Shown here: in pieces, positions 1 through 64,000 of the stretch
Layout: each line of letters starts with the position of its first letter
How positions within the stretch are numbered: the first letter of the stretch is position 1
Origin: Candidatus Gastranaerophilales bacterium
GTDB taxonomy: Bacteria > Cyanobacteriota > Vampirovibrionia > Gastranaerophilales > Gastranaerophilaceae
NCBI GenBank assembly: GCA_944325145.1
Contig: CALYDL010000006.1
Coordinates: forward strand, 1-64,000
DNA: 64,000 nt
Reading direction: 5' to 3'
The notes under the pieces: model-generated
Databases searched by the model: none
What the model was told of the DNA's origin: nothing
Seen by the model: the letters and a program-made list of their open reading frames with translations, nothing else
Position numbers and translations under genes: made by a program

Positions 1-76
1 TGCACTTATGGCATTTGTAGCTAAAGGCGTTAAAGATAAATTTACAAATAAAAATGAAGAAAAAGCTCCTAATTAG
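1..76 (+). CDS. C-terminal end of an unidentified protein (cut by window edge)
   Basis: An open frame enters from the left edge at base 2 and ends with TAG at 74-76, giving a lysine-rich tail that ends in EEKAPN. Too little is present to name a family. The stop codon lies beside the loop of a symmetrical hairpin that also serves the convergent gene on the other strand. Confidence 0.55.
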   Translation, partial: ALMAFVAKGVKDKFTNKNEEKAPN

Positions 77-85
77 GGGCTTTTT
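60..85. terminator. bidirectional intrinsic terminator between convergent genes
   Basis: Stem AAAAAGCTCC (60-69), loop TAATTA, stem GGGGCTTTTT (76-85), with one G-T pair. There is an A-run on one side and a T-run on the other, so it can end transcription in both directions. The stop codons of both convergent genes fall in or next to the loop, so each protein ends in the same residues, EKAPN. Confidence 0.75.
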
Positions 86-521
86 CATTAATTATTTTTT
101 CTGTTAAATTTGCTGCATATTTAATAAATTCTGTGCAAGGGCGTGTTTTATAATATTCTTCTGTTCTTTTATCCGGAATATAACTCCCCCTGTCTTCACC
201 CAAAAGGTTGCGGCACAATATTGAGCCGAATTCGTTTTTAAATTCGTCTGCCAAATCTTGAATTAGTTTATAGTGGTTTGCCTTTATTTCATCGTTATTG
301 TTTTCAATATAGCCGCGTTTCAGCCCCACTAATAAAAACATGGAACTAACCGCCCCGCAAACTTCTCTAAGTCTTCCCATGCCGCCGCCCATAGATGACG
401 TCATTTTTAAACCAACTTCAAAATCTATGCCAAAATCTTCACAAAATGCACAAAAAACAGATTGCGCGCAATTGTAGCCTGATAAAAATAATTCTTCCGC
501 TTTTTTTGCTTTATCTTCCAT
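69..521 (-). CDS. C_GCAxxG_C_C family putative redox protein
   Basis: This 150-residue protein fits the C_GCAxxG_C_C family, small cysteine-rich proteins thought to be redox active but without an assigned reaction. Visible family features are GYNCAQSV near the N-terminus, a glycine-rich GGGMG segment followed by CGA, and later single cysteines (CRNLL, RPCTEF). I chose the ATG at 521 (MEDKAKKAEELF). The longer in-frame extension adds an unrelated hydrophobic leader. A TATAAT box at 529-534 on the same strand would place the transcript start almost at this ATG, so the message may have almost no 5' leader. It converges on the partial gene at the left edge and shares its terminator. Family assignment is firm; function is unknown. 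Confidence 0.8.
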   Translation of the reverse strand: MEDKAKKAEELFLSGYNCAQSVFCAFCEDFGIDFEVGLKMTSSMGGGMGRLREVCGAVSSMFLLVGLKRGYIENNNDEIKANHYKLIQDLADEFKNEFGSILCRNLLGEDRGSYIPDKRTEEYYKTRPCTEFIKYAANLTEKIINEKAPN

Positions 522-597
522 AAAAACTATTATATCGGCTAAAAGATTTTTGGCTATTTTTGTGTTAGTATTTGTGAAATACAAAGGGCGGTAAGTT

Positions 598-1740
598 TTG
601 AAATTGAGAAAGATTTTAGTTTGCATTCATATCTATTATCACAATCAAGTCGATTATATAATTGATAAATTAAAAAGCTTGAATGGCATTGATTATGATT
701 TATTTGTTACATATACAAACGAAAACAAAGAAACAAATGAAAAATTTTTAAATTTTAATAAAAATGCAAAATTTAAAATAGTTGAAAATAAAGGGTATGA
801 TATCTATCCGTTCTTGGTTTTAATTAATGAAATTGACCTTGAAAAATATTCTTCCGTTTTAAAACTTCACACAAAAAATAAAGATGAATTTGACAGTTAT
901 AGCTGGCGAGATGATTTATATGAAAATCTTATGGGAACAAAAAACATCTTTAAGGCTAATTTAAAAAAAATAGAAAAATACGGGCTGGTTGGTTCTAAAA
1001 AAAGAATAACCACAATGAATGAAAGATGCCCTGAAAATGTTTGGCTTTTTGAAGATGTTTGCAAGCAAATTGGAATTGAACCAAAAAAGGCAAATTTTAT
1101 TGCAGGAACAATTTTTTTAGCCAGAATTGAAATTATAAAAAGAATTAAAGAATTAAATTTGCTTCAGCTTGATTTTGAAAATAAAACAATGGAAACGGGC
1201 TCTAATGGAACAGTTGCCCACGTTATAGAAAGATTATTTGGGGTTTTGTGCAATGATTTGGGCTATAAAATTTATGGTTCAAACAAAAGAAAAATCTTTT
1301 CAAAGGAATGGAAGAATAATATTTTAAGAAAAATATTTTCAATTCAAAATAAAAATTGCAAAAAATTTTATACAATTTTTGGAATAACAATTTCAAAAAA
1401 TAGATATGAATATGAAATTAAAGGGCTTGATAATAATATCTATATAACCAAAAACAATGAAAGAAAATTTTTAAAAGAAAAAGCAATCAATGGCTTAGAA
1501 ATAATAATTAAAGGTAATGGCAATACAATTAAAATTGCAAAAAATGCAAGCTTTGAAAATTCAAAATTAATTATAGAATCAAATACTAATGATATTATTA
1601 TTGAAGATAATGTAAAACTTAAAAATTGCACATTTGTATTAAAGGAAAATGAAAACAAACTTTTAAAAATAACAAAAAATACAAGCTTAGAAGATAAAGA
1701 AATTGTTTTAAAAAATATTAATGAGGAATGTATTATCTGA
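598..1740 (+). CDS. RgpF-like glycosyltransferase with repetitive C-terminal tail
   Basis: The first ~240 of 380 residues resemble the rhamnan synthesis protein F family, transferases of cell-surface polysaccharide assembly. Signs are an N-terminal beta-strand with paired His/Tyr (CIHIYYHNQV), NKGYDIYPFL, KLHTKNKD and AGTIFLAR. After an FGITISK element, residues ~270-380 switch to short beta-strand repeats of the form 'N-x-I-x-I-x-K/D-N', as in left-handed beta-helix or beta-solenoid proteins, without recognisable acyltransferase residues. The start is TTG at 598 behind AAAGGGCGG. The gene overlaps the next, similarly built gene by a TGATG junction, so the pair is probably translationally coupled. 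The donor sugar cannot be read from sequence. Confidence 0.75.
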   Translation: MKLRKILVCIHIYYHNQVDYIIDKLKSLNGIDYDLFVTYTNENKETNEKFLNFNKNAKFKIVENKGYDIYPFLVLINEIDLEKYSSVLKLHTKNKDEFDSYSWRDDLYENLMGTKNIFKANLKKIEKYGLVGSKKRITTMNERCPENVWLFEDVCKQIGIEPKKANFIAGTIFLARIEIIKRIKELNLLQLDFENKTMETGSNGTVAHVIERLFGVLCNDLGYKIYGSNKRKIFSKEWKNNILRKIFSIQNKNCKKFYTIFGITISKNRYEYEIKGLDNNIYITKNNERKFLKEKAINGLEIIIKGNGNTIKIAKNASFENSKLIIESNTNDIIIEDNVKLKNCTFVLKENENKLLKITKNTSLEDKEIVLKNINEECII

Positions 1741-3089
1741 TGGGAAAAAGATATTGTGTTTTTGCAAGCTACAGTAAAGAAAATAAAATTGGCGATGATA
1801 TTTTATTTTATTTAAAAGAACTAAATAAAATAACTAATGGTGTTGTTTTTATAATGGATAACCCAATTGATGAAACCGAAGAAAAAAAACTTGAAGGTTT
1901 AACCATTTATCATAAATGTGAAAAGCACAATGAATATGATTTTGGTTCATACAAAAGGGGTTTTTTCTATTTAAAAGAAAACGGCTTTTTAGATGATACA
2001 AGCGAAATTGTTTTTGCAAACGATTCTTGCTTGGGCCCATTAAAACCTTTGAATTTATTTATTGAAAAATGGGAAAAAGAAAATAAACCAGATTTTTATG
2101 GAATTACAATAAATAATTACGGTTTTAAATATTCAACAAAACCAATTATAGCAACATATTTTCCCCATATTCAATCATATTTTTTTCTTATAACAAAAAA
2201 CATTTTTGAAAAAGCTTTTTTTGTTGATTTTATGGCCTCAATAAAACATTTTGACAATTTTGAAGAAGTTGTAAAAAACTATGAAATGGGGCTTTCTGAT
2301 GTAATTAAAAGAAATGGTTTTGATTTGAAAGGGTACTTTAAATTTGATAATTTTAAAAAAGATCCTACATTAGAAGAAAAACCAATGTTTCTAACCATTA
2401 AAAAAGGCTTTTTTATCAAAAAAAAGAATGAATTGGTTAAAAGCAGAGATAAAAATCTTGTAAATTATTTTTTTCAAAAAAGCATTTTTCCATATATTTT
2501 GAATAAAAAAGGCGGTTTGGTTAAAAAATCAAATAATAGTTTACTTGCCCCTGCTTTTTTGATAAAACATCTTTTCTCTGTTATCTTAAAAAATACATTT
2601 AAAATTAAAAATATAGGCTGTGCAAAAGTTATTATGATTTTTGGCATAAGTTTCAAATTTAAAAGATATAATTATAAGATTTCTAACATATCCGCAAATT
2701 ATATTAAAATTATAGATAATAAAAACAAAATAACCTTAAAAGAAAAGAAACTTGAAGGACTTGAAATTGTTATAAATGGCAAAAGAAATTCTATATTAAT
2801 AGATAAAAATGCAAAATTCAAAAATTCAAAAATAGAAATTTTTGCAGATGATTGCACGATTGAAATAAATTCAGAACATCTTGTTTCAAATTTAAGTGTA
2901 AAATTTGAAAAATCAAATTATCAAAGCTTGGTTATTGATAAAAATGCACAAATTTCAAATTTTGACATTGTTTCAAATACGGAAGACGTTTTAATTGAAA
3001 TAAAAGATGGTAAAATTTCAAATAATTCAGCTAAAATTGAAAAATATATTGATAAAGAAAATAGGCCAAGAATAGTCATTGGTGGCTAA
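1740..3089 (+). CDS. RgpF-like glycosyltransferase with repetitive C-terminal tail (second copy)
   Basis: This is a paralogue of the preceding gene and probably also acts in surface glycan assembly. RgpF-type motifs are NEYDFGSYKRG and FANDSCLGPL in the first ~110 residues. After IFGISFKFKRY the last ~130 residues are beta-solenoid-like repeats (NSILIDKNAKFKNSKIEIF), matching the tail of its neighbour in pattern and order. I prefer the ATG at 1740, which overlaps the upstream TGA. An in-frame ATG at 1728 directly abuts the GAGGA site and has no spacing. It converges with the next gene, with one base between the two stops and no visible terminator. Family is fairly sure; substrate is unknown. 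Confidence 0.75.
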   Translation: MGKRYCVFASYSKENKIGDDILFYLKELNKITNGVVFIMDNPIDETEEKKLEGLTIYHKCEKHNEYDFGSYKRGFFYLKENGFLDDTSEIVFANDSCLGPLKPLNLFIEKWEKENKPDFYGITINNYGFKYSTKPIIATYFPHIQSYFFLITKNIFEKAFFVDFMASIKHFDNFEEVVKNYEMGLSDVIKRNGFDLKGYFKFDNFKKDPTLEEKPMFLTIKKGFFIKKKNELVKSRDKNLVNYFFQKSIFPYILNKKGGLVKKSNNSLLAPAFLIKHLFSVILKNTFKIKNIGCAKVIMIFGISFKFKRYNYKISNISANYIKIIDNKNKITLKEKKLEGLEIVINGKRNSILIDKNAKFKNSKIEIFADDCTIEINSEHLVSNLSVKFEKSNYQSLVIDKNAQISNFDIVSNTEDVLIEIKDGKISNNSAKIEKYIDKENRPRIVIGG

Positions 3090-3090
3090 C

Positions 3091-4050
3091 TTAAATTTTA
3101 ATTTTGAATCCAAAAACTATAAGATATTTATGCTTTTTGCCTTGTCTGTCTTTGTATTTTTTAAGTTGCAATAAAATTGGTATGCCGGTTTTTTTATATA
3201 ATGCACCGTATTTTATTGTTTCAAAAACCGCCTTTTCAACACTTGCGCCACTTATGTTTTTTTGTATAACATCATATTCATAATCAAGCGTTTTTTGCGT
3301 ATAGTTCTGCATTTTTTCAATATTTTTTATTGTATTTGCACCATGCCACCTGTATGAAAAAAGAACTTTGTCTATGTATTTGTATTTACCATATTTAGAC
3401 AATTGCAAGTGTAAAAAATAATCTTCCAAGGGAGCTTCATTTGTAAATTTTGGAATTAAATCAAGTGTGGATTTTCTTATTAAATAACCGTTTGGAATGT
3501 AATTCACTGTTAAAAAAGTTTGATACTTGCCAAATTCTTTAGAACTAAAATTAACATCCGGTCTGCCTGCCTTCAATGATTCGCCAAAGGTTAAATATTT
3601 GGCTTCATTTTTATTATATACAATATTTTGTTTTTCATCCCAGTAGCAAACTTTGCCATTTGAATCAATAAATTGATTATCACCAACAACTAAACAATAT
3701 TTTTTGTTTTTATCTAAAAATTCTGCCTGGATTTTAAGAGCATTAACATCCGCTATCATATCATCGGATGCTATAAAGTAAATGTATTCACCACTTGTAA
3801 GAGAAACTAATTTATTAAATGTCGCAATAGTTCCTTCGTTTTCTTTTGTTTCAAAATGAACTCTTTTAAATCTTTTTTCGCATTCGGTTCGCAATTCATT
3901 GATTTTTTGAAACGTTAGATCGCTTGAACCGTCATCAACCGCAATAAGTTCAATATTTTTATAACTTTGATTAATTATTGATTTTATTGTGTCTTGAACA
4001 TAATTTTGATGATTATAAGAAGGTATTAAAACGGAAATTAAAGATTTCAT
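3091..4050 (-). CDS. family 2 glycosyltransferase
   Basis: This 319-residue GT-A fold transferase is predicted to add a sugar from a nucleotide donor to a glycan on the cytoplasmic side of the membrane. The start has the GT2 signature SVLIPSYNHQNYV, AVDDGSSD near residue 40 and ASDDM as the metal-binding DxD-like motif near residue 95. Late W/H residues (YRWHG) fit the acceptor side. It ends in FGFKIKI, a short hydrophobic 'FG' tail shared with other transferases here. The start touches the stop of the upstream gene at 4050, so the two are co-translated within a long minus-strand operon. Family certain; linkage unknown. Confidence 0.9.
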   Translation of the reverse strand: MKSLISVLIPSYNHQNYVQDTIKSIINQSYKNIELIAVDDGSSDLTFQKINELRTECEKRFKRVHFETKENEGTIATFNKLVSLTSGEYIYFIASDDMIADVNALKIQAEFLDKNKKYCLVVGDNQFIDSNGKVCYWDEKQNIVYNKNEAKYLTFGESLKAGRPDVNFSSKEFGKYQTFLTVNYIPNGYLIRKSTLDLIPKFTNEAPLEDYFLHLQLSKYGKYKYIDKVLFSYRWHGANTIKNIEKMQNYTQKTLDYEYDVIQKNISGASVEKAVFETIKYGALYKKTGIPILLQLKKYKDRQGKKHKYLIVFGFKIKI

Positions 4051-5078
4051 TATTTTTCCTTTTCTTCACATAAATCGGTAATTATTTTAAGGCTCTTTTC
4101 CAGAGAAAGCGTATTTTGCATAAATTCAAGCGGGCGAAATTTGTTTAAAAATTTTTTCGGGTCATTTTTATATTCTGTTATTATTGCCTTTAATTCATCA
4201 AAATTATGATAATATTGCCCGTTTTTATCACACAAATAAGGAACGGTTCGCCCGCCGTATTTGTTTTCGTTAAATTTAACTACAGCAGGGCGGTTATGTG
4301 CCCAGCATTCGGCATGCGCCATTCCGAAAGTTTCAATATAATCCTGAATATAAATTACAAAATCCGCTTTTTTTAGAGCCTCATACCATTCATAAAGATT
4401 ATAAGATTGATATATTATATTTGTGCAATTAATATTAAGACTTTTTATAAAATCTTCAAGTTCTTGGCTAAACGGTATTCTTTTATAATAGCAGATTATA
4501 TTGTTGTGTATTTTGTTGTCAAAATAAGTATGTTCTATTCCGCTAATCCAATCTTTTACTTTATACATATATTCAGCAGGTGTTTTTTCCCTGTAGTGTT
4601 CAATAACCCAGGGGGAGTGGGCAAGAGTATAATCAACGCAATCGTATGTCGGAATTAAATATTGCCAATCATAATCAAATTTAGCGGCACGGGGAAAAGT
4701 TATCACTTTTTTTATCCCCCCCCGACTAAATTTTAAGTTTTCGATTTTTTTCATTTCTTCTTTATCGGTCCACAAAACAAGAAGATACTTTGTATATTTT
4801 GTAATTTTATTATATGTATACGGCGTTTTTGTTTTTTTAAAACTTGCAAACAAATTTAAAAGGGTTGTCGGGTGCCCTATAATTTTATGCCCTTTTGAAT
4901 TTTTAAGTTCATCAAAACAAAGATGATATTTTATGTATTTTTCTTTGTTATTAAGCAGTTTGTATAACAGGGTTTTTATAAAAAATCTTGATAAGCTGTA
5001 ATAATAAGAAAAAAAGGATAAATCCCTATCTTCTTTTTTAAAAGATGTTATTATTGCATATTCTGCTTTTTTATTCAT
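4050..5078 (-). CDS. GT-B type glycosyltransferase carrying a poly-G tract
   Basis: The 342-residue protein looks like a GT-B transferase of the GT4 group. Near residue 250 it has ETFGMAHAECWAHNRPAVV, the donor-binding pattern E-x2-G...E-x-W/A...P-V of that class. There is no export signal, so it should act in the cytoplasm on a lipid-linked glycan. The coding strand contains eight consecutive G at 4716-4723 (codons for SRGGIK), notable in such an AT-rich gene because one-base slippage would switch the protein off. It overlaps the upstream DUF1796 gene by a few bases. Family moderately sure; donor and acceptor unknown. Confidence 0.7.
   Translation of the reverse strand: MNKKAEYAIITSFKKEDRDLSFFSYYYSLSRFFIKTLLYKLLNNKEKYIKYHLCFDELKNSKGHKIIGHPTTLLNLFASFKKTKTPYTYNKITKYTKYLLVLWTDKEEMKKIENLKFSRGGIKKVITFPRAAKFDYDWQYLIPTYDCVDYTLAHSPWVIEHYREKTPAEYMYKVKDWISGIEHTYFDNKIHNNIICYYKRIPFSQELEDFIKSLNINCTNIIYQSYNLYEWYEALKKADFVIYIQDYIETFGMAHAECWAHNRPAVVKFNENKYGGRTVPYLCDKNGQYYHNFDELKAIITEYKNDPKKFLNKFRPLEFMQNTLSLEKSLKIITDLCEEKEK
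4716..4723 (-). repeat. homopolymeric G8 tract inside a glycosyltransferase gene
   Basis: Eight C on the plus strand are eight G on the coding strand, near codon 120 of the GT-B gene. It is currently in frame. Tracts of this kind in surface-glycan genes of other bacteria cause phase variation, but eight bases is at the short end for this. Confidence 0.6.
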
Positions 5079-5889
5079 TTTTCATTTTCCCGATTGATAA
5101 ATTTAATCTTACCCCGAAAATATATAATTTGCTTGAAATCATAGAATTTAAAAAAGGAAGAATTTCAAACGCAAAGCCTTTTTTCAATTTTAAAAAGCGG
5201 AGCAATTTTACCCCATACTCCCGATTAATTTCTTTTTTTATTAATTTGCGGTTAATTTCAATATTATCTAAAAAATTCCATTCATAATTTGTTTTTATAT
5301 AATCATATAGGTTTGAAACTCTTTTATATCTTACAATTTCAACATTTTCAAATTTTTTGATTTCGTCTTTTGAATTAAATTGAATTGATTTTATAAAAAT
5401 TTCTTTATTCGGATATAGTTCTTTTAAGGTTTTTGAAAGGTGAAGAATTGAATCTTCCGAAACTTCAAACCCGTTTGATAAAACGAAAAGAATTCTGTTT
5501 GATTTTTTAATAAGCCTTATCAGTCTTTCAATTCTTCTTTTTATTTTTGCCTGAACTTTTTTAAATTCATTATCGGTTTCAAATTTTTTATCAAAATGGT
5601 TTAAAAAATAATACCCCGTTTTCATATCCTGATATGCCGCTTTGTTGTTATGGCACTCATTGGACATTTCTTCCGGCGGAATATAGCGCATGTTTTCTTT
5701 TAACATGAAATTTTTAAAATTATTTTTAAAACATTCGGCAAGACTATATAAAGTTTTTTCATCTTTAAAACAAAGCCAATCAAAAGGAAGCGAACAATCC
5801 CGCATGCCGCGTTCAAGCAAATTATGTGATACCATGCAATTTCCGCCGAGAGAACAGACTAAGTCAAAGTTTTCTTTATTTATATCCAT
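5071..5889 (-). CDS. DUF1796 family putative papain-like cysteine peptidase
   Basis: This 272-residue protein matches the DUF1796 family, annotated as putative papain-like cysteine peptidases and often found inside glycan loci. The diagnostic start is [18 protein letters not shown] followed by SLPFDWL, giving a conserved Cys near residue 18. [17 protein letters not shown] and a C-terminal IFGVRLNLS segment follow. The IFGV tail resembles the tails of neighbouring glycosyltransferases, so a role in glycan modification rather than proteolysis is equally possible. It overlaps both neighbours by under 20 bases and lies in the middle of the minus-strand operon. Family likely; activity unproven. 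Confidence 0.7.
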
Positions 5890-6964
5890 TCAAAACCTCG
5901 ACAATTTTTTCAACTTCATTATCTTCTAAAACAGGTGATATTGGAAGTGAAATTATTTCATTATGAATTTTTTCTGTAACAGGCAAATTCAAATTTTGCC
6001 ATTCTTTGTATGCGCCTTGTTTATGGGGTGGCGTTGGGTAGTGAATGTTTGTTTGAATGTTATTTTCTTCTAAAAAGTTTTGGAATTTATTCCTATCTTG
6101 CACCCTAACTGCAAAAATGTGCCAAACGTGCGCCAGCTCATCATAAGTATTTGGTAAAATTATTGCAGGGTTTTTAATGTTTTCTCTAAAATATTTTGAA
6201 ATTTCCCTGCGTCTAATATTATCTTTTTCTAAATATTTTAATTTAACATCCAAAATTGCAGCTTGAATTTCATCCAGCCTTGAATTTATGCCCTTATAAA
6301 TGTGGTGATATTTGTAATCAGAACCATAATTTGCAATGGCTCTTATTTTTTTTGCAAGTTCATCATCATTTGTGGTAACGCATCCGCCATCACCTAGTGC
6401 GCCTAAATTTTTGCCCGGGTAAAAGCTAAAGCCTGAAGCATCACCTAAAGAGCCGCATTTAACCCCATTATAAATGCTTCCATGGGCTTGGGCTGAATCT
6501 TCAATAATTTTAAGATTATATTTTTGCGCCAATTCCCATATACGCTCCATTTGAACTGCCTGCCCATACAGGTGAACCACCATAATAGCTTTTGTTTTAT
6601 CTGTTATTTTTTCTTCAATTAAATCGGGGTTAATGTTGTATGTTTCAATATCAGGTTCAACTAAAACTGGCGTGCAGCCATTTTCAGAAATTGCAAGAAT
6701 GGATGCAATGTATGTATTAGCAGGAACTATAATTTCATCGCCTTGTTTAAAGCCAAACCCCCTTATAATAAGGTTAAGTGTATCTAGCCCATTGGCGCAG
6801 CCTATGCAATGTTTTGCCCCAATAAACTTTGCAAAATTTTCTTCAAAAATCTTACATTCGTTTCCTAAAATATACCAGCCTGAATCAAGAACATTTTTTA
6901 TCCTTGAATTAATTTCTTCTCTATATCTTTCGTTTATCTTTTTTAAATCAAGAAATTTAATCAT
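5876..6964 (-). CDS. fdtB: FdtB/QdtB-type sugar 3-aminotransferase (DegT/DnrJ/EryC1/StrS)
   Basis: This is a PLP-dependent aminotransferase of 362 residues that should place an amino group on a dTDP-keto-sugar. It starts [10 protein letters not shown] and has [18 protein letters not shown] for phosphate binding, EDSAQAHG with the PLP-contacting Asp, and [15 protein letters not shown] with the Schiff-base Lys. The '[12 protein letters not shown]' form is typical of FdtB/QdtB, which make dTDP-3-amino-3,6-dideoxyhexoses. The matching FdtA-like isomerase and FdtC-like acetyltransferase lie about 11 kb away on the same strand, supporting this reading. The family is certain; the exact sugar epimer (Fuc3N or Qui3N) is not resolved. 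Confidence 0.85.
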
Positions 6965-6976
6965 AATGCACCTTGG

Positions 6977-8749
6977 CTATTTTAGCATATCATCTTGCAA
7001 AATAAAACTTGCACCACTATTTTTTAGAAATTTAACAATTTTTCTAAATTCTCTTCTGTCTTTTGTGTTCCAGCTATTTGGATGTATTTGATATGTTATA
7101 ACCAATGCTTTATTGGAATTTTCATCTAACAAATATTTAGCGGTTTTTTTAATAAAATATTGGTAACTTGGTTTGCCGACAGAAATTTCAATTTCTGAAT
7201 ATCTTTTTAAAATAATCTTATCTTTAGTATCCATGCCAAAATACCAAATTTTTATATCATCAATTTGTTCAAGCGCTTTTTTTGTTTCTAAATTAATTTG
7301 ATTGCAAGGAGCACCAAAAGCATTTAATGCTAAGCCCGTTTTATCTTTAACTAGTTTTTGAGCATCTTTTAAATATCTGAGTTGTTCTTGCATTGTTTTT
7401 CCACCAAATTCGCAAACAATTTTATCTTGGGGTGTAACCTTTATTGAATGAGTATATCCATGATTAAAAAAACCAAACCTATCTTTGTCGGAATTTTTTA
7501 TAAAATTAATATAATCTTCATCGGCATTTTCTAAAGAATTTGCTACTATGCCCCAATTTGCTTTTATATTTTCTTTTTTGATTATGTTATTAAATCTTTT
7601 AACATTTCTGTCATATTTTATTAAGTCATCAGCCTTAATTACAATTTTAGCATTTTTTAATTTTCCAAAAATCGCAGTCCGGCTTTCCTTATAATCGTTT
7701 ATAAGATTAAATAAACATACGGAGAGGGCAAAAATAATTAACATGAAAATTATTGCTAATGATAAAAATATAAATGTTGCTTTCTTGTATTTTTTTATTT
7801 TTCTTTTCAAATAATTAATTTCGCCGCTTTTATCATTCGGTTGTTTAATTAAATCAGAAAAAACTTCGGGAAATCTTTCAGAGGCTTTTTCTATAACATC
7901 AAACCTTTTAATATTAATTGCAGAAGCCAAAACCCTTCTCATGGCGCTTTCAGGTGTATCATAATAAGGGGTTTTAAAATCAAATTTATCAAATAATTTT
8001 CTGACTTCAATCGGAAAATTTATTATCTCCAACCAAAATCTGACATTTCTTTCATCAGCCGATTGTTTAACAGAATTCCAAACCCCTGACTCGTTAATTG
8101 TTTTTACAGACATTAATTTATCAATATATTTAATTTTGCCTTTAAAGGAATGATAATATATGCAATATGAATCAGTATTTAATATTTCGGGCGGAAGTAT
8201 ATCTAAAAATTCTTTTTTATATTCATTCCATCTATACATAACTGAACATGTTTCTATAAAATAGCCATTAATAGTATCATCTATCGCAAAAACATCTTTT
8301 CCTTTTAATTCTTCAATAGATGGTTTAAAACAAACATCTTCACCTGTTACAATATTTTTTCTCAAACTTTTATGAAAACAGCCTGAAAAATCAGGGTTGT
8401 TGTCTAAAAAATCCACTTGCGTTTGAAGCTTGTCTTCATCCGTCCAATAATCATCACCTTCAAGATATGCAATGTAGTCGCCATTACATTTTAAATAAGT
8501 TTTTTTTAAAACACCATATATGTTTTTTAAAATATATTGGTTTTCACTTTCATAAATCGGCTTTATAAAAGAATATTTTGAGGCATACTCTTCAATAACT
8601 TCTTTTGTGCCATCATCTGAGCAGTCATCATGGACAACAACTTCAAAATCAAAGTTTGTTTTCTGATTAACTATACTATCTAAACATTTTCTTATAAATT
8701 TTACCTGATTGTAACAAAGTACAAATACACTAACCTTAATATTCGTCAT
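6977..8749 (-). CDS. GT2 glycosyltransferase fused to a membrane segment and a NodB-like deacetylase domain
   Basis: Residues 1-240 form a family 2 glycosyltransferase (VSVFVLCYNQVKFI, VVHDDCSDDGT, LEGDDYW). Residues ~321-350 are one strong membrane helix (FIFLSLAIIFMLIIFALSVC). Residues ~365-590 resemble a NodB/polysaccharide deacetylase barrel: IKADDL supplies the paired Asp, NHGYTHS the His-x3-His metal site, AFGAPCNQ the third motif and TYQIHPNSW a late His. The layout predicts a cytoplasmic transferase tied to an extracytoplasmic sugar deacetylase. Helix orientation is not proven by sequence. It lies 12 bases upstream of the fdtB-like gene. Domains are fairly secure; substrates are unknown. 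Confidence 0.8.
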   Translation of the reverse strand: MTNIKVSVFVLCYNQVKFIRKCLDSIVNQKTNFDFEVVVHDDCSDDGTKEVIEEYASKYSFIKPIYESENQYILKNIYGVLKKTYLKCNGDYIAYLEGDDYWTDEDKLQTQVDFLDNNPDFSGCFHKSLRKNIVTGEDVCFKPSIEELKGKDVFAIDDTINGYFIETCSVMYRWNEYKKEFLDILPPEILNTDSYCIYYHSFKGKIKYIDKLMSVKTINESGVWNSVKQSADERNVRFWLEIINFPIEVRKLFDKFDFKTPYYDTPESAMRRVLASAINIKRFDVIEKASERFPEVFSDLIKQPNDKSGEINYLKRKIKKYKKATFIFLSLAIIFMLIIFALSVCLFNLINDYKESRTAIFGKLKNAKIVIKADDLIKYDRNVKRFNNIIKKENIKANWGIVANSLENADEDYINFIKNSDKDRFGFFNHGYTHSIKVTPQDKIVCEFGGKTMQEQLRYLKDAQKLVKDKTGLALNAFGAPCNQINLETKKALEQIDDIKIWYFGMDTKDKIILKRYSEIEISVGKPSYQYFIKKTAKYLLDENSNKALVITYQIHPNSWNTKDRREFRKIVKFLKNSGASFILQDDMLK

Positions 8750-8791
8750 AATAGAAAAATAATACCATGAAAAGTAACTAAATTTTTATTG

Positions 8792-9628
8792 TTAAGTGTG
8801 AAAATTTGGGTTTAACATAAATTTGATAATTAAATCATCTTTATTAATCAAAATATAATTTTCATACCTGCTTATTTTAAACTCATTTATTAATTTTATA
8901 ATATTTCTATCTTGAATAACATTTGCTCCGATAACATTATAATTTTGATTATCGATTTCTACAATTGCCCCCTTTTTTAGAGTCGAAAAAGCTTTAATTT
9001 TTTTTATTATTGCCTCAACAGAATCTGAATTTATATCTATATAATTGTCTTTTTCTTTTACCGAATAATATATAGGATTATTTATCTTGGGAAGTATTGT
9101 TTGTGGAACAAAATTATTATTATACGCTTCATTAAATACTTTCGCTTCAAGATTAAAAGCCAATTTATATAAAAGCCCTGCATCAAATTCGCTTGAGTAT
9201 GGAATTTTTATCTGTGAAATTATATTGCCTGTATCTATACCATCATCCATATAATGGCAAGTCGCCCCCATATCTCTTTTAAATAAAATCGCAGCTTGTA
9301 TAGGGTTTTTTCCTTTTAAATCAGGTAAATAAGAAGGATGAATATTTATAAATTTTTTATTTCCTGTCGATAATTTTGAAATCGGTAAAATATAAGAAAG
9401 ACCATTTGAAATAAAATAATCAAATTCAATTTTGGAAATTTTTTCTATTAAGGATATCTTATCTTCGATTAATTCATATTTTATATTGTTTTTTATTAAT
9501 TCTTTTTCAAGATATGAATTTTTATGTGCAAAAATTTTTACAACATTTAAATTTAAGTTTAACATTTCTCTTAAAACATAAAATCTGTTTCCTGCAAAAA
9601 CGTATTTGCGCATTACGCCATCTTTCAT
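8792..9628 (-). CDS. sugar N-formyltransferase (formyl-THF dependent, VioF-like)
   Basis: The 278-residue protein has the catalytic core of the methionyl-tRNA/sugar formyltransferase fold: NGLSYILP with the Asn, NIHPSYLPDLKGKNP with the His, and GATCHYMDDGIDTGNII with the Asp. The surrounding glycan genes and the absence of a tRNA-binding domain point to formylation of an amino sugar with N10-formyl-tetrahydrofolate. A VioA-like aminotransferase at 13673-14809 could supply a 4-amino-4,6-dideoxyglucose substrate; this is inference. Two ATG codons (9628 and 9613, MRKYVFAGN) are possible and neither has a strong ribosome site. Family good; substrate unknown. Confidence 0.8.
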   Translation of the reverse strand: MKDGVMRKYVFAGNRFYVLREMLNLNLNVVKIFAHKNSYLEKELIKNNIKYELIEDKISLIEKISKIEFDYFISNGLSYILPISKLSTGNKKFINIHPSYLPDLKGKNPIQAAILFKRDMGATCHYMDDGIDTGNIISQIKIPYSSEFDAGLLYKLAFNLEAKVFNEAYNNNFVPQTILPKINNPIYYSVKEKDNYIDINSDSVEAIIKKIKAFSTLKKGAIVEIDNQNYNVIGANVIQDRNIIKLINEFKISRYENYILINKDDLIIKFMLNPNFHT

Positions 9629-9664
9629 ATCACTATCACCACTTGTTCTAAATGTTTGATAAAA

Positions 9665-10600
9665 TTATTGGTTCAATATGTGCCCAATAACTCTTTTAAT
9701 GTCTTCTTCATTATACCTTTGATCCAATGGAAGAGGCAAAAGAAATTTTTGAAAATTAGATTCAAATAAATTATCTTCTAATGGTGCCCAATATTTTGCA
9801 ATATAAATTTTATTTTGAATCAATTTTTCTCTTAAGCCTTCCTTTTTAATTAAATATGGATATACCATAGGAATATCATCACAATCCAGCTTTATTTTTA
9901 ATTCATTTGAAGATTTTAAAATTTCATTATATATTTTAAAATTTTGAAGCCTTCTTTGTTTAATAAAGTCATAATCTATTCCCTTTAACAAATTGCAGGT
10001 TAAGTTAGACATCAGCTTTATATTTTTATTCAATTCAAAAGTGGCTTCTGATAATTGAAAATCATTATATGCTGCATTAGCGCCTAAATCATGCCTTTTT
10101 AAAAGAAAAAGAGACCTTTTATATGAAATATCTTGTTCAAAATCTTTATTTAAAATTTTATTACATTTTAAATAGCTGCCATCGGGCACGCCAAAAAATT
10201 TTCTAACTGAATTAAAAGAAGATAAGCCTATTTCAAGAGGAAAAAAGAAGCTTTGCGCATTATCTATAATTAAATTTTTATATTTTTGGCTAAGTTCTTT
10301 TATATTTTTTCCATTAACCCCAAAGTAATTAGTGTATAAAATAAAGTCATCTTCTTTGAATTCTTTGGTTGGCAAAAAATTTTCATCAATATTATAAAAT
10401 CTTATCTCAACTCCTTCTTCTTTAATTGTATCAGTTACTGACCAACAAGTATAATAAGGAGTATGGAGAGTTTTAATATTATTTGCACGAATAATATACC
10501 TTAAAGACGACCTGCCTGAATTTAAGGCAATGCAATCTTTAAAATAAGATTCGCCCTTTATTGTTTCAAGTTCAAAATATCCGCCAATTTCTTTATTCAT
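9665..10600 (-). CDS. divergent DegT/DnrJ-type aminotransferase homologue
   Basis: A 311-residue member of the DegT/DnrJ/EryC1/StrS aminotransferase fold, shorter than the usual ~370. Conserved landmarks are LNSGRSSLRYI for cofactor phosphate, TNYFGV, IIDNAQSFF with the PLP Asp, and SVRKFFGVPDG where the Lys would bind PLP. The departures from the canonical SxHxxK and EGG segments suggest a specialised substrate. It lies between the WbqC gene and the formyltransferase in the minus-strand operon, so a role in making a modified sugar or its side group is likely. Fold assignment is moderate to good; reaction unknown. Confidence 0.7.
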   Translation of the reverse strand: MNKEIGGYFELETIKGESYFKDCIALNSGRSSLRYIIRANNIKTLHTPYYTCWSVTDTIKEEGVEIRFYNIDENFLPTKEFKEDDFILYTNYFGVNGKNIKELSQKYKNLIIDNAQSFFFPLEIGLSSFNSVRKFFGVPDGSYLKCNKILNKDFEQDISYKRSLFLLKRHDLGANAAYNDFQLSEATFELNKNIKLMSNLTCNLLKGIDYDFIKQRRLQNFKIYNEILKSSNELKIKLDCDDIPMVYPYLIKKEGLREKLIQNKIYIAKYWAPLEDNLFESNFQKFLLPLPLDQRYNEEDIKRVIGHILNQ

Positions 10601-10612
10601 GGAATTATATTA

Positions 10613-11311
10613 TCAAATCAGGGTGTAATCTTCAAGCATAAGTTTAATTTCTTCTTTTGAATTGAACATCAAAACATCTATTATTGAAAGATTGGGAACA
10701 AACTCATTCTTAAATTGTTTATATTTAACAGGCAGCATTTTTATAAAATTTAATTTAATACATGCTTTCTCAAAATCATTTTTATTGTACAAATCCTGAC
10801 CGCCAATTGTATTAATGTAATGAGTTGAGCCCAATTGTTTATTTATTTCAATGATCCTATCTTGCGCATGCAAAGAATTATCCTTTTTAATTTGAGATGA
10901 TACTAAAATTTCAGTATTTAAGTTTAAGTAATTTTTAACCTGCTCAAGTGAATATTTAATATAACTTGTTAAATCGTCATCATTGTTCCCAATAATATCT
11001 TTGAATATGGAAAAAAAATCATCATAAAAAGGGGCTTTTTTATATGCAAGTGTTATTGTTTTTAAAAAATTTTCCCTATCCTTTTGCACAAATTTTATTT
11101 TAGTATCTTTTATTAATTTATTTTGAGAAGGTTTTTCAAGCGGTATAGAAAATAAATGTGCTTTTCCGTTAATTAAAATGGAATTCCTGTTAATATAACC
11201 ACGCATAATAAAATTAACATCATCCAGCAACACAAATTTATCAACTGCATTTAGCATTTGAAAATAACCCAAATACGGGAAAAAATACGGCTGCATTATT
11301 GCTATTTTCAT
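10613..11311 (-). CDS. WbqC family protein
   Basis: This 232-residue protein opens with the WbqC signature IAIMQPYFFPYLGYFQML followed by DDVNFIMRGYINRN. Later it has the family's conserved THYINTIGGQDLY segment. WbqC proteins occur in O-antigen and other glycan loci next to sugar aminotransferases. Their biochemical activity is not well defined, though a role in attaching an acyl or amino-acid group to an amino sugar has been suggested by context. It lies 12 bases upstream of an aminotransferase homologue, which fits that pairing. The family call is confident. Confidence 0.85.
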   Translation of the reverse strand: MKIAIMQPYFFPYLGYFQMLNAVDKFVLLDDVNFIMRGYINRNSILINGKAHLFSIPLEKPSQNKLIKDTKIKFVQKDRENFLKTITLAYKKAPFYDDFFSIFKDIIGNNDDDLTSYIKYSLEQVKNYLNLNTEILVSSQIKKDNSLHAQDRIIEINKQLGSTHYINTIGGQDLYNKNDFEKACIKLNFIKMLPVKYKQFKNEFVPNLSIIDVLMFNSKEEIKLMLEDYTLI

Positions 11312-11376
11312 AAATTACATAACCTTTGCATTAATCTTATATGTGTTAAAAATTTTTTGTTATTTAATTTAACTTT

Positions 11377-12666
11377 CTATTTTCTTGGTATCCCCGGGCA
11401 ATTGTGCATACAACCGGAGTAATCGCCATTTAAAAAATTCTTTCTTAATTTTTTATAATACGCTCCGTTAAAAATATCGTTCCAATTTATTTTGCCGTTT
11501 TTTATAAAATCTTGTATTTTGAATTCTTCGCTATAACCGCGCCAGCCACATACATTAATACAACCATTTGCCCTTATCCTTATGCAATTCCAAGGATTAT
11601 AACAAACTAATGTTTTGTTATTCACTTTGGATGTTTTATATGTATAGTGTTTTTCTTCCGTTTCGCTTATTTCAATTTTGCCGGATTCTTTTCTTGCTTT
11701 ATTTCTTTCTTCGTGAATATTTTCGTAATTTTTATCTTTTGAAAGTTCGTATATTTTTGGGTATTTGTTTTTTAATTCATCAAGACTGATTGCTTCAACT
11801 TTTTTTTCGATAGATTCTACATTGTCATATGGCATAAAAAGCTTAAAATCTAAATATACCTTGCCACTTAATAATTTTTCAAGCTCTATAAGCGAATTAA
11901 TGGCAAACATAAAACCGTCTTTATCTTTAATTGTTCCTTTGCCTCTTACATCATTTTCTCTTGTATCGAAATAAAGAATTATCTTATTTGCGCCCCATTC
12001 AAGCATTTTTTCTATAAACTGAACTGTTTCATAATAATTTGTGCTGTTTAAAACACAAGAAACACTTGGAATGAAAGCATCTAAGCCTTTAGTTTTTAAT
12101 TTTTGAATATAACCGGTAATGTTTTTTTCAATTTTTTCAAAAACTTTTTCTCCGCCAACATCGCCCCAAACGGTTCTTAAAAATGTTTCATTGTTTATTG
12201 CATTAACGGAAAAATGTACATTCATTAAATTTTTAACCGCCAAATCCTGCCATTTTTCATTGAATGCTATGCCGTTAGATTCAATTGAAATATTAATTTG
12301 GGGGTAATTTTCATTAATCCATTTTAAGTAATCATATCCTTCTGAAACGCAAGTGATTTCCCCTTGTGTTGGGATTAAAAATTTTGTTTTTGGATATAAA
12401 GGCAATAAATATTTATATAATAAATCTTGATTAATAAGTTCTTTTTTTATAAATCTTTGATCACCTTGCGAACAAAATTTGCACCTGCAGTTGCAATTTG
12501 CATTAAAACCAAGATGCAGTATTAAATCATTTGGAATTTCAATATCAAGAGATTTATCTTTTAAAATCAAATAATCTTCAATATTTTTTTTAAATTTTTG
12601 AAAATGTTTTGATTTTCTTTTTCCTCTAATTGTATCAATTGCATTTTGCACAAATTTTAAGCGCAT
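11377..12666 (-). CDS. radical SAM protein with SPASM-like C-terminal cysteines
   Basis: The protein (~429 residues) has a radical SAM core. The cluster motif is C-x3-C-x2-C (CNCRCKFCSQG) near residue 60, followed by an IPTQGE segment and IESNG for SAM binding. The C-terminus has a Cys-rich stretch (CYNPWNCIRI, NVCGWRG, CMHNCPG) typical of SPASM or twitch auxiliary clusters. It lies in a glycan locus, so carbohydrate or lipid-carrier modification is plausible, but the substrate is not evident. I start it at ATG 12666 because GAGGAG lies eight bases upstream. The frame extends to 12750 but would overlap the divergent gene start. Confidence 0.75.
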   Translation of the reverse strand: MRLKFVQNAIDTIRGKRKSKHFQKFKKNIEDYLILKDKSLDIEIPNDLILHLGFNANCNCRCKFCSQGDQRFIKKELINQDLLYKYLLPLYPKTKFLIPTQGEITCVSEGYDYLKWINENYPQINISIESNGIAFNEKWQDLAVKNLMNVHFSVNAINNETFLRTVWGDVGGEKVFEKIEKNITGYIQKLKTKGLDAFIPSVSCVLNSTNYYETVQFIEKMLEWGANKIILYFDTRENDVRGKGTIKDKDGFMFAINSLIELEKLLSGKVYLDFKLFMPYDNVESIEKKVEAISLDELKNKYPKIYELSKDKNYENIHEERNKARKESGKIEISETEEKHYTYKTSKVNNKTLVCYNPWNCIRIRANGCINVCGWRGYSEEFKIQDFIKNGKINWNDIFNGAYYKKLRKNFLNGDYSGCMHNCPGIPRK

Positions 12667-12737
12667 TTTGCTTTCTCCTCTTGCCAATTTTTCTTTAAAT
12701 AGTAGAATAAAGAAGATAGTTTTGCAAGGGTTAGTAT

Positions 12738-13676
12738 ATGAAAATAACAAAAGAGTATAGTCCTACTTTTATTAGGTATTGTGTTAAATTTTTAAATGGA
12801 AAAATAAAGATATCTTTCAAAAGAAGATTTAAATCAGGAGCACCTATTCCTTGCGATGACGTATATTATCTAAACAAACCTGTTTATCTTTCAATTTGTT
12901 CGATTTTTAAAGATGAAGCACCTTATTTAAAGGAATGGATAGAATATCACATCTTGGCAGGCGTTGAAAGATTTTATTTATACGATAATGATTCAACAGA
13001 TAATCCGCTTGAAATTTTACAACCTTATATTGATAAAGGAATTGTCATTTATCATAAAATAAGCGGTGGTTGTAAACAATATATTGTATATAGAGATGCA
13101 GTTTATAAATACAAAAAGCAAACTTATTGGATGGCAATTATTGATTTAGATGAATTTATAGTTCCTGTTGAAAAAGACGATATAAAAGAATTTTTAAAAG
13201 ATTATGAAAAATACCCAGGCATCGTAATAAATCAAGAGGTGTTTGATTCAAACGGACATAAAACAAAGCCCGATACCGGAGTAATTGAAGCTTATACAAG
13301 AATTTCAAAAGAAATAGGCAGTTGGTTAAATTCGCAAATTAAGTCCATTGTTAGGCCATCTATGGTTGATGGTTTTTGTTCAGCACACTGGGCACATTAT
13401 AAAAATCATAAACTTGCTGTTTATGCAAATTTTGTCAAAGTGCCAGAAAACACTTATGGCGCTTTATTTAACTACGCACCCTGTAAGTCGAAAATAAAGT
13501 TGAATCATTATTTTTCAAAATCAGAAGAAGAATATTTGAAAAGATGTGCACGCATAAATCCATTTGGAGGAACTCGCAAGCCCCTGCAAAGTTTCCTGAA
13601 TTTTTGCGGCGAAACAGAGCAAGATTTAACAATTCAAAAATATCTTCCAAAATTAAAAGAAAGATTAAAAAATTAA
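12738..13676 (+). CDS. GT92-like (DUF23) glycosyltransferase
   Basis: The 312-residue protein has the order of motifs seen in GT92/DUF23 transferases: LSICSIFKDEAPYLKEWIEY, then GVERFYLYDNDSTDN, then a metal-binding WMAIIDLDEFI, and a late AHWAHYKNH. The enzyme should be cytoplasmic, with a GT-A fold and a DxD-type Asp in LDLDEF-like sequence. The start at 12738 follows AAGGG with seven bases of spacing. It is the only plus-strand gene inside an otherwise minus-strand block and overlaps the end of the following aminotransferase gene by four bases tail to tail. Family confident; sugar unknown. Confidence 0.82.
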   Translation: MKITKEYSPTFIRYCVKFLNGKIKISFKRRFKSGAPIPCDDVYYLNKPVYLSICSIFKDEAPYLKEWIEYHILAGVERFYLYDNDSTDNPLEILQPYIDKGIVIYHKISGGCKQYIVYRDAVYKYKKQTYWMAIIDLDEFIVPVEKDDIKEFLKDYEKYPGIVINQEVFDSNGHKTKPDTGVIEAYTRISKEIGSWLNSQIKSIVRPSMVDGFCSAHWAHYKNHKLAVYANFVKVPENTYGALFNYAPCKSKIKLNHYFSKSEEEYLKRCARINPFGGTRKPLQSFLNFCGETEQDLTIQKYLPKLKERLKN

Positions 13677-14809
13677 TTCATCCCGTTTTGCAATTTATAT
13701 ATAATATATTCTGCTGTTTCTTTTTCTAAACTGCCATAATATGGAAGGCAAAGAACCTTGTTTTTAAGGTTGTTTGTAACGGGCAATTTTGCAAGTTTTA
13801 CCGATAAATCATTTTTATAACAGTCATAATCTGTGCATGCAGGGTAAAAATATTTTCTTGTGAAAATATTTTCTTCTTTAAACCTGTCATAAATTTCATT
13901 TCTTGATATAGGGTAATCATCTTCAATAATAATTGGGTAATATTGATAAGAATTTGTGACATTATCTGGAATTTTTGGAATTCTTATGCCTTTAATTTTT
14001 GATAATTTGTTATCATATAATTCTTTTAATTTTTGCCTTTTTTCTTGTTCTTTTCTATATATTTTCAAATTCAATAAACCAAAAGCAGCCTGAAATTCGT
14101 TCATTTTACCATTTATGCCAACTTCTTCAACAACTTCTTCATTTCTTATGCCAAAATTTCTTAAGTTGTATATTTTTCTATCCAGTGAATCATCATTATA
14201 GGTTAAAGCGCCACCTTCAATTGTATTAAAAAGTTTTGTAGCGTGGAACGAAAACGCTGAAATATTGCCAAAGGTGCCAATTCCCCTGCCATTTATTTCT
14301 GTTGAGAAGCAATGAGCAGCATCATATATAACTTTTAAACCATGCTTATCTGCAATTTTTTGAATAGCCTCAACATCGCAAGGAAAACCATAAACGTGAA
14401 CCCCTAAAATTGCACTTGTATTTGGAGTAATTAATTCTTCAATTTTATTTGGGTCAATTGTCATTGTGTTTGGTTCAATGTCGCAAAAAACGGGCTTTAG
14501 GCCGTTCCAAACAATTGAATGTGGTGTGGCAGCAAAAGTAAAAGGGGTTGTTATAACTTCACTCCCATAGGGCAAATTTAATGCTTTAATAGCAGTTACA
14601 AGGGCTATTGTGCCATTATTGAAAAGTGATAAATTTTTAACTTTTAATTCATTTTTAAGGGCAAGTTCAAGGCTTTTATGCTTTTCGCCCATATTTGTAA
14701 GCCACTTTGAATCAAAAATTTCCCTAATTTCAGAATAAACATCTTCTATATCAGGTAGCAGTGGGCTTGTAACAAATATTTTTTTATCTTTTTTAGTTTT
14801 TAACATCAT
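13673..14809 (-). CDS. VioA-like dTDP-sugar 4-aminotransferase (DegT/DnrJ/EryC1/StrS)
   Basis: A 378-residue PLP-dependent aminotransferase. Landmarks are WLTNMGEKHK, FNNGTIALV for phosphate binding, TPFTFAAT, YDAAHCFS with the PLP Asp, and SFHATKLFNTIEGG with the Schiff-base Lys. The 'SFHATK...EGG' form is shared by enzymes such as VioA that make 4-amino-4,6-dideoxyglucose, unlike the FdtB-like 'SFYPGK' form of 5876-6964. Together with the formyltransferase at 8792-9628 this could give an N-formylated 4-amino sugar; that link is inference. It is separated by 66 bases from the downstream-strand neighbour at 14876. Family certain; regiochemistry likely. Confidence 0.85.
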   Translation of the reverse strand: MMLKTKKDKKIFVTSPLLPDIEDVYSEIREIFDSKWLTNMGEKHKSLELALKNELKVKNLSLFNNGTIALVTAIKALNLPYGSEVITTPFTFAATPHSIVWNGLKPVFCDIEPNTMTIDPNKIEELITPNTSAILGVHVYGFPCDVEAIQKIADKHGLKVIYDAAHCFSTEINGRGIGTFGNISAFSFHATKLFNTIEGGALTYNDDSLDRKIYNLRNFGIRNEEVVEEVGINGKMNEFQAAFGLLNLKIYRKEQEKRQKLKELYDNKLSKIKGIRIPKIPDNVTNSYQYYPIIIEDDYPISRNEIYDRFKEENIFTRKYFYPACTDYDCYKNDLSVKLAKLPVTNNLKNKVLCLPYYGSLEKETAEYIIYKLQNGMN

Positions 14810-14875
14810 AAAAAATTCTCTAATAAAACAATGTTTAAGTCAATTAGCCAATTGTTATTTTTACAAATTTAAAAG

Positions 14876-16153
14876 CTATATCAACCCTTTTCTTTTCAAT
14901 TTTTTTTCAAGTTTATTAAAAATTGGAAGCATTATTTTATATTTTAATTTTATTTTGCGAACTTTTGGTTCTTCAACAATGATATCAACTTTTGAACTGT
15001 TGCCTGAAAGTTTAATGTTGAAAGCGCATTCTAATTGTTCTTTGATATTTTGAAATCTAAACTTTTTATCTATAATTTCATTTGAGGCAAAAACAATATC
15101 TTGCCTTAAATTTTCATTATTAAGAAGCTTTTTCACAACTTCTCTTGCTTCATATGGGTTTGTAAAGGATGGAATTTTAAGCTCAGAAAAATATTTATCT
15201 AAATTTGGTTTATATTCACTTACAAGGCAAGAATTAGATGCCATAATATCGCAAACTCTCCAGCTAAAGCCCTGCTTTGCTTGAAGATGATTTATATTAA
15301 TTCCAATTTTTGAGGAATTATATATATCTTGATTGTGTTTGAGAGAATATACAGGGGTAGGATTAAAGTTTAATATTAAATATGGCTCGTTAAAATAATC
15401 CTCTGACCAGCTTTTTGTACCAAAAATTTCAAGCCCTAAATCTGAAATATTTGAAAGGGTTTTTGTTCTGTAAAAATCAGACAGATAAAAAATAAGCTCA
15501 TTTTTATTAAAAATTTCCTCTATTTTAGAAGAATTAAAGGCAATATCATCTGCAAAAGGATTATTTTTAATTTTGTCTAATAAATTAATAAATTCTTTTT
15601 TCTCCTCGATATTTGGATTTTTTTCCAGAAATTTTACATATGGGGTTTTATTTTTGCTTGATGCAAATTTGGTTCCTATAAAACATATATTTCTTTTATA
15701 ATCCAATTTTTCATTAATGACTTCTGAAAAAAATGATGCCTGTAAAATATTCTTTTGATTAACCTTAAATTCGTTATTTAAAATTTTTGCGGATTCTTCC
15801 TGGCAAACCGCAAATTTGTACCTATCAGGTTTTTGTTTTATTGCCTCTTTATTTGAATAATACAAGGGGGAATCAACTTCATATATTAAAATTGGACATT
15901 CAAATTTATTTGAAATATCATAAAACGCATTATTAAAAAGAATTATAAGTTCAGGGTCGAACTTTTTTATTTTACAAAGTAATTCATCGGGTATTTTTTT
16001 ATAGTCAGCAGCAAATGCTTTTGTAACATAAGCTAAAACTTCACACCCTGTCTTTTTTAAGCCGTTTAAAAAACTTTCATAAAAACAAGGAATAGCAGCC
16101 TTATTTAAAGGATCATTCACGCCTGAAAAAAAAGAAACAAAAATCCTTGTCAT
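14876..16153 (-). CDS. CgeB-like glycosyltransferase (GT1/GT4-like)
   Basis: This 425-residue protein resembles the CgeB/DUF3880 type of GT-B transferase. The N-terminal half contains LIILFNNAFYD and ILIYEVDSPLYY. The C-terminal half has the typical block GININHLQAKQGFSWRVCDI, then SNSCLVSEYKP and FTNPYEAREVVKKLL. It ends with a basic ~27-residue tail finishing KKLKRKGLI, nearly the same as the tail of the adjacent GT2 protein, which suggests a common membrane or partner docking element. Start ATG 16153 overlaps the upstream stop by four bases, so the two are coupled. Family likely; specificity unknown. Confidence 0.75.
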   Translation of the reverse strand: MTRIFVSFFSGVNDPLNKAAIPCFYESFLNGLKKTGCEVLAYVTKAFAADYKKIPDELLCKIKKFDPELIILFNNAFYDISNKFECPILIYEVDSPLYYSNKEAIKQKPDRYKFAVCQEESAKILNNEFKVNQKNILQASFFSEVINEKLDYKRNICFIGTKFASSKNKTPYVKFLEKNPNIEEKKEFINLLDKIKNNPFADDIAFNSSKIEEIFNKNELIFYLSDFYRTKTLSNISDLGLEIFGTKSWSEDYFNEPYLILNFNPTPVYSLKHNQDIYNSSKIGININHLQAKQGFSWRVCDIMASNSCLVSEYKPNLDKYFSELKIPSFTNPYEAREVVKKLLNNENLRQDIVFASNEIIDKKFRFQNIKEQLECAFNIKLSGNSSKVDIIVEEPKVRKIKLKYKIMLPIFNKLEKKLKRKGLI

Positions 16154-17136
16154 ATTAGCCCCTTTTTCAAAAGTTTTTTTCTAAAGAAATTGTATAATAG
16201 ATAATAAATTCTATATTTGAGATTAATTTTCTGCAGTTTTAGTTTTACAATAGAACCCCTATTTGTTTTTAGGTAATCCAAAATTTTGTAATATTTGAGT
16301 TGTAAGACAATATCTGAAATATTAATACTTTTATTTGTTTTATCTATATAATTTTTGGAAATTTCCAAAAATTGCGGATATTTTTCATCAAAATAAGAGT
16401 ATAAGTCAGCAAAAAGGCCTGCATTTAAAATATTTCTTTTTAAATCGCTGGAACCTGCATATATGCCGTCATATGTTTGCCTATATACAGTAGTTATTGA
16501 AGTAGGGAAATAAAATGCATTCCCTGTTGACAAATGAAGCAAATTCCTAAAAGTATCGCCTCTGAAATGGTTAATGTCAATAAAATTGATTTCTGAATTA
16601 AGTTTATCCGGAATTCCATTCGCAAAAACCGTATTTCTAAAAATTGTGGCGCCTGTACAGCCTATATATGAAGGAGCTTTTAGAAAATCTTGAAAAGTAA
16701 TGTTTTTTTCTTGCTTGATGTCAACAAAAGGTTTTCTTGAATTGATATCATATTCATTTTGAATATAGGCATTGGTTGCATAAATTGAAAAATCTTTGTT
16801 TTTTTCTAAAAAATTTAAGCCATTTTGAATAAAATTTTCATCTATCCAAAAATCATCAGGGTCTAACACTGTGAAATATGGCGTTTTTGTTAATTCATAA
16901 GCTCTTAAAACGTTTTTATAAAGTTTTTGATTAACGTTTGATTCCAACAATGTTATTTTATTTGGATATTTTGCCTGATATTCCTTAATAATTTCGATGC
17001 TATCATCTGTCGAATGGTCATCTGGGATAATTAAATGAAAAGAATAGCTTGTTTTTTGCATAAATATTGAATCAAGACATTCTTTAATATATTTTCCTCT
17101 GTTATATGAAGGTACAATAATTGTTAAATCTTGCAT
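16150..17136 (-). CDS. family 2 glycosyltransferase
   Basis: A 328-residue GT2 transferase with LTIIVPSYNRGKYIKECLDS, IPDDHSTDDS and VLDPDDFW, the last holding the metal-binding DxD. The C-terminus is a basic amphipathic stretch ending KKLLKKGLI, shared with the following CgeB-like protein. The start at 17136 follows a GGGGAAA site and overlaps the end of the dehydrogenase-like gene by 13 bases. It should work in the cytoplasm as part of the same glycan operon. Family certain; donor unknown. Confidence 0.9.
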   Translation of the reverse strand: MQDLTIIVPSYNRGKYIKECLDSIFMQKTSYSFHLIIPDDHSTDDSIEIIKEYQAKYPNKITLLESNVNQKLYKNVLRAYELTKTPYFTVLDPDDFWIDENFIQNGLNFLEKNKDFSIYATNAYIQNEYDINSRKPFVDIKQEKNITFQDFLKAPSYIGCTGATIFRNTVFANGIPDKLNSEINFIDINHFRGDTFRNLLHLSTGNAFYFPTSITTVYRQTYDGIYAGSSDLKRNILNAGLFADLYSYFDEKYPQFLEISKNYIDKTNKSINISDIVLQLKYYKILDYLKTNRGSIVKLKLQKINLKYRIYYLLYNFFRKKLLKKGLI

Positions 17137-17879
17137 TTGTTTCCCCTAAAACTTTCATTCAATTTTGCTGTAATATCTATCATTTCAGAAACAGGAAAAT
17201 CTTTCATTGCAACCTTAAAAGCGTTAACATCTTTTGGAAAACATTTGCCACCATACCCTGTTTTGCCATCTGGCCCGGGGACATAGGTGTGGGTATCATT
17301 AATGTATCCGCTCAAAAGCACACCCTGTTGAACTTTATTGTAATCAAGAGACAATTTTTGGCAAATGTCATAAATACCGTTAAAATATGTCACTTTAACA
17401 GCGCCAAAGACATTGTGGGCATATTTTGTAATTTCGGCTTCTAAATTTGACATTTCAATATATTGCTTGCCGATAAAAATATTTTTTAATAAATCATGGC
17501 ACCCAGTATATATCATTTTTTGAGCGCAAAAATCTTCCCATGCGGTTCTTTCTGTTAAAAATTCAGGCATAAAGAAAATTTTTTTATTTAATTCTTTCGA
17601 TAATTTGTCGCAAGTTCCGGGTAAAAGTGTAGTCCTTATAAAAATTGGAATATCAGGCAAGCCTGAAATTATAGATTTTAACAATGTTAAATCTTGGGTG
17701 CCGTCATTTTCCGTTGGGATGTGAAGGCTGATAAAAACAATATCCGCTTTTTGCAAGTCATCGTTATAACCTTTTGGTGGGTCTGAAACTAAGACTTTGC
17801 AAGATGGACTATTTTCTTCCAACCATCTTTTCATTACTCCGCCAATTACGCCGCATCCAATTATTCCTACATTAATCAT
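17124..17879 (-). CDS. short UDP-glucose/GDP-mannose dehydrogenase family protein
   Basis: The 251-residue protein has an N-terminal Rossmann NAD site (VGIIGCGVIGG), TTLLPGTCD, PEFLTERTAWEDF and the catalytic-Cys segment GYGGKCFPKD near residue 213. These are the hallmarks of the two-step UDP-sugar 6-dehydrogenase family. The family is normally about 400-450 residues with a third, UDP-binding domain, and this protein stops soon after the catalytic Cys. It may be a natural short form with altered chemistry or a degraded gene, although the reading frame is clean and the start fits the operon spacing. Family sure; activity uncertain. Confidence 0.75.
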   Translation of the reverse strand: MINVGIIGCGVIGGVMKRWLEENSPSCKVLVSDPPKGYNDDLQKADIVFISLHIPTENDGTQDLTLLKSIISGLPDIPIFIRTTLLPGTCDKLSKELNKKIFFMPEFLTERTAWEDFCAQKMIYTGCHDLLKNIFIGKQYIEMSNLEAEITKYAHNVFGAVKVTYFNGIYDICQKLSLDYNKVQQGVLLSGYINDTHTYVPGPDGKTGYGGKCFPKDVNAFKVAMKDFPVSEMIDITAKLNESFRGNKCKI

Positions 17880-17891
17880 TTATTCTACCTT

Positions 17892-18314
17892 TTACTTGTA
17901 TATTGCATTGCTGTTAATATCTTTTGTAACAACGGCTCCTGCTGCGATTAGGACATTTTCGCCGATTGTAACTCCTGGAAGTATCGTTGCATTTGCACCA
18001 ATGCTAGCACCCTTTTTAATTACGATTGGTTCTAACTTAAAATTTTTATTCTTTGATTTTGGGTATTTGTCATTACAAAATGCAGCATTTGGCCCAATGA
18101 AAACATCATCTTCAATTGTGATGCCGTCATATAATGAAACACCGTTTTTAATTGTTACATTATCGCCAATTTTAACATCATTTTCAATAAAACAATGAGA
18201 ACAAATATTGCAATTTTTGCCGATAACAGCCCCTTCTAAAACAACTGAAAATTGCCAAATATTTGTATCTTCACCTATATTTTTTGTTTGAACATCTGAT
18301 AGAGGATGAATCAT
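17892..18314 (-). CDS. fdtC: FdtC-like sugar N-acetyltransferase (left-handed beta-helix)
   Basis: A 140-residue acyltransferase built almost wholly of hexapeptide repeats (IGKNCNI, VKIGDNV, ITIEDDV, IGANATI, IGENVLI). It begins [20 protein letters not shown], as in FdtC/QdtC and WbpD-type enzymes that acetylate the 3-amino group of dTDP-3-amino-3,6-dideoxyhexoses with acetyl-CoA. The active-site His region is not the strict WbpD form, so the acyl group is only presumed to be acetyl. Its ATG overlaps the end of the FdtA-like gene by four bases, and such a pair is typical of this pathway. Confident at family level. Confidence 0.82.
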
Positions 18315-18715
18315 TTATTAACCTCTTTCAAAAACTCATCATAATTTCTTATATATTCTTTTTCGTCATAATAATCTGATGCTAAGACCATTAATTTGCA
18401 GCCATAGCTAAAGTGGCGCATTTCTCTCCACATGTTTTTTCCGATATATAAGCCTTTGTCGGGGCGGTTTAGCCAAACTTCTTCTCTTTTTCTGCCGTCA
18501 TCCAAAACAAACTGGCAAGCGCCATCCATTGCAACTATAATTTGTTCCATATTTTTATGTGCATGAAGGCCTCTTGCTTGCTCCGGGAGAGTATCAAAAA
18601 TATAATAAACACGTTTTATTTCAAAAGGAACATTTTTATTTCCTTCTAAAGAAACAAGCTTGCCTCTTTCATCCCCAAAAACTTTCATGTCAATTAATTT
18701 GTAGTTCAAAGTCAT
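18311..18715 (-). CDS. fdtA: FdtA/QdtA-type dTDP-4-keto-6-deoxyglucose 3,4-ketoisomerase
   Basis: This ~134-residue cupin (WxcM/FdtA family) should turn dTDP-4-keto-6-deoxy-D-glucose into the 3-keto isomer used by FdtB. Signs are [15 protein letters not shown] near the start, [24 protein letters not shown] with the two active-site His, [13 protein letters not shown], and [12 protein letters not shown] start at ATG 18715 because GGGAG lies just upstream. A TTG at 18724 is in frame but lacks a site. It is the first gene of the long minus-strand glycan operon, opposite the gene at 18825. Epimer specificity between FdtA and QdtA is not resolved. Confidence 0.88.
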
Positions 18716-18824
18716 AACTCCCAATTGAAATTATGTTACCAAAAAAACTTTTTTTAATCAATTTGCCCGTTCAGTTTTTTTATTTTTGCGGTTTAATATA
18801 CCTGTACATTATCCGAAATAAAAA

Positions 18825-19418
18825 ATGCATATACAACCGATTAATATTAACCTTAATTTTCAAAAAAGGCTTGTTGCAAGTGCAACAATTCAAAGAAACA
18901 ATAAACCTCAGGAAGTTAAAATATTTCATTTAAATGAACCAAAAGATAATGAAATATTGGAAAGAGCACTTGATACAAATGAATGGCTGGGAACATATTA
19001 TCTTCCTGACCTGAATGTTACCTTTTTAAATGATTTTGAACAAAATAAATATTATGTTATGGAAGATAAAAAAGGTAAGCTTCTTTGTGCTTCTGTTGTA
19101 AATGAAAAAGGGGCAAAGAAAAACAAACTTGAATATATTGAAACAGCTCCAAGGCTTTCAAAATATAATAAAGGGGAAAGAAGTGCAAAATTTATAGGCG
19201 AAACAATGCTTGCTTTTATTGCAAAAAAAGGAAGAAAAAACAAAAAAGAACTCGTTATTCCAAATGTTGCACAAAGGCCTGAAACTAAAAAGTTCTATTT
19301 TGACCAATGCAGGTGCGCTCCCAGCGGCCAAAGGGGCGCTAAAATGCCAATTGGTACAATAGATTTCTTTGTTAAAAGAAATGAAGCTCACACAAAAGGC
19401 GTGATTGAAATTTTATAA
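18825..19418 (+). CDS. hypothetical GNAT-like protein with tag-like N-terminus
   Basis: The 197-residue protein is not confidently assigned. After a ~45-residue N-terminal part that includes INLNFQKR, the pattern of strands and helices (NKYYVMEDKKGKLLCASV, LEYIETAP, KFIGETMLAFIAKKG, ETKKFYFDQCR) resembles a GNAT acetyltransferase, with the central helix after YIETAP. The clear acetyl-CoA P-loop (Q/R-x2-G-x-G/A) is not visible, so this is tentative. The N-terminus resembles the FxG-tagged ends of other proteins here. It stands alone between divergent and convergent neighbours. Confidence 0.55.
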   Translation: MHIQPININLNFQKRLVASATIQRNNKPQEVKIFHLNEPKDNEILERALDTNEWLGTYYLPDLNVTFLNDFEQNKYYVMEDKKGKLLCASVVNEKGAKKNKLEYIETAPRLSKYNKGERSAKFIGETMLAFIAKKGRKNKKELVIPNVAQRPETKKFYFDQCRCAPSGQRGAKMPIGTIDFFVKRNEAHTKGVIEIL

Positions 19419-20144
19419 TTTATTTTCATTATAAGCTTTTAAAATAATATCCCTTGCGATTTTGGTTTCTTCTTCTGTTGTGGGGGGAATATCTTTTAAT
19501 TTATATTTAATTCCTAAAGCTTTATATTTTGGAATCGCCATATTGTGATAGGGCAAAATATCCAAAGCTTTTAGCGTTTTTAAGCCTGCCATAAATTTGC
19601 CCAAAGAAATTAAATCTTCTTTTTTATTTGTAAGCCCTTGTATAATAACGCTTCTAATCCAAATTGGAATGTTGTTTTCAGATAAAAATTTTGCAAAATT
19701 TAAAACAGGTTCGTTTTCAAATCCTGTTAATTTTTTGTGCAGCATAGGGTTCATGGATTTTATATCCAATAAAACTAAATCTGTGTATTTAATTAATTCA
19801 TCATATTTTTTGCCATTGTCAAAAACGGCGCCAGATGTGTCAAGCGCTGTGTGCACTCCTTTAGATTTAAAAAATTTAAAAAGCTCAATTAAAAAATCAA
19901 TTTGAAGCAAAGGTTCGCCGCCCGTGGCTGTAATTCCCCCTTTTGCAAATTCTTTAACGCCTGAATATTTTTTAAATATTTCATCTATTGTCATTATTTG
20001 GTTAATATCTTGTGTCCAGCTATCGGGGTTGTGGCAATAGGCACACCTTAAGGGGCAGCCTTGAAAAAAGACAACAAACCTTACCCCCGGCCCGTCAACT
20101 GTTCCGCAAGTTTCAATTGAGTGAATATTTCCAAATAAATCCAT
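19413..20144 (-). CDS. pflA: pyruvate formate-lyase activating enzyme
   Basis: A 243-residue radical SAM enzyme that uses S-adenosylmethionine to install the glycyl radical on pyruvate formate-lyase. It opens with IHSIETCGTVDGPGVRFVVF and has the cluster motif C-x3-C-x2-C in GCPLRCAYCHNPDSW, then TATGGEPLLQ for SAM binding. Length and order match PflA. It follows the separate radical-domain gene (20197-20433), with a hairpin between them, so the three genes form one anaerobic pyruvate operon on the minus strand. Because its substrate domain is a free small protein here, PflA would act on that protein alone or in a complex. Confident. Confidence 0.93.
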   Translation of the reverse strand: MDLFGNIHSIETCGTVDGPGVRFVVFFQGCPLRCAYCHNPDSWTQDINQIMTIDEIFKKYSGVKEFAKGGITATGGEPLLQIDFLIELFKFFKSKGVHTALDTSGAVFDNGKKYDELIKYTDLVLLDIKSMNPMLHKKLTGFENEPVLNFAKFLSENNIPIWIRSVIIQGLTNKKEDLISLGKFMAGLKTLKALDILPYHNMAIPKYKALGIKYKLKDIPPTTEEETKIARDIILKAYNENKL

Positions 20145-20167
20145 TTAGCTATCCTTATTGAAAATTT

Positions 20168-20186
20168 GGCGCCAAAAATTGGCGCC
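20168..20186 (-). terminator. hairpin between the radical-domain gene and pflA
   Basis: GGCGCCAA (20168-20175), loop AAA, TTGGCGCC (20179-20186): an eight-pair GC-rich stem followed on the minus strand by an AT-rich AATTTTC stretch. The T-run is short, so it could be a weak terminator that lowers pflA expression or a messenger-stabilising hairpin. Confidence 0.5.
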
Positions 20187-20196
20187 TAAAATATTA

Positions 20197-20433
20197 TTAT
20201 ACAGAACCGTGGAAAGTTCTTGAAATTACATCATCTTGTTGTTCTTTTGTTAATTTATTAAAATTAACTGCATAGCCTGAAACTCTCACTGTTAATTGAG
20301 GGTATTTTTCCGGGTGTTTTTGCGCGTCAATAAGAGTTTCACGATTAAAAACGTTAACATTTAAGTGGTGCCCCCCTTTTTCAACGTAACCATCCAAAAT
20401 ATCTATTAAATTTTGTTCTTGAACATCTGACAT
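20197..20433 (-). CDS. grcA: stand-alone glycyl radical domain subunit of pyruvate formate-lyase (GrcA-like)
   Basis: This 78-residue protein equals the C-terminal radical domain of pyruvate formate-lyase. It has [20 protein letters not shown], then [21 protein letters not shown] with the radical-bearing Gly, and ISRTF at the end. E. coli GrcA is ~127 residues and has its own N-terminal part; this one begins exactly where PflB normally passes into the domain. It has a perfect AAAGGAGG site seven bases before its ATG, 16 bases after the large-subunit stop, so it is a real separate gene and not a sequencing break. It should be activated by PflA and complete the active site of the large subunit. 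Confidence 0.9.
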
Positions 20434-20448
20434 AATCTGCCTCCTTTT

Positions 20449-22533
20449 TTAATTAATGCTGCATGAAGCGCAGCCTTCGTTTAATTCAATGTTAAGGTCG
20501 CCAACAAATATTTCACCTTTGCCCAGGGCGTTTGGAATAATTGAAAATGTGTTTGAAATGCCGTCTTGCGCGTCTTCAAAAGGCAATTTTGCAACTGAAG
20601 CAAGTGATGCAACGGCGCCATTTTTGTCTCTTCCATGCATTGGGTTTGCACCGGGGGCCAAAGGAATTCCTTTTTTTCTTCCATCAGGAGTATTGCCTGT
20701 TTTTTTACCGTAAACAACATTAGAGGTAATTGTTAAAATTGACATTGTCGGAATTGAATTTCTGTATGTATAATGCTTTCTGATTTTTGCCATAAAGCTT
20801 CTAACCAAATTAACTGCAATTTCATCAACTCTATCATCGTTGTTGCCATATTTTGGAAAATCGCCTTCAATTTCATAATCAATAACAATGCCGTCATTAT
20901 CACGAACAGGTTTTACTTTTGCATATTTTATGGCAGATAGAGAATCTGCAACAACAGAAAGCCCTGCAATGCCCGTTGCAAAATATCTTTTAACGTCTCT
21001 GTCATGAAGCGCCATTTGTGAACGTTCATAGCAATATTTATCGTGCATATAGTGAATTATATTTAAAGTATTAACATATAACCCTGCAAGCCATTCCATC
21101 ATATCGTCATATTTTGCCATAACATCTTCATAATCAAGATATTCGCCTGTGCAAGGGCGATATTTTGGCCCAACTTGCGCTTTTGAAACTTCATCAACCC
21201 CGCCATTTATTGCATATAAAAGGCATTTTGCAAGGTTTGCCCTTGCGCCGAAGAATTGCATTTCTTTGCCCACAACCATAGATGAAACGCAGCATGCAAT
21301 TGCATAATCATCCCCATGGGTTACTCTCATCAAATCATCATTTTCATATTGAATTGATGAAGTTTTAATTGAAATATGAGCGCAATATTTTTTAAAGCCC
21401 ATAGGTAAATTTTTTGACCAAAGAACGGTTAAATTAGGTTCAGGTGCTGTTCCTAAGTTTTCTAAAGTGTGAAGGTATCTGAAGGAATTTTTTGTAACCA
21501 GTGTTCTGCCGTCAATTCCCATGCCGCCAATAGATTCTGTTACCCAAGTGGGGTCTCCTGAAAATAGTTCATTATATTCAGGCGTTCTTGCAAATTTGAC
21601 AAACCTTAATTTCATAATAAAGTGGTCTATCATTTCTTGCGCTTCAGATTCTGTTATAACGCCTTCTTTTAAATCGCGTTCTATATAAATATCAAGGAAG
21701 GTTGAAGTTCTTCCGATGCTCATAGCGGCGCCATTTTGCTCTTTTATTGCAGCTAAAAAACCAAAATAAAGCCATTGAATTGCTTCTTTTGCGTTTCTTG
21801 CGGGTTTTGAAATGTCAAAACCATATATTGAGCCAAGTTCTTTCATTTCATTTAAGGCTCTAATTTGTTCGGTTATTTCTTCTCTTAATTGAATTCTATC
21901 GGGCGTCATTTCACCTTCAAGAGATTTGAACTGTTCTTTTTTGTCTTCTATAAGCCTATCAATGCCATACAAAGCAACCCTTCTATAGTCGCCTATAATT
22001 CTTCCTCTGCCATATGCATCAGGAAGCCCTGTTATAATGGCACTGTGCCTTGCAGCTTTCATTTCAGGCGTGTAAACATCAAAAACACCTTGGTTGTGGG
22101 TTTTTCTGTATTTTGTAAAAATTTCAGAAATTTCAGGGTCAACTTCATAACCATAAGAACGGCAGGCTGTTTCTGCCATTCTAATGCCGCCAAAAGGCTG
22201 CATAGAACGTTTTAGTGGTTTATCTGTTTGCAAGCCAACAATTGTTTCTAATTCTTTATTAATATACCCTGCGCCGTGAGATGTTATTGTGGATACTATT
22301 TTTGTGTCCATATCCAAAACGCCGCCTTCTTCTCTTTCTTTTTGCAAAAGAAAACAGCATCTTTCCCAAAGTTTATTTGTAGCTTCCGTTGGTTCAGCCA
22401 AAAAATCGGCATTACCGTAATATGGTGTATAGTTTTTTTGAATAAAATCTCGAACATTTATTTCTTGTTCCCATTTGCCTGAAATAAAGGCTGTTTCTGG
22501 GAATAATTTCTTTTCACCGGCGATGTTGGTCAT
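20449..22533 (-). CDS. pflB: formate C-acetyltransferase (pyruvate formate-lyase) large subunit without radical domain
   Basis: The enzyme cleaves pyruvate with CoA to acetyl-CoA and formate in anaerobic metabolism. The ~694-residue protein follows PflB closely: the catalytic Cys pair in [27 protein letters not shown], and the late block [40 protein letters not shown]. It then ends in a short new tail with CASC ([10 protein letters not shown]) instead of continuing into the glycyl radical domain. That domain is the next gene. The start is taken at ATG 22533, six bases after GGAG; the TTG at 22545 has no site of its own. Function as a two-subunit enzyme with the small protein is inferred. Confidence 0.92.
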
Positions 22534-22649
22534 AATACACTCCAATTTTAGTTAATCACCAACATTCTACATTAAGCTTTCAGCATGTTCCAATAAATTT
22601 ACAAATTTCTTTATAAAAAACTTTATATTAAATATTGTAAAAATAACAC

Positions 22650-22678
22650 TTGCAAAATTTTAAAAAAACCTTTAGAAT
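22650..22678 (+). promoter_or_regulatory. sigma-70 type promoter of the arginine operon
   Basis: TTGCAA (22650-22655) and TAGAAT (22673-22678) are 17 bases apart, close to consensus. A start near 22685 would give a leader of about 23 bases before the leader-peptide ATG. Confidence 0.6.
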
Positions 22679-22707
22679 AAAACAATCAAATTTGAAAAAA
22701 GGAAAAA

Positions 22708-22761
22708 ATGAAAAACATTTCTTTAAAAATTGCTGAATTACGACGTCAAGGCCTTAGATAA
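22708..22761 (+). CDS. putative arginine leader peptide (17 residues)
   Basis: The short frame encodes MKNISLKIAELRRQGLR and stops at TAA 22759-22761. AAAGGA lies five bases upstream of the ATG. Three of its last six codons are Arg (CGA, CGT, AGA), placed at the base of a hairpin (22748-22767). It lies after a good promoter and before a terminator and the arg genes, so it looks like a sensor of charged tRNA-Arg: a ribosome stalled at CGA CGT would cover the 5' arm of the first hairpin. This is the usual logic of his, trp and leu leaders. Too short for routine gene callers. Translation is not proven. Confidence 0.7.
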   Translation: MKNISLKIAELRRQGLR

Positions 22762-22870
22762 GGTCTTTTGCCGTATTGCATTTTAAAAAGAATTTAGTTT
22801 TATTTTTCATTTTAAAAAGTATAGATACCTTAAAAAGACCTTATCTAAAAGGAATTTTAAGGTATTTTTT
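22748..22870 (+). promoter_or_regulatory. ribosome-stalling attenuator of the arg operon with alternative hairpins and terminator
   Basis: Three exclusive pairings are visible. Hairpin 1:2 is AAGGCCTT (22748-22755), loop AGAT, AAGGTCTT (22760-22767). The antiterminator 2:3 pairs TTAGATAAGGTCTTTT (22754-22769) perfectly with AAAAGACCTTATCTAA (22833-22848), 16 bp. The terminator pairs ATACCTTAAAA (22825-22835) with TTTTAAGGTAT (22855-22865), followed by TTTTTT. The antiterminator and terminator cannot both form without a pseudoknot. Stalling at the Arg codons would free segment 2, and completing the peptide would hide it. The mechanism is inferred from this geometry. Confidence 0.75.
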
Positions 22871-22902
22871 ATTAGAAAAAATTACAATAAAGGAGATATA
22901 AA

Positions 22903-23844
22903 TTGAAAACGGTTAAAAATTTAAAAGGGAAAGATTTTATTAATTTAGAAGATTTTTCATCTGATGAATTAAAAGGGTTAATTAAACTTGCAATTGAATT
23001 AAAGAAAAAAACCAAAAACGGCAAGAATTTAGATTTATTAAAAAATAAAAATCTTGTTATGTATTTTTCAAAACCTTCTTTAAGAACAAGATTAAGTTTT
23101 GAAATAGGAATGGCAAAATTAGGCGGCAAAAGCTATGTAATAAAACAAGATGAAATTATTTTGGGAAAAAGAGAATCTATTGAAGATACGGCAAGAGTAA
23201 TTTCAAAACATGCTGATGCTGTTACCATAAGAACCTTTGCGCATAGCGACGTTGAACAATTTGCAAAATTCTCATCAATTCCTGTTGTTAACGCCTTAAC
23301 AGACCTTTCTCACCCATGCCAGATTATGGCAGACCTTTTAACCGTTTATGAAACATTTAAAACTTTTAAAGGTTTAAAGCTGGCTTATATTGGCGATGGC
23401 AACAATGTTACAAACAGCCTGCTAACCGGCTGTGCTTCTTTTGGAATAGATATAACGGCAATTTGCCCAAACGGTTATGAACCAAACGGTGATGAAATTT
23501 TAAAGGCTAAAAAAATAGCTGAAAAAACAGGCTCTAAAATTGAAATCACATCTGACCCAGTGGTTGGTGTTCAAGGTGCAAACATTGTTTATACGGATGT
23601 TTGGGCTTCAATGGGGCAAGAAAATGAAGCTGAAGCAAGAAAAGAAATATTTAAAAATTATCAAATTAATAATGAATTAATGAAAAATACAGCTGGTAAT
23701 TCAATTGTTCTTCACTGCCTGCCTGCTCATAAAGGGCAAGAAATTACAGAAGAAACATTTGAGCTTCATGCAAATTCAATTTTTAATCAGGCAGAAAACA
23801 GAATGTATGCCCAAATGGCAATATTAGCGTCAATTATTAAATAA
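22903..23844 (+). CDS. argF: ornithine carbamoyltransferase
   Basis: Makes citrulline from ornithine and carbamoyl phosphate in the cytoplasm. The 313-residue protein has the carbamoyl-phosphate motif SKPSLRTRLSFE, DLSHPCQIMAD and the ornithine-loop HCLPAHKG, which separates it from aspartate carbamoyltransferase. The start is TTG 22903 behind AAAGGAGA. It is the first structural gene after the attenuator and is followed at 12 bases by argG, so the order of the first three genes follows the last three reactions of the pathway. Confident. Confidence 0.95.
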   Translation: MKTVKNLKGKDFINLEDFSSDELKGLIKLAIELKKKTKNGKNLDLLKNKNLVMYFSKPSLRTRLSFEIGMAKLGGKSYVIKQDEIILGKRESIEDTARVISKHADAVTIRTFAHSDVEQFAKFSSIPVVNALTDLSHPCQIMADLLTVYETFKTFKGLKLAYIGDGNNVTNSLLTGCASFGIDITAICPNGYEPNGDEILKAKKIAEKTGSKIEITSDPVVGVQGANIVYTDVWASMGQENEAEARKEIFKNYQINNELMKNTAGNSIVLHCLPAHKGQEITEETFELHANSIFNQAENRMYAQMAILASIIK

Positions 23845-23856
23845 GGAGAAATAAAA

Positions 23857-25077
23857 ATGAAAGAAAAAGTTATTTTAGCCTACTCCGGCGGTTTAGACAC
23901 AACAGTTATTATTCCTTGGTTAAAAGAAAACTATGATTTTGATGTAGTTGCAGTTTGTATTGATGTTGGCCAAGGAACAGAAACAGACGGACTAGAAGAA
24001 AAAGCGCTTAAAACAGGGGCTATAAAATATTACCTTTTAAATGTTGAAGATGAATTTGTGGTTGATTATATCTACCCTGCAATTAAAGCAAATGCAACTT
24101 ATGAAGGCAAATATCTTTTAGGAACATCTCTTGCAAGACCTTTAATTGCAAAAAAATTGGTTGAAATTGCAAAAAAAGAAGGTGCAACTGCAATTTGCCA
24201 CGGCGCAACAGGCAAAGGAAACGACCAAGTTAGGTTTGAACTTGGCATAAAAGCATTAGCGCCTGAACTTAAAATCATTGCCCCTTGGAGAATTTGGGAT
24301 ATTCAATCAAGAGAAGATGAAGTTGAATATCTTGAAAAAAGAGGAATTGAAGTTCCTATGAAAAAAGGCGACACCTATTCAAGAGATAAAAACCTTTGGC
24401 ATTTATCCCATGAAGGGTTAGAGCTTGAAGACCCTTCTTGTGAACCAAATTATGATAAATTGCTTCATTTATCGGTTACTCCTGAAAAAGCACCCGATGA
24501 AGCAACATACATTGAAATTGAATTTGAAAAAGGCGTTCCAACCAAATTAAACGGTGAAACTTATACGCCAAGTGAATTTGTTAAAAAATTAAACGTTATA
24601 GGCGGAAAAAACGGCATTGGCATTGTTGATATGGTTGAAAACAGAGTCGTGGGGATGAAATCAAGAGGAGTTTACGAAACCCCCGGAGGAACAATTTTAT
24701 ACTATGCGCATAAAGAACTTGAATATTTGTGCTTAGATAAACAAACCCAATCTTTTAAATCAATTGTTTCAAATAAATTCGCTGAACTTGCATATTCTGG
24801 CGAATGGTTCACACCTTTAATGGAAGCTTTAATGGCATTTGTTGATAAAACTCAAGAAACAGTTACAGGATGTGTTAAATTAAAACTCTACAAAGGAAAC
24901 ATAATTCCTGCAGGCGCAAAATCAAAATATTCGCTTTATAATGAATCTTTAGCAAGTTTTACAACCGGCGAATTATATAACCATAAAGACGCCGAAGGCT
25001 TTATAAACCTCTTTGGGCTTCCTTTGAAGGTTAGAGCATTAGTGAATAAAAAAAATAAAACAAAGGAGCTTGTTTAA
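23857..25077 (+). CDS. argG: argininosuccinate synthase
   Basis: Joins citrulline and aspartate using ATP. The 406-residue length is typical. The PP-loop ATP motif [12 protein letters not shown] is at the N-terminus, followed by [12 protein letters not shown] and the [20 protein letters not shown] block for substrate binding. AAGGAGA precedes the ATG. It overlaps argH by one base (TAATG), which supports coupled translation. Confidence 0.96.
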
Positions 25078-26477
25078 TGGCAAAAGAAGAAATCGCCCTT
25101 TTATGGGGTTCAAGGTTTTCAAAAGAATTAAATGAAGATGTTAATGATTTTAACTCATCCCTTCCTTTTGATAAAATTTTATATAAATATGACATTAAAG
25201 GAAGCATTGCGCACGCTACAATGCTTTGTCATCAAGGAATAATTTCAGAAAATGAAAAAGATGAAATTATAGCTGGGTTAAGTGAAATTTTAGCTGAAAT
25301 TGAAAGTGGTAAACTTCAATTCGATTATAACTTTGAAGACATTCATTCTTTTATAGAAGCTAATTTAGTGAAAAAAATTGGTGCTACAGGCAAAAAAGTT
25401 CACACGTCAAGAAGCAGAAATGACCAAGTTGCGCTTGATATTAGGCTTTATTTAAAAGATGAAATTAAAGAAATTCAAAAGTTAATCTTAAATTTAATTA
25501 AAACCTTAATGGATTTTTCAAATAATCACCTTGAAACAATAATGCCTGGGTATACTCACCTTCAAAGGGCACAAGCAGTTACTTTGGCGCATTATCTTGG
25601 TGCATATATTGAAATGTTTAAAAGGGATAAAGAAAGGCTTGATGATACCTATAAAAGGGTGAATGTTCTTCCCTTAGGGGCAGGGGCACTGGCCGGCAGC
25701 CCATATAACATTAAAAGAAATTTGGTGGCTGAATATTTAGGGTTTGATTCAATTTGTTTAAATTCAATGGATGCTGTTTCAGACAGAGATTTTATTATTG
25801 AATCATTATCTTGTTTAGCAATGGTTATGACCCATTTAAGCAGAATTTCAGAAGAAATTATAATGTGGTCAAGCTTTGAATTTAAGTTTGTTGAACTTGA
25901 TGATTCTTATTCAACGGGTTCAAGCATTATGCCTCAAAAGAAAAACCCCGATATTTTAGAACTTATTAGGGGCAAAACAGGCAGAGTCTACGGTTCTCTA
26001 ACAAGCATTTTAACCACAATGAAATCATTGCCTTTAGCATACAATAAAGATATGCAGGAAGACAAAGAACCATTGTTTGACGGCATTAAGACAGTTAAAA
26101 ATTGCCTTAAAATTCTTCCAAACGTAATAAAAACAATGAAAGTGAACAAAGAAAAAATGCTGCAAGCTGCAAAAGAAGGCTTTTTAAATGCAACCGATGT
26201 TGCAGATTACTTAACCAAAAAAGGGCTTCCATTTAGAGATTCCCACAATGTTGCAGGCAAGCTTGTTTCTTATTGCATTAATTCCAAAAAAACGCTTGAT
26301 GAACTTTCAATAGATGAATTTAAAAAAGAATCAGGCCTTTTTGAAGAAGATATTTATAGCGCAATTGATATTAAAAATTCTGTTATATCAAAAAAAGAAA
26401 TTGGCGGACCAAACCCTGAAACGGTTAAACATGTTTTGGAATTAAACAAAATTTGGCTATCTGATAATGAAATTTAG
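25077..26477 (+). CDS. argH: argininosuccinate lyase
   Basis: Splits argininosuccinate into arginine and fumarate. This 466-residue member of the fumarase/aspartase superfamily carries LLWGSRFS at the start, HTSRSRNDQVALD, GYTHLQRAQAVTLAHY with the catalytic His, and the signature GSSIMPQKKNPD. The start overlaps argG's stop and the downstream argC begins 12 bases later. No unusual residues were seen. Confidence 0.96.
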   Translation: MAKEEIALLWGSRFSKELNEDVNDFNSSLPFDKILYKYDIKGSIAHATMLCHQGIISENEKDEIIAGLSEILAEIESGKLQFDYNFEDIHSFIEANLVKKIGATGKKVHTSRSRNDQVALDIRLYLKDEIKEIQKLILNLIKTLMDFSNNHLETIMPGYTHLQRAQAVTLAHYLGAYIEMFKRDKERLDDTYKRVNVLPLGAGALAGSPYNIKRNLVAEYLGFDSICLNSMDAVSDRDFIIESLSCLAMVMTHLSRISEEIIMWSSFEFKFVELDDSYSTGSSIMPQKKNPDILELIRGKTGRVYGSLTSILTTMKSLPLAYNKDMQEDKEPLFDGIKTVKNCLKILPNVIKTMKVNKEKMLQAAKEGFLNATDVADYLTKKGLPFRDSHNVAGKLVSYCINSKKTLDELSIDEFKKESGLFEEDIYSAIDIKNSVISKKEIGGPNPETVKHVLELNKIWLSDNEI

Positions 26478-26489
26478 GAGAAATAAAAA

Positions 26490-27539
26490 TTGGAAAAAAT
26501 AAAAGCGGCAGTTGTAGGTTCAACAGGTTATGCAGGCGAAGAATTAGTTAGAATTTTGTCTAACCACAAAAATGTTGAATTAAAGTTTTTAACATCAAGG
26601 TCATATAAGGGGCAAAATTTTCAAGATGTTTATTCTAACTTTAATAAGGTTTTAGATATAAATTTAATTGAAGATGATATTGAAACCTTGTCAAATGAAG
26701 TTGATGTTATTTTTCTTGCACTGCCGCATGGGATAGCTTCAAGCAAAGTAACGAAAGAAACTTTAGGTAAAACAAAAATAATAGATTTAGGGGCAGATTT
26801 CAGATTAAAAAGTAAAACTGTTTATGAAAAATGGTATAACGTTGAACATTTGGGCGAAAACCTTTTAGATGAAGCGGTTTATGGGCTTCCTGAAATTTAC
26901 AGAGAAGAAATTAAAAAAACAAATTTAATTGCAAACCCGGGGTGCTACACAACTTGTTCCATTTTAAGCTTATACCCTTTATTTAAAAATAATTTAATTG
27001 AAACAAATTCTGTTATAATTGATGCAAAATCAGGCGTGACAGGAGCAGGCAGGAGCGTTTCATTAGGGGTTCATTTTTCTGAAACCAATGAAAACATAAA
27101 AGCTTATAAAATTGCATCCCACAGGCACACCCCTGAAATTGAACAAGAACTCACAAATGCAATTAAAAAAGACGTTGTAATTCAATTTACACCTCACCTG
27201 ATTCCAATGAACAGGGGCATTTTAACAACATCATATTTAAAACTAAAAGATGGCTTTACTTTTAATGATGTTAAAGAGGCTTATTTTGAACAATATAAAA
27301 ATGAAAAATTTGTAAGGCTTTTAAAAGATGGAATTTACCCCGAAACAAAATGGGTAAAAGGTTCAAATTATATTGATATCGGTTTGTTTTTCGACCGAAG
27401 AACAGGAAATGTAATTGTTCAAGGGGCAATAGATAATTTAATTAAAGGGGCATCAGGCCAAGCGGTTCAAAATATGAATTTAACCTTTGGTTTTGATGAA
27501 ATTGAAGGCATTAAAACGGCAGGAATATTTCCTGTTTAA
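26490..27539 (+). CDS. argC: N-acetyl-gamma-glutamyl-phosphate reductase
   Basis: NADPH-dependent reductase that turns N-acetylglutamyl phosphate into the semialdehyde. The 349-residue long-type ArgC has the NADP site VVGSTGYAGEELVRIL, the catalytic Cys in ANPGCYTTC, and HRHTPEIEQEL. Its start is TTG 26490 after GGAGAA. It is the first of the four early-pathway genes (argC-J-B-D), which follow the late genes in this operon. Confidence 0.95.
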   Translation: MEKIKAAVVGSTGYAGEELVRILSNHKNVELKFLTSRSYKGQNFQDVYSNFNKVLDINLIEDDIETLSNEVDVIFLALPHGIASSKVTKETLGKTKIIDLGADFRLKSKTVYEKWYNVEHLGENLLDEAVYGLPEIYREEIKKTNLIANPGCYTTCSILSLYPLFKNNLIETNSVIIDAKSGVTGAGRSVSLGVHFSETNENIKAYKIASHRHTPEIEQELTNAIKKDVVIQFTPHLIPMNRGILTTSYLKLKDGFTFNDVKEAYFEQYKNEKFVRLLKDGIYPETKWVKGSNYIDIGLFFDRRTGNVIVQGAIDNLIKGASGQAVQNMNLTFGFDEIEGIKTAGIFPV

Positions 27540-27557
27540 AAATTGAAAGGGAAAATA

Positions 27558-28802
27558 ATGAATACAATGATATCTGAAGAAATAAAAACAACAAAAGGAA
27601 CAATAGTATCACCAAAAGGATTTTTAGCTCAAGGAATTCATTCAGGGGTTAAAAAGGCAAAACTCGACCTTTCTCTTATTTATTCAAAAAAAACTGCGCT
27701 TTGTTCTGCTGTTTATACAACAAACATCGTTAAAGCGCCGCCACTTTTATGGTGTGAAAGCTTAACTAAAAATAATAATAAAATTCAAGCAATTGTTGTA
27801 AATAGCGGCAACGCTAATTCCTGCACAGGGGATAGGGGCTATAAGGATGCGGTTTTAATGGCGCAAACTGCAGCTGAATGCTTAAATATTGAAAAAGAAA
27901 GCGTTATGGTTACAAGCACAGGTGTTATCGGCGTATATTTGCCTATGGAAAATATTGTTTCAGGCATTAAAAAATTGGTGCCGACATTGGCCGATACAGA
28001 AGAAGCAGGCATTAATTGCGCAACGGGCATTTTAACAACAGATACGTTTTTAAAAAGCATAACCGTTGAATTTGAAATAAATGGAACACCTGTTAAAATT
28101 TCAGGCATTGCAAAGGGATCAGGCATGATTCACCCCAATATGGCAACAATGCTCAATTTTATTACAACAGATGCAAACATTGAAAAAGAACTTCTGGATA
28201 AAGCTTTTAAATCAAATATTTCAGACACCTTCAATATGATAACGGTTGATGGCGAAACAAGCACAAATGATATGGCAGTTATTTTAGCAAATGGTTGCGC
28301 TAATAACCCAATTATCAATAAAGAAGATGAAAATTATGAAAAATTTAAAAAAGCACTTCATATAGTTACAGAAGAACTTGCAAAAGATATAGTTAAAGAC
28401 GGCGAAGGCGCAAGCAAATTTTTAGAGTGCAAAATTAATGGTGCCAAAACAAAAGATGACGCCAAAATTTTAATTAAAGCAATTTTAAATTCCAACTTGG
28501 TAAAAACCGCATTTTTTGGGCAAGACGCTAACTGGGGCAGGGTAATTTCTGCTATGGGCGCATCAGGCGTTAAATTTAACCCAGATAAGGTTGATATTAA
28601 ATTTAAAAGCAAAACGGGCGAAATTGAACTTTATAAAAAAGGAAAGCCGCTTAATTTTGATGAAGAATTTGCAATTGATGTTTTAAAAGAAAGAGAAATT
28701 CAAATTTTAGTTGAAATGAAAGAAGGTGTAGCTGAAGCCACAGGCTGGGGCTGCGATTTGAGCTATGATTACGTTAAAATTAACGCAGAATACAGAAGCT
28801 AA
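27558..28802 (+). CDS. argJ: bifunctional glutamate N-acetyltransferase/ornithine acetyltransferase
   Basis: Moves the acetyl group from N-acetylornithine to glutamate, so acetate is recycled and no separate N-acetylglutamate deacetylase is needed. The self-cleavage site is visible as GMIHPNMATMLNFI, where the Thr of ATML becomes the nucleophile of the beta chain. AVVNSGNANSCTG and DGEGASKF fit the family. I start at ATG 27558 because AAAGGGAAA precedes it; a TTG at 27543 is in frame but poorly placed. With argJ present, the operon encodes the cyclic arginine pathway. Confidence 0.94.
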   Translation: MNTMISEEIKTTKGTIVSPKGFLAQGIHSGVKKAKLDLSLIYSKKTALCSAVYTTNIVKAPPLLWCESLTKNNNKIQAIVVNSGNANSCTGDRGYKDAVLMAQTAAECLNIEKESVMVTSTGVIGVYLPMENIVSGIKKLVPTLADTEEAGINCATGILTTDTFLKSITVEFEINGTPVKISGIAKGSGMIHPNMATMLNFITTDANIEKELLDKAFKSNISDTFNMITVDGETSTNDMAVILANGCANNPIINKEDENYEKFKKALHIVTEELAKDIVKDGEGASKFLECKINGAKTKDDAKILIKAILNSNLVKTAFFGQDANWGRVISAMGASGVKFNPDKVDIKFKSKTGEIELYKKGKPLNFDEEFAIDVLKEREIQILVEMKEGVAEATGWGCDLSYDYVKINAEYRS

Positions 28803-28816
28803 GGAGAAAGTTATAA

Positions 28817-29677
28817 ATGCAAAAATATATAGAAAAAGCAAGTGTTTTAATCGAGGCTATGCCTTATTTAAACGAATTTCACGGTAAAACCGTTGTTATA
28901 AAATTTGGCGGTGCCGCTATGGTTGATCCCCAAATTAAAAAATCTGTTATAAGGGATATTGCCTTTATGAAAATGGTTGGAATTAACCCTGTAATTGTCC
29001 ATGGCGGAGGGCCTGAAATTAATGAAGCATTGAAGCTTCAAAAAATTGAGCCCAAATTTGTAAACGGTTTAAGGGTAACAGACCCAAACACCATGAAAAC
29101 AGTTGAAACAGTTTTATCAGGCAAAATTAATAAAGCCTTGGTTTCAGAATTTCAAAAAAACAATGTTTCTGCCGTTGGTATTTCAGGCAAAGACGGGCTT
29201 TTAATTGAAGCAAAGAAAAAAGAAGGTGAAGTTGACCTTGGGCTTGTTGGCGACATTACAAACATCAACACAAAAATTATTGAAAGCTTACTTGCTTCAG
29301 ATTTTGTTCCTGTTATTTCACCTGTCGGTTCTGATAAAGAAGGAAATACATTTAATATAAATGCAGACATTGCAGCATCAGAGATTACAATTAAATTAAA
29401 TGCCGCAAAGCTTATTTTCTTAACGGATTCAAACGGCGTTTTATTTAAAGAAGATGATGAAAATTCAGTTATATCGGAATTAATTCCTGATGAAATTAAG
29501 CTTTTAATTGAAAACGGAACAATTAAAGGCGGCATGATTCCAAAAGTTAATTATGCAACAAAAGCGGTTAAAAATGGCGTTAATTCCGTTCACATCATAA
29601 ACGGTAAAATTTTACACTCACTTCTTTTGGAAATTTTTACAAAAGATGGTATCGGCACAATTATAGAGGAATTCTAA
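28817..29677 (+). CDS. argB: acetylglutamate kinase
   Basis: Phosphorylates N-acetylglutamate with ATP, normally the feedback-controlled step. The 286-residue amino-acid-kinase fold shows VVIKFGGAAMVD, IVHGGGPEIN, and later NINADIAASEI and TIKGGMIPKV. An N-terminal ~20-residue extension before the core (YIEKASVLIEAMPYL) is like the arginine-sensitive type, which supports allosteric control by arginine; that is inference. The stop overlaps the argD start by one base. Confidence 0.95.
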   Translation: MQKYIEKASVLIEAMPYLNEFHGKTVVIKFGGAAMVDPQIKKSVIRDIAFMKMVGINPVIVHGGGPEINEALKLQKIEPKFVNGLRVTDPNTMKTVETVLSGKINKALVSEFQKNNVSAVGISGKDGLLIEAKKKEGEVDLGLVGDITNINTKIIESLLASDFVPVISPVGSDKEGNTFNINADIAASEITIKLNAAKLIFLTDSNGVLFKEDDENSVISELIPDEIKLLIENGTIKGGMIPKVNYATKAVKNGVNSVHIINGKILHSLLLEIFTKDGIGTIIEEF

Positions 29678-30867
29678 TGAATAATTTTGAAGAATTTGAT
29701 AAATATGTAATGACAACATATAAAAGGTTTCCTGTTTCTTTTGAATATGGAGATGGAATTTATTTATACGATGAAAACAACAAAAAATATCTTGATTTTA
29801 CTGCAGGAATTGCAGTAAATGCACTTGGTTACGGCAACAAAAATTATATAAATGCACTTTGCAATCAGATTAATAAAATTAATCATTCATCTAATTTATA
29901 CTATATAAAACCGCAAGGGGAACTTGCAAAATTATTAAGCGAAGTTTCGGGCTTAGACAAAGCATTTTTCTGCAATTCAGGAGCCGAAGCAAACGAAGCA
30001 GCCTTAAAACTTGCAAGAAAATATGCATATATAAATAATAAAGGCAATAAAATTATTGCAATGAAAAATTCTTTCCATGGCAGAACAATTGGTTCTCTAA
30101 CTTTAACAGGGCAAGAAAAATATCAAAAAGCGTTCAAACCCTTAATGGGAAATGTTGAATACGGGGAATTTAACAACCTTGAAAGTATTGAAGAATTAAT
30201 GAATAACGATGTTTGTGCCGTTATTGCAGAATGCATTCAAGGTGAAGGCGGCATAATTCCAATGGAAAAAGAATTTTACCTTGGTTTAAGAAAACTTTGC
30301 GATAAACATAATGCACTTTTAATTATAGATGAAGTTCAAACAGGAATTGCAAGAAGCGGTGAATTTTTTGCTTTTCAAAATTATGCAAAAAATTACGAAG
30401 AAGCCCCCGATATTATTTGCCTTGCAAAAGGTTTAGGAAATGGTGTTCCAATCGGCGCAATTGCAGCTAAAGAAAAAGCGGCAAATGCTTTTGAACCATC
30501 AGACCACGCTTCAACCTTTGGCGGCAATTTTATTTCAACGGTAGCCGGAATTGCAACAATAAAAGAAATTTTAAACCTTGATTTGGTTCAAAATGCAAAA
30601 AATGTGGGCGCTTATTTGTATCAAAAATTAAGCGAATTAAAGCCCTTAATTAAAGATGTTAGGGGAATGGGGCTTATGATAGGTGCTGAAATTGAAGGAA
30701 ATACAAGTGAAATTATTCAAAAATGCCTTGATAACGGGCTTTTAATTATAGGGGCAGGCAAAAACACAATAAGGTTTGTTCCGCCTTTAATTATTACAAA
30801 AGAAGATGTTGACCTTGCAATTGAAATATTTAAAAAAGCTGTAATAAAACAAAAAGCGGCCGTATAA
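29677..30867 (+). CDS. argD: acetylornithine aminotransferase
   Basis: A PLP-dependent class III aminotransferase of 396 residues that makes N-acetylornithine. Motifs are GIAVNALGYGN, FCNSGAEANEAALKLAR, SFHGRTIGSL, IIDEVQTGIARSG, and CLAKGLGNGVPIGA with the PLP Lys. It is the last gene of the operon. Its stop codon falls inside the loop of a strong terminator. It can also work in lysine or proline-linked pathways in other species, but the context fixes it here as ArgD. Confidence 0.94.
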   Translation: MNNFEEFDKYVMTTYKRFPVSFEYGDGIYLYDENNKKYLDFTAGIAVNALGYGNKNYINALCNQINKINHSSNLYYIKPQGELAKLLSEVSGLDKAFFCNSGAEANEAALKLARKYAYINNKGNKIIAMKNSFHGRTIGSLTLTGQEKYQKAFKPLMGNVEYGEFNNLESIEELMNNDVCAVIAECIQGEGGIIPMEKEFYLGLRKLCDKHNALLIIDEVQTGIARSGEFFAFQNYAKNYEEAPDIICLAKGLGNGVPIGAIAAKEKAANAFEPSDHASTFGGNFISTVAGIATIKEILNLDLVQNAKNVGAYLYQKLSELKPLIKDVRGMGLMIGAEIEGNTSEIIQKCLDNGLLIIGAGKNTIRFVPPLIITKEDVDLAIEIFKKAVIKQKAAV

Positions 30868-30878
30868 GCCGCTTTTTT
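30851..30878 (+). terminator. intrinsic terminator of the arg operon
   Basis: Stem AAAAAGCGGC (30851-30860), loop of seven bases holding the argD stop codon, and GCCGCTTTTTT (30868-30878). The final codons of argD form the 5' arm. Confidence 0.85.
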
Positions 30879-30884
30879 ATTAAA

Positions 30885-31037
30885 ATGGCAATTATACTTG
30901 TTATTTGTTTTTTATTATTTGCTATGATAAAAATAAATCCGCTGATACATACAATTAAACAATACAAAGGAAAATTACCCGCTTTTTCACCAAAAGCGGC
31001 TGCAAGCGAATGTGATGTTTTTGTAAAGCAATTTTAA
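30885..31037 (+). CDS. possible 50-residue small membrane protein
   Basis: A short frame from ATG 30885 to TAA 31035-31037 encodes a protein with one hydrophobic N-terminal helix (MAIILVICFLLFAMI) and a hydrophilic, basic remainder (QYKGKLPAFSPKAA). The composition is unlike random AT-rich DNA and looks like a small single-span protein. Against it, no Shine-Dalgarno is seen, it sits right after the arg terminator, and no promoter is evident. It is below the size limit of most gene callers. No family recognised. Confidence 0.35.
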   Translation: MAIILVICFLLFAMIKINPLIHTIKQYKGKLPAFSPKAAASECDVFVKQF

Positions 31038-31057
31038 AATAAAAATTGGTTTAATTT

Positions 31058-31130
31058 TGGAGCGTAGGGGATTCGAACCCCTGACCCCGACACTGCCAGT
31101 GTCGTGCGCTACCAACTGCGCCAACGCCCC
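31058..31130 (-). tRNA. tRNA-Ala (anticodon GGC)
   Basis: On the minus strand the cloverleaf runs from 31130 to 31058: acceptor GGGGCGT with ACGCTCC, including the G3-U70 pair that marks alanine tRNAs; D-arm GGCGCAGTTGGTAGCGC; anticodon loop CTGGCAG with anticodon GGC; T-arm GGGTTCGAATCCC. No CCA is encoded. TTGCAA (31166-31171) and TATTAT (complement of 31144-31149), 16 bases apart on the minus strand, could be its promoter. Confidence 0.95.
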
Positions 31131-31197
31131 AAAAGTAATATTTATAATATCATAAAATTGCACCCTTGCAAGGTTTGCGGCTCATTTTATTTATAAA

Positions 31198-31226
31198 TTG
31201 CCTTCAAAGTATAAAACAGCTATAAT
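31198..31226 (+). promoter_or_regulatory. sigma-70 type promoter of the AIM24-family gene
   Basis: TTGCCT (31198-31203) and a perfect TATAAT (31221-31226) are 17 bases apart, about 50 bases before the ATG. Confidence 0.6.
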
Positions 31227-31275
31227 TTTGAAATTAAATAAAAAAAGCTATGTTTTTAACTAGGAGGTGTGAAAA

Positions 31276-32220
31276 ATGAAATGTAATTATTGCGGAGCTG
31301 AATTGCAAGATGGTTCTACTATTTGCAATCAATGCGGTGCACAGATGAGTGAAGCTGAAAACAAATTTTTAAAACAAGTTAATGTTTCACAAAATGCCAA
31401 TATGAAGGCAATTAAATCTTTGGGAAAATATACAGTCTATGAACACCAACAAGATTTAAGCTGTGATTATAACTGTATGAATGAATATTTTGCAAAAGAA
31501 ATGAACGTTAAAAAAAGACAAGTTTTAATTACTTTGAATAACAATTCGGCAAAAGTTCAATCAGGTGCAATGCAATGGATGTTTGGCGATGTTGAAAGCG
31601 AAACAGGTTTGGGTTCAGGAATAAAAGCTGTCGGCAATTTATTGAAGGGTGCCGTTAAGAGCATGGTTACAAGCGAATCTGCTGTAAAACCTTTATACAA
31701 AGGGCTTGGTTTAGTTATGTTGGAACCAACATACAAACATATTATTTTAGAAGATGTTTCATCTTGGGGAGATGGAATTGTTATAGACGACGGTTTGTTC
31801 CTTGCATGTGATGCGCAATTAAAAGAACATGTTATATTGAACAGCAAAAGCATTTCAACCGCTTTTGCAAACAAAGGCATTTGGAACTTATCATTATCAG
31901 GCGAAGGTGTTGCGGTTTTGGAATCTCCTGTACCAAGAGAAGAATTAATTGAATTTAATTTGAATAACGACACCTTAAAAATTGATGGCAGCATGGCTAT
32001 TGCTTGGTCAAAATCTTTGGAATTTACCTGCGAAAGGTCTTCTAGGTCCTTAATTGGTTCCATGATGAACAAAGAAGGTTTGGTTAACGTATATAGAGGA
32101 ACCGGCAAAGTCTTAATGGCACCTATTGTTAAGGGAACATTAATGAATGAAGGCATTAACCCTGTTGCAAACGCCAAAAAAGGAATTTTGGACGGATTCC
32201 AAACATCTATTTCAGATTAA
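31276..32220 (+). CDS. zinc-ribbon AIM24 (DUF124) family protein
   Basis: The first ~25 residues form a zinc ribbon with two C-x2-C pairs (CNYCGAEL and CNQCGAQM). The remaining ~260 residues fit the AIM24/TIGR00266 beta-sandwich family, with MQWMFGDVE, YKGLGLVMLEPTYKHIIL and VYRGTGKVLMAP. AIM24 proteins are widespread in bacteria but have no settled biochemical role; the mitochondrial namesake affects membrane organisation. A TAGGAGGTG site lies eight bases before the ATG. It is monocistronic, with its own promoter and terminator. Family confident, function unknown. Confidence 0.85.
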   Translation: MKCNYCGAELQDGSTICNQCGAQMSEAENKFLKQVNVSQNANMKAIKSLGKYTVYEHQQDLSCDYNCMNEYFAKEMNVKKRQVLITLNNNSAKVQSGAMQWMFGDVESETGLGSGIKAVGNLLKGAVKSMVTSESAVKPLYKGLGLVMLEPTYKHIILEDVSSWGDGIVIDDGLFLACDAQLKEHVILNSKSISTAFANKGIWNLSLSGEGVAVLESPVPREELIEFNLNNDTLKIDGSMAIAWSKSLEFTCERSSRSLIGSMMNKEGLVNVYRGTGKVLMAPIVKGTLMNEGINPVANAKKGILDGFQTSISD

Positions 32221-32227
32221 TAATTGT

Positions 32228-32268
32228 AGTGCTAAGAGCTGAATTAAGATTTAGCTCTTAGCACTTTA
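32228..32268 (+). terminator. hairpin terminator after the AIM24-family gene
   Basis: A perfect 13-bp stem, AGTGCTAAGAGCT (32228-32240) with AGCTCTTAGCACT (32253-32265), then TTTATAAATTT. The T-run is imperfect but stem strength is high. It may act in both directions, since the next gene converges. Confidence 0.65.
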
Positions 32269-32285
32269 TAAATTTTGCAATTTAA

Positions 32286-32900
32286 TTAACGCACATTAAA
32301 GTATAAGAACAAATCTAATATACCTATTATCAATATTGTTATTATAGGTGCACAAACGTTATGCGTATCTATAATGTTAATTGACGCAAAAACAGCTGCC
32401 AGGAACCAAGCAATTGTAATTATCAAGCTTATTATTATATTTATTCTGGATAATGAATATCTTCCGGCTCCAATTATAGAGGTATCAATATCTTTTTCGT
32501 CAAATGTAGTTGAGTACAATTTTCCGTATTTATATTTTTCTAAAATATTAATCCATCTTTCCCAGTTTTCTTGCCAATATTTAGAACCTCTATTGGCTAA
32601 ATACCATGCAAATGACAGAAAACTTCCTAATATGCAAACTATAGTAACAAAGAAAAATTTATTAATTATCGGATAAGAAATAAAGTCTTGCTCTAAATTT
32701 AGTATTGCAAAAGGTGCATAAAATGCCAAGGCAATGAATCCCCAAAAATACAAGGCTCTTTGCCAATAAAGTTTAATTTCAAAATCTCTAGTTTCCCAAG
32801 CTTTATCAATGGCATTTTTTATTTTTTCAATTTCGTCATTATTGCTTTTGTTAAAATCAAAGTTTTCTTGTTCCAATAATTCTAATAAATATTTTTCCAT
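32286..32900 (-). CDS. RipA-like integral membrane protein
   Basis: A 204-residue protein with about four membrane helices: ALYFWGFIALAFYAPFAI, FFFVTIVCILGSFLSFAWYL, a third around SRINIIISLIITIAWFLAAV and a C-terminal APIITILIIGILDLFLYF. The block AWETRDFEIKLYWQRALYFWGF and the WYLANRGSKYWQENWE segment are like the RipA octameric membrane protein family, named from Francisella, whose mechanism is unknown. This family call is from memory of motif order and is moderate. It is convergent with the AIM24 gene and lies downstream of the tRNA-Met repeat region. Confidence 0.65.
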   Translation of the reverse strand: MEKYLLELLEQENFDFNKSNNDEIEKIKNAIDKAWETRDFEIKLYWQRALYFWGFIALAFYAPFAILNLEQDFISYPIINKFFFVTIVCILGSFLSFAWYLANRGSKYWQENWERWINILEKYKYGKLYSTTFDEKDIDTSIIGAGRYSLSRINIIISLIITIAWFLAAVFASINIIDTHNVCAPIITILIIGILDLFLYFNVR

Positions 32901-32992
32901 TTTGTTTGTTGCACATTCTTCAAATATTACAAATCAATGTTTATTGTAGCAAAAACTTGTTTGCATTGCAAAAAACATGTTCATAGAAATAG

Positions 32993-33345
32993 GCATTAAA
33001 AAATAGCAAGGGATGCCAGACTCTTAGGCGAAAAGCTTGCTTTGAGCCTTAGAGGTCGGTATATCGAGAAACGTATGAAAATCGGGAGTGAAACGACCTG
33101 ATTTTCAAGTTTTGAGATTGAGATGTAATCTCGACCTTTGTTGAGAATATATTTTTAAGCATTAAAAAATAGCAAGGGATGCCAGACTCTTAGGCGAAAA
33201 GCTTGCTTTGAGCCTTAGAGGTCGGTATATCGAGAAACGTATGAAAATCGGGAGTGAAACGACCTGATTTTCAAGTTTTGAGATTGAGATGTAATCTCGA
33301 CCTTTGTTGAGAATATATTTTTAAGCATTAAAAAATAGCAAGGGA
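32993..33345. repeat. 166-bp tandem direct repeat on the 3' side of tRNA-Met
   Basis: Two identical 166-bp units begin at 32993 and 33159, with a third, 21-base start at 33325 that runs into the tRNA. Each unit contains the complement of the tRNA's 3' end (AGCAAGGGA) at the same offset. On the tRNA strand each unit has a T-stem-like GGTCGAGA, then hairpin-forming inserts, then CCCTTGCT. Inverted repeats inside the unit include CTCTTAGGC/GCCTTAGAG and AAAATC/GATTTT. No coding frame was seen. Confidence 0.9.
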
Positions 33346-33409
33346 GAGATTCGAACTCTCGACCTCACGGGTATGAGCCGTGCGCTCTCACCAACTGAGC
33401 TACCTTGCC
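33336..33409 (-). tRNA. tRNA-Met (anticodon CAT)
   Basis: The minus-strand cloverleaf runs from 33409 to 33336: acceptor GGCAAGG with CCTTGCT, D-arm GCTCAGTTGGTGAGAGC, anticodon stem CACGG/CCGTG with loop CTCATAC, T-arm GAGAGTTCGAATCTCTC. The paired first base (G1-U72) is not the unpaired initiator form, so this is an elongator Met tRNA, or tRNA-Ile2 if C34 is modified to lysidine. No CCA is encoded. Both ends run into tandem repeats made of its own sequence. Confidence 0.92.
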
Positions 33410-33640
33410 ATTTAAAGTTTTATATTATTCAATTGTCAATTGGCTCAGTTGGCTCAGCGCACGGGGCGCTCTCACGATACTTTGTTTTGTTCGCAAGCTC
33501 ACAAAAGGAGCTACCTTGCCATTTAAAGTTTTATATTATTCAATTGTCAATTGGCTCAGTTGGCTCAGCGCACGGGGCGCTCTCACGATACTTTGTTTTG
33601 TTCGCAAGCTCACAAAAGGAGCTACCTTGCCATTTAAAAC
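33397..33640. repeat. 111-bp tandem direct repeat on the 5' side of tRNA-Met
   Basis: Units begin at 33397, 33508 and 33619 (the last is partial), with an exact 111-bp period. Each begins with GAGCTACCTTGCC, the complement of the tRNA 5' end. On the tRNA strand the copies read GGCAAGGTAGCTC, then a 32-base insert where the tRNA has AGTTGGT, then GTGAGAGCGC: a D-loop replacement. The insert can form a hairpin through TTTTGT/ACAAAA. An inverted D-arm copy (GGCTCAGTTGG, GCGCACGG) follows on the plus strand. Confidence 0.9.
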
Positions 33641-33715
33641 TTTATTAAATTTTCAATTCATTTTCCATGAACAAAATTATTATTTCAAAAACATAAAATT
33701 TTATCAAGCTAAAAG

Positions 33716-34300
33716 TTATAAAACTCCTTTAGTTGATGGAACATCGTTTTGCTTATCAGGGTCAATTTCAATCGCAGCTTTCAATGCTCTTGCAAAAGCT
33801 TTAAAAGAGCATTCTATAATATGGTGTGTGTCAAAGCCGTCTAATTTTTTAATATGAAGGGTTATAAGCGCATTTTGTGCAAAGGAATTATAAAAATGCG
33901 GCAATAAAACTGTTTCAAAATCAGAAGTTTTTTCATCTTCTAAATTAATATCAACTTTTGAATATGCCCTGCCTGAAATGTCGATTGCACATAAAATCAA
34001 AGCTTCATCCATAGGTAAAATTATACTGGAATATCTTTTTATTCCTTTTTTATCTTCTAAAGATTCAATAAAGGCTTTTCCCAATGTAATTGCAATGTCT
34101 TCAATTATGTGGTGCGAATCGCCATCTAATGATTTTGCATTTAATTCAAGGTCAAAATTTCCATGGTATGTGAATTGTTCAAGCATATGGTTTAAAAAAT
34201 TAAAACCCGTTGAAATATTATATTTCCCGCATCCTTTGGGGTTAAATTTTAGTGAAATTTCTGTTTCTTTTGTGTTTCTTGTTTTTTCAATTATTTGCAT
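33716..34300 (-). CDS. hisB: imidazoleglycerol-phosphate dehydratase
   Basis: Catalyses the sixth step of histidine synthesis, a Mn-dependent dehydration. The 194-residue monofunctional form has NHMLEQFTYHG, DGDSHHIIED and DGFDTHHIIE, the paired His motifs that bind metal, and LPHFYNSF. There is no phosphatase domain; that activity may be in the adjacent HisC fusion. Its ATG overlaps the end of that gene by ten bases, so the two are coupled. Confidence 0.94.
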   Translation of the reverse strand: MQIIEKTRNTKETEISLKFNPKGCGKYNISTGFNFLNHMLEQFTYHGNFDLELNAKSLDGDSHHIIEDIAITLGKAFIESLEDKKGIKRYSSIILPMDEALILCAIDISGRAYSKVDINLEDEKTSDFETVLLPHFYNSFAQNALITLHIKKLDGFDTHHIIECSFKAFARALKAAIEIDPDKQNDVPSTKGVL

Positions 34301-36039
34301 AAAACATCCTTTGCTAAAAATTTTTCAATAATTTCATCAGGGTTTTGAAAAACGCTACTTGCGCCAAATTCAATTAATTTTTCTTTTGTTTCATTAATGC
34401 TTTTTGCATTTGGCGGAATTATACCAAACCTTTTAACATTTGCCCTTTTGCCTGCTTCAATGTCATCTACTGTATCTCCAAAATAAAAAATATCAGAATA
34501 AAGGCAGCTTTTTTTAATTATCTCTAACCCCAATGGGCTTGGTTTTGGGTCGTTTGGAACATCTTCATTACAAATAAAGAATGAAAAATATTTTTTAATA
34601 TCATAATTTATAAGTGAATGAAAAGCTTCTTCTCTTGGGCGCCCTGTAAAAATGGCACAATCATAATCAGCTTTTATTTTTTCAAAGAAATTTTTATCAA
34701 AAACAATTTCTTCATTATCAATTAAGCCTTTTTGGCCAATATTTTCAGGGTTAAAGAAAAGGTTTTGAAAAACTTCCGTTATTTTTTCATATTCAACGTT
34801 GATACCATTTTTTATAAGAAGATATTCTGTTACCTTCCAATCGTTTGACATGCCGCCCATATTTTTAACAGCTTGAATTTCTTCATCACCTATGGGTTTT
34901 CCTGCAAAATGTTCAAAAGTTTTTTTAATTGCTGCTCTATAAGAGTTATGAACATCAAATAAAACGCCATCCATATCAAAAACAAGCAAGGGTTTTATTT
35001 TTAAAACTTTTAAAAATGTATCGATATCTTCTTCTTTTGGAGCTGTAATTCTAAAGTAGCCTTTAAGCTCGCCTGTTTTAAAATATTTAACTTTTATATT
35101 GTTATTTAAAAGTTTTTGGTAAATAAAATCTCTTTTTTCGCCAAAATCAACCAAAATAAAGTTTGCTTCAGTGTTTATTGCATTAAAGCCAAGGGCTTGA
35201 ATTTCACGATAAAGTCTATCTCTTGAATTTTTAATTTTTTGAATTGTTCTATTAAAATATTCAAGGTCAGATAATGCGGCTAAACCTGCAATTGCAGCAG
35301 CAGCATTTACATTGTATGGCGATGTAACTTTTTTAATTTGTTCAATAACATTTTCATTTGAATAAATATAGCCTAGCCTAAACCCTGCAAGTGCAAAATC
35401 TTTTGAAAAAGATTTTAAAATAACAAGATTATCAAATTCTTTTACCAAAGAATAATATTCCATCTTATCAATTTTTGAAAAGTTGATATAAGTGCAATCT
35501 AAAACAATTAATTTGTCTTTATAATTTGAAAGCAATTTTTTAACTGTTTCAATTGGAACAATTTCGCCTGTCGGGTTATTTGGGCTTGTTATATATATAA
35601 TTTTTGTTTCTTTTTTAATATTTTGAATGTAATCATCATATGTAAAATTCCATTTTATTTTATATGGAATTTCACGGAATTTTGCACCAATTGCATTCGT
35701 ATATAAAATTGGCATTGAAAAAGTTGGCGAAAATGATAAAACTTCATCACCCTCTTCTAAATATGTATTTAAAACGGCATTTATTGCTTCATCGCACCCG
35801 TTTGTTAAAATAAAATTTTCTTTTTTGGCACTTGTAAGTTCTGCAAGTTTATTAATTAATTCGCCATAAGCAGGGTAAAATTTAATTTTATCAACTTCAA
35901 AATTTCTTATTGCGCAAATAACGGCATCAGATGGCCCGTATGGGTTTTCGTTTGAATCAAGTTTTAAGTCAAACTTAGTGTAAAATTCATCTATTGAATA
36001 TGGTTCAATGTTTGCTAATGTTTTTTTCGGTTTAATCAT
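34291..36039 (-). CDS. hisC: histidinol-phosphate aminotransferase fused to a HAD phosphatase
   Basis: Residues 1-345 are a class II PLP aminotransferase like HisC: LDSNENPYGP, TNGCDEAINAV, TSPNNPTGEIV, KSFSKDFALAGFRLGYI with the PLP Lys. From about residue 349 a HAD-IA hydrolase follows: LLVFDMDGVLFD with the nucleophile and general acid Asp, FTGRPREEAF, and FGDTVDDIEAGKRA. HisC makes histidinol phosphate and the next step is its dephosphorylation, so the HAD part is a good candidate for histidinol-phosphatase; this is inferred. The usual HisC is ~350 residues, so the second domain is a true fusion. It precedes and overlaps hisB. Confidence 0.88.
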   Translation of the reverse strand: MIKPKKTLANIEPYSIDEFYTKFDLKLDSNENPYGPSDAVICAIRNFEVDKIKFYPAYGELINKLAELTSAKKENFILTNGCDEAINAVLNTYLEEGDEVLSFSPTFSMPILYTNAIGAKFREIPYKIKWNFTYDDYIQNIKKETKIIYITSPNNPTGEIVPIETVKKLLSNYKDKLIVLDCTYINFSKIDKMEYYSLVKEFDNLVILKSFSKDFALAGFRLGYIYSNENVIEQIKKVTSPYNVNAAAAIAGLAALSDLEYFNRTIQKIKNSRDRLYREIQALGFNAINTEANFILVDFGEKRDFIYQKLLNNNIKVKYFKTGELKGYFRITAPKEEDIDTFLKVLKIKPLLVFDMDGVLFDVHNSYRAAIKKTFEHFAGKPIGDEEIQAVKNMGGMSNDWKVTEYLLIKNGINVEYEKITEVFQNLFFNPENIGQKGLIDNEEIVFDKNFFEKIKADYDCAIFTGRPREEAFHSLINYDIKKYFSFFICNEDVPNDPKPSPLGLEIIKKSCLYSDIFYFGDTVDDIEAGKRANVKRFGIIPPNAKSINETKEKLIEFGASSVFQNPDEIIEKFLAKDVLCK

Positions 36040-36062
36040 AACAAAATAATATCATAATAACC

Positions 36063-36482
36063 TTATTTTGAAAGCTTATTTAAAATTTCATCAAAACTTT
36101 CAATTGGTTTTAGCTTATACCCGCATTCAGGGGCTAAAATTCCCCCCATTTTAAAAATTTCTTCCATCGGGTAGTTTCTGCAAATAGGCGGCCTAAAAAA
36201 ATGAATTTTGCATTTTCTTGTAATTGGGTCTAAATGTTTACATTTGAATAAAAGCCCAAGTTCATCACTTCCGATTAATTCTAAGCCTCTATAAAAAGAA
36301 TGGAAAAATTTTAGGCGCCTAAATTCTTCTTCACTTTTTATGAAGCCTTTTTTGCCGTGGTTAACATATATATTTTCGCAGCACTTGCCGCACCCTTTGC
36401 AAGAACCAAACCTATAATATTTTTTCTTTAAAATTTTAAGGTAGAAAAACTTTTTAATTGAATTGTAAACTTTTTGAAACAA
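36063..36482 (-). CDS. YkgJ family cysteine cluster protein
   Basis: This 139-residue protein is rich in ordered cysteines: CKGCGKCCENIYV near residue 25, FKCKHLD, CKIHFFRPPICRNYP, and APECGY. The pattern is that of the YkgJ/UPF0153 family, thought to bind zinc or an iron-sulphur cluster, with unknown function. It begins with a basic segment. It lies between the his genes and a small hypothetical gene, all on the minus strand, and has no obvious functional tie to them. Confidence 0.82.
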   Translation of the reverse strand: MFQKVYNSIKKFFYLKILKKKYYRFGSCKGCGKCCENIYVNHGKKGFIKSEEEFRRLKFFHSFYRGLELIGSDELGLLFKCKHLDPITRKCKIHFFRPPICRNYPMEEIFKMGGILAPECGYKLKPIESFDEILNKLSK

Positions 36483-36494
36483 AGGAATTTACCT

Positions 36495-36857
36495 TTACAT
36501 GAAATTTTCATAATCATCGCCATAAATATCTGCTAAAAGTTCTTTTGATTCAAGAAGTTTTTTTGCGGCGAATTCTTTATCTTGGTTAATTTTTTCTTCA
36601 ATTTCAATGGCAGCTAAAATGTCTTCTTCTGTTACTCTGTCAATCTCATAAAGCGCCATTTTTGTAAATTTTTTAACATCTTCAAGCCTGTTATATTCTT
36701 TTATGGCATCTTCCAAAACTTTTATTTGTTCATATGTAACAGAACGGCTTGGTTCTTTTTTAATGTCGGGGAAGGTCATAAAATTGCTTGTCTTATAATC
36801 TGACAAGGGCGCTTTTTTATCTTTTTTCTTTAAAAACGAAGTAAGATATTTATGCAT
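36495..36857 (-). CDS. hypothetical 120-residue protein
   Basis: No family recognised. The protein is charged and mostly helical by eye, with a basic start (TSFLKKKDKKAPLSDY) and an acidic second half (EEDILAAIEIEEKINQDKE). No membrane helix or signal peptide is seen. It lies 12 bases upstream of the YkgJ gene and probably shares its transcript. It is divergent from gpmI, with about 60 bases between starts. Confidence 0.65.
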   Translation of the reverse strand: MHKYLTSFLKKKDKKAPLSDYKTSNFMTFPDIKKEPSRSVTYEQIKVLEDAIKEYNRLEDVKKFTKMALYEIDRVTEEDILAAIEIEEKINQDKEFAAKKLLESKELLADIYGDDYENFM

Positions 36858-36921
36858 AAAAACATTCTACCATTTTTATGGTATATTTTCAAAAGAAAAT
36901 AATTTTATTTAGGAGTAAATT

Positions 36922-38439
36922 ATGTCTAATAGAGTTTTACTTTGTATTTTAGATGGTTGGGGAATTTCAGGCGATACAAAATATAATGCTGTTTATAGCG
37001 CAAACACCCCAAACTACGATAACTTTATGAAAAATATGTCACATACGACAATCCATGCCGATGGCTTAAATGTTGGGCTTCCTGAAGGGCAAATGGGAAA
37101 TTCGGAAGTGGGCCATTTGAATATTGGTGCAGGAAGAATTGTTTATCAGGAATTAACAAGAATAAATAAAGCAATAGCTGAAGGTGATTTCTTTAAAAAT
37201 GAAGAATTTTTAAACGCAATTAATCACGTTAAGAAAAATAATTCATCTCTTCATATTTATGGCCTTGTTTCATCAGGCGGCGTGCATTCTGCCATGAACC
37301 ACTTGGAAGCTTTAATTAAAATGGCTGCAGATAACGGATTAAAAAATGTTTATGTGCACGCCTTTTTAGATGGCAGAGATACTCCCCCTGAATCTGCCGA
37401 AACATTTTTGGCTGAAGTTGAAGAAACTCTTAAAAAATATAATCTTCCAAAAATTGCAAGTATAATTGGCAGATATTGGGCAATGGACAGAGATAAAAGG
37501 TGGGATAGAATTGAAAAAGCTTATAATTGCTTAGTTTTAGGCGAAGGCAACAAGGCAAACAGTTCAAAAGAAGCTATTTTAAATTCTTATAAAAACGGCA
37601 AAACCGATGAATTCGTTGAACCTGTTAATATTGGCGGCAAAAGAATTTCTGATAATGATGCGGTTATCTTCTTCAATTACCGCCCTGATAGAGCAAGAGA
37701 AATTACAAGAGCAATTGCATTTAAAGATTTTGATGGCTTTAACCGTAAAAAAGTTTTGAATAACTTATATTACGTTTGTATGACCCAATATGATGAAACA
37801 TTTGGGCTTCCTGTTGCGTTTAAACCTCAAAAATTGGTTAACATTTTAGGCGAAGTTTTAGATGCAAACAATATTAAACAATTCAGAACAGCAGAAACAG
37901 AAAAATATGCCCACATTACATTCTTCTTTAATGGCGGCGCTGAAGAACCAAATAAGCTTGAAACAAGAAAATTGGTGGCATCTCCAAAAGTTGCAACTTA
38001 TGACCTTAAGCCTGAAATGAGCGCTTATGAAGTTTGCGATAATGTGCTTGAAGCTCTTGATAACAAAGATTACGGTTTTATTTTGGTTAACTTTGCAAAC
38101 CCTGATATGGTTGGCCACACAGGCGTTATGGAAGCAGCTGTTAAAGCATGCTCCGCTGTTGATGAATGTGTTGGTAAAATTGCTGAAAAAGCGCTTAAAA
38201 ACGGCGTTAAAATGATTATAACGGCAGACCACGGCAATGCAGAATGGATGTTTAACGAACAAACAAATGCGCCGCAAACAGCGCACACAACAAATATAGT
38301 TCCTTTTATTATTGTTGATAATAATAAATACAACTTAAAAGAAACAGGAGCACTTTGTGACATTGCACCAACCATTTTAGATTTAATGGGAATAAAACAA
38401 CCATCTGAAATGACAGGACACTCAATGATTAAGCATTAA
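36922..38439 (+). CDS. gpmI: 2,3-bisphosphoglycerate-independent phosphoglycerate mutase
   Basis: Interconverts 3- and 2-phosphoglycerate in glycolysis with two Mn ions. The 505-residue protein has LCILDGWGIS at the start, MGNSEVGHLNIGAGR with the phosphoserine nucleophile, HAFLDGRDTPP, GRYWAMDRDKRW, NYRPDRAREITRA and TADHGNAEWM. Length and motifs are complete. AGGAG lies before the ATG and a strong terminator follows, so it is monocistronic. Confidence 0.96.
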   Translation: MSNRVLLCILDGWGISGDTKYNAVYSANTPNYDNFMKNMSHTTIHADGLNVGLPEGQMGNSEVGHLNIGAGRIVYQELTRINKAIAEGDFFKNEEFLNAINHVKKNNSSLHIYGLVSSGGVHSAMNHLEALIKMAADNGLKNVYVHAFLDGRDTPPESAETFLAEVEETLKKYNLPKIASIIGRYWAMDRDKRWDRIEKAYNCLVLGEGNKANSSKEAILNSYKNGKTDEFVEPVNIGGKRISDNDAVIFFNYRPDRAREITRAIAFKDFDGFNRKKVLNNLYYVCMTQYDETFGLPVAFKPQKLVNILGEVLDANNIKQFRTAETEKYAHITFFFNGGAEEPNKLETRKLVASPKVATYDLKPEMSAYEVCDNVLEALDNKDYGFILVNFANPDMVGHTGVMEAAVKACSAVDECVGKIAEKALKNGVKMIITADHGNAEWMFNEQTNAPQTAHTTNIVPFIIVDNNKYNLKETGALCDIAPTILDLMGIKQPSEMTGHSMIKH

Positions 38440-38467
38440 TTTTTTCCATAAATTGTAAAACTATATC

Positions 38468-38505
38468 AAAACAGCCCTTTTATAAGATTTAGGGGCTGTT
38501 TTTTT
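38468..38505 (+). terminator. intrinsic terminator of gpmI
   Basis: ACAGCCC (38471-38477) pairs with GGGCTGT (38493-38499), followed by a run of T. Confidence 0.8.
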
Positions 38506-38590
38506 AATAAGTTTACAAAATTGCCTAACATTATAAATTTATATAAAATTATTAAATAACATTTTGCATTAACAACAGAAAGGGTATTTT

Positions 38591-39649
38591 ATGAAGATTG
38601 CGGCCGTTCAAAGACCATTTTTTAGTTATCCTGAAAGTTATGCGCCCTTAAACAAAAAAAATTCAATGTCCGTGCCAAAGTTTCAAGGCGCGGATATTTT
38701 TTGTTTTAAAGGCAATCAAAAACAAAATTCAAGTATTATTCCATCTTCAAACCCGACAGATTTAGAAGTTAATATTGAAGAAAAAACAGGAATTGTTCCG
38801 ACAGAAACAACCGTTAAAAAATTTAAAAACGGTGAAACTTATGTAAACATTGCAGGCGACATCAGGGGAAAGGATGTTTATTTAATGCCTGCAACAGGAA
38901 AGAATGTAAACGATAATTTAATGGAAACCTACCTAAAGGCGGACGCCGCTAAAAGAGCGGGTGCTGATAGAGTAATTGCAATAATGCCAAATTTTGATTA
39001 CGCACGCCAAGAAAAAAGAACAGAAAAAGGCGAACCTATTGCAGCAAGATTAAATATGGATTTATTGAAAACATCAGGTGTAGATGAAATAATAACAACA
39101 GATTTGCACACCCCGGCACTTGAAGGGTTTGCTTCAAATGATATGAAGGTGGTTCACCTTGAATCTACGCAGTTAATGGCAGATTACATTAAATCAAAAG
39201 AAATTCCTGATTTGGTTGTTGTTAGCCCTGATTTAGGCGGCACAAAGAGGGCGGATAAATTGGCAAAAGCGCTTGAATGCGAAAGGGCTGTTGTGTATAA
39301 AAGCAGAAAAGCCCACAATCAAGCAACGGCAGAAGATTTGATTGGTGATGTTGAAGGCAAAAACTGTGTCTTAATTGATGATATTATAGATACGGCAGGT
39401 ACAATTGCTGAAGCTTCAAAACTTTTAAAGAAAAAAGGCGCTAAAGATATTTATGTTTGCGCTGCCCATGGGCTTTTTAACGGCGATGCCATGAAAAAAT
39501 TAAGCGATGCGCCGATTAAGGAAGTTGTTGTAACAAACAGTGTTCCTATGAAAGCAGATTCAATAGATAAAATAAAACAGGTTGACCTGTCTTTAGCAAT
39601 AGCCGGTGCAATGAAAGAAATTTCACCTGATTTAAGAGATAATAATTAA
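38591..39649 (+). CDS. prs: ribose-phosphate pyrophosphokinase with tag-like N-terminal extension
   Basis: Makes PRPP from ribose 5-phosphate and ATP for nucleotide, His and Trp synthesis. The core has YLMPATGKNVNDNLMETY, FDYARQEKRTEKGEPIAA, TTDLHTP, and the PRPP loop VLIDDIIDTAGT. At 352 residues it is about 35-40 longer than usual. The extra part is at the N-terminus and includes VPKFQGADIFCFKG, similar to the FxG-bearing starts of unrelated proteins in this window. The start ATG 38591 follows AAAGGG. Enzyme sure; role of the extension unknown. Confidence 0.93.
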   Translation: MKIAAVQRPFFSYPESYAPLNKKNSMSVPKFQGADIFCFKGNQKQNSSIIPSSNPTDLEVNIEEKTGIVPTETTVKKFKNGETYVNIAGDIRGKDVYLMPATGKNVNDNLMETYLKADAAKRAGADRVIAIMPNFDYARQEKRTEKGEPIAARLNMDLLKTSGVDEIITTDLHTPALEGFASNDMKVVHLESTQLMADYIKSKEIPDLVVVSPDLGGTKRADKLAKALECERAVVYKSRKAHNQATAEDLIGDVEGKNCVLIDDIIDTAGTIAEASKLLKKKGAKDIYVCAAHGLFNGDAMKKLSDAPIKEVVVTNSVPMKADSIDKIKQVDLSLAIAGAMKEISPDLRDNN

Positions 39650-39655
39650 CTAAAT

Positions 39656-39690
39656 AAAAAGGGCTTATGATTTGAATTTAAGCCCCTTTT
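39656..39690. terminator. intrinsic terminator between convergent genes
   Basis: AAAAGGGCTT (39657-39666) with AAGCCCCTTTT (39680-39690), one bulged C. A-rich on one side and T-rich on the other, and it overlaps the stop of the minus-strand helicase gene. Confidence 0.65.
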
Positions 39691-42600
39691 AATTTTGATT
39701 TTGCAGTTTGCAAATTAATTTATAATTACACTTTTCACAGTTGTCTTTGTTTTTTATTGGTTCAAAATTAAGGCTTTTTATATTTTTTACTGTATTTCTC
39801 ACGGTTTCTTTTATTTCTTCATTTTTTGTTATGTCATCCGTTGGTTTTGATGCAGCAAAATTTTCTTCAACAAAAACCAAGGCAGTTTCAATAACTTTTG
39901 AATTTGGGTTTAATTCTTCATATAAAAATTTATAAAACCTTAACTGGTTATAATATTTTGTGCCTTCTTTTGCTTTTTTAAAACTCCCTGTTTTAAAATC
40001 TGTTATATAAATATTGCCTTTACTATCTTTTGAAATTCTGTCTGCAAAACCTTTTAAAATGGTTCCTTCAAAATCAAGCTCCATTTTATATTCTGTTTTT
40101 AAAATATTTTTTGGGTTTGCTTCAATTAATTTTAAGAAAATATTATTAATGGCTTTAATTCCCCTTTTTTCATATTCTTCTCTTTTTTCAGGGGTTGTAA
40201 ATTCCATATCGTTTATTTTTTCTCTAAATTTATTAATCATATCATCGGTTTTGCCCCAAAAACCGTTTTTAATAGCGCTTTTTGTCATAAAATCTATTGC
40301 AAAGTGCATTGAAGAACCATATGATAAAATATCTTTGTCTTCAACATAAACAGGCACTTTTAAAATATTTGAATAAAAATATGACAACGGGCATTTTATA
40401 TATTCATTTAAGCTTGATTGGCTTAGAACAATTTCATTAATTCTATCTTCAATTTCTTTTTTATAAGAATTTTCGCTAAATTCTACGGTTAAATTTTTAA
40501 TTGTTTCATTAATTTTAGAATCTAAGTCAATTTCATAAAATTTTTGTTCAACATAGATGTTTGCATTTGGGAATATATTTGCAATATATTTTGTAGCAGT
40601 TTGGGTGTTTCCGTTTGAGGCATTTGAATAGCTTAAATAAAGCCCGAATTTTGCCCTTGTAATTCCCACAAACAAAAGCCTTAAGTTTTCTGCATCTTTG
40701 TTTTCTTCTTTGTCTTGAGAAAATAAAGATTTTTTAACAGGAATTTGAAGTTTGTCGTTTCCTGCCGTTGCACCTTCAAAATTTTTGGTTGTTAAGTTTG
40801 GAATAAAAACATATTCAAACTCTCTGCCTTTAGAGCCATGGAAAGTTACAAGCTGAATTGCTTCTTTTTTATATTCATCCTTTTTAAGTTTAATTCCAAT
40901 TCCTTGTTTAATATATGTATCAAGATGATTTATAAATTCATTCAAGCTTACATTTGGATGAAGAATTAAATATGATTTTGCTTCATCAATTAATCTTTGA
41001 ATTGCCTGTATATTTTCAAATTTTGTTTCATCCTCAAGGTTTGAAAAATATTTTAAAATGCCTGTTTTAGTTAAAACTTCATATAAAAAAGGCATTAAGG
41101 GTAAATATGATTTTCTTAGTTTTAATTCATTATACGTTTTAAGAAAATTTTGAACTTCAATTGAATTTTTAAATTTTTCATTGTTTTCATCTTTTAAAAT
41201 TTCATACCAGTTCTTAGCTGTTTTTCTTTGTTTATATAAAAGTTCAGCTATAATTTCATCATCAAATCTAAAAGGCGCATTTGTTAAAAGCGCAAAAAGT
41301 TTATCTTGCTCTAAATAAACATTTTCTAAAATTTTTAAGTATGAATAAAAAATTATAAAAGAAGGAATTAAAAGTGCATCTTTGGCCCTTGATAAAACAA
41401 AAGGAATGTTTTTTTGCCCTAAAAGCCTTCCATATTCTTCAAGTTTGTCGTTTTTCTTGCAAATTATTGAAATTTCGCTTAGTTTCGCGCCTTTTTTAAT
41501 TAATTTTTCAATTTCTTCAATAATAAAATTGTCTTCTTGAACCGTTTCTTGAAAAACGTTTAATTTAATTTTTTCTTCTTTTTTAATAACTTCTTCATTT
41601 TTAGCAATTAATTTTTTATCAATCGGTTCATTATTGTGGCTTTTTAACCTGAATTTATCTTCACTTATTAAAAGGTCTGAAAAATCAAGAATTGTTTGGG
41701 TTGAGCGCCTGTTTTCATTTAACGAAATAACGCTTGTATTTGGAAATTTTTCCAAAAAATCGGCTAAATTGCTGCTTCTTGCTCCTTGAAAGGAATAAAT
41801 TATTTGATCATCATCCCCAACAACAAAAATATTTTCTTTTTTTGTTCCTCTTAAAATGTTGAATATAAGCTCGTTTTGAATTTTGCTTGTGTCTTGATAT
41901 TCATCAACCAAAACGTATTCAACGCCTTTTAGTGCTCTGAATAAAAAGTCGTCGTCCGTTTCAAATTTTTCTACGACAAGATTAACCATATCGGCAAAAT
42001 CTATTAAATTGTTTTCATTTAATTTTCTTTTGTAAATTTCAAAAATTGAATAAAGTTCAGATGCCTTGCCTATTTTCTTTTCCAGTGTTTCAATATCGTT
42101 TAATATTTTTTTTGTAACTTTGTTTTTTTCTTCTCTTTCTTTTTTTTCTAAATATAAATTTCTTAGTTTTTCGCCCCAGTTTTCATCATATTTTAAATTG
42201 TCAAAATATTCTTCTTTTGTGGTTCTTTCCCTTTTTAAAACCTCAATTGAATCTAAAATGTTTCCAATGTAATAATATTTATTGCCCCATTTATCTTTTA
42301 GGAAGTTAATTCCTTCTTTTTGGTCAAATTCATCAATGCATTCTTTTAAAATCGCCTGTTTTGTAACATCATCCGCCATTTGGATGTTATCTGAAAAATC
42401 AAATTCTTCGGGGAATCTTTTAATAATATCAATGCAAAAACTGTGGTAAGTTGAAACATTAACCCCGCTTGCTTCAGGGCCTATTTTGTTTATAAACCTT
42501 GCTTGCATTTCAGATGTTGCAGCGTCTGAAAAAGTTAAACACAAAATGGCTTCAGGCTTAATTCCAAGCCCAAGCATTTTTTCAACCCTTTTTGTAAGAG

Positions 42601-42712
42601 TGTAAGTTTTGCCTGTGCCGGGGCCTGCCAAAAGCATAACAGCGCCATCGATTTTATCGATGGCAAGCTGCTGTTTATAATTAGGTTTAAAATTTTCTTT
42701 TGTTTGCTGCAC
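39689..42712 (-). CDS. UvrD/AddA-type helicase with PD-(D/E)XK nuclease and AddB-like Fe-S cysteines
   Basis: A 1007-residue single protein with an SF1 helicase and a C-terminal nuclease, likely for repair of double-strand ends. Walker A is AGPGTGKT at residues 29-36, motif II VLVDEYQDT near 268, and motif VI region RLLFVGITRAK follows later. The nuclease has YGSSMHFAIDF, FADRISKD, TDFKTGS and YNQLRFY. Four Cys (IKCPLSYF near residue 773, then C-x2-C-x5-C in CEKCNYKLIC at the end) match the Fe-S staple of AddB and related nucleases. The start is GTG at 42712, overlapping the yebC stop. It could be a one-chain relative of AddAB or RecB. Confidence 0.85.
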   Translation of the reverse strand: MQQTKENFKPNYKQQLAIDKIDGAVMLLAGPGTGKTYTLTKRVEKMLGLGIKPEAILCLTFSDAATSEMQARFINKIGPEASGVNVSTYHSFCIDIIKRFPEEFDFSDNIQMADDVTKQAILKECIDEFDQKEGINFLKDKWGNKYYYIGNILDSIEVLKRERTTKEEYFDNLKYDENWGEKLRNLYLEKKEREEKNKVTKKILNDIETLEKKIGKASELYSIFEIYKRKLNENNLIDFADMVNLVVEKFETDDDFLFRALKGVEYVLVDEYQDTSKIQNELIFNILRGTKKENIFVVGDDDQIIYSFQGARSSNLADFLEKFPNTSVISLNENRRSTQTILDFSDLLISEDKFRLKSHNNEPIDKKLIAKNEEVIKKEEKIKLNVFQETVQEDNFIIEEIEKLIKKGAKLSEISIICKKNDKLEEYGRLLGQKNIPFVLSRAKDALLIPSFIIFYSYLKILENVYLEQDKLFALLTNAPFRFDDEIIAELLYKQRKTAKNWYEILKDENNEKFKNSIEVQNFLKTYNELKLRKSYLPLMPFLYEVLTKTGILKYFSNLEDETKFENIQAIQRLIDEAKSYLILHPNVSLNEFINHLDTYIKQGIGIKLKKDEYKKEAIQLVTFHGSKGREFEYVFIPNLTTKNFEGATAGNDKLQIPVKKSLFSQDKEENKDAENLRLLFVGITRAKFGLYLSYSNASNGNTQTATKYIANIFPNANIYVEQKFYEIDLDSKINETIKNLTVEFSENSYKKEIEDRINEIVLSQSSLNEYIKCPLSYFYSNILKVPVYVEDKDILSYGSSMHFAIDFMTKSAIKNGFWGKTDDMINKFREKINDMEFTTPEKREEYEKRGIKAINNIFLKLIEANPKNILKTEYKMELDFEGTILKGFADRISKDSKGNIYITDFKTGSFKKAKEGTKYYNQLRFYKFLYEELNPNSKVIETALVFVEENFAASKPTDDITKNEEIKETVRNTVKNIKSLNFEPIKNKDNCEKCNYKLICKLQNQN

Positions 42713-43497
42713 TAGATGTTCACTTTTTCCATTATTTCATCAGGTATATCAAAATTTGAATAAACGTTTTGAACATCATCATGTTCTTCCAATTTTTCCA
42801 TTAAAAGAAGAACTTTTCTTGCGGTTTCAGGGTCAGCAATTTCTGTTGAATTAGATGGAATTCTTGTGTTTTCCGCTGTTTTTGCCTTAAAGCCAAGCTT
42901 TTCTAAGCCTTCTGTTGTTGATTGAAGATTTTCTGTTGTTGTAACAACTTTAATTTCATCATCTTCTTCATAAACATCTTTTGGTTCAAATTCAAGGCTT
43001 GCTTCTAGAATTTCATCGAGTTCAATAACTTTTGCCTTTTCTTTTTTATTTTCAGGTTCAATTACTTTATCAAAAGTAATAACGCCAACAGGTTCAAATA
43101 TCCAGCCAACACAGCCATCTGCCCCTAAGTTGCCGCCAAATTTTGTAAAATAACTTCTAATGTCGCCTGCGGTTCTGTTTCTGTTATCTGTTGCAGCTTC
43201 TATAAAAATAGCTGCACCGCCTGCAGAATAACCTTCATAAGTTAATTCTTCGTAATTATCGCCGCCAGAACCCCCTGCGCCTTTTTCAATTGCTCTTTTA
43301 ATGTTGTCATTAGGCAGGCCCCCTGCTTTTGCTTTATCAATAGCGGTTCTTAATCTAAAGTTTCCCTGAGGGTCCCCCCCGCCCATTTTTGCTGCAATAA
43401 TAATTTCTCTTGAAAATTTTGCAAAGTTTGCACCACGAAGTGCGTCTGTTTTTGCTTTTTTATGTTTAATGTTTGCCCATTTGGAATGTCCTGACAT
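42712..43497 (-). CDS. yebC: YebC/PmpR family protein (TACO1 type)
   Basis: The 261-residue protein begins SGHSKWANIKHKKAKTDALRG, the YebC signature, and has GGDPQGNFRLRTAIDKA, LTYEGYSAGG and a C-terminal EKLEEHDDVQNVYSNFD. YebC proteins act as transcription regulators or, as shown for some members, help ribosomes through difficult proline-rich sequence. Residues ~125-175 hold a charged insert (EPENKKEKAKVIELDEI) longer than usual. AAAGGA precedes the ATG. Co-transcribed with the helicase-nuclease. Confidence 0.93.
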   Translation of the reverse strand: MSGHSKWANIKHKKAKTDALRGANFAKFSREIIIAAKMGGGDPQGNFRLRTAIDKAKAGGLPNDNIKRAIEKGAGGSGGDNYEELTYEGYSAGGAAIFIEAATDNRNRTAGDIRSYFTKFGGNLGADGCVGWIFEPVGVITFDKVIEPENKKEKAKVIELDEILEASLEFEPKDVYEEDDEIKVVTTTENLQSTTEGLEKLGFKAKTAENTRIPSNSTEIADPETARKVLLLMEKLEEHDDVQNVYSNFDIPDEIMEKVNI

Positions 43498-43538
43498 ATA
43501 ATTCTTTCCTTTTTTACTTTTGATACTATAATTAAATC

Positions 43539-44051
43539 ATGGAAAAAAACAACGAGCAAGAAAAAAAACAGGCTAAAGTTCAAGAAAATGAACAAAAACA
43601 GCCCTTTATAGATAAAATTGAATTTGTAAGGGAATTAATTGCAGATTGCAGGTTTGATGATGCTTTTGAAATTTTAGGCAGAATGGAAGAAGAAGAGCCT
43701 GATAATTTCGAAGTAAACTATGAGCTTGCAAGGCTTCAGTATGAAATGGGCGATTATTACAGTGCAATTGCAAACTATGAAGTGGTTTTAGAAAACCACC
43801 AAAGCCCGATTATTTTTTACAACTTGGGTTGCGCCTATGAAGCAAACGATGAACCGGATAAAGCGGTTTCAGCGCACCTAAAAGCAATTACAATGAATGA
43901 AAATTTCCCTTATTCTTATAAAAAATTAGGAACTTTGTTTTTAGCAAGAGGCGACATTGAATCTGCAAAAGAATATTTTGAAGATTATATCAAGTTGGAT
44001 ATTGCGGAAGATGAAAAAGAAAGTGTAAAACTTATATTAAATAGAATATAA
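43539..44051 (+). CDS. tetratricopeptide repeat protein
   Basis: The 170-residue protein starts with a charged ~25-residue region and then has three to four TPR units (VNYELARLQYEMGDYYSAIA; FYNLGCAYEANDEPDKAV; YKKLGTLFLARGDIESAKE). TPR proteins mediate protein contacts, and no catalytic domain is present. A TATAAT box at 43527-43532 lies seven bases before the ATG and no Shine-Dalgarno is seen, so the messenger may be leaderless. It is divergent from yebC and followed at 12 bases by a glutaredoxin. Confidence 0.8.
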   Translation: MEKNNEQEKKQAKVQENEQKQPFIDKIEFVRELIADCRFDDAFEILGRMEEEEPDNFEVNYELARLQYEMGDYYSAIANYEVVLENHQSPIIFYNLGCAYEANDEPDKAVSAHLKAITMNENFPYSYKKLGTLFLARGDIESAKEYFEDYIKLDIAEDEKESVKLILNRI

Positions 44052-44063
44052 GGTGCATTTTTT

Positions 44064-44315
44064 ATGAATATTGAAATCTACACGCTTGATTATTGCCCTT
44101 TTTGTAAAAAAGCCAAAGCTTTTTTTGATGAAAAAAATATTCCGTATGTTGAATATAAACTAAATGGAGATGAAGACGAAGAATTTAGAAAACTTCAAAA
44201 AAAGTTCGATATAAAAAATGAAGTTACCGTTCCTCAAATTGTAATAAACGGCAAAAGAATAGGCGGTTATTCAGATTTAATGGCGCTTTATGAAGCGGGA
44301 AAATTGAAATTTTAA
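44064..44315 (+). CDS. grxC: glutaredoxin (GrxC-like)
   Basis: An 83-residue thioredoxin-fold protein with the redox motif CPFC in YTLDYCPFCKKAKAFF, the cis-Pro segment TVPQIVINGKRIGGYSDL, and standard glutaredoxin length. It would reduce disulphides with glutathione or a comparable thiol. It is likely cotranscribed with the TPR protein. Confidence 0.92.
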   Translation: MNIEIYTLDYCPFCKKAKAFFDEKNIPYVEYKLNGDEDEEFRKLQKKFDIKNEVTVPQIVINGKRIGGYSDLMALYEAGKLKF

Positions 44316-44401
44316 ATTTTGTAAACATTTTAAATAAAGTATTTAAGTTTTTCATTCTAAAATCCGTAAGAAATTATATAGATGAGATTTAAGGATGAAT
44401 T

Positions 44402-44557
44402 ATGCTGAAAAAAGCAATATTACCGACTTCAAATAACGCAAAAGATGTAATTATGATAATTCAAGGCGCAAAAAAACGCCGCATGATGGCTCATAGCGCA
44501 GTAAAAGCAGTTAACACGGAACTTGGAATAAAACCAAGTTTAGCAACCGTAAAATAA
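44402..44557 (+). CDS. 51-residue basic small protein
   Basis: A short frame with ATG at 44402 and stop TAA at 44555-44557. AAGGATG lies about eight bases upstream, a good site. The product is basic and largely helical by eye (VIMIIQGAKKRRMMAHSAV) with no membrane segment. No family recognised. It stands in a 346-base gap, followed by 70 bases with no clear content and then a terminator. It falls below usual length cut-offs. Confidence 0.6.
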   Translation: MLKKAILPTSNNAKDVIMIIQGAKKRRMMAHSAVKAVNTELGIKPSLATVK

Positions 44558-44627
44558 ATATACCCAAAAAGCGCATACCCCAAACGCTTTTAACAAACGA
44601 AAGAGAAAACTCAATCATACAAAATGG

Positions 44628-44664
44628 ATTCCCTGAACTTAAAACGTTTAGGGAATTTGTTTTA
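44628..44664. terminator. bidirectional terminator
   Basis: ATTCCCTGAAC (44628-44638) with GTTTAGGGAAT (44646-44656), then TTTGTTTT. It serves the small gene on the plus strand and abuts the stop of the FtsB-like gene on the other. Confidence 0.7.
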
Positions 44665-45135
44665 TGGAAGAATGAAATCAGGGTTATTTTCTTGGTTTTG
44701 GCGAATAACCTTATCTACAATGTTTTTTTCAATAAAATCTAAAAATTGTTCTTTTTTGGTTTTTGGTTTGTCCTCAGCATCAGGTGTATTAATTATAACC
44801 AAAACCTCGTTTTCGCCCGCCATTTTAAGGTTGTTTCTTGCAATAGATTCAACTCTGTTTGTTGAATTAAAATTATCAAGTTCGTTTTTTAATCTTTTAT
44901 TTTTTTGAAGTGCGGCTTCTTTCAGCTCCTGCGCTTTTATAATTTTTCCCCTGTAAACCACAATTTTTGAAATATTAAAAAGTGCGCTATATGCAACTTG
45001 AACAACACAAAGCAAAAGAATAATCGTCATAAAAGAAAGATAAACTTTGTTTTTTCTCATTTTCTTTTTTTGGATTGTTCTTGTTTTGTTTCTTAAATTA
45101 TCGCCTGTAATTGTATCTTGATTTTCAAGTGCCAT
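44662..45135 (-). CDS. FtsB/DivIC-like septum formation protein
   Basis: A 157-residue bitopic membrane protein: a basic N-terminal ~30 residues, one helix (VYLSFMTIILLLCVVQVAYSAL), then a coiled coil (KIIKAQELKEAALQKNKRLKNE) and the DivIC/FtsB-type ending IARNNLKMAGENEVLVII. Family members link FtsL and FtsQ in the division complex at the membrane. The C-terminus is extended by ~40 polar residues compared with E. coli FtsB. It is followed on the minus strand by dnaA 36 bases upstream. Fold and role likely. Confidence 0.78.
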   Translation of the reverse strand: MALENQDTITGDNLRNKTRTIQKKKMRKNKVYLSFMTIILLLCVVQVAYSALFNISKIVVYRGKIIKAQELKEAALQKNKRLKNELDNFNSTNRVESIARNNLKMAGENEVLVIINTPDAEDKPKTKKEQFLDFIEKNIVDKVIRQNQENNPDFILP

Positions 45136-45171
45136 AGGTTAATTCTACTCTTTTTTAATTTTTTATACAAA

Positions 45172-46593
45172 CTAATTTCTAATTAATTCTTCGATTTTTT
45201 CTATATTTTCTTTAAGTGAAACATTTAATTCCATATCTTTTTTCAACTTTTCGTATGAATATAAAATTGTGGTGTGGTTTTTATTAAAACTTTGAGCAAT
45301 AACAGGAAAACTCAAATTAAGAATTTCTCTTGAAAGGTAAATTGCAGCTTGCCTTGCGGATTTTATTTCGCTTGACCTTTGGCTGCCTTTTATAAGGTCT
45401 GATGTTGTATTAAAATATTCTGCGCACTTTTTAATAATTTCATCAACGGTTATTTTCTTTTGGTTTTCCTTAAATCCTAAAATATTTTTTGCATTTTCAA
45501 CGGTTAATTCCATTCCTTGAATTGAAGCATAGGCGCTAACTTTATTATAAGCACCTTCTAATTCTCTTATATTTTTTGAATAATTCTTTGCTAAAAATTC
45601 TGCAACATCGTCTGATATTTCATAATTAGACCTTTTTGCATGCTTTTTAATTATTTCTATTCTTGTGTCTAATGAAGGCTGTTTAATTTCAACAGATAAA
45701 CCCCATTCATATCTGCTTTTTAATCTGTCGGGGGTTTTTTCAAAGGTTTCAATCGGCCTATCAGATGCAAAAACAATTTGTTTGCCGGCATGGAAAAGCG
45801 CATCAAACGTGTTAAAAATTTCTTCTTCCGTTCTTTTTTTGCCTTCTGCAAATTGAATGTCATCTAAAAGTAAAACATCAACATTTCTGTATTGTTCTCT
45901 GAATTTTCTCATTTCGTTGTAAGAATCGTTCCCGTTTCTGCAAGAATCTACTAATTGGTTTGTAAATTCTTCGGTTTTAGCATATTTTACTTTTAATTTG
46001 GGGAAATTTTTTAAAATGTTGTGGCCTATTGCCTGCATTAAATGTGTTTTGCCAAGCCCAACAGAACCTGTTATAAAAAGAGGGTTAAATTTTTGCCCCG
46101 GTGCCTCTGAAACCATTTTGGCGGCGTCATAAGCAACTTTAGAATTTTCCCCTTTAACAAAATTTTCAAACGTATATTTTAAATTTAAGGCGCAAAAAGA
46201 ATGCATTTGTTTTAAATTGTCAATTTGTTCCTGCATTAGCGCAATTTCTTCTGTCGGTTTATATTTTTTCTTTGGCGCTTTTTTAACATCAGCCGGAACA
46301 AAAACTATTTCAACAGGAATTTCTTTATTCAAGCTTGATTGCACCGCAGCTTGAATTTCAGGCAAAAATTTTTGGTTTAGGTGGCTAACCCCAAAAGCTT
46401 GATCGGATTTAATAACAAAAACCCCTTTTTTAAATTGTTCTTCATTTGGCATAACAGGTTTCAGGGGTGTTATCCAAGGTTCAAAAGTAGATGGCGGAAG
46501 GCTTGTTTTCAGAATTTCAAGCGCACTATTCCATATTCCTTTATAATCTAATTCAATTCCCTCTTTAGCCATGACAAAATCTGCTTTATCCAT
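45172..46593 (-). CDS. dnaA: chromosomal replication initiator DnaA
   Basis: The replication initiator binds DnaA boxes and melts the origin. The 473-residue protein has an N-terminal domain I (WNSALEILKTSLPPSTFEPW), AAA+ motifs GSVGLGKTHLMQAIG and VDVLLLDDIQFAEGKK with an ISxxPDRLKSRYEWG box, and the C-terminal DNA-binding signature NKNHTTILYSYEKL. The ATG at 46593 is nearest a purine-rich AAGAAG site; a second ATG at 46572 lacks one. No cluster of TTATCCACA boxes is seen nearby, so the origin is probably elsewhere or degenerate. Confidence 0.96.
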   Translation of the reverse strand: MDKADFVMAKEGIELDYKGIWNSALEILKTSLPPSTFEPWITPLKPVMPNEEQFKKGVFVIKSDQAFGVSHLNQKFLPEIQAAVQSSLNKEIPVEIVFVPADVKKAPKKKYKPTEEIALMQEQIDNLKQMHSFCALNLKYTFENFVKGENSKVAYDAAKMVSEAPGQKFNPLFITGSVGLGKTHLMQAIGHNILKNFPKLKVKYAKTEEFTNQLVDSCRNGNDSYNEMRKFREQYRNVDVLLLDDIQFAEGKKRTEEEIFNTFDALFHAGKQIVFASDRPIETFEKTPDRLKSRYEWGLSVEIKQPSLDTRIEIIKKHAKRSNYEISDDVAEFLAKNYSKNIRELEGAYNKVSAYASIQGMELTVENAKNILGFKENQKKITVDEIIKKCAEYFNTTSDLIKGSQRSSEIKSARQAAIYLSREILNLSFPVIAQSFNKNHTTILYSYEKLKKDMELNVSLKENIEKIEELIRN

Positions 46594-46695
46594 CCTTTCT
46601 TCTTAACAATTTTACTATAAAAAGTTGTTGTAGTAATATAAGATTAAATTTTGTTAAACCTACACTTTGGGGAATTACCGTTAAGAGAAGTTTCA

Positions 46696-47817
46696 ATGAA
46701 CATCATTAATCATTCATATCTTTTTGATTTATTCAGAAACCTATATGCCGATATTTCATATAATTCATATCTAAATAAAACAGGAAAAGCCATTATACCT
46801 TTAAGATATTTTCTTGAATTAACATATAGGTGCAACTTAAATTGCCCTTATTGCTATTTGGGCCACAACCGCCACAAAGAAGAATTAACAACAAGCGAAT
46901 GGTTAAATGTTTTATCTCAAATTCCTTGGTATGGCTTAATTACGCTTGTTGGGGGCGAGCCTTTTTTAAGGAGCGATTTTGTTGATATTTTACGGTATTC
47001 TTCAAAAAAAGTGTTTGGTAAAGTAAACGTTGTTTCAAACGGCACTTTATTAAATGAAAATTATATCGATGAAATGATTAAATCTAAAATTGTTTTATTC
47101 AGTGTTTCATTGGATGGCTGGGGCAAAACGCACGATTTAAACAGAAATAAAGAAGGCATTTTTGATAAAATTACAAATAACCTTGAAATAATTAATAAAA
47201 AACGCCATAAAAGCCCAACTATGATTGATATTAAAACCATAGTTTTGAAAAATAACATTGAAGATATTTATAAGCTTTATGAATATTGCACAGAAATGGG
47301 CTTTGAATATTTATCAGTTTCTTTTTTAAGAAGCAACGGCCTAAAACAAAATGCAATTTTACAAGATGATTTCACATCTATTTTTTATGAAGAACCCTAT
47401 GATATAGACCCTTATTTTGATTTAGACCATTTTTTGGATGTTTATAAAAGAATTTGTGATTTATCCAAAAAATCTCCCACAAGAATAAGGTTTTCGCCCA
47501 AATTTGAAGGGGGCGGGCATTTAAAAGAAATTGAAAGAATCAGAAACTTCTTTAACCCTAAAGATAAAAACGATTTAAAAAGGCATCCGAAGGATATTTA
47601 CTACCCTTGCAAATATCCTTATTCAAACATCATGATTAACCCTTCAGGTGATGTTTACCCTTGTTTATCGTTTAAAATCGGAAATGTTAAAGAAAAAAGC
47701 ATTAAAGAACTTTTTAACACTCCAAAATACAGATGTTTTAGAAAAAACTTGAAATATTCAAAAGCTTTTACATCTTGCCAAATGTGCTGCGAACTTAAAG
47801 TTAAGGATAAAAAATAA
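46696..47817 (+). CDS. radical SAM/SPASM protein
   Basis: The radical SAM core has LTYRCNLNCPYCYLGHN (C-x3-C-x2-C), LVGGEPFLRSD, VVSNGTLL and SVSLDGWGKTHD. A SPASM-like Cys set lies at the C-terminus (YPCKYP, VYPCLSF, SCQMCCE). Such enzymes often modify peptides or mature proteins, but no precursor peptide is obvious next to it. I start at ATG 46696 after AAGAGAAG; an upstream TTG at 46651 is in frame. It ends directly against the M16 protease gene with no gap, so the two are likely cotranscribed. Confidence 0.8.
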   Translation: MNIINHSYLFDLFRNLYADISYNSYLNKTGKAIIPLRYFLELTYRCNLNCPYCYLGHNRHKEELTTSEWLNVLSQIPWYGLITLVGGEPFLRSDFVDILRYSSKKVFGKVNVVSNGTLLNENYIDEMIKSKIVLFSVSLDGWGKTHDLNRNKEGIFDKITNNLEIINKKRHKSPTMIDIKTIVLKNNIEDIYKLYEYCTEMGFEYLSVSFLRSNGLKQNAILQDDFTSIFYEEPYDIDPYFDLDHFLDVYKRICDLSKKSPTRIRFSPKFEGGGHLKEIERIRNFFNPKDKNDLKRHPKDIYYPCKYPYSNIMINPSGDVYPCLSFKIGNVKEKSIKELFNTPKYRCFRKNLKYSKAFTSCQMCCELKVKDKK

Positions 47818-50442
47818 ATGAAAATAATCAGAATATTTTTGCTTTTCACCATAGTTTTAATGTTTAATTCTTCGGCTATTGCTGCAGATTACGTTGCAAA
47901 AAAACTGCCTTCAGGCCAATTGGTTATTGTTTATGAAATGAAAGATAACCCAATTGTTACAATTAACACTTGGGTAAAAACCGGCTCTATTAATGAAGAT
48001 GATTCAAATACAGGTGTTGCCCACTTTTTAGAACATCTTTTCTTTAAGGGTTCAGAAAATGTTGCCCCCGGTGAATTCGATAAAATTTTAGAATCAAAAG
48101 GCGCTATTACAAACGCAGCCACAAGCAAAGATTACACTCAATTTTATATAACAATTCCGTCAAAAGATTTTGATACTGCCTTAAAATTGCATTCCGATAT
48201 GATGCTAAGACCTCTTATTCCAAGAAAAGAACTTGAAAAAGAAAGGTTTGTTGTAATTGAAGAAATTGCAAGAGGGCTGGATAATCCGAGTTCTTTAATG
48301 TATGAAAACCTTTTTAAATTGGTTTATTCGCCAAATGTGAATAACCACCCTTATAAAAGGCCTGTTATAGGTAAAAAAGAAGTTATATCAACAATTTCAA
48401 GAGAAAATATTCTTGAATTTTACAATAAATGGTATACGCCCGATAATATGATAACAGTTGTTTCAGGCGATATAGACCCGAAATATGCAATAAGTGAAGT
48501 TGAAAAAGCCTTTTCAAGGCCAATTTTAAAGCATGAAAAACCAACATACCCTGCAATAAATAAAATAACTGAGCCAATCAGAATAAATGAAACGATGGAT
48601 GTTGCCCAAGGGTATATGGCAACAGCTTTTAGAGCACCAAAATTTGAAGATAATAAAGAAGCATATGCGCTTGATGTTCTTGCAATAATTTTAGGCGGCT
48701 CAAACAGTTCTGTTTTAAATACCGAATTAAAAGAAAAGAAACAGCTTGTAAATTCAATTTCTGCTTCTTATTCTCAATATTTAGATGATGGGCTTTTTAT
48801 AATTTCTTCAACCTTTAAACCTGAAAAAATGCAATTGGTTGAAAAAGAAATTTTTGATGAAATTCAAAAAATTAAAAACGGCGCTATCACAAAAGAAGAT
48901 GTTCAAAAAGCAAAAAATATGATAAAAACATCAACTTATTACAGCAGAGAATCCGCTCAAAATATTGCAGGCGAACTTGGCTTTTTCACTTTGTATTTCA
49001 ATAGCCCAAAAATGTATGATAAATATTTAAAAAGAATTGAAAGCGTTTCAGTAAAAGATGTAATAAATGCCGCAAATAAATATTTAATAAAAGAACAATC
49101 TGCAACATCAACCATTTTGCCTGAAAAAACCGCATTTATTAATATATCCGATAAAACACAAATTGCAGCCGCTGCAAAAATAATTCCTGATACTGCAAAA
49201 GTTTTGGAATCAAACAAAAATGAAACAAAATATCTTTTAGATAACGGTTTAACTTTAATAATAAGAAAAAATAAACAAAATTCGATAATTGCACTTGATA
49301 TAAACGCAAAAGGCGGTTCGTTTTTAGAAGTTACCCCGGGGGCTGCTTATCTTGCTGCAGCAAACGCTAAAAGAGGAACTAAATCATTCAGTTTTGATGA
49401 AATGAACGATTTTCTTGATGATAACGGTATAAAACTTTCTTTATCGCCATCTTCAGATGCTTTTAATATTTCAATGCTTACAACAAAAAACAGGCTAAAT
49501 GAAGCTTTAATGGTTTTAGATGAAGTTGTTAATTATCCTACTTTTTCAACCACAGAAATTGACAAAACAAAAAAACATTACAAAGAATATGTAAATTCTC
49601 TGAAAGATAGGTCGCTTTCTCTTGCTATGGATAGATTTTCCGGGCTTGCATATAAAAATTACCCTTATGCAAATAACTCTGAAGTTGTTCTTCCTCAAAT
49701 AGACAAAATTTCAAGAGAAGAAATTGTTAAATTCTATAATAATGTTCTTGATTCTAAAAACCTTGTTGCTGCAATAACAGGTGATGTTGACGACAACGAT
49801 GTAATCAGAGAATTTAACAGAATTTTTGAAGATAAAGGGCAAAAGAAAGTTGAAGTAAAAGATTTTGCAAAAACAAATTTTGTTCCAAGCGAAAATATTA
49901 CAAAGAAAATTTCTTCCGATAAAGAAACCACTTGGATTGTTTTAGGCTACAAAACACCTTCTGTATATAACCTAAAAGAGCTTGCAACATTAAGGGTGAT
50001 TGATTCTATTATGGGAACAGGCATGAGCTCAAGGCTGTTTAAATCTTTAAGAGAAAACAAAGGGCTTGCTTATCAGGTTGGAACAAATATAAATCAATAT
50101 GCAAACGATTCTTCGTTTTTTGCATACATTGGAACTAACTATAAAAATGAACAAACGGCAATAGATGGCATTTTAGCCGAATTCCACAGGCTAAAAACCG
50201 AATTTGTTCCGACAAAAGAATTAAACGAAGCTAAAGAAAAACTGCTTGGCAACATGGTTATTTCAATTGAAACCAATATGGATAGAAGCACGCTTTTATC
50301 GAAATATAGTGTATATGGCTATGATATTAATTTTCTTGAAAAATTAAAAGAAGAGATAAATAACGTTACTGCAAGCGATATTTTGACGTTTGCAAATAAA
50401 TATTTCTCAGCGCCGTATATTTCAGTTATTGTCGGCAAATAA
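47818..50442 (+). CDS. exported M16 family zinc metalloprotease (two-domain)
   Basis: An 874-residue protein with an N-terminal signal peptide (IIRIFLLFTIVLMFNSSAIAA), so probably periplasmic or exported. The first M16 module has the inverted zinc motif HFLEH at residues 69-73 (His69, Glu72, His73) and a third ligand near Glu149 (VIEEIARG). The second module (LLDNGLTLIIRKNKQN to the end) lacks the HxxEH pair and is structural, as in bacterial pitrilysin-like proteases. A radical SAM gene directly upstream suggests a possible joint role in peptide maturation; that is inference. Confidence 0.88.
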   Translation: MKIIRIFLLFTIVLMFNSSAIAADYVAKKLPSGQLVIVYEMKDNPIVTINTWVKTGSINEDDSNTGVAHFLEHLFFKGSENVAPGEFDKILESKGAITNAATSKDYTQFYITIPSKDFDTALKLHSDMMLRPLIPRKELEKERFVVIEEIARGLDNPSSLMYENLFKLVYSPNVNNHPYKRPVIGKKEVISTISRENILEFYNKWYTPDNMITVVSGDIDPKYAISEVEKAFSRPILKHEKPTYPAINKITEPIRINETMDVAQGYMATAFRAPKFEDNKEAYALDVLAIILGGSNSSVLNTELKEKKQLVNSISASYSQYLDDGLFIISSTFKPEKMQLVEKEIFDEIQKIKNGAITKEDVQKAKNMIKTSTYYSRESAQNIAGELGFFTLYFNSPKMYDKYLKRIESVSVKDVINAANKYLIKEQSATSTILPEKTAFINISDKTQIAAAAKIIPDTAKVLESNKNETKYLLDNGLTLIIRKNKQNSIIALDINAKGGSFLEVTPGAAYLAAANAKRGTKSFSFDEMNDFLDDNGIKLSLSPSSDAFNISMLTTKNRLNEALMVLDEVVNYPTFSTTEIDKTKKHYKEYVNSLKDRSLSLAMDRFSGLAYKNYPYANNSEVVLPQIDKISREEIVKFYNNVLDSKNLVAAITGDVDDNDVIREFNRIFEDKGQKKVEVKDFAKTNFVPSENITKKISSDKETTWIVLGYKTPSVYNLKELATLRVIDSIMGTGMSSRLFKSLRENKGLAYQVGTNINQYANDSSFFAYIGTNYKNEQTAIDGILAEFHRLKTEFVPTKELNEAKEKLLGNMVISIETNMDRSTLLSKYSVYGYDINFLEKLKEEINNVTASDILTFANKYFSAPYISVIVGK

Positions 50443-50524
50443 TATTTTCATTCATTTATATGTTTTACTTTTTAATTCCTGTCATTAAACTTAAAAATAA
50501 GTTAGGAAACAGGAATTAATTATT

Positions 50525-51070
50525 ATGGTTAACAGAATCACCGGAAATTCACTTTTTGCACAGGCTGCATCAGGTTTAAATTCAAGCTTTTATTACCTTT
50601 CTTTATTGTCAGGTTCTACAAACGGCTTAACATTAGATAATATTTTGCATCCTGATACTGAAAATTCAGGTGCAAGCGCTATATATTTGAATTCAACTTT
50701 TGCTCAATATCTGGCTAAAAACTTTAATTATATTGATATGGATGGAGACGGCACCATCACACAAACAGATATTACAAATTATAGCACTCAACTATACGGC
50801 ACAGGCTTAACTTATGCTCAATTGTCACAATTGTGCGCGCAAGGGGGCTCAGGCTCACTTTATGAAACTGTTTTAAATAATTTTCAACAAATAGATGCAA
50901 ACCACGACGGCAGAGTTACAAGCGCTGAAATTTCAGCTTATGGCATCGAACAGGAAAAAGAAGAAATGGAAGGAAAATATCCAAAATATGACCTTAAGGG
51001 TATGTCTATTTTCCACGATACAACAAGTTCAACCACAACAGCCGAAACAACAGAAACAAAAAAAGTTTAA
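50525..51070 (+). CDS. EF-hand protein
   Basis: The 181-residue protein carries two calcium-binding loops, DMDGDGTITQTD near residue 80 and DANHDGRVTSAE near residue 125, both with the D-x-D-G-D-G / D-x-N-x-D-G pattern. A 50-residue hydrophobic, glycine- and serine-rich start (LFAQAASGLNSSFYYLSLL) precedes them but is not a classical signal peptide. The C-terminus is Thr-rich. No enzyme domain is seen. It stands alone downstream of the protease gene, with a clear AGGAA-type site. Confidence 0.7.
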   Translation: MVNRITGNSLFAQAASGLNSSFYYLSLLSGSTNGLTLDNILHPDTENSGASAIYLNSTFAQYLAKNFNYIDMDGDGTITQTDITNYSTQLYGTGLTYAQLSQLCAQGGSGSLYETVLNNFQQIDANHDGRVTSAEISAYGIEQEKEEMEGKYPKYDLKGMSIFHDTTSSTTTAETTETKKV

Positions 51071-51072
51071 TT

Positions 51073-51603
51073 TTAGGTTTTTATAAAATCTAATTTACAA
51101 CGACCATAAACCTTTTCTCTAAAGGGTGCAGATATTTTGCCGTAAATTCGGGAAAGTTCCTGCATTCTTTTTTTATCATATTCAATAACAATAATTGAAT
51201 TTTTAAATTTCTCATAAACTTTTAAAATTGCTTCTTCATAGTTGATTTCCCATGGCGGGTCTATATAAATAACATCAGGCTTTATATCAAGCTTTTCTAT
51301 AACTTTAACAGAATCACCCTTAATAACTTCAAAGCCTTCTTTTGCAATTTTTAAATTTTCTTTTATCGTTTTTATTGCGCTAAAATTTTTATCAATTGAA
51401 ACCGTTTTAAAACCCCTTGATAGGGCTTCTAAGCTCATTATGCCGGAGCCTGAAAATAAATCTAAGAAAATTTTGTTGTTAAAATCTCCAAGAATTGAAA
51501 ATAAAACATTAAAAACACTTTCTCTTGTTTTAGACAAAGTGGGTTTTGCACAGCTTGGTATAATAACTTTTACACCCTTATATTGCCCGCCTGTAACATG
51601 CAA
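51073..51603 (-). CDS. rsmD: 16S rRNA (guanine-966-N2)-methyltransferase
   Basis: A Rossmann-fold methyltransferase that modifies G966 of 16S rRNA. The 176-residue protein begins HVTGGQYKGVKVIIP, has the SAM site FLDLFSGSGIMSLEALSRG, TRESVFNVLFS and the N6/N2-type catalytic tetrapeptide DPPW in VIYIDPPWEINY. These match RsmD in length and order. It is divergent from the flavoprotein gene. Confidence 0.92.
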   Translation of the reverse strand: MHVTGGQYKGVKVIIPSCAKPTLSKTRESVFNVLFSILGDFNNKIFLDLFSGSGIMSLEALSRGFKTVSIDKNFSAIKTIKENLKIAKEGFEVIKGDSVKVIEKLDIKPDVIYIDPPWEINYEEAILKVYEKFKNSIIVIEYDKKRMQELSRIYGKISAPFREKVYGRCKLDFIKT

Positions 51604-51635
51604 TTTTTTACTCCTTATTTTATATTCAATTTATC

Positions 51636-53000
51636 ATGAAAAAAATTGTTATTATAGGCGGCTGTGCAGCAGGGCCAAAGGCTGCATCAAAATGTAAAAG
51701 AATTAACCCTGATAATATTGTTGAATTATATACTTTGGAAAACATGGTGTCATATTCTGCTTGCGGGCTTCCTTATTTTATAGGCGGAATTGTTCCAAAT
51801 GTTAACAATTTGCTTGTAAGAAGCCCTGAAGAATTTAAAAAAATGGGAATTGATGTATTTTTAAATCATAAATGCACAAAAATTAACCCTGATAAAAAAA
51901 CCGTTATTTTCAATGATGAAAAAGAAGTCAGCTATGATGATTTAATTTTGTGTATAGGCTCAAACCCCTTTATTCCAAATATTAAAAATTATAATTTAAA
52001 AAATGTTTTCAATTTAAAAGTAATAGAAGATGGCATAAATATTAAAAATTTTGCCCAAACTTCAAAATCTGCCGTTTTAATTGGCGCGGGCTATATTGCG
52101 CTTGAGCTTTTAGAAGCTTTTATCAGAAACGATATTAAAACAACGGTCATTGAAAAATCTTCAAGAATCATGCCTGTTTTTGACGATGAAATTTCTGATG
52201 AAATAAAACAAGAAATTTTAAACAATTCAAAAGGCCTTGTTGAATTTATTAATAATGACGAAGTTGTTGAGTTTTTAGGAAACGAAAATTTCGAAGGCGT
52301 TATTACAAGAAACGGTGTTAAAGTTGAGGCCGATTTTTGCGTTGTTGCGGTTGGTGTTAAACCAAATGTAGATATAGCACGTGATGCGGGAATTGAAATC
52401 GGGGTAACGGGCGCAATTAAGGTTGATAACAAAATGCGCACTTCAATTGAAAATATTTGGGCCGCAGGAGATTGCACCGAAAACATTTTTATTCCTACAA
52501 AACAATCTGTTTATAGAGCTTTGGGCACAATTGCATATAAACAAGGGCGAGTTGCCGCAATAAATGTTAATTCTGATTTTACGGGCGTTTCTGAACAGTT
52601 TGACGGTATATTAGGTTCAATGGTAACAAAATTTTTTAATTATTCAATTGCAGCAACAGGTTTAAGTGAAAATGCCGCAAAAGAATTAACGGGCTATTTT
52701 AATATAGTTCCAATTTCAGCTGCTGTTGAAGAATATGATAAAGCAGGCTATATGCCAAAAATTGGCACCTTGAAGGTTAAATTAACGGTTGATAAAAGAA
52801 CAGGTGAAATTTTGGGCGCTCAAGCAATCGGAACAGGCGATACCGACAAAAGAATAAGCGTTGTTGCATCTGCCTTGAGGGCAAATTTAACAATATATGA
52901 ATTTCTTCATTTAGACTTGCCGTATTCCCCGCCTTTTTCATCCACAATTGACCCCCTATTAACTGCTGCCTATAAACTTAAACAAATGATTGATTCTTAA
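51636..53000 (+). CDS. FAD-dependent disulphide oxidoreductase (CoA-disulphide reductase/NADH oxidase type)
   Basis: A 454-residue flavoprotein with the FAD site VIIGGCAAGPKAASK, a single redox Cys in YSACGLPYFIGG, an NAD(P) site AVLIGAGYIALELLEAF, and WAAGDCTE for FAD. The single-Cys form marks CoA-disulphide reductase and NADH oxidase (Nox) members, which reduce CoA disulphide or oxygen. The two cannot be told apart by sequence reading alone. A role in thiol or oxygen stress would suit an anaerobe. Confidence 0.85.
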   Translation: MKKIVIIGGCAAGPKAASKCKRINPDNIVELYTLENMVSYSACGLPYFIGGIVPNVNNLLVRSPEEFKKMGIDVFLNHKCTKINPDKKTVIFNDEKEVSYDDLILCIGSNPFIPNIKNYNLKNVFNLKVIEDGINIKNFAQTSKSAVLIGAGYIALELLEAFIRNDIKTTVIEKSSRIMPVFDDEISDEIKQEILNNSKGLVEFINNDEVVEFLGNENFEGVITRNGVKVEADFCVVAVGVKPNVDIARDAGIEIGVTGAIKVDNKMRTSIENIWAAGDCTENIFIPTKQSVYRALGTIAYKQGRVAAINVNSDFTGVSEQFDGILGSMVTKFFNYSIAATGLSENAAKELTGYFNIVPISAAVEEYDKAGYMPKIGTLKVKLTVDKRTGEILGAQAIGTGDTDKRISVVASALRANLTIYEFLHLDLPYSPPFSSTIDPLLTAAYKLKQMIDS

Positions 53001-53020
53001 ATTTATAAAGGAATTTTTTC

Positions 53021-53512
53021 TTGAATGACCTTGAAAAAAAGCAAATTATATACAATATTCTTAAAACAAAAGGCATTATTAAAGAAAATGAAAAAAACGC
53101 CGATTTTATGGTAAGCGATATTTTTCTTAAATCCGCAATGTTTTTAGATGTTTTCGAAGATGAAAATGAAGTGTATAATTATTTAAAAGAATTTATAAAT
53201 AATTTAGTAAAAGTTGATTTGGAAAAAGAACCCGATATGGCAGATAATTTAATTCAAGATAATATAGATAAAATTCAAGACCCGAAAACAATTTTATTTG
53301 ATATAACAGATGAAAATAAATATATTAAAAAAATTTTATCTAAGCTTGCTATTCTTGATAATCTAAAACCAAATAAAAAATACATTTCAATTTTTTACAA
53401 AAAATATATAAAAGGACATTCTTTTGAACAAGTTGCCTGCGATTTAAAAATTTCTGACAAAGAATTAAGAGATAGAATTTTTGATATTGTTAAATTTATC
53501 TCAAAAGATTAA
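53021..53512 (+). CDS. hypothetical protein with C-terminal helix-turn-helix
   Basis: The 163-residue protein is all-helical by eye, with an acidic N-terminal part. The last ~40 residues (YISIFYKKYIKGHSFEQVA, then DLKISDKELRDRIFDI) resemble a sigma-70 region 4 type helix-turn-helix, suggesting DNA binding. Start TTG 53021 with AAAGGAA nine bases upstream. It overlaps the convergent membrane-protein gene by four bases. No family name is offered. Confidence 0.6.
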   Translation: MNDLEKKQIIYNILKTKGIIKENEKNADFMVSDIFLKSAMFLDVFEDENEVYNYLKEFINNLVKVDLEKEPDMADNLIQDNIDKIQDPKTILFDITDENKYIKKILSKLAILDNLKPNKKYISIFYKKYIKGHSFEQVACDLKISDKELRDRIFDIVKFISKD

Positions 53513-54057
53513 ATTTTTAATGAGCCCGAATGCGGCATGCTTTTTGTAAAATTAATGTATGATTGCATGTTTAAGGGCTGTTTTGCTCTAAAATTAGGAT
53601 ATGTTCTGCCGTCATAAATTTCAGGCGAAGGTGGAGTTAAATTCTTTTTTTCCATTATTTTTTTAATTACAACGCTTGATTTGTTTCTTAAAATAGGGGT
53701 TATTATGTTGCTTGAAATAACGCCGCCTGCAATTGCGGCTAAAGTTCTTGCGCCTTCTATTGCTTGCTTGTTATCAGGCATTTTTTTGCCTGCAACTTTG
53801 CTTGCAAGGTTCATAATAGGAACGGTGATTGCAGCATACGTTGCAATGTTGAAGGTTCCATCCATAATTTCTTGAGGCACAAGAAATTTCTTTTCTTCTT
53901 TTCCTATTTCTTTGTTTGTAATAAGCCCGATGGTTTGAGCCATTGAAGCCAAAGCCCAGCCTGCTGCGGCTGATAGGAATAAAAAGTTGCCGTTGTTTTC
54001 AACACTTTGTTTTAATATTTTTCCGCCCGTTTTGGCCGCATTTTCCATTAAGTTCAT
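53509..54057 (-). CDS. hypothetical membrane protein
   Basis: A 182-residue protein with hydrophobic segments (FLFLSAAAGWALASMA, ATYAAITVPIMNLAS, TLAAIAGGVISSNIIT) and a polar C-terminus. It is similar in composition and layout to the protein encoded just upstream, and its ATG overlaps that gene's end by four bases, so they are probably partners or diverged duplicates. No domain recognised. Confidence 0.6.
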   Translation of the reverse strand: MNLMENAAKTGGKILKQSVENNGNFLFLSAAAGWALASMAQTIGLITNKEIGKEEKKFLVPQEIMDGTFNIATYAAITVPIMNLASKVAGKKMPDNKQAIEGARTLAAIAGGVISSNIITPILRNKSSVVIKKIMEKKNLTPPSPEIYDGRTYPNFRAKQPLNMQSYINFTKSMPHSGSLKI

Positions 54058-54617
54058 TTTGCAGCCTCCATAGGTTCATTCGCTTTGTCATTTTTGTTAT
54101 TTGGGTCTTTTTCGTATTTTTCGTTCATTTTGTTGGTTAACCAGTTTGTAACAGGCGCATCTATAAGGAAGTTTGTAACAAGCATAACGCCAAGCGCTAC
54201 AACTGTTCCCAAAACTGCGGCATATTTTTTTGCGCCGCCTTGGTTTTTTATAAAATCTTTTGATTTTTCAATTGCTTCTTCAGATAAATCTTCTGCCGTA
54301 TATTTTGCAATTGTGTTTGTAAAACTGTCGTTTTCAAAACCTTTTTCAATTGCTTTCATGCAGCCGCCCCTGATAACTATACCCGTTGCGGCTCCAACTA
54401 AGCCTTTTGCAAAGCTTCTGTTGGCAGAAATTATTCTTGTGTCTTCGTCTACATCTTTATTTGTTAAATCTATTATGGGTTGAAAAGTCATTGCTGCAAG
54501 GCCAAGTGCTGCACGTTGTTGCCAGCTGTTAATGTTTGCAGCTTTTGATAGCAAACTTCCTGCATTAATGCCCTTAAAATTTGGTGATGAATAATTTTGT
54601 ACAGGTGAAATTTTCAA
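54054..54617 (-). CDS. hypothetical membrane protein with N-terminal FxG tag
   Basis: A 187-residue protein starting KISPVQNYSSPNFKGIN, the same kind of short tag seen in the PRPP synthetase of this window. It has hydrophobic helices (SFAKGLVGAATGIVIRGG, YAAVLGTVVALGVMLVTNFL) and an acidic, Lys/Asn-rich tail. Likely an envelope or inner-membrane protein of unknown function, coupled to the following gene by a four-base overlap. No family named. Confidence 0.6.
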   Translation of the reverse strand: MKISPVQNYSSPNFKGINAGSLLSKAANINSWQQRAALGLAAMTFQPIIDLTNKDVDEDTRIISANRSFAKGLVGAATGIVIRGGCMKAIEKGFENDSFTNTIAKYTAEDLSEEAIEKSKDFIKNQGGAKKYAAVLGTVVALGVMLVTNFLIDAPVTNWLTNKMNEKYEKDPNNKNDKANEPMEAAK

Positions 54618-54809
54618 GCCATACCTTCTTTAATTTATTGTCTTTCCCAAGTCGTATTAAACCGAAACACAAGTTAAATTTGCGTTTTTATCGGATAGTA
54701 TTAACAATTTTTAATATTACATTCATAGTAGTTTATTGTCAATACCCATTGATATTAATTTTATGTTAAGATTGAATAGCTTTATTATTTTTATAAGGAT
54801 AATTTACCT

Positions 54810-56348
54810 ATGAAACAGCCGTTTTTCTATGATATTACATTAAGAGATGGAAATCAAGCGTTAAAAAAACCTTGGGAATTAAGAGATAAAAAAATTATTT
54901 TTGAAAAACTGCTAGAGCTTAATGTGCAGGCTGTTGAGGTCGGTTTTCCCGCAAGCTCAGAAATGGATTTTGAAGCATGCAGAGAATTATCTTTAATGGC
55001 ACCAAATCACCTTGTTGTGTCGGGTTTAGCAAGGTGTGTTGAAAATGATATTGTAAGTGCTGTAAATTCAATTGGCGAAGCCAAGAAGCCAAGAATTCAT
55101 GTGTTTTTAACTTTGTCACCATTTCATATGAAATACGTTTTAAATAAAGACCCAAAAGAAGCAAGGCAAACTGCAATTAAGGCCGTTAAATTTGCATATG
55201 ATGAAATTAAAAAGGTAAATAAAGAGGGCGAAATTCAATTTTCAGTAGAACACTTTGGTGATTGCGGCGAAAACCTTGATTTTGTTATAGACACCCTAAA
55301 AGAAATTGTTCAAGCCGGGGCTACCACTTTGAATTTGCCAAACACTGTTGAAAGGTGCCGCCCGGGGACATTTATTAAAATGGTTGAAAAAGTTAGAGAA
55401 AATATTGATGATTTTGTCACAATTTCCGTTCACAACCATAATGATTTAGGTATGGCAACCGCAACAACCGTTGAAAGCTATTTTACAGGTGCCGTTCAAT
55501 TGGAATGCGCTCTAAACGGCTTGGGCGAGCGTGCGGGCAACACCAATTTTTATGAAGTTGCAGTGGCGCTTCATAATTCAGGTGTTGATGTTCCTGTTGA
55601 TTTATCAAAAATTTATGAAACCGCATTAATAGTGGCTCAAATGTCAAAAGTTCCCATTTGGGAAAAAGCCCCCTTAATAGGCCCTGATGCTTTGGCTCAT
55701 AGGTCAGGTATTCACCAAGACGGCGCACTTAAAACAAAAGATATGGAAAAGGGCGCATACAGGCCAATTCATCCTTCATTAATCGGCAGAAAAGACGATG
55801 AAAAAATGGGCATTACTTCTCAATCAGGTAAAACCGCAATATTTGAAGTTATTTCAAACGCAGGATATCCAATTACAATTCAAGAAGCTATAAGGTTGCA
55901 GCCTATTATCAAAGAAGCCGCAGAAAAAGTTGGCGAATTGCCCACTGCTAAATTGCTGGATATTTATTTCAGCGAAACATTTAATGTTAAGGGTGATTTC
56001 AAATTCAGACATCTTGGCTATTTGGATGATGGTATTTTTGAAATTGAATTCAGATATAAAAATGAAGAATTTAAAGTTAAAGGCGAAGGCAACGGCCCCG
56101 TGGATGCTTGCATAAATGCGCTTAACCAATCAGGCTTTAAGGTTAAACTTTTACATTATGAACAAAATTCACCTGATACTGACTTAAAAGGTGCCGGCGC
56201 TGTTGCACAAAGCGAAATTCACTTGGAAGACGAAACAGGCAATGAAGTTATAGGCAGGGCGCGCCACGAATCAACCGCAATTGCAAACGTTAAGGCTATT
56301 TTTAATGCACTAAATATTATGAATAAAGAAAAAAAGAATGACAAATAA
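54810..56348 (+). CDS. leuA: 2-isopropylmalate synthase
   Basis: First committed enzyme of leucine synthesis, condensing 2-oxoisovalerate with acetyl-CoA. The 512-residue protein has FFYDITLRDGNQALKKP, EVGFPASSEMDFE, VHNHNDLGMA with the metal His, and NGLGERAGN. A regulatory LeuA domain follows (~370-512). The DITLRDGNQ and HNHNDLG motifs are shared with homocitrate and citramalate synthases, but overall length and the C-terminal domain fit LeuA. It overlaps the next radical SAM gene by 11 bases. Confidence 0.9.
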   Translation: MKQPFFYDITLRDGNQALKKPWELRDKKIIFEKLLELNVQAVEVGFPASSEMDFEACRELSLMAPNHLVVSGLARCVENDIVSAVNSIGEAKKPRIHVFLTLSPFHMKYVLNKDPKEARQTAIKAVKFAYDEIKKVNKEGEIQFSVEHFGDCGENLDFVIDTLKEIVQAGATTLNLPNTVERCRPGTFIKMVEKVRENIDDFVTISVHNHNDLGMATATTVESYFTGAVQLECALNGLGERAGNTNFYEVAVALHNSGVDVPVDLSKIYETALIVAQMSKVPIWEKAPLIGPDALAHRSGIHQDGALKTKDMEKGAYRPIHPSLIGRKDDEKMGITSQSGKTAIFEVISNAGYPITIQEAIRLQPIIKEAAEKVGELPTAKLLDIYFSETFNVKGDFKFRHLGYLDDGIFEIEFRYKNEEFKVKGEGNGPVDACINALNQSGFKVKLLHYEQNSPDTDLKGAGAVAQSEIHLEDETGNEVIGRARHESTAIANVKAIFNALNIMNKEKKNDK

Positions 56349-57306
56349 AAAAACATTTATTTTTGATTTTCTTATAACCCAAAACTGCAACTATAGATGT
56401 CCTTATTGTTCGCAGAGTAAAAAATTTCATAAAGGAATTTTTGAACAAGCTTCAATTGAAACCATAAATTCTGTTTTAAATTTTATTGATAAAAATTCAA
56501 ATAAATTTAATTTTGAAATAACGGTTTCAGGCGGCGAACCTTTAGTTCACCCTGAATTTTTTAATTTTTTGATGGAATTAAAAAAAAGAAATGCAGCAGT
56601 TTCAATTGTTTCTAATTTTTCATTTGAAATTGAAAAATATATAAAAATAAAAGATATTTTAGGCGAAAACTTTAAAGAGCTTCTTGTATCTTTGCATTTA
56701 AGCCAAGTTAAAAGCTTAGATGAATTTTTAAAAAAAGCAGAAATTTTTAACAGTTATAAAGGCGGCACAAACTTTTTAGCAGCTTCTGTTTTAACAGATG
56801 AAAATGTTTCTGAACTAAAAAAAGTTGCTTCATTTTTAAAAGAAAAAAATATAAAATTTGAGCTTCAACATTTAAGAATAAAAAATAAATTTGTTGAATA
56901 TAGTGATATTGCAAAAGAATTTATTTCAAACTTTCCTATTTCAAAAATTAAGGAAAAATCAGGAACTTATTCTAAAATTTGCTTAGCAGGCGTCAACTTT
57001 ATGATAATTTATCAAAACGGCGAATGCTACCGCTGTTATTCTTCAAGGTTTAATAAGGTTCATTCTTTGGGAAATATAAAAAGTAAAAATTTTAAACTAT
57101 ATTCAAAACCCTTGCCTTGCTTAAATAAAAATTGCACATGCCCAAAACCCATTTTATTTAATATGATTGATTATTCTTCAAAAGCCCCCGTTAAAGCACT
57201 TTTATTGAGTTTGTATAATGCTTTTTTTATCCCTCTTTTTATTGTGAAAAATTTTGACAGTTTAAAAGAAAAATTCATACAAGGGAAAAATTTAAAAAAT
57301 AAATAA
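56338..57306 (+). CDS. radical SAM protein
   Basis: A 322-residue radical SAM protein: FLITQNCNYRCPYCSQS carries C-x3-C-x2-C near residue 17, then TVSGGEPLVHPEF and VSNFSFEI. The C-terminal third has scattered Cys (CLAGVN, CYRCYSS, CLNKNCTCPKP) of an auxiliary cluster. Substrate not evident. Its start lies inside the end of leuA, so it is probably translated in tandem with it, yet there is no obvious metabolic link to leucine. Confidence 0.75.
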   Translation: MTNKKTFIFDFLITQNCNYRCPYCSQSKKFHKGIFEQASIETINSVLNFIDKNSNKFNFEITVSGGEPLVHPEFFNFLMELKKRNAAVSIVSNFSFEIEKYIKIKDILGENFKELLVSLHLSQVKSLDEFLKKAEIFNSYKGGTNFLAASVLTDENVSELKKVASFLKEKNIKFELQHLRIKNKFVEYSDIAKEFISNFPISKIKEKSGTYSKICLAGVNFMIIYQNGECYRCYSSRFNKVHSLGNIKSKNFKLYSKPLPCLNKNCTCPKPILFNMIDYSSKAPVKALLLSLYNAFFIPLFIVKNFDSLKEKFIQGKNLKNK

Positions 57307-57393
57307 AACTTGATTTCTTGCTTTTATTTGTTAAAATTTTCTTGCGTTAAGATGTTATTGAACGCAGCACTCTGCAAGGCACAAAGTAACAAT

Positions 57394-57461
57394 CGGGACG
57401 TAGCACTCTGCCGACGCAGAAAGTGACTAAATGTCACTTTCAAGGAGAGGTGGTAGCGCAC
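57394..57461 (+). repeat. degenerate copy of the tRNA-Pro 5' half with a D-loop insert
   Basis: CGGGACGTAGC (57394-57404) equals the first 11 bases of tRNA-Pro and GGTAGCGCAC (57452-57461) equals its later D-arm bases. The tRNA's GCAGCTT between them is replaced by 47 bases that hold a perfect hairpin, AAAGTGAC/GTCACTTT (57420-57427 with 57433-57440). The copy then leaves the tRNA sequence. It lies 76 bases before the intact tRNA gene. Confidence 0.75.
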
Positions 57462-57536
57462 TAACGAACTTCCGAGAAGGAAGTGAAGTTATAAGCTACC
57501 AAGCAAGCCCAAAAGTTTGAAAATTAAATATATTAT

Positions 57537-57613
57537 CGGGACGTAGCGCAGCTTGGTAGCGCACCACCTTGGGGTGGTGGGGGTCGCAGGTTCAAATCCT
57601 GTCGTTCCGACCA
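57537..57613 (+). tRNA. tRNA-Pro (anticodon GGG)
   Basis: Cloverleaf from 57537: acceptor CGGGACG with CGTTCCG, D-arm GCGCAGCTTGGTAGCGC, anticodon stem CCACC/GGTGG with loop TTGGGGT (anticodon GGG), T-arm GCAGGTTCAAATCCTGT, discriminator A and encoded CCA at 57611-57613. It is the only tRNA of the three here that encodes CCA. It is flanked by altered copies of its own parts on both sides. Confidence 0.95.
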
Positions 57614-57619
57614 TTTAAG

Positions 57620-57653
57620 AAAAAACACCTTTTTGATAAAAGGTGTTTTTTTT
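57620..57653 (+). terminator. terminator of tRNA-Pro
   Basis: AACACCTTTT (57624-57633), loop TGAT, AAAAGGTGTT (57638-57647), then a T-run. A related terminator recurs in each downstream 126-bp unit. Confidence 0.8.
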
Positions 57654-57663
57654 ATTTCAAAAA

Positions 57664-58085
57664 CCTTTGGGATTTGAACCTTTAAAATGTGCAGGTGTGC
57701 TTTTAAACCGCTAGGGTTTAAAATGTCCTGTCTTATCCGACCAATTAGAAAAATCCTTTTATCAAAAAGGTGTTTTTTTTATTTAAAAACCTTTGGGATT
57801 TGAACCTTTAAAATGTGCAGGTGTGCTTTTAAACCGCCAGGGTTTAAAATGTCCTGTCTTATCCGACCAATTAGAAAAATCCTTTTATCAAAAAGGTGTT
57901 TTTTTTATTTAAAAACCTTTGGGATTTGAACCTTTAAAATGTGCAGGTGTGCTTTTAAACCGCCAGGGTTTAAAATGTCCTGTCTTATCCGACCAATTAG
58001 AAAAATCCTTTTATCAAAAAGGTGTTTTTTTTATTTAAAAACCTTTGGGATTTGAACCTTTAAAATGTGCAAGTGTGCCCTTAAA
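57664..58085 (+). repeat. 126-bp tandem repeats of tRNA-Pro 3' half plus terminator
   Basis: Units begin at 57664, 57790, 57916 and 58042, an exact 126-bp period; the first three are nearly identical and the fourth diverges after ~40 bases. Each unit holds an inverted T-arm (GGATTTGAACC), then GCAGG, a hairpin insert (TTTTAAACC/GGTTTAAAA) in place of the T-loop, then CCTGTC, TCCGACCA of the tRNA 3' end, and a terminator like that of tRNA-Pro (TCCTTTTATCAAAAAGG then T-run). No coding frame. Confidence 0.88.
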
Positions 58086-58263
58086 CTATTATGGGTTTAA
58101 AACTCCTATTTTATTTGACAATTAAAACTATAATACCGCCCATATAATGGATTGACTTCTATTTTGCTTGATTTTCATTGTAAAAAAATATAAATTAATT
58201 AAATAATTGGCTAAAGGTTTTTTTAAATAGTGCCGATAATTATACGGGTAATACGAGGCAAAT

Positions 58264-59391
58264 ATGTTAAGTATAGATAAAAGCTTGCAATTTGAGGGTC
58301 TGGATAATTTTCTTTATGCAACAAAAGAAAATGTAACTAACACAATTTTGCTTGTTGATGATGAAATTAACAATCTTCAGCTTATAAAACGTGCTCTAAG
58401 GGGCAAATATAACATTTTAACCGCAAGCCAAGGGCAAGAAGGTTTAGATGTTTTGAAACAAAATATAGACAAAATTTGCCTTATAATTTCAGACCACAAA
58501 ATGCCTGTTATGGAAGGCACTGAATTTTTAGAAAAAGCAAATAAAATTGCGCCTGATGTTATAAAAATTTTACTAACGGGCTTTACTGATATTGAAATTT
58601 TAACAGATGCCGTTAATAAATGTAATTTGTTCCAATATATTACAAAGCCGTTTGACCCAAACGAATTAATCGCTGTTGTTGAATCAGGCGTTGAAAAGTT
58701 TAATCTTTCAAGTTCAAAATCTTTGATGATGAAGGATTTAAAAGAACTTTTCTATAAAACAATTAAATCAATTTCAGCTACACTGGACGCTAAAGATGCT
58801 TATACCCATGGGCATTCCATGAGAGTAACTTTGTATTCCTTAATGCTTGCATCAACTATTTGTCCAAACGACCTTAAATTTTTGGAAAATGTTGAAATTG
58901 CAGGTTTGTTGCATGACATAGGCAAAATTTCAATTCCCCAAAGAGTTTTGTGTAAACCCGGCAGATTAACTGACGATGAATTTGTTATTATGAAATCTCA
59001 CCCTGTTTGTTCTGAAAGGCTTGTTGAAAATATCAAGCAATTGGGCGAAGTTGGACAATGGGTAAAAGCGCACCATGAAAAATGGGATGGCACAGGCTAT
59101 CCTGATAAATTAAAAGGTGAAGAAATCCCCTTGTGTGCCAGAATTGTTGCAATTGCAGATACTTATGATGCCATGACAAGCACAAGGTCATATAGAAGTG
59201 CACTTTTGCATGAAGTTGCAATAGAAGAAATTAAGAAATGCTCAGGAACTCAATTTGACCCTGAACTAGCTCAAAAATTTATTGACATGCAAGATAAAAT
59301 CAAAGAAGCAAAAGAAGACCCCGAAAAATTCTATAAGCAATATAGTGTTCTTCAAAAGCTTATAGATAAAGGCATTACAGGCGGTTTTTAA
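58264..59391 (+). CDS. response regulator with HD-GYP c-di-GMP phosphodiesterase domain
   Basis: Residues ~25-150 are a receiver domain: LLVDDEINN with the acidic pair, ISDHKMPVMEG with the phosphorylated Asp, LLTGF, and YITKPFDP with the Lys. Residues ~165-360 are an HD-GYP domain: GHSMRVTLYSL, LLHDIGKISIP, SHPVCSERL, HHEKWDGTGYP and ARIVAIADTYDAMTS. These metal-binding residues are all present, so hydrolysis of cyclic di-GMP or a related dinucleotide is likely. No histidine kinase is adjacent, so its partner is elsewhere. Confidence 0.9.
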   Translation: MLSIDKSLQFEGLDNFLYATKENVTNTILLVDDEINNLQLIKRALRGKYNILTASQGQEGLDVLKQNIDKICLIISDHKMPVMEGTEFLEKANKIAPDVIKILLTGFTDIEILTDAVNKCNLFQYITKPFDPNELIAVVESGVEKFNLSSSKSLMMKDLKELFYKTIKSISATLDAKDAYTHGHSMRVTLYSLMLASTICPNDLKFLENVEIAGLLHDIGKISIPQRVLCKPGRLTDDEFVIMKSHPVCSERLVENIKQLGEVGQWVKAHHEKWDGTGYPDKLKGEEIPLCARIVAIADTYDAMTSTRSYRSALLHEVAIEEIKKCSGTQFDPELAQKFIDMQDKIKEAKEDPEKFYKQYSVLQKLIDKGITGGF

Positions 59392-59486
59392 AAATATTGT
59401 AAAAGAACACTTGGTTTGATTACTTGTTACAGATGCTTTGATTATTTTGGGACACTTTGTGTTGGGTGCAGAACCCTCAACCTACA

Positions 59487-59594
59487 AACTGCAATTTCTA
59501 AAGCATAAGGGGCTGCAAGTCCGACATCTTCGCTTGTAAATCTTGTTATTCTTATTGCAACATACAATGGAGCTTCTCCTGCTTCAAGCATTCT
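59487..59594 (-). pseudogene. rarA: remnant of rarA (replication-associated recombination protein A)
   Basis: About 36 codons on the minus strand read [14 protein letters not shown], then [13 protein letters not shown] and PYALEIAV. This is the conserved C-terminal clamp-loader-like segment of RarA/MgsA, where the normal form is RMLEAGEDPLYIARR...FASEDVGLADP. Nothing of the AAA+ domain or the remaining C-terminus is present, and the ends dissolve into unrelated codons. It is a small decayed piece next to an accessory region, possibly left by insertion of the Mu-type element. Confidence 0.6.
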
Positions 59595-59662
59595 ATTGCA
59601 TTTAAGCATATTTTTCTGCTGTTTAAAACCAATTAAAGCTAATTGTAAAGAGACAGTTAGTT

Positions 59663-59771
59663 TGAGAATTCTCGGACACAAAATGAGAATTTCTTATTTT
59701 ATATAAAAATAAGTAGGAAAAATTCTAAAGCCAACTGATAAAATTCTCAAAGTAAAAGATAATCATTCTCA
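59663..59771. promoter_or_regulatory. cluster of TGAGAATT motifs upstream of the transposase
   Basis: Four copies of TGAGAAT(T) in this AT-rich gap: 59663-59670 and 59684-59691 on the plus strand, and 59742-59749 and 59765-59771 on the minus strand. The first is part of a perfect palindrome, GAGAATTCTC (59664-59673). Multiple spaced copies near a Mu-type transposase fit end-binding sites or an operator; this is inference. Confidence 0.4.
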
Positions 59772-59874
59772 ATCTTAAAGATAAATTAATTGTAAATATA
59801 GACACATAGGTAATTTCTATTAACCTAGCCTTGTTGGATAATATTTAATTATTTATAATTTTAGCAAGGGAATT

Positions 59875-60560
59875 ATGTCTAAAGAAATATGGCTATCAGT
59901 AGATGAAGTTTCTCAATTAAGCGAAGAAACCAAAGAGACGGTTAGAAGAAAATGCAAGCGTGGAGAATATGTTGCAGTCTTTGAAAAACAAGGAAAATAT
60001 AAAAATTATTTTATTTCTTTAGACTCTCTGCCATTAGAATTCAAGCGAAAATATTATAAGCAAAAAGAAGACAATAAAGATTCAAAGTTTTATAAAAAGC
60101 TCCCGATTGGGCAAAAAAACAAGCAAGTAAATATCTTGAACTTATTGAATTAACTCAAGAGATGAAACACAAAGAAATTGTTGAATTTCTTGAAAATTGG
60201 AACATGGAAAACCCTGATAAAAAATCCAGTTATTCTGCATTGTGCAAGGCAAAAGTTAAATTTAAACAATTTGGAAAAGATGCATTATTATCTAAAAAAG
60301 GGTTGAAAAATAAAGAATATCGTATAAAACCTGAATATTACGAGTATTATAAAAATCTGTATTTAAGTTCAAATGCCCCTTCAATTTATAATTGTTGGTT
60401 TAAAACATTGGTGTATGCAATTGATAAAGATAATGTTGCAGTTGCTAATTTCCCAAGTGAAAAGACTTTTGACAGATACTTGAAAAAAGATGTTGGTCCG
60501 GCATTGATTGAGCACTTAAGAAATCCTTGCGAGAAAGTTTTGGCAAAAGATTTAATGTAG
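59875..60560 (+). pseudogene. frameshifted, truncated Mu-type transposase
   Basis: The first frame (59875-60153) encodes the Mu transposase-like N-terminal DNA-binding domain: EIWLSVDEVSQLSEETKETV, then RRKCKRGEY and SLDSLPLEFKRKYY. The second frame (60162-60560, but open from about 60100) continues it with QASKYLELIELTQEMKHKEI and the next helical DNA-binding domains. The frames differ by -1, and a heptamer A_AAA_AAC (60114-60120) in the first frame would join them by -1 slippage. The product still ends at residue ~230 before any DDE catalytic domain, so it cannot be an active transposase alone. Confidence 0.7.
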
Positions 60561-60604
60561 TTTTTTTATAGAAATTACATGTCTGCGAAAAGATTTAAAA
60601 ATAG

Positions 60605-61015
60605 TTATCTGTAGCTTCCGACTTTTCTGCCGTATTTGTCATATTCAGTTATTCTACCAGATGAGTCTTTTTTGAATGTTCCTACTTTTTGCCCGTATTT
60701 ATCATATTTTGTAGTTACACCGTTAGAATTTGTTTTGTAGCTACCTGTTTTCTGTCCATATTTATCGTAGGAATTATATCCTGAAGATGTCTTTTTATAA
60801 CTTCCTGTCTTTTGTCCATATTTGTCGTACCTGTTGTATCCGTTTGAGGTCTTTTTGTATGAGCCTGTTTTAGAACTGTATCTGTCATAAGAATTGTAGC
60901 CTGAAGTTGTTTGCCTGTATGAACCTGTCTTTTGCCCATAACGGTCATAAGAATTAACTGCAAATGCGATATTTGCAAATAATAATATTAACAATAAAAC
61001 TAAAAACTTTTTCAT
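60605..61015 (-). CDS. exported protein of YDKYGQKTGSYK repeats
   Basis: An N-terminal signal peptide (KKFLVLLLILLFANIAFA) is followed by six tandem units of about 20 residues, typified by YDKYGQKTGSYKKTSSGYNS. The units are basic, Tyr- and Gly-rich and lack Cys. Small exported proteins with this kind of repeat occur in several gut and epsilon-proteobacterial genomes without known function. I use ATG 61015, six bases after AAAGGAC; ATG 61018 is adjacent. It is isolated on the minus strand between mobile and restriction genes. Confidence 0.75.
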   Translation of the reverse strand: MKKFLVLLLILLFANIAFAVNSYDRYGQKTGSYRQTTSGYNSYDRYSSKTGSYKKTSNGYNRYDKYGQKTGSYKKTSSGYNSYDKYGQKTGSYKTNSNGVTTKYDKYGQKVGTFKKDSSGRITEYDKYGRKVGSYR

Positions 61016-61033
61016 CATATGTCCTTTTTTATA

Positions 61034-62206
61034 TTATCCCTCCGAAGTAATAAATTTATTTATATATCTGGTGTAATTTTCTATTTTAGATTTATCCCTC
61101 ACTGGAAATGAATCATCTATTTTTGTAATTCCAACATTATTGAGAAATAATTGAGCAAACTCTTTTTTGCATTTTGCAGTATCTGAATCTGCTTTTATAC
61201 CAGAAAATATATTACTTAATGAACTTGCATACAAATCTGCAATTTGAACATATATTTCATCTTTTGAATCGACATCTTTAAAGTCATCTAATGCAATTAG
61301 GTATTTATAATATTGTTTTAATTCTAAATCCAGTTCCTGTTTGATTTTTTCTCTTGCTACTGCATCATATCCCTCACTATCCTTGTCTAAAGTTATATGT
61401 AATTTAGCGCTTTTCTCTGCATATGGTGAGCCACAAGTTGACCTTACAATAACAGATGTTAGTTCTTTTAAGAATATCTCAAGTAGGTATTTTGTCTTTT
61501 TTTGCTCTGTTTTGCGTTTTAATCCTTTATTTTCAACTATTATAGAAAGAAATGTAAAAGGAGCACCCTCTCTAAATATTTCGTTCAAATAATCTTTGTA
61601 GAAATCCAAATTTCTTTTATTTATATCAGTAAATTTTAATTCTTCGATATTTAATTTGTGCTTAGTATTCAACCTCTTTTTTAAGTCATTGAATCTAAGT
61701 TTTTGAGATTGAACATTATTTTTGCCGTTCAATAATATCCCAGCTAAAACAAAATAAGGAGCATTTTTCCCACTTTCATCCATATACATATAATAATCAG
61801 GTAAACCTCTAAAAGTTTTTCGTTTCTGCTCGCTATAATGTTCACGAAATTCTTTAGCTCTTTTTAGTCTGGCTTGCTGAACTTCTTCCGTTGCAGGAAA
61901 AAGTCCTTGTGTGTTTTGAATATTTGCACGAGTTCTTTGTATATCATACATTTTAGGGACGTTATATAAATCTTCAAGTTTTATTGCATCATCATCCTGT
62001 ATATATTCAGAATGAAACTGTTTGTAAAATTCAATAGACAATGCAATATCGCTATTTCTTGTATAGCCATCCCTCCACAATATGTAAGTAATCTTATCTA
62101 TATTAGAAAACTTACTTAAATCCTCTTTATTTTTTATAGCATCATGGATTTTAGGTATACTCATTATTCTGCGTAATATATTTTCTTCACTATATTTTTT
62201 ACCCAT
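61034..62206 (-). CDS. DUF3800 domain protein beside hsdS
   Basis: Residues ~140-390 match DUF3800, a predicted RNase H-like nuclease family common in phage-defence and mobile regions: YMYMDESGKNAPYFVLAGIL with the first acidic residues, ITLDKDSEGYDA, and YVQIADLYASSLSNIF with the conserved Asp. About 135 residues precede it (ILRRIMSIPKIHDAI, ITYILWRDGYTRNSDIAL) with no known domain. AGGAGG stands before the ATG. It follows hsdS by 12 bases on the same strand, so they are one operon. Activity is not demonstrated for most members. Confidence 0.78.
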   Translation of the reverse strand: MGKKYSEENILRRIMSIPKIHDAIKNKEDLSKFSNIDKITYILWRDGYTRNSDIALSIEFYKQFHSEYIQDDDAIKLEDLYNVPKMYDIQRTRANIQNTQGLFPATEEVQQARLKRAKEFREHYSEQKRKTFRGLPDYYMYMDESGKNAPYFVLAGILLNGKNNVQSQKLRFNDLKKRLNTKHKLNIEELKFTDINKRNLDFYKDYLNEIFREGAPFTFLSIIVENKGLKRKTEQKKTKYLLEIFLKELTSVIVRSTCGSPYAEKSAKLHITLDKDSEGYDAVAREKIKQELDLELKQYYKYLIALDDFKDVDSKDEIYVQIADLYASSLSNIFSGIKADSDTAKCKKEFAQLFLNNVGITKIDDSFPVRDKSKIENYTRYINKFITSEG

Positions 62207-62218
62207 GCATGCCTCCTA

Positions 62219-63427
62219 TTATACAAACATTTGTTGGAGTAAGCCTTTTTTGAATTGTTGCAAGTCAATAAGTAGTGCTTTTTTCTCTTCAATAAGCTCA
62301 TCCATTTTGGATAATACTTTTGCTATCTTTTCTTGCTCTTCTTGACAAGGTATTAATAAAGTCATTTTTGATATCATTTCCAGTCGAACAGAATCTACCG
62401 AAGTTTTTGCCGTCATCTTTTTTACACGGTCATAGAAATGTGTTGAAAAATAATAATAAAAATATTTTCCTAATATTCCATTAAAATTGGACATTTTATA
62501 CACTCTTTGATGGAAATTAAATTTCCCATTTACATAATGATAAACTTTCCCTGTACCAACTCCATCACCAACAGTAAGTACAGCCTCTCCATCGAATATG
62601 TATTTATTACTTCTTTCTATTATAGCTGAACGTACATAAAAAGGATAAATGCCATTGTCTTCTTTATCTTGCGTATTACCCTTGCCTGTAGATATATCAC
62701 AAACCTCATTTACATATTTTTCTTCCCAATCTGGGTAGGGGTTGTTGTTGGAGTCTTTGAAGCGGATTTGTTGAGAAAAGATTTTTTGCATAAGCCCTTT
62801 CTTTTGTTCTTCAAGGTCTTTAACCTCACTCTCACACTCATTAATCAACTCATCAACCTTGCTCAAAAATCCCGCAATCTTCTCTTGCTCCTCAAGACAA
62901 GGATAATAAATTTCTGTCGTCTTTATAGATGATTTACTAACAGAAGACACTTTTATTCCTGTAATTAGCGGTAGTAATTGATTATGATAAAGATTTGAAT
63001 TTAAGAAATACCCTAAATATTTACTAGCAAAATTAAATTTAGGACGACAAGGAATAGTATGTAAACCAGATAACATTTTTTCTTGAACATTATATAATTC
63101 GCAAGCTTTTCCAACAGTTTCATCTTCTGCAGTATCTGCAAAAATCACATCACCGTTTTGCAAATAACTTGAAGATTTATATTTACTTAAATCAATATCT
63201 TGATTAATATTGGGTATCTCACAAATTTGGCAATTCAAATTTAAAGGATAATTAATTAAAATATCTCCATAGTGTATGTTTTTTACAGACTTGTTACTAT
63301 AATTAAGTTCTTTTCTTGAAAACGTATTATTTTGTAATATTTCAAATACTTCATCAAATTGCTTAGAACTCCATTCTGGATAAGCATTTCCATTTTTATC
63401 TTTAAATCTTAATTTAGGTTTAGTCAT
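62219..63427 (-). CDS. hsdS: type I restriction-modification specificity subunit (HsdS)
   Basis: The 402-residue protein has two target recognition domains. Each starts with 'LRFKD...G/NPYPEW' or 'IRFKDSNNNPYPDW' and ends with a coiled-coil spacer: PCLEEQEKIAGFLSKVDELI in the first, PCQEEQEKIAKVLSKMDELI in the second. It would set the DNA target of an HsdM/HsdR complex. hsdM and hsdR are not in this window and would be expected beyond the right edge. Its start overlaps the upstream unnamed gene by eight bases. Confident. Confidence 0.92.
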   Translation of the reverse strand: MTKPKLRFKDKNGNAYPEWSSKQFDEVFEILQNNTFSRKELNYSNKSVKNIHYGDILINYPLNLNCQICEIPNINQDIDLSKYKSSSYLQNGDVIFADTAEDETVGKACELYNVQEKMLSGLHTIPCRPKFNFASKYLGYFLNSNLYHNQLLPLITGIKVSSVSKSSIKTTEIYYPCLEEQEKIAGFLSKVDELINECESEVKDLEEQKKGLMQKIFSQQIRFKDSNNNPYPDWEEKYVNEVCDISTGKGNTQDKEDNGIYPFYVRSAIIERSNKYIFDGEAVLTVGDGVGTGKVYHYVNGKFNFHQRVYKMSNFNGILGKYFYYYFSTHFYDRVKKMTAKTSVDSVRLEMISKMTLLIPCQEEQEKIAKVLSKMDELIEEKKALLIDLQQFKKGLLQQMFV

Positions 63428-64000
63428 TTAGCACCTCTACTTGATTTGTTTGTTGGGAATTAAGTTTACTGACTGCATAATTAACAAGTGCAAAGGCTCT
63501 AAAATACAAGTATTTCAATGTATCTTCGTCTTCTATTGCTTTTTTACTTGTTTCAAAATGTCTTATTTGATAATTATTGCCAATATTTGTTAAAGTAACA
63601 TATTCATTATTAAATATGTCGCTATCTAAATCTCCAGCACACAATTCACATAACTCTTTAGCACCTTTTTTCTTATCATCATTTAAAATTGTTTTGCTAC
63701 GTTCAAGTGCATCCCAAATTTTTTCCACAGCACCTTGTAGATTATTCTCATAATACAAATAACGAGATTTTTCTACTAACTCCAATAATTCTTTATCTAC
63801 ACAATTTAGCTTTAATATTAAAGGGTGAAAAAAGTCATTTCCCTCAATGTTTTCTTCATAATCTTCAGCAAGATTCATACCCAAATAGGTTATTTTACAA
63901 GAAATACCTCTAAATCTTGTTAAATATTCGTGTGCAATACCATATTTAATTACGGCTTCTAATTCATCTTTGGCACATGGGCATATATTCAAAAATTTCT
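63420..64000 (-). CDS. unidentified protein upstream of hsdS (5' end cut by window edge)
   Basis: At least 190 residues are visible; the frame stays open to the right edge, so the true start is probably outside and the TTG at 63992 is not necessarily used. The sequence is mostly helical and charged. A central part (SRYLYYENNLQGAVEKIWDA) and a later NNYQIRHFETSKKA with an R-H pair recall HEPN-type or abortive-infection proteins, but the match is weak and I do not assign it. It overlaps hsdS, so it belongs to the restriction operon. Confidence 0.6.
   Translation of the reverse strand, partial: KFLNICPCAKDELEAVIKYGIAHEYLTRFRGISCKITYLGMNLAEDYEENIEGNDFFHPLILKLNCVDKELLELVEKSRYLYYENNLQGAVEKIWDALERSKTILNDDKKKGAKELCELCAGDLDSDIFNNEYVTLTNIGNNYQIRHFETSKKAIEDEDTLKYLYFRAFALVNYAVSKLNSQQTNQVEVLND

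Follow-up and report, generated by a model that had tools for sequence, protein, structure and literature searches.

The segment that precedes the arginine biosynthesis operon argFGHCJBD in the 64-kb stretch of DNA from a gut bacterium, Candidatus Gastranaerophilales, analysed here (the window) reads as a ribosome-mediated transcription attenuator, through which the supply of arginyl-tRNA would control the operon, and we give this reading a probability of about 0.9. It is based on the parts themselves, their conservation, their consistent register, in silico energetics, and a negative search for ArgR, from which we infer ribosome stalling, termination in vivo, and a response to arginine. An attenuator of the trp/his/leu type, serving arginine, had been proposed by the first-pass annotation, and the comparative tests lend support to this proposal. 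On comparative evidence, the leader is a well-supported candidate for an attenuator of the classical trp/his type, one that appears to be new to both arginine biosynthesis and the lineage, Gastranaerophilales being an order of Melainabacteria.

Architecture of the leader and the operon

All parts of the leader are found on the forward strand, between positions 22650 and 22902. A sigma-70-type promoter (TTGCAA, 22650-22655; N17; TAGAAT, 22673-22678), apparent from the sequence and conserved in aligned leaders, is followed by a Shine-Dalgarno motif, AGGA (22700-22703), and by an open reading frame of 17 codons plus TAA (22708-22761; coding part 22708-22758, stop 22759-22761), encoding the leader peptide MKNISLKIAELRRQGLR, with equivalent frames in relatives. 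The putative sensing codons, a tandem CGA CGT specifying Arg-Arg (22741-22746), are within the 5' arm of a predicted pause or protector hairpin (1:2; about 22739-22775). The antiterminator arm (region 2, 22754-22769) joins the end of the frame to the 5' arm of the terminator via a perfect 16-bp pairing with region 3 (22833-22848), which overlaps the 5' arm and the loop of the terminator. Both arms are supported by folding, helix tests and a repeat search, in which this pair was the sole perfect inverted repeat of at least 16 bp with a gap of 110 nt or less in the entire window, the chance expectation, from 40 simulated windows, being 0.05. The promoter, the 17-codon frame, the hairpin beside the Arg codons and the 16-bp alternative pairing had all been marked in the first-pass annotation, and each was found in place, as was the intrinsic terminator with six T residues (3:4; 22823-22870), whose stem is formed by 22823-22835 and 22855-22867, with the U tract at 22865-22870. 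The terminator fold has a z-score of -3.3 versus shuffles, even as a simple terminator scan, considering loops of 3-8 nt only, missed it, and the fold of the whole leader outdoes every one of 200 shuffles (z = -3.96).

The operon starts with argF, encoding ornithine carbamoyltransferase (22903-23844, forward strand), followed on the same strand by argG, argH, argC, argJ, argB, and argD (23857-30867), and this previously proposed order is borne out by the open reading frames and by tblastn against relatives. The closest named argF, at 96% identity, is from a Gastranaerophilales MAG. On the far side of the leader from argF is a divergent pflB-like gene. The window also carries three tRNA genes, for Ala(GGC), Met, and Pro(GGG), at 31057-31131, 33335-33410, and 57537-57613, respectively.

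With these parts, RNA polymerase would start near 22685, and a ribosome would translate the leader of 17 codons. A shortage of charged tRNAArg would stall this ribosome on CGA CGT, its footprint leaving most of region 2 free to pair with region 3, and this 2:3 pairing would prevent the terminator from forming, so that the operon would be transcribed. Under ample arginine the ribosome would reach the stop codon, located inside region 2, and mask the latter, the terminator would form, and transcription would end near 22870. After ribosome release, the 1:2 hairpin may also hold region 2 occupied.

Conservation and displacement of the leader

Within the family, only 23 of the 383 genomes have loci of the argF type. 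Two members of the window's own genus are without argF, and most of the family seems to lack it. Five genera carry equivalent Arg leaders upstream of argF, four in the window's family (g1, g9, g19, and g22) and one in a second family (g33), the layout being the same while the sequences differ. The peptides in these relatives end in [LIA]RR or a variant (MKNTSLTTAQIRRQDRNF, MKNLTLNKTQYTELRQSRFVFISAEFGV, MNNKIIFTTELRRRNLF, MRKIVKKIQLRRSCSNQVLNRVI, MKTVTSTTQLRRSIL, MKTITFTIQARRSIPYIECGIVL, MKTVFDTTEIRRGIH), all with tandem Arg codons except for L006, which has R-Q-S-R, and the TTGCA -35 element with a correctly spaced -10 is kept in 10 of 10 aligned argF-type leaders. At L006:1257-1371 (L032 has the same leader) the leader ATG is positioned just 6-7 nt past the -10 box, which makes leaderless initiation probable for this peptide. 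Relatives without both the Arg-rich frame and the alternative pairing had been named in advance as evidence against attenuation; instead, relatives retain an Arg-codon frame, a terminator, and a competing helix, though most nucleotides have changed.

Genus g52 has a rearranged operon, argC-J-B-D-G-H-F, in which an Arg-rich RRRLIR leader (e.g., MILNKQERTLRRRLIRLESY) and a terminator are found upstream of argC, not argF. The leader appears to track the first gene of the arg operon when the gene order changes. No such leader was found upstream of argF in families f2-f4, where no arg genes adjoin argF in those checked, and in family f7 argF is present in one of the three genomes examined. Across 54 argF upstream regions, nearly all of them from other phyla, three matches were seen, weak and unconvincing.

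These patterns bear on one alternative, that of a plain intrinsic terminator or a small RNA gene, accompanied by a short open reading frame arisen by chance, with the promoter of argF located elsewhere. Intergenic terminators are common, and termination here is predicted; however, all five genera keep the Arg codons, the frame, the competing helix, and the terminator as one set, the set follows the first arg gene after operon rearrangement, and just one conserved promoter is seen, making this alternative very unlikely.

The attenuator reading was also approached without regard to gene content, by scanning the 383 genomes with a sequence-only model built from nine leaders irrespective of the genes downstream. 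Ten matches scored above 50 bits, all of them arg leaders, and one scored 30 bits, with a tail at 21.5 bits or less; the top 11 matches are thus all arg-operon leaders, and the next match is 9 bits weaker. Eight of the ten strongest are training sequences, matching by construction, the matches from outside of the training set being close relatives in G004 and G007 and a leader of argG-argH. In G007 the contig ends right after the leader, and the other neighbour is pflB, like in the window. The argGH leader, the 30-bit match (MKKSIFTIQFRRSIR; L200, G090:C153:11011-11070), is about 200 bases upstream of argG-argH, in a genome where argF has no match at E <= 1e-60. A strong terminator was not found with this leader, and it may, tentatively, represent a reduced or decaying attenuator. 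A pattern search of the window's own genome for [QE]-x-R-R codons was uninformative, as it returned fewer matches (95) than the reversed control (154). No comparable leader with cognate codons was found for leuA, hisG, or trpE in the genus, suggesting that attenuation is not a general habit of this clade, at least for these genes.

Folding, switching, and compensatory changes

The 2:3 helix is stronger than in dinucleotide shuffles in each of the 10 argF-type leaders tested (p from 0.002 to 0.02). In genus g52 it consists of 8 bp with one mismatch, is not significant alone (p from 0.09 to 0.6), and is too invariant for covariation. A terminator is found between the leader frame and the first gene in 17 leaders, weak in L012 and L123.

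Switching was modelled by folding the nascent RNA with an assumed ribosome footprint of 13 nt. All 17 leaders behave alike: the antiterminator arm is exposed when the ribosome sits at the Arg codons and masked when it sits at the stop codon, the probability of antiterminator pairing being 0.53-1.00 for a ribosome placed on the first Arg codon versus 0.00-0.48 at the stop. For the window leader, the terminator probability is 0.00 in the former state and 0.93 in the latter. In 9 of 13 leaders the amplitude of the switch exceeds that of shuffled spacers (p of 0.05 or less). For 12 of the 17 leaders (five of the argF type and all seven of g52), the complete terminator is the thermodynamically preferred state even under starvation, and the switch in these would therefore have to be kinetic, with the antiterminator forming first. 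Without a ribosome, the antiterminator probability in the window leader is 0.73; region 2 is not always blocked, and so the off state would depend on translation getting to the stop codon.

Compensatory changes on both sides, an earlier proposed check, are present in the terminators (T-A to C-G between the window and its close relative in G004, and A-T to G-C between L008 and L112). The 2:3 helix shows them at 3 of its 11 pairs when L012, L117, and L123 are compared, a count that is not significant by shuffling (79/500; three sequences only). Overall, the elements expected of an attenuator occur together: a cognate-codon frame, a terminator, an exclusive antiterminator (weaker in g52), the register, and an operon making the same amino acid, arginine.

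ArgR, T-boxes, and a putative operator

Repression by ArgR is the main known form of arginine control in bacteria and the usual mode for arg operons, with T-boxes in some groups. A second alternative would place control with a protein or an uncharged-tRNA sensor, an ArgR-type repressor or a T-box, with the leader secondary. T-boxes are on record in some bacteria, arginine genes being listed as T-box-regulated in other species, while no conserved RNA regulatory structure for arginine was found in Actinobacteria (PMC1262725). Some relatives, but not the window, carry a palindrome, GTGTA-N5-TACAC or TGTAAATTRTACA, overlapping or flanking the arg promoter: it is around the -10 in L012, L117, and L123, and upstream of the -35 in L126-L131, and it may be a repressor operator. 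However, a search for the ArgR C-terminal domain (PF02863) was negative in all 58 genomes of relatives, the control search being positive in 8 of 14 and the source assembly being 94% complete, which answers the earlier suggestion to check for an ArgR homologue, and membership in an ArgR regulon was rejected on the same grounds. Rfam searches, at gathering and relaxed thresholds, returned chance matches only, with no T-box, cis-regulatory, or leader family at the site, and a T-box riboswitch was likewise rejected. Sensing by a protein or by uncharged tRNA is therefore highly improbable as the main control.

Sensing codons and the sensed tRNA

The codons at the proposed stalling site are uncommon in the window. 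Among 470 Arg codons in 40 long open reading frames of the window, AGA makes up 62%, AGG 25%, CGN 12.8%, and CGA 1.3%, with CGA, CGT, and CGC together contributing 11.7%, and only one of the 53 Arg codons in the arg operon is CGN. Yet the tandem sensing codons are CGA, CGT, or CGC in all leaders. This common feature of CGN Arg codons, rather than an R-L-R motif, along with the arginine biosynthesis genes downstream in every case, makes it barely credible that the leader senses ribosome-stalling antibiotics via Arg motifs instead of arginine, despite the RRRLIR present in the g52 leaders.

Leaving aside an untyped tRNA gene cut off by the end of a contig, the genome encodes one tRNAArg each with the anticodons ACG, TCT, CCT, and CCG. 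In standard decoding, the anticodon ACG with inosine reads CGU, CGC, and CGA, and thus a single species, tRNAArg(ACG), is probably the one sensed. The theory of selective tRNA charging predicts that a little-used isoacceptor remains charged unless it is scarce (PMC1183508). Sensing here would call for either a low supply of tRNAArg(ACG) or slow decoding of CGA-CGY. The preference of the leader for the rare CGA/CGY codons offers a direct test case for this theory.

Comparison with known systems

Among the literature searched, the nearest Arg-codon leader is orf34 of Salmonella speF (PMC6386406), in which, likewise, two consecutive Arg codons sense arginine through ribosome pausing that alters the downstream mRNA folding. 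Unlike the window leader, orf34-speF controls an ornithine decarboxylase, a different gene in a different phylum, through Rho, RNase G, and masking of the ribosome-binding site, with no intrinsic terminator/antiterminator pair described (PMC6386406). Arginine T-boxes, cited in PMC1262725, also let the charging of tRNAArg control arginine genes at the RNA level, but these bind uncharged tRNA directly, without a leader peptide, and the window has no T-box match. The carA leader of Pseudomonas is upstream of a gene needed for both arginine and pyrimidines, and P. syringae has a terminator there, P. aeruginosa a leader peptide; however, in PMC4997734, attenuation is attributed to pyrimidine control, ArgR sites are present, and no set of Arg codons and antiterminator is described.

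The first-pass annotation considered arginine attenuation unusual, and this is fair: no ribosome-mediated attenuator of arginine biosynthesis, and no amino-acid attenuator in this bacterial group, was found in the accessible literature, most subscription papers being outside this scope, while a paired-Arg leader is known upstream of speF (PMC6386406). Leader peptides have been extended to Firmicutes (PMC2965389), and reliable data on attenuation in cyanobacteria are lacking (PMC4833913). We consider it an even bet that this leader is the first case of ribosome-mediated attenuation in arginine biosynthesis and, within Melainabacteria/Cyanobacteriota, the first for any amino acid, replacing ArgR and reading, via the rare CGA/CGY codons, one isoacceptor, tRNAArg(ACG), not the total arginine pool.

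The closest counterparts in design are the trp, his, and leu attenuators (trpL, hisL, leuL), which have in common with the window leader a peptide with cognate codons, the 1:2, 2:3, and 3:4 helices, an intrinsic terminator, and an operon for the same amino acid. The window leader differs from these in the amino acid, arginine, in the host, a melainabacterium, and in matching no Rfam leader family. A conserved arginine attenuator in a lineage with no detectable ArgR would extend the reach of the trp-type solution to arginine and to one more phylum.
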